Positions 1 through 9,246 of a stretch of 9,246 nt of DNA are shown here, in pieces. Within the stretch, counting starts at the first letter, position 1. Each line of letters starts with the position of its first letter. The stretch comes from Promethearchaeota archaeon. Lineage in GTDB: Archaea; Asgardarchaeota; Lokiarchaeia; Sigynarchaeales; SOKP01. Position numbers and translations under genes: made by a program. The stretch lies in contig JAEOUI010000143.1 in assembly GCA_016839425.1 (NCBI GenBank), forward strand, positions 1 through 9,246, written 5' to 3'. The notes beneath the pieces were generated by a model that was not told the DNA's origin, did not search any database, and saw nothing but the letters and a program-made list of their open reading frames with translations.

Positions 1-1206
1 CCTATTACAAGAAATTTAACATCCAATATTAAAGACAATGAATCCTTATCTGCTGCAAATAACTCTGAGATATGGATCCGTACTTTTGATTCTAAAACCA
101 AACAATCACTTATTGCTTTATCCAAAGACTCAAATAATAATTTTTATATCTCGTGCTATTTTAAAGATGATGGAGAATATTTGCCAGGGAATCATGTTTT
201 GAAATATAATAACTCAGGCGCGTTATGCGATGTAATTTTTCTCAATATTTCAGATATAGCTGTTGATACGAAAATAGATTTTTTAGACAATTTAATTGTT
301 TTAGAAAATTTTGCTTTATATAAATTTAATTCATCGGGATTTCAAATATGGAAAATATCAATTTATAACGAGAGTTCTAAATTAGCAATAGATTCCTCAA
401 ATAATATCTATGTTCTAGGCTTTTCTTCAATTTCTAAATACGATCCTTCGGGAAATCTTATTTGGATTAAACCTTTCTCAAAAATGGCCTACTTACAACG
501 AATTAAAATAGATTGCTTGGATAATATCGTTATCGCTAGAGTGTTTGAAAAAAATTGGAAGTACAATCTCTCAATAGAGAAATACGATCCAATGGGTGTA
601 AATCTTTGGAAAAAAGATTGTGAAGAAAGTTATCATTATCATTCTATAGCGCTCGCAATAGACTTTTTGGATAATATTTTAATCCTAAACGAAAATTACT
701 TGATTAAATTCGACATAAACGGAAGTGAAATATGGAACAAATTTGTACCTTATATTTCACCTGAACCGAGTATTTTAATTGATCAATTGAATGATATTTA
801 TATTCCCACACACTTTCCAGAGAGCGTTCCAATTATTGATTTTATATTTCAAATTGGATTTCTTTTAGGAACTTCTAGATCAGTACATCTCAATAAATAC
901 AACGAATCGGGCAGTTTGATATGGGAAAAAAGAATTACGGGATGTAAAAGTGCGATTTGTTTTGATATTATATTTGATTCTAATGAAAATTTTATCATGT
1001 GTGGACAATTAGAATTTTCAAGTGGAATTTATCAAGATTTCTTTCTTACAAAAAATCCGAAACAATTCTCAGGAAACTGCACAGAAAATAATTATTTTTC
1101 CCTAATCTTTATAATTCCCTTTCTATCAATTTCTATCGTTTTAATATTTAAAAAAATCCTAAGAAAAAGGCATGAGGTAAATGAAAACGAAAAAAATGAA
1201 AAATAA
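1..1206 (+). CDS. Membrane-anchored beta-propeller surface protein (5' partial)
   Basis: The frame is open from base 1 with no stop, so the true start lies upstream; 401 residues are visible. The TTG at 181 is an internal codon, because propeller-type sequence continues upstream of it. The protein is built from repeats of about 40-60 residues with two alternating signatures: D-x-x-[ND]-N-I-x-[VI]-L strands and K-[YF]-[ND]-x-x-G-x-x-[IL]-W. The second occurs at residues of about 68, 108, 146, 194, 236 and 299, which suggests a six- or seven-bladed propeller of the SBBP/NHL-like class. A hydrophobic segment at about 364-384 followed by KKILRKRH gives one C-terminal membrane anchor with a basic cytoplasmic tail. 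The signal peptide is presumably in the missing 5' part. It overlaps the next gene, a paralog, by 26 nt. The likely role is an extracellular binding or adhesion module; the ligand cannot be predicted. Confidence 0.82.
   Translation, partial: PITRNLTSNIKDNESLSAANNSEIWIRTFDSKTKQSLIALSKDSNNNFYISCYFKDDGEYLPGNHVLKYNNSGALCDVIFLNISDIAVDTKIDFLDNLIVLENFALYKFNSSGFQIWKISIYNESSKLAIDSSNNIYVLGFSSISKYDPSGNLIWIKPFSKMAYLQRIKIDCLDNIVIARVFEKNWKYNLSIEKYDPMGVNLWKKDCEESYHYHSIALAIDFLDNILILNENYLIKFDINGSEIWNKFVPYISPEPSILIDQLNDIYIPTHFPESVPIIDFIFQIGFLLGTSRSVHLNKYNESGSLIWEKRITGCKSAICFDIIFDSNENFIMCGQLEFSSGIYQDFFLTKNPKQFSGNCTENNYFSLIFIIPFLSISIVLIFKKILRKRHEVNENEKNEK
1165..1178 (+). promoter_or_regulatory. Candidate ribosome binding sites for the second propeller gene
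   Basis: AAAAGG at 1165-1170 lies 10 nt before ATG 1181. GAGGT at 1174-1178 lies only 2 nt before that ATG but 17 nt before ATG 1196. The first spacing is the more usual and supports 1181 as the start. Both sites lie inside the end of the preceding gene, which is consistent with coupled translation. Confidence 0.4.
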
Positions 1207-2470
1207 ATTTATGGATAAAAGAAATATTAAAGTAATAATATTTCTTTCTTGCGTATGTATTGAGATTTTTTATGGAATGCTCCCTTTTTTTAGTAATTCC
1301 AATAAGACACAAGAATTTAATCTAAAGCCTTCAAACCACGAGGATTCTTGGACGAAAGTCTTGGATGTTAATGGAAGGGCTATTTCAATATCGAATGATA
1401 CGCAAGAAAACATATATATTCTTTATTGTCTATGGGGTTCAGGGAATTATATCATAGAAAAATATAATACCTCGGGAGAATTGATATTTAAAAAAGAATT
1501 AAGATATGGAGCATGCGAAATTTGCGTGGACTTTTCAAATAATCTTCACATTTTAAGTAATTCCTTTCTCGTTAAATATAATAATTCAGGAATGAAAATA
1601 TGGAATAAAACGCTTGATTTCGAATCAGAAGGATTAGATATCTCTTTTGATTCGAAAAATAATATCTTGGTTTTGGGAAATTCTTTTATCGTCAAATTTG
1701 ACGAAAATGGAAATCATTTGTGGAATACTTCAATACTTGTGTCCTACTATGGAGATAACTTTAAGGGTAATGTCATCGCCCTCGATTCTTTGGATAATAT
1801 CGTCGTGTCAAAAGTATATGATTATGACAAATCAACCATTACAAAATACAATGTATCGGGCATGTTACAATGGACACATAATTTTTCTAAAGGTGCCATA
1901 AGCGATTTAGCATTGGATAAAAACGATAATATTTTCGTTGTTGCCAAGCAGATCGTAATCAAGTATGATAATGAATGCAATCAACTCTGGAATCGCACCA
2001 TTGTAGGGGGGGCTTCTAACACGTTCAATTACGAATCTACTTCCCTATGTACTGATTCTTCGGGAAATATAATTATTGCTACCAATGGAAGGATCGATAA
2101 TAGACATCCAGATATTTTATTTGGTAATTTATTTCAAGGACATACGACATATGGTTTTGGAGCTTATTTATATGGGTTTGATCGTTCAGGGGATTTATCC
2201 TTTTTCTGGCGGATCAATGGATGTTATTACTCATGGATTAACGACATGATTATTGACGCTAAAAATAATACCTATATTTTTGGTGGGAGAACAAATGGAA
2301 TTGTTTTATACAAAAATCCTGAACAATTTACTGGAAATTGTTTTCAATATAGTTATTTATCTATAATTGTTTTAAGTTCATTAGGAATAGTCTTGATTTT
2401 TGTAATTTTTTATGTATTTAAGAAACGAAAAATAAGATTGCTAAAAGAAGGGAAAAATTTGGAACATTAA
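1181..2470 (+). CDS. Membrane-anchored beta-propeller surface protein, paralog of the upstream gene
   Basis: This 429-residue protein has a basic n-region and hydrophobic core (about residues 11-37) that read as a signal peptide. Propeller repeats follow, with K-[YF]-[ND]-x-x-G-type motifs at about 94, 132, 172, 222 and 261 and a divergent GFDRSG at 332, alternating with D-x-x-N-N-I-x-V-L strands. The C-terminus has a transmembrane segment at about 392-413 and a KKRK stop-transfer. The end of the ectodomain (KNPEQFTGNC) matches the upstream gene's KNPKQFSGNC, so the two arose by tandem duplication. ATG 1181 is preferred because AAAAGG at 1165-1170 sits 10 nt upstream. ATGs at 1196 and 1211 are alternatives, and all three retain the signal peptide. 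The 26-nt overlap with the preceding gene implies co-transcription. The product is probably secreted and held in the membrane with its propeller outside; the ligand is unknown. Confidence 0.85.
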   Translation: MKTKKMKNKFMDKRNIKVIIFLSCVCIEIFYGMLPFFSNSNKTQEFNLKPSNHEDSWTKVLDVNGRAISISNDTQENIYILYCLWGSGNYIIEKYNTSGELIFKKELRYGACEICVDFSNNLHILSNSFLVKYNNSGMKIWNKTLDFESEGLDISFDSKNNILVLGNSFIVKFDENGNHLWNTSILVSYYGDNFKGNVIALDSLDNIVVSKVYDYDKSTITKYNVSGMLQWTHNFSKGAISDLALDKNDNIFVVAKQIVIKYDNECNQLWNRTIVGGASNTFNYESTSLCTDSSGNIIIATNGRIDNRHPDILFGNLFQGHTTYGFGAYLYGFDRSGDLSFFWRINGCYYSWINDMIIDAKNNTYIFGGRTNGIVLYKNPEQFTGNCFQYSYLSIIVLSSLGIVLIFVIFYVFKKRKIRLLKEGKNLEH

Positions 2471-2484
2471 AAGAAATACTGTTA

Positions 2485-3453
2485 TTAGAATTTTTTGGCA
2501 ATTTCGTTAAGAGTAGAATCTAATTTACCAATTGTAGTTTCCCAGCGATTTATGATTTCGTCAATCCTTGGAATCATAGTTTCTCGTTCTTTGTATTCGA
2601 GATATTCCTTAAATTCTTTTATGCTTTCGAGTTTTTCCGTGGTATCTGTTATGTATTTATGAATATCCTTCTTTTGAGTTTCGAAGACCTCGTGAACTCT
2701 TGATTGTTCGCCCTTTCTGACAAGAGTTTGGAGATACTCGTCGAGCCCTTGGAGTTGTGCAGTTAATTTATTTATCATGGTTTCCACGGTAGATTCGTAT
2801 GTTTCTACCACATTATCTTTAGGCAAGTTCATAGTAACATCCACGACGAACTTTTGCATCTGAACGAGCATCTCCTCGACGCTTTCAAAACCTTCAATTT
2901 TAAAATCGATTTCGGAATACGACGCTTGGATGCCCCTTTCCACATCGTCCAAACGATATATTTTAAATCCAGGATCGTTTTTGAGCTTAATGTCGGGATC
3001 GCCTTTCTTGTCAGCAGGTTCAATCTGACGCGTGAGACGCAATGGATTGAATACTAATGAAATGGCTAATGGATTGTTTGTTTGATAACTAAGAGTCGTT
3101 CGAATGTCTATATGACTCATCATGATCTTGAATCCTGGATGAGTATGCCACCATCCAACGGTAAACTCGGGAGGGTCCCTGCAGATCGCCTCGTCGTCAA
3201 TCATTGCCAAGCTTAAATAATCCTCGTCCGTCCATTTATATTGATCGATAACTGCGTCTTTATCTAACTCTTGGTGCATGATCGGATATGCTTCTGTTAC
3301 TATTACCTTACTCTTCTTTCCTTTCCCCTCGTTTCGACCAATAAAAATCCCACTGACTTCTAACCAATCGTCCCGAGGAATTTTAGCGCTAGCAAATCTC
3401 ACGGCGGCTGCAATGATTGTCTTATAGACCTTTTTTGGAATGATAACTGACAT
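2485..3453 (-). CDS. JAMM/MPN+ metalloprotease (deubiquitinase-like) with helical C-terminal extension
   Basis: This 322-residue protein has a complete JAMM zinc site: E32 (LEVSG), then H103-T-H105-P, S113 and D116, with ten residues between the second His and the Asp, as in active MPN+ isopeptidases. The MPN domain covers about 1-170 and ends in an FKIYRLDD strand that resembles the FRL strand of Rpn11. The segment S-H-I-D-I-R-T followed by SYQ resembles the corresponding stretch of BRCC36 (S-H-V-D-V-R-T) and AMSH (SYQ), as I recall those sequences. Residues of about 190-322 are charged and helical, probably a coiled coil, which in the family mediates partner binding. Known family members remove ubiquitin or ubiquitin-like proteins by zinc-dependent isopeptide cleavage; that activity is inferred here. 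No signal peptide is seen, so it is probably cytoplasmic. It stops 14 nt from the convergent propeller gene and has its own upstream region. Its other window paralogs are at 7226 and 8917. Confidence 0.93.
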   Translation of the reverse strand: MSVIIPKKVYKTIIAAAVRFASAKIPRDDWLEVSGIFIGRNEGKGKKSKVIVTEAYPIMHQELDKDAVIDQYKWTDEDYLSLAMIDDEAICRDPPEFTVGWWHTHPGFKIMMSHIDIRTTLSYQTNNPLAISLVFNPLRLTRQIEPADKKGDPDIKLKNDPGFKIYRLDDVERGIQASYSEIDFKIEGFESVEEMLVQMQKFVVDVTMNLPKDNVVETYESTVETMINKLTAQLQGLDEYLQTLVRKGEQSRVHEVFETQKKDIHKYITDTTEKLESIKEFKEYLEYKERETMIPRIDEIINRWETTIGKLDSTLNEIAKKF

Positions 3454-3552
3454 TATTCGATCTCGTTTAAGTTTTATTCATAATATTGATTTCATTATTT
3501 AATATTTTCTAAAAGAATACAATAAGCAATATGTGTTGAACTATTGTATCTT

Positions 3553-3572
3553 TCTTTGTATATCTTTGTATA
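3553..3572 (+). repeat. Tandem 10-bp direct repeat in the divergent promoter
   Basis: TCTTTGTATA occurs twice without a gap at 3553-3562 and 3563-3572, preceded by the related ATTGTATC at 3543-3550. The 10-bp period places both copies on the same face of the helix. It may be an operator, a doubled box A, or chance in AT-rich DNA. Confidence 0.5.
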
Positions 3573-3656
3573 AGATTGGTCCTTGTGCATTTAAAAAGAG
3601 AAAATTGTTTTTTATCTTGATTTAAAACACTATTTTAGGACATTAAATCAATTTTT

Positions 3657-3664
3657 AAGAGGTG
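3657..3664 (+). promoter_or_regulatory. Shine-Dalgarno site of the LamG-like surface protein gene
   Basis: AAGAGGTG ends 7 nt before the ATG at 3672. This fixes that start over the out-of-frame ATG at 3667, which meets a stop after two codons. Confidence 0.65.
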
Positions 3665-3671
3665 AAATGCA

Positions 3672-6041
3672 ATGAAAAATTTAAAAAAAAAACAGATAGT
3701 ATTTGGGATATTGATAGTTATTTTCTCACTATCAATTCTTCCAAATATAAGTGATAAGTTAAGAAATACATTAATACATGGTAATAGCGAGATTGAAATA
3801 AAAAGTGGCGACTTACCAGATATTATAGTAACCCCTGAGGCTAAATGGCATAATAATACAATGAATACGGGATATTATTCAGGATCATACGGTTTTGAAA
3901 ACGATCTACCAGGTACAATGGGTGCAGATATTGATTTTGTAGATAATTTTTATAGATCGACATCAATAACATACCTTTGGGCGCGTGTTGATACGGAAGT
4001 TTTAGGTCATAAAAAAGTACTATCATTGATTGATTCTCAAAGCTATAGTTATTTATATGTTGAACACGAAGGATTTAACGAAGTTTCAGGAACAATGGAA
4101 TGGTTCTGGTTATTGAATTCTGATAGTTCTGATGTTGGGTCATATTTCCGTCTAATGAACGATAACGATCTAGCATTTGAAATTAGATTGCGCAGTGGAT
4201 CTTTTGCATATACAGGATCTACTTCGGGTACTCTTTCGGCATTCGATAAAACTAAATGGTATCACAATCAATTATGGTTTAATTGTTCGGGACCGGGAAA
4301 CGGGCGATTTACATGGATCATAAACTATGAGAATGGAACTGAACTTGATCGAATTGAGAATGTGGAATTTATCAATAATCTAGATACTTTAAATAAAATA
4401 CACATTGAAAGTACAAGCACTTATCATGCTGCTGGTCATCGAGCTCATTTTGATGCATTTGGATTTAGCTGGGAAGGATATGAATTAGGCGATAACTTAA
4501 ATCCTGGATTATTGCTAAGTTTCCAAGAATTGACGGGAGCAGATTGGATTGGATATTCTTTAGATGGTGCAGAAAATGTTACTATAAGAGGAAATACAAC
4601 AATACCAATGCCTGAACCATCCATAAAACCACATACAATACAACTTTCGTGGCAAGATTTGGAAGATACTTTTCAATCAAAGGTCCGAGAATTCTATGTA
4701 TCTCCCAATCCAATTGGAGTTATTATCACTCCTGAAGAAAGGTTATACAACAAGCCAATGGAAGGATATTATCCTGGAACATTTGGATTTGAAAACGATG
4801 AAGATGGATTAATGCCTGAAGGATGGTATTATTGGGTTTCTTATAATCCTCTACCCATGATTGAATCTTCGATAGGCTCTCATAATAAAGTTGTCAGGTT
4901 GCAGGATCAAACCTCAGGAGGACAAACTAGCCTTCGACGAAGTTTTGATGAAAACCAATCTCAGGGAACCATAGAATTTTGGATATATACAACGGATACA
5001 ACGCAGAGAACAAGATTTTATAGTCAGAATGCTTCAGGAGATTTTTCTTTCCATATAAGACTTGAATCATCGACTTGGCATTATTATAATGGTTCAGATG
5101 CGATTGAAATTGTAGGCATGCCAACTCCGCAGGATAACGAGTGGATTCATGTGAGAATTGATTTTGAGTGTGATAAGGGAGGATATTTGGGATTAGGAGA
5201 GGATGAATTTTATCTTACGATTAATGGAACAAGATCAGAAAAAATTCCGTTTGAAGACGACTTAGAAGATATTAACATGTTTGGATTTTGCTCGGGTGTT
5301 ACCGCAACTAATTTTGATTTCTATGTAGACGCTGTTGGATTTTCTTGGGACCCTAACTACGAAATCGGAGATAATATGAAGGAGGGTTTGCTTCTCAGTT
5401 TTATAATATTAGATGATATTGATTGGATTAGGTATTCCTTAGATGAAAATTCATATATTTTAATTTCAGGAAATACGACAATTCCAATGCCCGACAATGG
5501 CGCACATTCAATCCAACTATTTTGGTCAAATCCAAATGGATTCTATTCTACTGACATTAGTTACTTTCAAGTCGATACTGAAATCGTGTATCTCGAAATT
5601 AACATTTTGGAACAAAATTATACTTCAGAAGAATTCCTGCTTGATATACAAATAAAAAACCAAGTTGGAGCCTACATTGATTTTGCGACAATTCAAGTCT
5701 GGTGGGACGGACTAGAACGAATTGATGCCGTAGAAAATAATGGTAATGGCATCTATACGATTTCGTTAAGCCCAATTACAGTAAATCCTGGAGATTCCCC
5801 CATTTTGCTTGAATTAATCGTAAACGCTGATGGATATCCTGAAAAAGATTTTAAAACGAATATTGCCGTGGATCCCATTCTAATCGATAAGGAACCCGAT
5901 CAATCCACCAATCAACCCACAGGAGATAATGGCTTGATAATATCAATTGTAATTGGTATAATTGCTATAGGTTCTGGAGCCGTTATTATAGTTACTGTCG
6001 GGTTTACACGGAAAAAGCTTTCGAAACACCCAAAAATTTAG
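3672..6041 (+). CDS. Large surface protein with duplicated LamG-like/Ig-like module and C-terminal membrane anchor
   Basis: This 789-residue protein starts with a basic n-region and hydrophobic core (residues 1-25), a signal peptide. Two homologous modules follow at about 48-343 and 348-635. Each opens with [IV]-I-x-T-P-E, then G-Y-Y-x-G-x-x-G-F-E-N-D, continues as a concanavalin/LamG-like beta domain ending in a G-F-S-W strand, and finishes with a short Ig-like unit carrying W-I-x-Y-S-L-D and G-N-T-T-I-P-M-P. A third beta domain (about 638-733) resembles an Ig-like fold. A Pro/Gln/Thr/Asn-rich spacer and a transmembrane segment at about 754-778 lead to a short basic tail, RKKLSKHPK. Many N-x-S/T sequons fit a glycosylated ectodomain. 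LamG-like folds usually bind glycans or proteins; binding is inferred, and no catalytic motif was seen. The gene is monocistronic by its flanks. The frame continues 23 codons beyond its TAG stop. Confidence 0.85.
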   Translation: MKNLKKKQIVFGILIVIFSLSILPNISDKLRNTLIHGNSEIEIKSGDLPDIIVTPEAKWHNNTMNTGYYSGSYGFENDLPGTMGADIDFVDNFYRSTSITYLWARVDTEVLGHKKVLSLIDSQSYSYLYVEHEGFNEVSGTMEWFWLLNSDSSDVGSYFRLMNDNDLAFEIRLRSGSFAYTGSTSGTLSAFDKTKWYHNQLWFNCSGPGNGRFTWIINYENGTELDRIENVEFINNLDTLNKIHIESTSTYHAAGHRAHFDAFGFSWEGYELGDNLNPGLLLSFQELTGADWIGYSLDGAENVTIRGNTTIPMPEPSIKPHTIQLSWQDLEDTFQSKVREFYVSPNPIGVIITPEERLYNKPMEGYYPGTFGFENDEDGLMPEGWYYWVSYNPLPMIESSIGSHNKVVRLQDQTSGGQTSLRRSFDENQSQGTIEFWIYTTDTTQRTRFYSQNASGDFSFHIRLESSTWHYYNGSDAIEIVGMPTPQDNEWIHVRIDFECDKGGYLGLGEDEFYLTINGTRSEKIPFEDDLEDINMFGFCSGVTATNFDFYVDAVGFSWDPNYEIGDNMKEGLLLSFIILDDIDWIRYSLDENSYILISGNTTIPMPDNGAHSIQLFWSNPNGFYSTDISYFQVDTEIVYLEINILEQNYTSEEFLLDIQIKNQVGAYIDFATIQVWWDGLERIDAVENNGNGIYTISLSPITVNPGDSPILLELIVNADGYPEKDFKTNIAVDPILIDKEPDQSTNQPTGDNGLIISIVIGIIAIGSGAVIIVTVGFTRKKLSKHPKI
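3813..5576 (+). repeat. Intragenic duplication: two copies of a LamG-like plus Ig-like module
   Basis: Copy 1 spans about 3813-4700 and copy 2 about 4713-5576. They align at protein level through the opening T-P-E box, the G-F-E-N-D box, the strand ending G-F-S-W, E-[LI]-G-D-N-[LM], the L-L-L-S-F strand, W-I-x-Y-S-L-D and G-N-T-T-I-P-M-P. The copies are diverged throughout, so this is an old duplication and not an assembly artefact. Confidence 0.8.
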
Positions 6042-6116
6042 AACCCGTTGAAAAACGAACCTACTATCCATAATTCCAGCAACGATGTTGATATAGATAT
6101 CGAAAATGATTAATAA

Positions 6117-6148
6117 TTTTCTTTTTTTTTTATTTTATTTTTGTTTTC
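6117..6148 (+). terminator. T-rich transcription terminator of the LamG-like gene
   Basis: A run of T blocks broken by single other bases, with a core of ten T at 6122-6131, lies 76 nt after the TAG stop. Archaeal RNA polymerase ends transcription at such T-rich tracts without needing a hairpin. The location fits the end of the 3672 transcript. Confidence 0.55.
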
Positions 6149-6153
6149 AATTG

Positions 6154-6233
6154 AATAATTCTATCGTTTTCGCTCGAGTGATTGAAAAAAGCAAAATGAA
6201 CGATTTAAATTATTAAATAACTCTCTTTTTTTT
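6154..6233 (+). terminator. Imperfect hairpin followed by T8 (second terminator or structured element)
   Basis: AATAATT (6154-6160) pairs with AATTATT (6208-6214), and ATCGTT (6163-6168) pairs with AACGAT (6199-6204), with small internal loops. TTTT and GC on the left arm can alternatively pair with GC and AAAA on the right arm. Eight T follow at 6226-6233. This may be a back-up terminator or a 3' end structure. The arms are AT-rich, so stability is modest. Confidence 0.35.
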
Positions 6234-6316
6234 AATTAATAAATAAAATGTAAGTCTTTATTAAGCAGTTAAATTTTTAATTTCTATTACTTAATTTTTG
6301 AACGAATTTTGTTAAA

Positions 6317-6325
6317 TTTATAAAA
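6317..6325 (+). promoter_or_regulatory. Candidate box A (TATA) promoter of the zinc-ribbon gene
   Basis: TTTATAAAA matches the archaeal box A. Transcription would begin about 25 nt downstream, near 6346, leaving a leader of about 55 nt that includes the AAAGGAG site. Confidence 0.4.
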
Positions 6326-6383
6326 TCCGAATCCTATTAAAATAATAATTAATGATAAAACAACCTAGAAAAAAAACTAATTT

Positions 6384-6390
6384 AAAGGAG
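6384..6390 (+). promoter_or_regulatory. Shine-Dalgarno site of the zinc-ribbon gene
   Basis: AAAGGAG ends 11 nt before the ATG at 6402 and is the strongest ribosome binding site in the window. It supports the start at 6402. Confidence 0.65.
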
Positions 6391-6401
6391 TAAATTACAT
6401 C

Positions 6402-7073
6402 ATGGCCGAAAAAGGGTTTGAACCACTAACAAGCCACTTAGGAATAGCTGGAACTTCGTATCGAATCCAGCTAGGTTTGATTAACGAGAAATGGGCTTCC
6501 CGAATATTAAAAGGACGAGATATTATTGATTCCTATGTCTTTAAAGAAGAGGATACGGCCGGAGGGCTTCCAAATTCCAACCTCATTGTAGGTTGGGTCC
6601 TGAGAACTGTTGCAATACCAAACATTAATCCCCATCAAATCATGAAAACAACTCAAGCGTTAGTTAAACAAGCTGTACAAAAGAAAGAAGAGAAAAAAAT
6701 GGTACCTGCTGTTTCGGATTCAAGAGATGTTGAATTGGAAAAAGTTCCCGAAAACGAGCTTAAAAGACCTACTACGAAAGGATGGGTAAGAGAAGAAGGG
6801 GCTACAGGATATCAAGAGGGGGAAGAAGCAAAGAGAAAAGCGTTTCAAGAGAGAGTCAGAGCAATTAAAGAAGATAACGCGCCTCAGGTATCGGGATCGA
6901 CCATCAAGACAACGAGAACCCTACCATCAATTCCTTCAAGCACGACTACTACCACAACTATAAATGCTCAAAATAGTAGAGCAACAGGAAAAACAACCTT
7001 TTGTCCCTCGTGCGGTAAGGATATCGATTGGAAATTCTGCCCATATTGTGGAAAACCATTACCTCACGAGTGA
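6402..7073 (+). CDS. Uncharacterised protein with C-terminal four-cysteine zinc ribbon
   Basis: I do not recognise this 223-residue protein as a whole. Residues of about 15-95 look like a compact alpha/beta domain: strands around SYRIQLGLI and NLIVGWVLRTVAI, then a helix rich in Lys and Gln. Residues of about 95-195 are charged and low in complexity, including six consecutive Thr at 181-186, so probably a disordered linker. The C-terminus is a zinc ribbon with C201, C204, C213 and C216 (CPSCG and CPYCG), the common zinc-ribbon_2 type. It lacks the extra Cys/His residues of a RING, so there is no basis to call it an E3 ligase. No membrane segment is seen. It has its own promoter and ribosome site and lies 152 nt upstream of the MPN+ gene at 7226, same strand. 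Binding of protein or nucleic acid by the ribbon is possible but not shown. Confidence 0.85.
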   Translation: MAEKGFEPLTSHLGIAGTSYRIQLGLINEKWASRILKGRDIIDSYVFKEEDTAGGLPNSNLIVGWVLRTVAIPNINPHQIMKTTQALVKQAVQKKEEKKMVPAVSDSRDVELEKVPENELKRPTTKGWVREEGATGYQEGEEAKRKAFQERVRAIKEDNAPQVSGSTIKTTRTLPSIPSSTTTTTTINAQNSRATGKTTFCPSCGKDIDWKFCPYCGKPLPHE

Positions 7074-7225
7074 AATTTATTTTAAGGCATATTTTATTTA
7101 ATTCTAATACCCTTAATTAAAATTCATTCTTAATAAAATCAAAAAAGCCACGAAAAATTCTTTGTACAATCACCAGATTATAAAAAACAATTAATTAACT
7201 TTAAAAAAAAAATTATTGTGATTAC
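7074..7225. other. Intergenic spacer before the MPN+/MPN- operon
   Basis: This 152-bp AT-rich spacer contains a short T-rich stretch (about 7078-7104) that may end the zinc-ribbon transcript and a box A candidate at 7178-7187. No coding potential was seen. Read-through from the upstream gene into the MPN pair cannot be excluded. Confidence 0.45.
7178..7187 (+). promoter_or_regulatory. Candidate box A (TATA) promoter of the MPN+/MPN- operon
   Basis: TTATAAAAAA lies about 40 nt before the ATG at 7226. With usual archaeal spacing, transcription would start near 7210, giving a leader of about 16 nt. That leader has no Shine-Dalgarno sequence, so translation may start on a short or nearly leaderless transcript. 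Confidence 0.4.
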
Positions 7226-8914
7226 ATGAAAGACAAATCGATCGTGATAATAAAACCTGAAGCATACTATAAAATGCTCGTTCATGTCCTCCGGTTTGGT
7301 TCAAAAACCAGGGATAAAAGCCAATATAAAGAAGTCATGGGAATGCTCATGGGATATCTTGAGGGCGAAGGAGATATTAAGAATGTGATTATAGAAGATG
7401 CCGTACCAGTTTCTCACGGTGGTTCTATTGAAGTCCAATTTGCACCTCATGATTACATAACTTTTGCGGCAATAGACGAAAAATTCTCTGAAAAAAATTG
7501 GTTCACTGTAGGATGGTATCATTCTCATCCAAACCTAAAAGTTTTTTTTAGTGGAACGGATATAAAAAACCAAATGGGCTGGCAAACGCCTAACCCAAGC
7601 GCTATTGGCGTCGTATTTGATCACTATTATCTAGAAACCGACCCTGAATTTAGAAAGAAATATGGTTTAAAACCATTGAGCGAGGGCGAGATTGATTATG
7701 GGTTTAGAACCTTCAGATTAGACGACCCCTCCAAACCTAATACGAACTATCACGAAGTTAAAACCATCGTCGAACCTCCCGATAATAATAATTATTACTT
7801 AAAAATAATGGAGCTCATCGAAAGCATTCACACGAGAGATCCGCCAATTCTTGAATTAAACGAAACTCCAGACATATTTGGAAATGTGTATATTCCCCAC
7901 GTAAATCAACTTATGGCAGATCGGCCTGAATTTGAAACAAGTTCCATTCTCACTGCATTTAAAGACGGTGTTTATAGCCTTTTAGAAACATCGTTAGAAC
8001 CCTTGATATCTTTTTTTAATAAGTTTAGCCAAGAAACCGTTTTAAATATCGTAGAAAGTAATTTAAAAACACGAGAAACGCTCGTTTCGCTCAAGGAAGT
8101 CTTAAGCAACAAGATGTCTTCAGTTCAAACTAATTTTAAATTTTCTTTAACTAACCTTTTAGATCAATTAGATGTGTACTTTTACGATCGGTTTGAAGGA
8201 TTCGATAGAGATAGAGAAACGATAAAGAATTCTTTAGATACACTGAAGGAAGTAATTTCGGAGAAGATAAATCAAATATTTAAAATGATAATTGAAACTT
8301 CAAGTTCTTCAATCGTTGCCTCCTTGGAGCAGAATATTACAAAAATTCAACAATCAAACGAAAAAAACAAGTCTTCGCAAGTATCTATTGAAAAATCAAA
8401 GGAACAATTATTAAATATTACTGATTTCTTTGATTCGCAATTAAAACTAATCTCTGAAAATATGAACTCAATTCAAGTACAATCAATAGATGATATTAAA
8501 CAAAAAATAGAGTTATTAACAAAAACTCTGGGTTCTCAAAAGACTCTTATTAATGATATTTTGCAAACTCAAGATACGATTTCAAGAGAAATAAAGGAGA
8601 AGTACAAACAATTAAAAAATCAGGACTCTACTGAGCAGAAAATTCTTGAACCAATAAAATCTGATACTCTTTCAGAATTTGATTCACAGGAATTAACAAA
8701 TAAATTTAAAGATCTTGAAGAAAAGAACAGGGAATTACAAGAATCATTAAATAAGGAAAAAGAATACCACGAGAAAACTAAAAACGAATTAAACAACATT
8801 ATTCTTGAAAAACAGGATCTCATAAACCAAATCGAAATTCAAAAGTCTGAGAAAAACGAAACAATGTCTCACATTTCTACCAAAAAAGAAAAAAAAAAGA
8901 AAAAAAATAAATAA
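7226..8914 (+). CDS. Rpn11/CSN5-like JAMM/MPN+ isopeptidase with very long coiled-coil tail
   Basis: This 562-residue protein has an N-terminal MPN domain (about 1-170) with the full JAMM zinc site: E36 (KEVMG), H99-S-H101-P, S109 and D112. The flanking GWYHSHP and S-G-x-D-[IV] match eukaryotic Rpn11 and CSN5 closely, and FRTFRLDD at 160-167 fits the late strand of the fold. Such enzymes cleave ubiquitin or ubiquitin-like conjugates; that activity is inferred. Residues of about 185-480 are mostly helical, residues of about 480-550 are a strong coiled coil rich in Glu, Lys and Leu, and the end is a Lys-rich tail (KKEKKKKKNK). Rpn11 and CSN5 are about 310-335 residues, so the tail is far longer than usual. 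There is no signal peptide or membrane segment, so it is cytoplasmic. The MPN- gene begins 2 nt after its stop, implying one operon and probable physical partnership. Confidence 0.93.
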   Translation: MKDKSIVIIKPEAYYKMLVHVLRFGSKTRDKSQYKEVMGMLMGYLEGEGDIKNVIIEDAVPVSHGGSIEVQFAPHDYITFAAIDEKFSEKNWFTVGWYHSHPNLKVFFSGTDIKNQMGWQTPNPSAIGVVFDHYYLETDPEFRKKYGLKPLSEGEIDYGFRTFRLDDPSKPNTNYHEVKTIVEPPDNNNYYLKIMELIESIHTRDPPILELNETPDIFGNVYIPHVNQLMADRPEFETSSILTAFKDGVYSLLETSLEPLISFFNKFSQETVLNIVESNLKTRETLVSLKEVLSNKMSSVQTNFKFSLTNLLDQLDVYFYDRFEGFDRDRETIKNSLDTLKEVISEKINQIFKMIIETSSSSIVASLEQNITKIQQSNEKNKSSQVSIEKSKEQLLNITDFFDSQLKLISENMNSIQVQSIDDIKQKIELLTKTLGSQKTLINDILQTQDTISREIKEKYKQLKNQDSTEQKILEPIKSDTLSEFDSQELTNKFKDLEEKNRELQESLNKEKEYHEKTKNELNNIILEKQDLINQIEIQKSEKNETMSHISTKKEKKKKKNK

Positions 8915-8916
8915 TC

Positions 8917-9246
8917 ATGTCAACAAAAATTCAAATAGGAATTAAAAAGGAAGCGTTCAGGAACATGATGACGCATGTCCTTAAATACGCGAGTCGCTCT
9001 CTCAAGCAAAATATTGAAGTAATTGGGATTTGTATGGGAAGAAAAGACGCACGCTTGGAAATAATAAATGCCATTCCATTAACTCATGGAATTGAAATCG
9101 ATCTTGAAAACCAACAAGAAGTTCTTGAAATATTTGCAACTACTGAAGAACAATATCAAAAAAGGAACTTAACTGTAGTTGGGTGGTATTGTTCAAATCC
9201 AAACGCAGGTTTGGAATATTCCGATAAACAGGTAAAAAATCACTTA
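8917..9246 (+). CDS. MPN- (JAMM-dead) pseudoenzyme, paralog of the preceding MPN+ gene (3' partial)
   Basis: The ATG at 8917 is 2 nt after the previous stop, and the frame stays open for 110 codons to the window end. The protein aligns with the N-terminus of the 7226 product: a first helix with H-V-L-[RK]-[FY]-[GA]-S, then E34-V-I-G at the position of the catalytic Glu, a shared [VI]-P-[VL]-[ST]-H-G strand, then V-G-W-Y. There the zinc ligands are replaced: GWYCSNPN stands where the paralog has GWYHSHPN, so both His become C92 and N94, and the ligand Asp becomes Q105, while S102 remains. It therefore cannot form the standard JAMM zinc site. In eukaryotes such MPN- subunits (Rpn8, CSN6, eIF3f/h, Abraxas) pair with an MPN+ partner as scaffold. 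No Shine-Dalgarno site is seen, so translation is probably coupled. The C-terminal half, which would hold any partner-binding helices, is not visible. Confidence 0.88.
   Translation, partial: MSTKIQIGIKKEAFRNMMTHVLKYASRSLKQNIEVIGICMGRKDARLEIINAIPLTHGIEIDLENQQEVLEIFATTEEQYQKRNLTVVGWYCSNPNAGLEYSDKQVKNHL

What the first reader, a model, noticed from the sequence alone, without database searches (positions are those of the whole stretch)
7226..9246. Adjacent MPN+ and MPN- genes in an archaeon, mirroring Rpn11-Rpn8 / CSN5-CSN6 pairs
The 7226 product keeps all JAMM residues (E36, H99, H101, S109, D112). The next gene, starting 2 nt later, is a clear paralog aligned across the site, but its ligands read Cys, Asn and Gln. 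In eukaryotes the proteasome lid, COP9 signalosome, eIF3 and BRISC all rest on an active/inactive MPN pair. A co-transcribed archaeal pair would be a candidate for the ancestral state of these complexes or an independent invention of it. That the two form a heterodimer is inference from family knowledge and gene spacing.
Basis: partly seen in the sequence, partly recalled or inferred. Interest (0 to 1): 0.9.

Follow-up and report, generated by a model that had tools for sequence, protein, structure and literature searches.

The report
Archaeal protease pair, one repeatedly inactivated
Lokiarchaeal microbes carry two side-by-side copies of a ubiquitin-cutting-type enzyme, one kept intact and the other disabled again and again in different lineages, which looks like a separate reinvention of the active/inactive pairs inside human proteasome-type machines.

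Summary
Gene A (7226-8914) has an intact JAMM site; its paralog B (8917 to the window end) reads Cys, Asn, Gln at three ligands. The nearest relative's B is broken too, so it is no sequencing error. A-B order holds in 50 of 50 loci with both genes on the contig. Among listed homologs A is intact in 120 of 120, B in 52 of 120. A and B are whole-gene tandem duplicates and sister clades (96/86). The deepest B branches include intact ones, so B lost its site repeatedly: 5-7 changes by plain parsimony, 11-12 if loss is irreversible. Altered B stays under purifying selection, helix alpha1 is its best conserved block, and A-B distances co-vary strongly. I read this as an independently invented MPN+/MPN- pair with helical tails, closest in layout to BRCC36/Abraxas, not the ancestor of Rpn11/Rpn8. 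Heterodimerisation is inferred: two AlphaFold tandem models (pTM 0.48) leave it open, and AU tests do not formally exclude B with Rpn8.

The parts
7226..8914 (+). Gene A: MPN+/JAMM protein, 562 aa; MPN domain at the N-terminus, long predicted helix at the C-terminus
   Evidence: PF01398 5.9e-14; E36 H99 H101 S109 D112; 120 of 120 listed homologs EHHSD; helical C-terminus, predicted on ortholog L004
8917..9246 (+). Gene B: MPN- paralog, first 110 aa (cut by window end; listed orthologs 416-471 aa)
   Evidence: PF01398 4.6e-11; site ECNSQ
8944..8988 (+). Helix alpha1 of B (KKEAFRNMMTHVLKY), the best conserved block of altered B proteins and the proposed dimer surface
   Evidence: mean conservation 0.89 in 68 altered or gapped B; 0.92 in 52 intact B; helix by prediction on ortholog L004; interface role by analogy with CSN6/Rpn8 (PMC4140821, passages)
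9190..9231 (+). Degenerate JAMM site of B: Cys92, Asn94, Ser102, Gln105
2485..3453 (-). Gene C: third MPN gene of the cluster, intact site, shorter C-terminus
   Evidence: all five residues (Ser or Thr) in the window and in 28 of 28 loci with a whole C ORF, by alignment
6402..7073 (+). Conserved small protein with C-terminal zinc ribbon, upstream of A on the same strand in 39 of 45 loci compared (window included)

Best explanation
A and B arose by tandem duplication of a whole gene (MPN domain plus long helical tail) in the Lokiarchaeal line. A is a working JAMM isopeptidase of the deubiquitinase type. B is its fixed partner: the two pair through their MPN domains (helix alpha1 and the C-terminal helix) and through their helical tails, and B supports, positions or regulates A. 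Because the complex needs only one active site, B's site has been free to decay, and did so many times by different substitutions, while B's fold, alpha1 and tail stayed under selection. Shown here: the duplication, conserved order, recurrent loss, maintained selection, co-variation of A and B. Inferred: physical pairing, activation of A by B, and ubiquitin or a ubiquitin-like protein as substrate.
For: Order A-B in 50 of 50 loci with both genes on the contig; gap -26 to +17 nt with the first possible start codon taken for B, save L019, whose A is split by a frame break. A EHHSD in 120 of 120 listed, B in 52 of 120 listed; among 53 B genes from loci 17 intact, 12 lost Glu but keep the metal ligands, 24 lost a ligand. 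A and B sister clades 96/86, each 100 by bootstrap; C-terminal halves homologous (hhalign 99.4%, 1e-21; pre-coil part 97.6%, 3.6e-12; A against C 0.2%). 5-7 changes unordered, 11-12 irreversible losses on three quick trees. dN/dS of B 0.17-0.32 in 7 of 7 pairs where both are altered. Partial Mantel A-B 0.85 given C and the zinc-ribbon gene, against -0.04 for A-C; tails alone 0.72 given also the MPN domains. In five genomes sampled, 19 of 19 other MPN genes keep HxHP..SxxD (Glu not checked).
Against: No direct evidence of binding. Two AlphaFold models of the natural tandem gave pTM 0.48; a hint of cross-domain packing in the first structural comparison did not recur in the second. No natural A-B fusion found. 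CsRpn11 forms crystal dimers but is monomeric in solution (PMC6043591, passages). 52 of 120 listed B proteins are still intact, so the pair need not be asymmetric. Linked genes share genealogies, and two other partial correlations were also above chance, though smaller (A with the zinc-ribbon gene 0.34, B with C 0.29). A reversed-B control gave hhalign 86.6%, 4.5e-6, so part of the tail score is helix composition. No ubiquitin-system gene lies among ten neighbours tested in L009. L011 carries two more short degenerate MPN ORFs just upstream of A, and the same genome a lone short gene scoring alike with A and B profiles, so the family is not always a simple pair.
Confidence: 0.7

Rival explanations
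1. B is a pseudoenzyme with its own role (homodimer, binding of a peptide or modifier) and merely sits next to A.
For: B has its own well-conserved segment after the MPN domain (LQEIP); AlphaFold shows no confident A-B arrangement; CsRpn11 is monomeric in solution (PMC6043591, passages).
Against: Strict adjacency in 50 of 50 loci; strong A-B co-variation including the tails; no clear A gene without B where the contig continues, the one doubtful case being the lone short relative L114:2143-3018.
Confidence: 0.15
2. The pair is orthologous to Rpn11-Rpn8 (or CSN5-CSN6) and shows their ancestral state.
Against: A+B sister 96/86, and an Asgard clade of A, B, C, G, H, X (98/86) leaves out the eukaryotic rows; the deepest B branches include intact ones; B's profile scores Rpn11/CSN5 (about 1e-12) over Rpn8 (5e-7); a separate Rpn11-like gene exists in five of five genomes sampled, next to an E2 gene in the one neighbourhood tested.
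Confidence: 0.06
3. B's altered site has taken on another metal or another chemistry rather than losing catalysis.
For: Glu is kept in 60 of 63 listed B proteins that lost a ligand; Cys and Asn are shared by the window and L001.
Against: Replacements differ between lineages (Ser, Ile, Leu, Asn, Thr, Tyr, Gln, Ala, Val, Cys at the first His; Ala, Glu, Gly, Ser, Thr, Ile, His, Gln, Asn at the Asp), many unlikely to bind metal, so no shared new site.
Confidence: 0.07
4. Sequencing or assembly error, or a dying pseudogene in this one contig.
For: Window B is one contig, cut at its end.
Against: A separate MAG, L001, has ECNAH in a full-length 438-aa B; dN/dS 0.17-0.32 in 7 altered pairs from other loci.
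Confidence: 0.02

Closest known systems
BRCC36-Abraxas/Abro1 (BRCA1-A, BRISC)
   Different: A and B are lineage-specific tandem duplicates; 52 of 120 listed B are still intact; binding not shown.
Rpn11-Rpn8 and CSN5-CSN6
   Same: MPN+/MPN- pairing; conserved alpha1 region, part of the alpha1/alpha2 surface proposed or seen as the dimer contact in CSN6 and Rpn8 (PMC4140821, passages).
   Different: No sister relation in the best tree, though not excluded; no PCI-domain gene among ten neighbours in L009; long helical tails; that Rpn8 and CSN6 are generally MPN- is recalled, B is not.
CsRpn11 (Caldiarchaeum subterraneum) and the Asgard Rpn11-like gene E
   Same: Archaeal JAMM of the Rpn11 kind; CsRpn11 is the best PDB sequence hit of A (1.8e-10).
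   Different: CsRpn11 is monomeric in solution (PMC6043591, passages); E, not A, groups with it, weakly (94/63), and E lies beside an E2 in L095.
EMC8/EMC9 (UPF0172)
   Different: JAB scores higher for B (43.0 bits); most listed A-type proteins also carry the UPF0172 label, so it is a cross-match, not a placement.

Membership tests
JAMM/MPN+ isopeptidase (gene A) | Glu, HxH(P), Ser and Asp of the JAMM site | tested here: met
   Window A and 120 of 120 listed homologs EHHSD
JAMM/MPN+ isopeptidase (gene A) | Isopeptidase or deubiquitinase activity | not testable with these tools
   Needs protein
MPN- pseudoenzyme (gene B of the window) | MPN fold without the JAMM ligands | tested here: met
Rpn11-Rpn8 / CSN5-CSN6 pair | MPN- member descends from the Rpn8/CSN6/eIF3f line | tested here: inconclusive
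   Best tree puts B with A (96/86); AU test p 0.255 for B with Rpn8; one Rpn8 row only
Rpn11-Rpn8 / CSN5-CSN6 pair | MPN-MPN heterodimer through alpha1/alpha2 surfaces | tested here: inconclusive
   Two tandem models, pTM 0.48 each
Rpn11-Rpn8 / CSN5-CSN6 pair | Association with PCI-domain subunits | tested here: inconclusive
   No PCI domain among ten neighbours of L009 in Pfam; the rest of the genome was not searched
BRCC36-Abraxas pair | MPN+ and MPN- subunits each followed by a long helical (coiled-coil) tail | tested here: met
   Predicted helices 239-483 (A) and 738-911 (B) of the L004 tandem, 236-447 and 713-934 in L011; coiled coil itself inferred; window B is cut before its tail
BRCC36-Abraxas pair | Common descent with BRCC36 and Abraxas | not tested
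   No BRCC36 or Abraxas row in the tree

The most novel reading that the evidence does not exclude
Lokiarchaea reinvented the asymmetric MPN+/MPN- enzyme complex on their own: a tandem pair that began as two active JAMM enzymes and slid into one active plus one pseudoenzyme some ten times independently, so that living species hold every stage (both active, Glu-only loss, ligand loss). This would make the active/inactive pairing an evolutionary attractor of MPN dimers rather than a eukaryotic accident.
Probability: 0.6. Interest if true: 0.85.

Novelty: new variant of a known kind. Interest (0 to 1): 0.72.

Why it matters
The proteasome lid, COP9 signalosome and BRISC/BRCA1-A each pair an active MPN subunit with an inactive one (PMC4140821, PMC5199339, passages), and a 2018 study states that the lid-type organisation is not known in archaea (PMC6043591, passage). 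A series of related archaeal pairs with B active, half-lost and lost would let one measure what the second site and the second subunit are worth, and rebuild the steps by which an enzyme pair becomes enzyme plus pseudoenzyme.

Tried and rejected
Sequencing error or pseudogene: rejected. Phage origin: no tblastn match of A at E 1e-3 among 50,697 phage records. Natural A-B fusion as proof of contact: none; the single hit among proteins of about 528-1680 aa, P0122, is A-like by eye. Heterodimer by AlphaFold on the natural in-frame tandem: pTM 0.48 twice, no coordinates or PAE at hand, so undecided; alignment ranges of 4o8x_B and 5cw4_A that spanned both domains did not recur. Ancestry of Rpn11-Rpn8: not favoured but not excluded by AU test. 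Search of the window's own genome: none held. Paper searches for such a pair in archaea listed none that I recognised as describing it; I saw titles and abstract beginnings only of the rows shown (15 of 48, 15 of 172), and subscription journals and bioRxiv are mostly outside that library. Abraxas/KIAA0157 and CSN6 were not among the 60 of 63 rows shown for B's profile.

The lists of 120 are the best of 362 A hits and of 143 B hits, and the A list is the closer-knit one. One of 120 B proteins (P0228) has a gap at the site and is counted as not intact. In L040 the Glu codon of A reads X. L036 is counted as intact though the Pro of HxHP is Leu. L022 was counted although its B looks mosaic. The Glu-deficient sister clade counts as one or two losses depending on rooting.

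Full report
What is there. The window is from a Promethearchaeon (Asgard): the closest A protein, P0002, is labelled Lokiarchaeota (92% identity over the MPN region). A keeps Glu36, His99, His101, Ser109, Asp112; B keeps Glu and Ser but has Cys, Asn and Gln for the three ligands. A third MPN gene, C, with an intact site lies at 2485-3453 on the other strand, and a small protein with a C-terminal zinc ribbon at 6402-7073.

The pair is conserved. A genome scan gave 44 loci, all labelled Lokiarchaeota or Lokiarchaeia. In 43 of them a B gene follows A; the other, L043, is cut. A search of 195 genomes drawn from the phylum and fetched stretches added 7 more complete pairs, 6 from a sister clade and L082. 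So 50 of 50 loci with both genes on the contig have the order A-B, with gaps of -26 to +17 nt when the first possible start codon of B is taken, save L019, whose A is split by a frame break. Matches to B's profile at E 1e-40 occur in 45 of 195 genomes; in two of these (G160, G185) the stretches I fetched hold a single, more distant MPN gene. C lies on the opposite strand upstream in 32 of 44 loci, and the zinc-ribbon gene upstream of A in 39 of 45 loci compared, window included. Beyond C, in L009, lie an AAA+/VWA protein, an ATP-grasp protein and a Roadblock protein. Not all is simple: L011 has two further short degenerate MPN ORFs just upstream of A, and the same genome holds a lone 291-aa gene (L114) with an intact motif that scores alike with both profiles.

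B is the one that decays. Of the 120 A homologs listed (best of 362) the site is EHHSD in 120. Of the 120 B homologs listed (best of 143) it is intact in 52, altered in 67 and gapped in one. The A list is the closer-knit one, but the loci agree: A is EHHSD in 42 of 44 loci (one masked at Glu, one cut) and intact in 7 of 7 added ones. In 53 B genes from loci, 17 are intact, 12 have all metal ligands but no Glu (one of them also lost Ser), and 24 have lost at least one ligand. The substitutions differ from clade to clade. C aligns as intact in 28 of 28 whole ORFs from the loci. In five genomes sampled for the other MPN genes, 19 of 19 keep HxHP..SxxD (Glu not checked).

History. A tree of 84 MPN domains puts A and B each as a clade (100/96 and 100/99) and as sisters (96/86), within a set of Asgard families (98/86) that leaves out yeast Rpn11, human CSN5, CsRpn11, yeast Rpn8 and the Asgard E and F families. 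The C-terminal halves of A and B are homologous too (hhalign 99.4%, and 97.6% for the part before the coil; A against C gives nothing; a reversed-B control gives 86.6%, so part of the coil score is composition). The deepest B branches include the intact L082, L011 and L023. With the catalytic columns blanked from the concatenated and B-only trees, and on an A-only tree, the active/dead label needs 5-7 changes, or 11-12 if loss cannot be undone; these are quick trees without bootstrap. Against this reading, AU tests do not reject B with Rpn8 (p 0.255) or A with Rpn11 and CSN5 (p 0.087), and there are only four outside rows, CsRpn11 included. Family E, the Rpn11/CSN5-like gene, sits beside an E2 gene in L095 and family F beside a ThiF/E1-like gene in L096, so the Rpn11 counterpart of these genomes is most likely E, not A.

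Why I think A and B work together. B is under purifying selection whether or not its site is intact: dN/dS 0.17-0.32 in seven altered pairs and 0.13-0.37 in five intact pairs, some sharing a member. In altered B proteins the best conserved block of 15 is helix alpha1 (0.89), then the C-terminal helix of the MPN domain (0.80), with the site region lower (0.68-0.69). In CSN6 and Rpn8 the alpha1/alpha2 surface carries the dimer contact (PMC4140821, passages read). Distances in A and B correlate at 0.915 over 27 loci; the partial correlation given C and the zinc-ribbon gene is 0.85, while A-C falls to -0.04. The tails alone keep 0.72 given the MPN domains as well. A with the zinc-ribbon gene (0.34) and B with C (0.29) also exceed chance, and linked genes share history, so this is support, not proof. 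In eukaryotes the MPN- partner activates BRCC36 and CSN5 (PMC5199339 and PMC4140821, passages read).

Verdict. The strong form of the interpretation, an ancestor of the proteasome-lid pair, is unlikely. The better reading is an independent Lokiarchaeal pair in which one of two JAMM enzymes has become a pseudoenzyme again and again. Pairing and activation remain inferences. A 2018 paper states that the Rpn11-Rpn8 organisation is not known in archaea (PMC6043591, passages), and eight searches of the held library listed nothing that I recognised as reporting this pair; the passages I saw of PMC5654768, PMC11354881 and PMC10936438 did not mention it; most subscription papers are not in that library.

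Noticed in passing
L015, L022, L032, L038: gene C (minus strand, about 1 kb upstream of A): In 4 of 32 C genes the ORF is interrupted just after HSHPGF by an insert of about 30 nt with a small stem-loop (CTGG..CCAG, in L022 CTTGG..CCAAG). It looks like a tiny archaeal intron in a protein gene; the four are scattered on the A+B tree. RNA folding z-scores are weak (-0.46 to -1.42).
   Followed up: partly
L022:11471-12817: B of L022 is mosaic: around the dead site it matches the Ile/Arg clade (L032, L035, L037), elsewhere mostly its own clade (L007, L009), as if a dead active-site segment had moved between lineages.
   Followed up: partly
L075-L081, L086, L087, L089: A sister clade whose B keeps the metal-binding His and Asp but has Gln for the catalytic Glu in 9 of 9 readable B (one also lost Ser), and, in the 7 loci with a whole A, an A with three more residues between HSHP and S..D.
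   Followed up: partly
L011:3-1100; L114:2143-3018: Two short degenerate MPN ORFs without helical tail just upstream of A in L011, and in the same genome a lone 291-aa MPN gene with intact HSHP..S..D between the A and B profiles in score.
   Followed up: partly
L027, L033, L036, L077, L081, L115 (gene C): In these six loci C's motif reads S-x3-D instead of S-x2-D (HSHPGF..MLSGFGD).
   Followed up: no
G001-G006; L095-L113: Six Lokiarchaeal genomes searched hold 4-7 MPN matches each. One family (about 270 aa, Rpn11/CSN5-like) is beside an E2 gene in L095, another (about 165 aa) beside a ThiF/E1-like gene in L096.
   Followed up: partly
window 6402-7073 (+): Conserved about 217-aa protein upstream of A: a well-conserved N-terminal part without a Pfam match, a linker, and a C-terminal CPxCG zinc ribbon; a candidate third member of the A-B unit.
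   Followed up: partly
window 3672-6041 (+): A 789-aa surface-type protein with a concanavalin-like (LamG) match lies between C and the zinc-ribbon gene here but not in L001, L002, L004 or L009.
   Followed up: no
window 1-1206 and 1181-2470 (+): Two overlapping paralogous ORFs, probably secreted repeat (propeller-like) proteins with a C-terminal membrane segment by eye; weak PQQ_2/SBBP matches.
   Followed up: no
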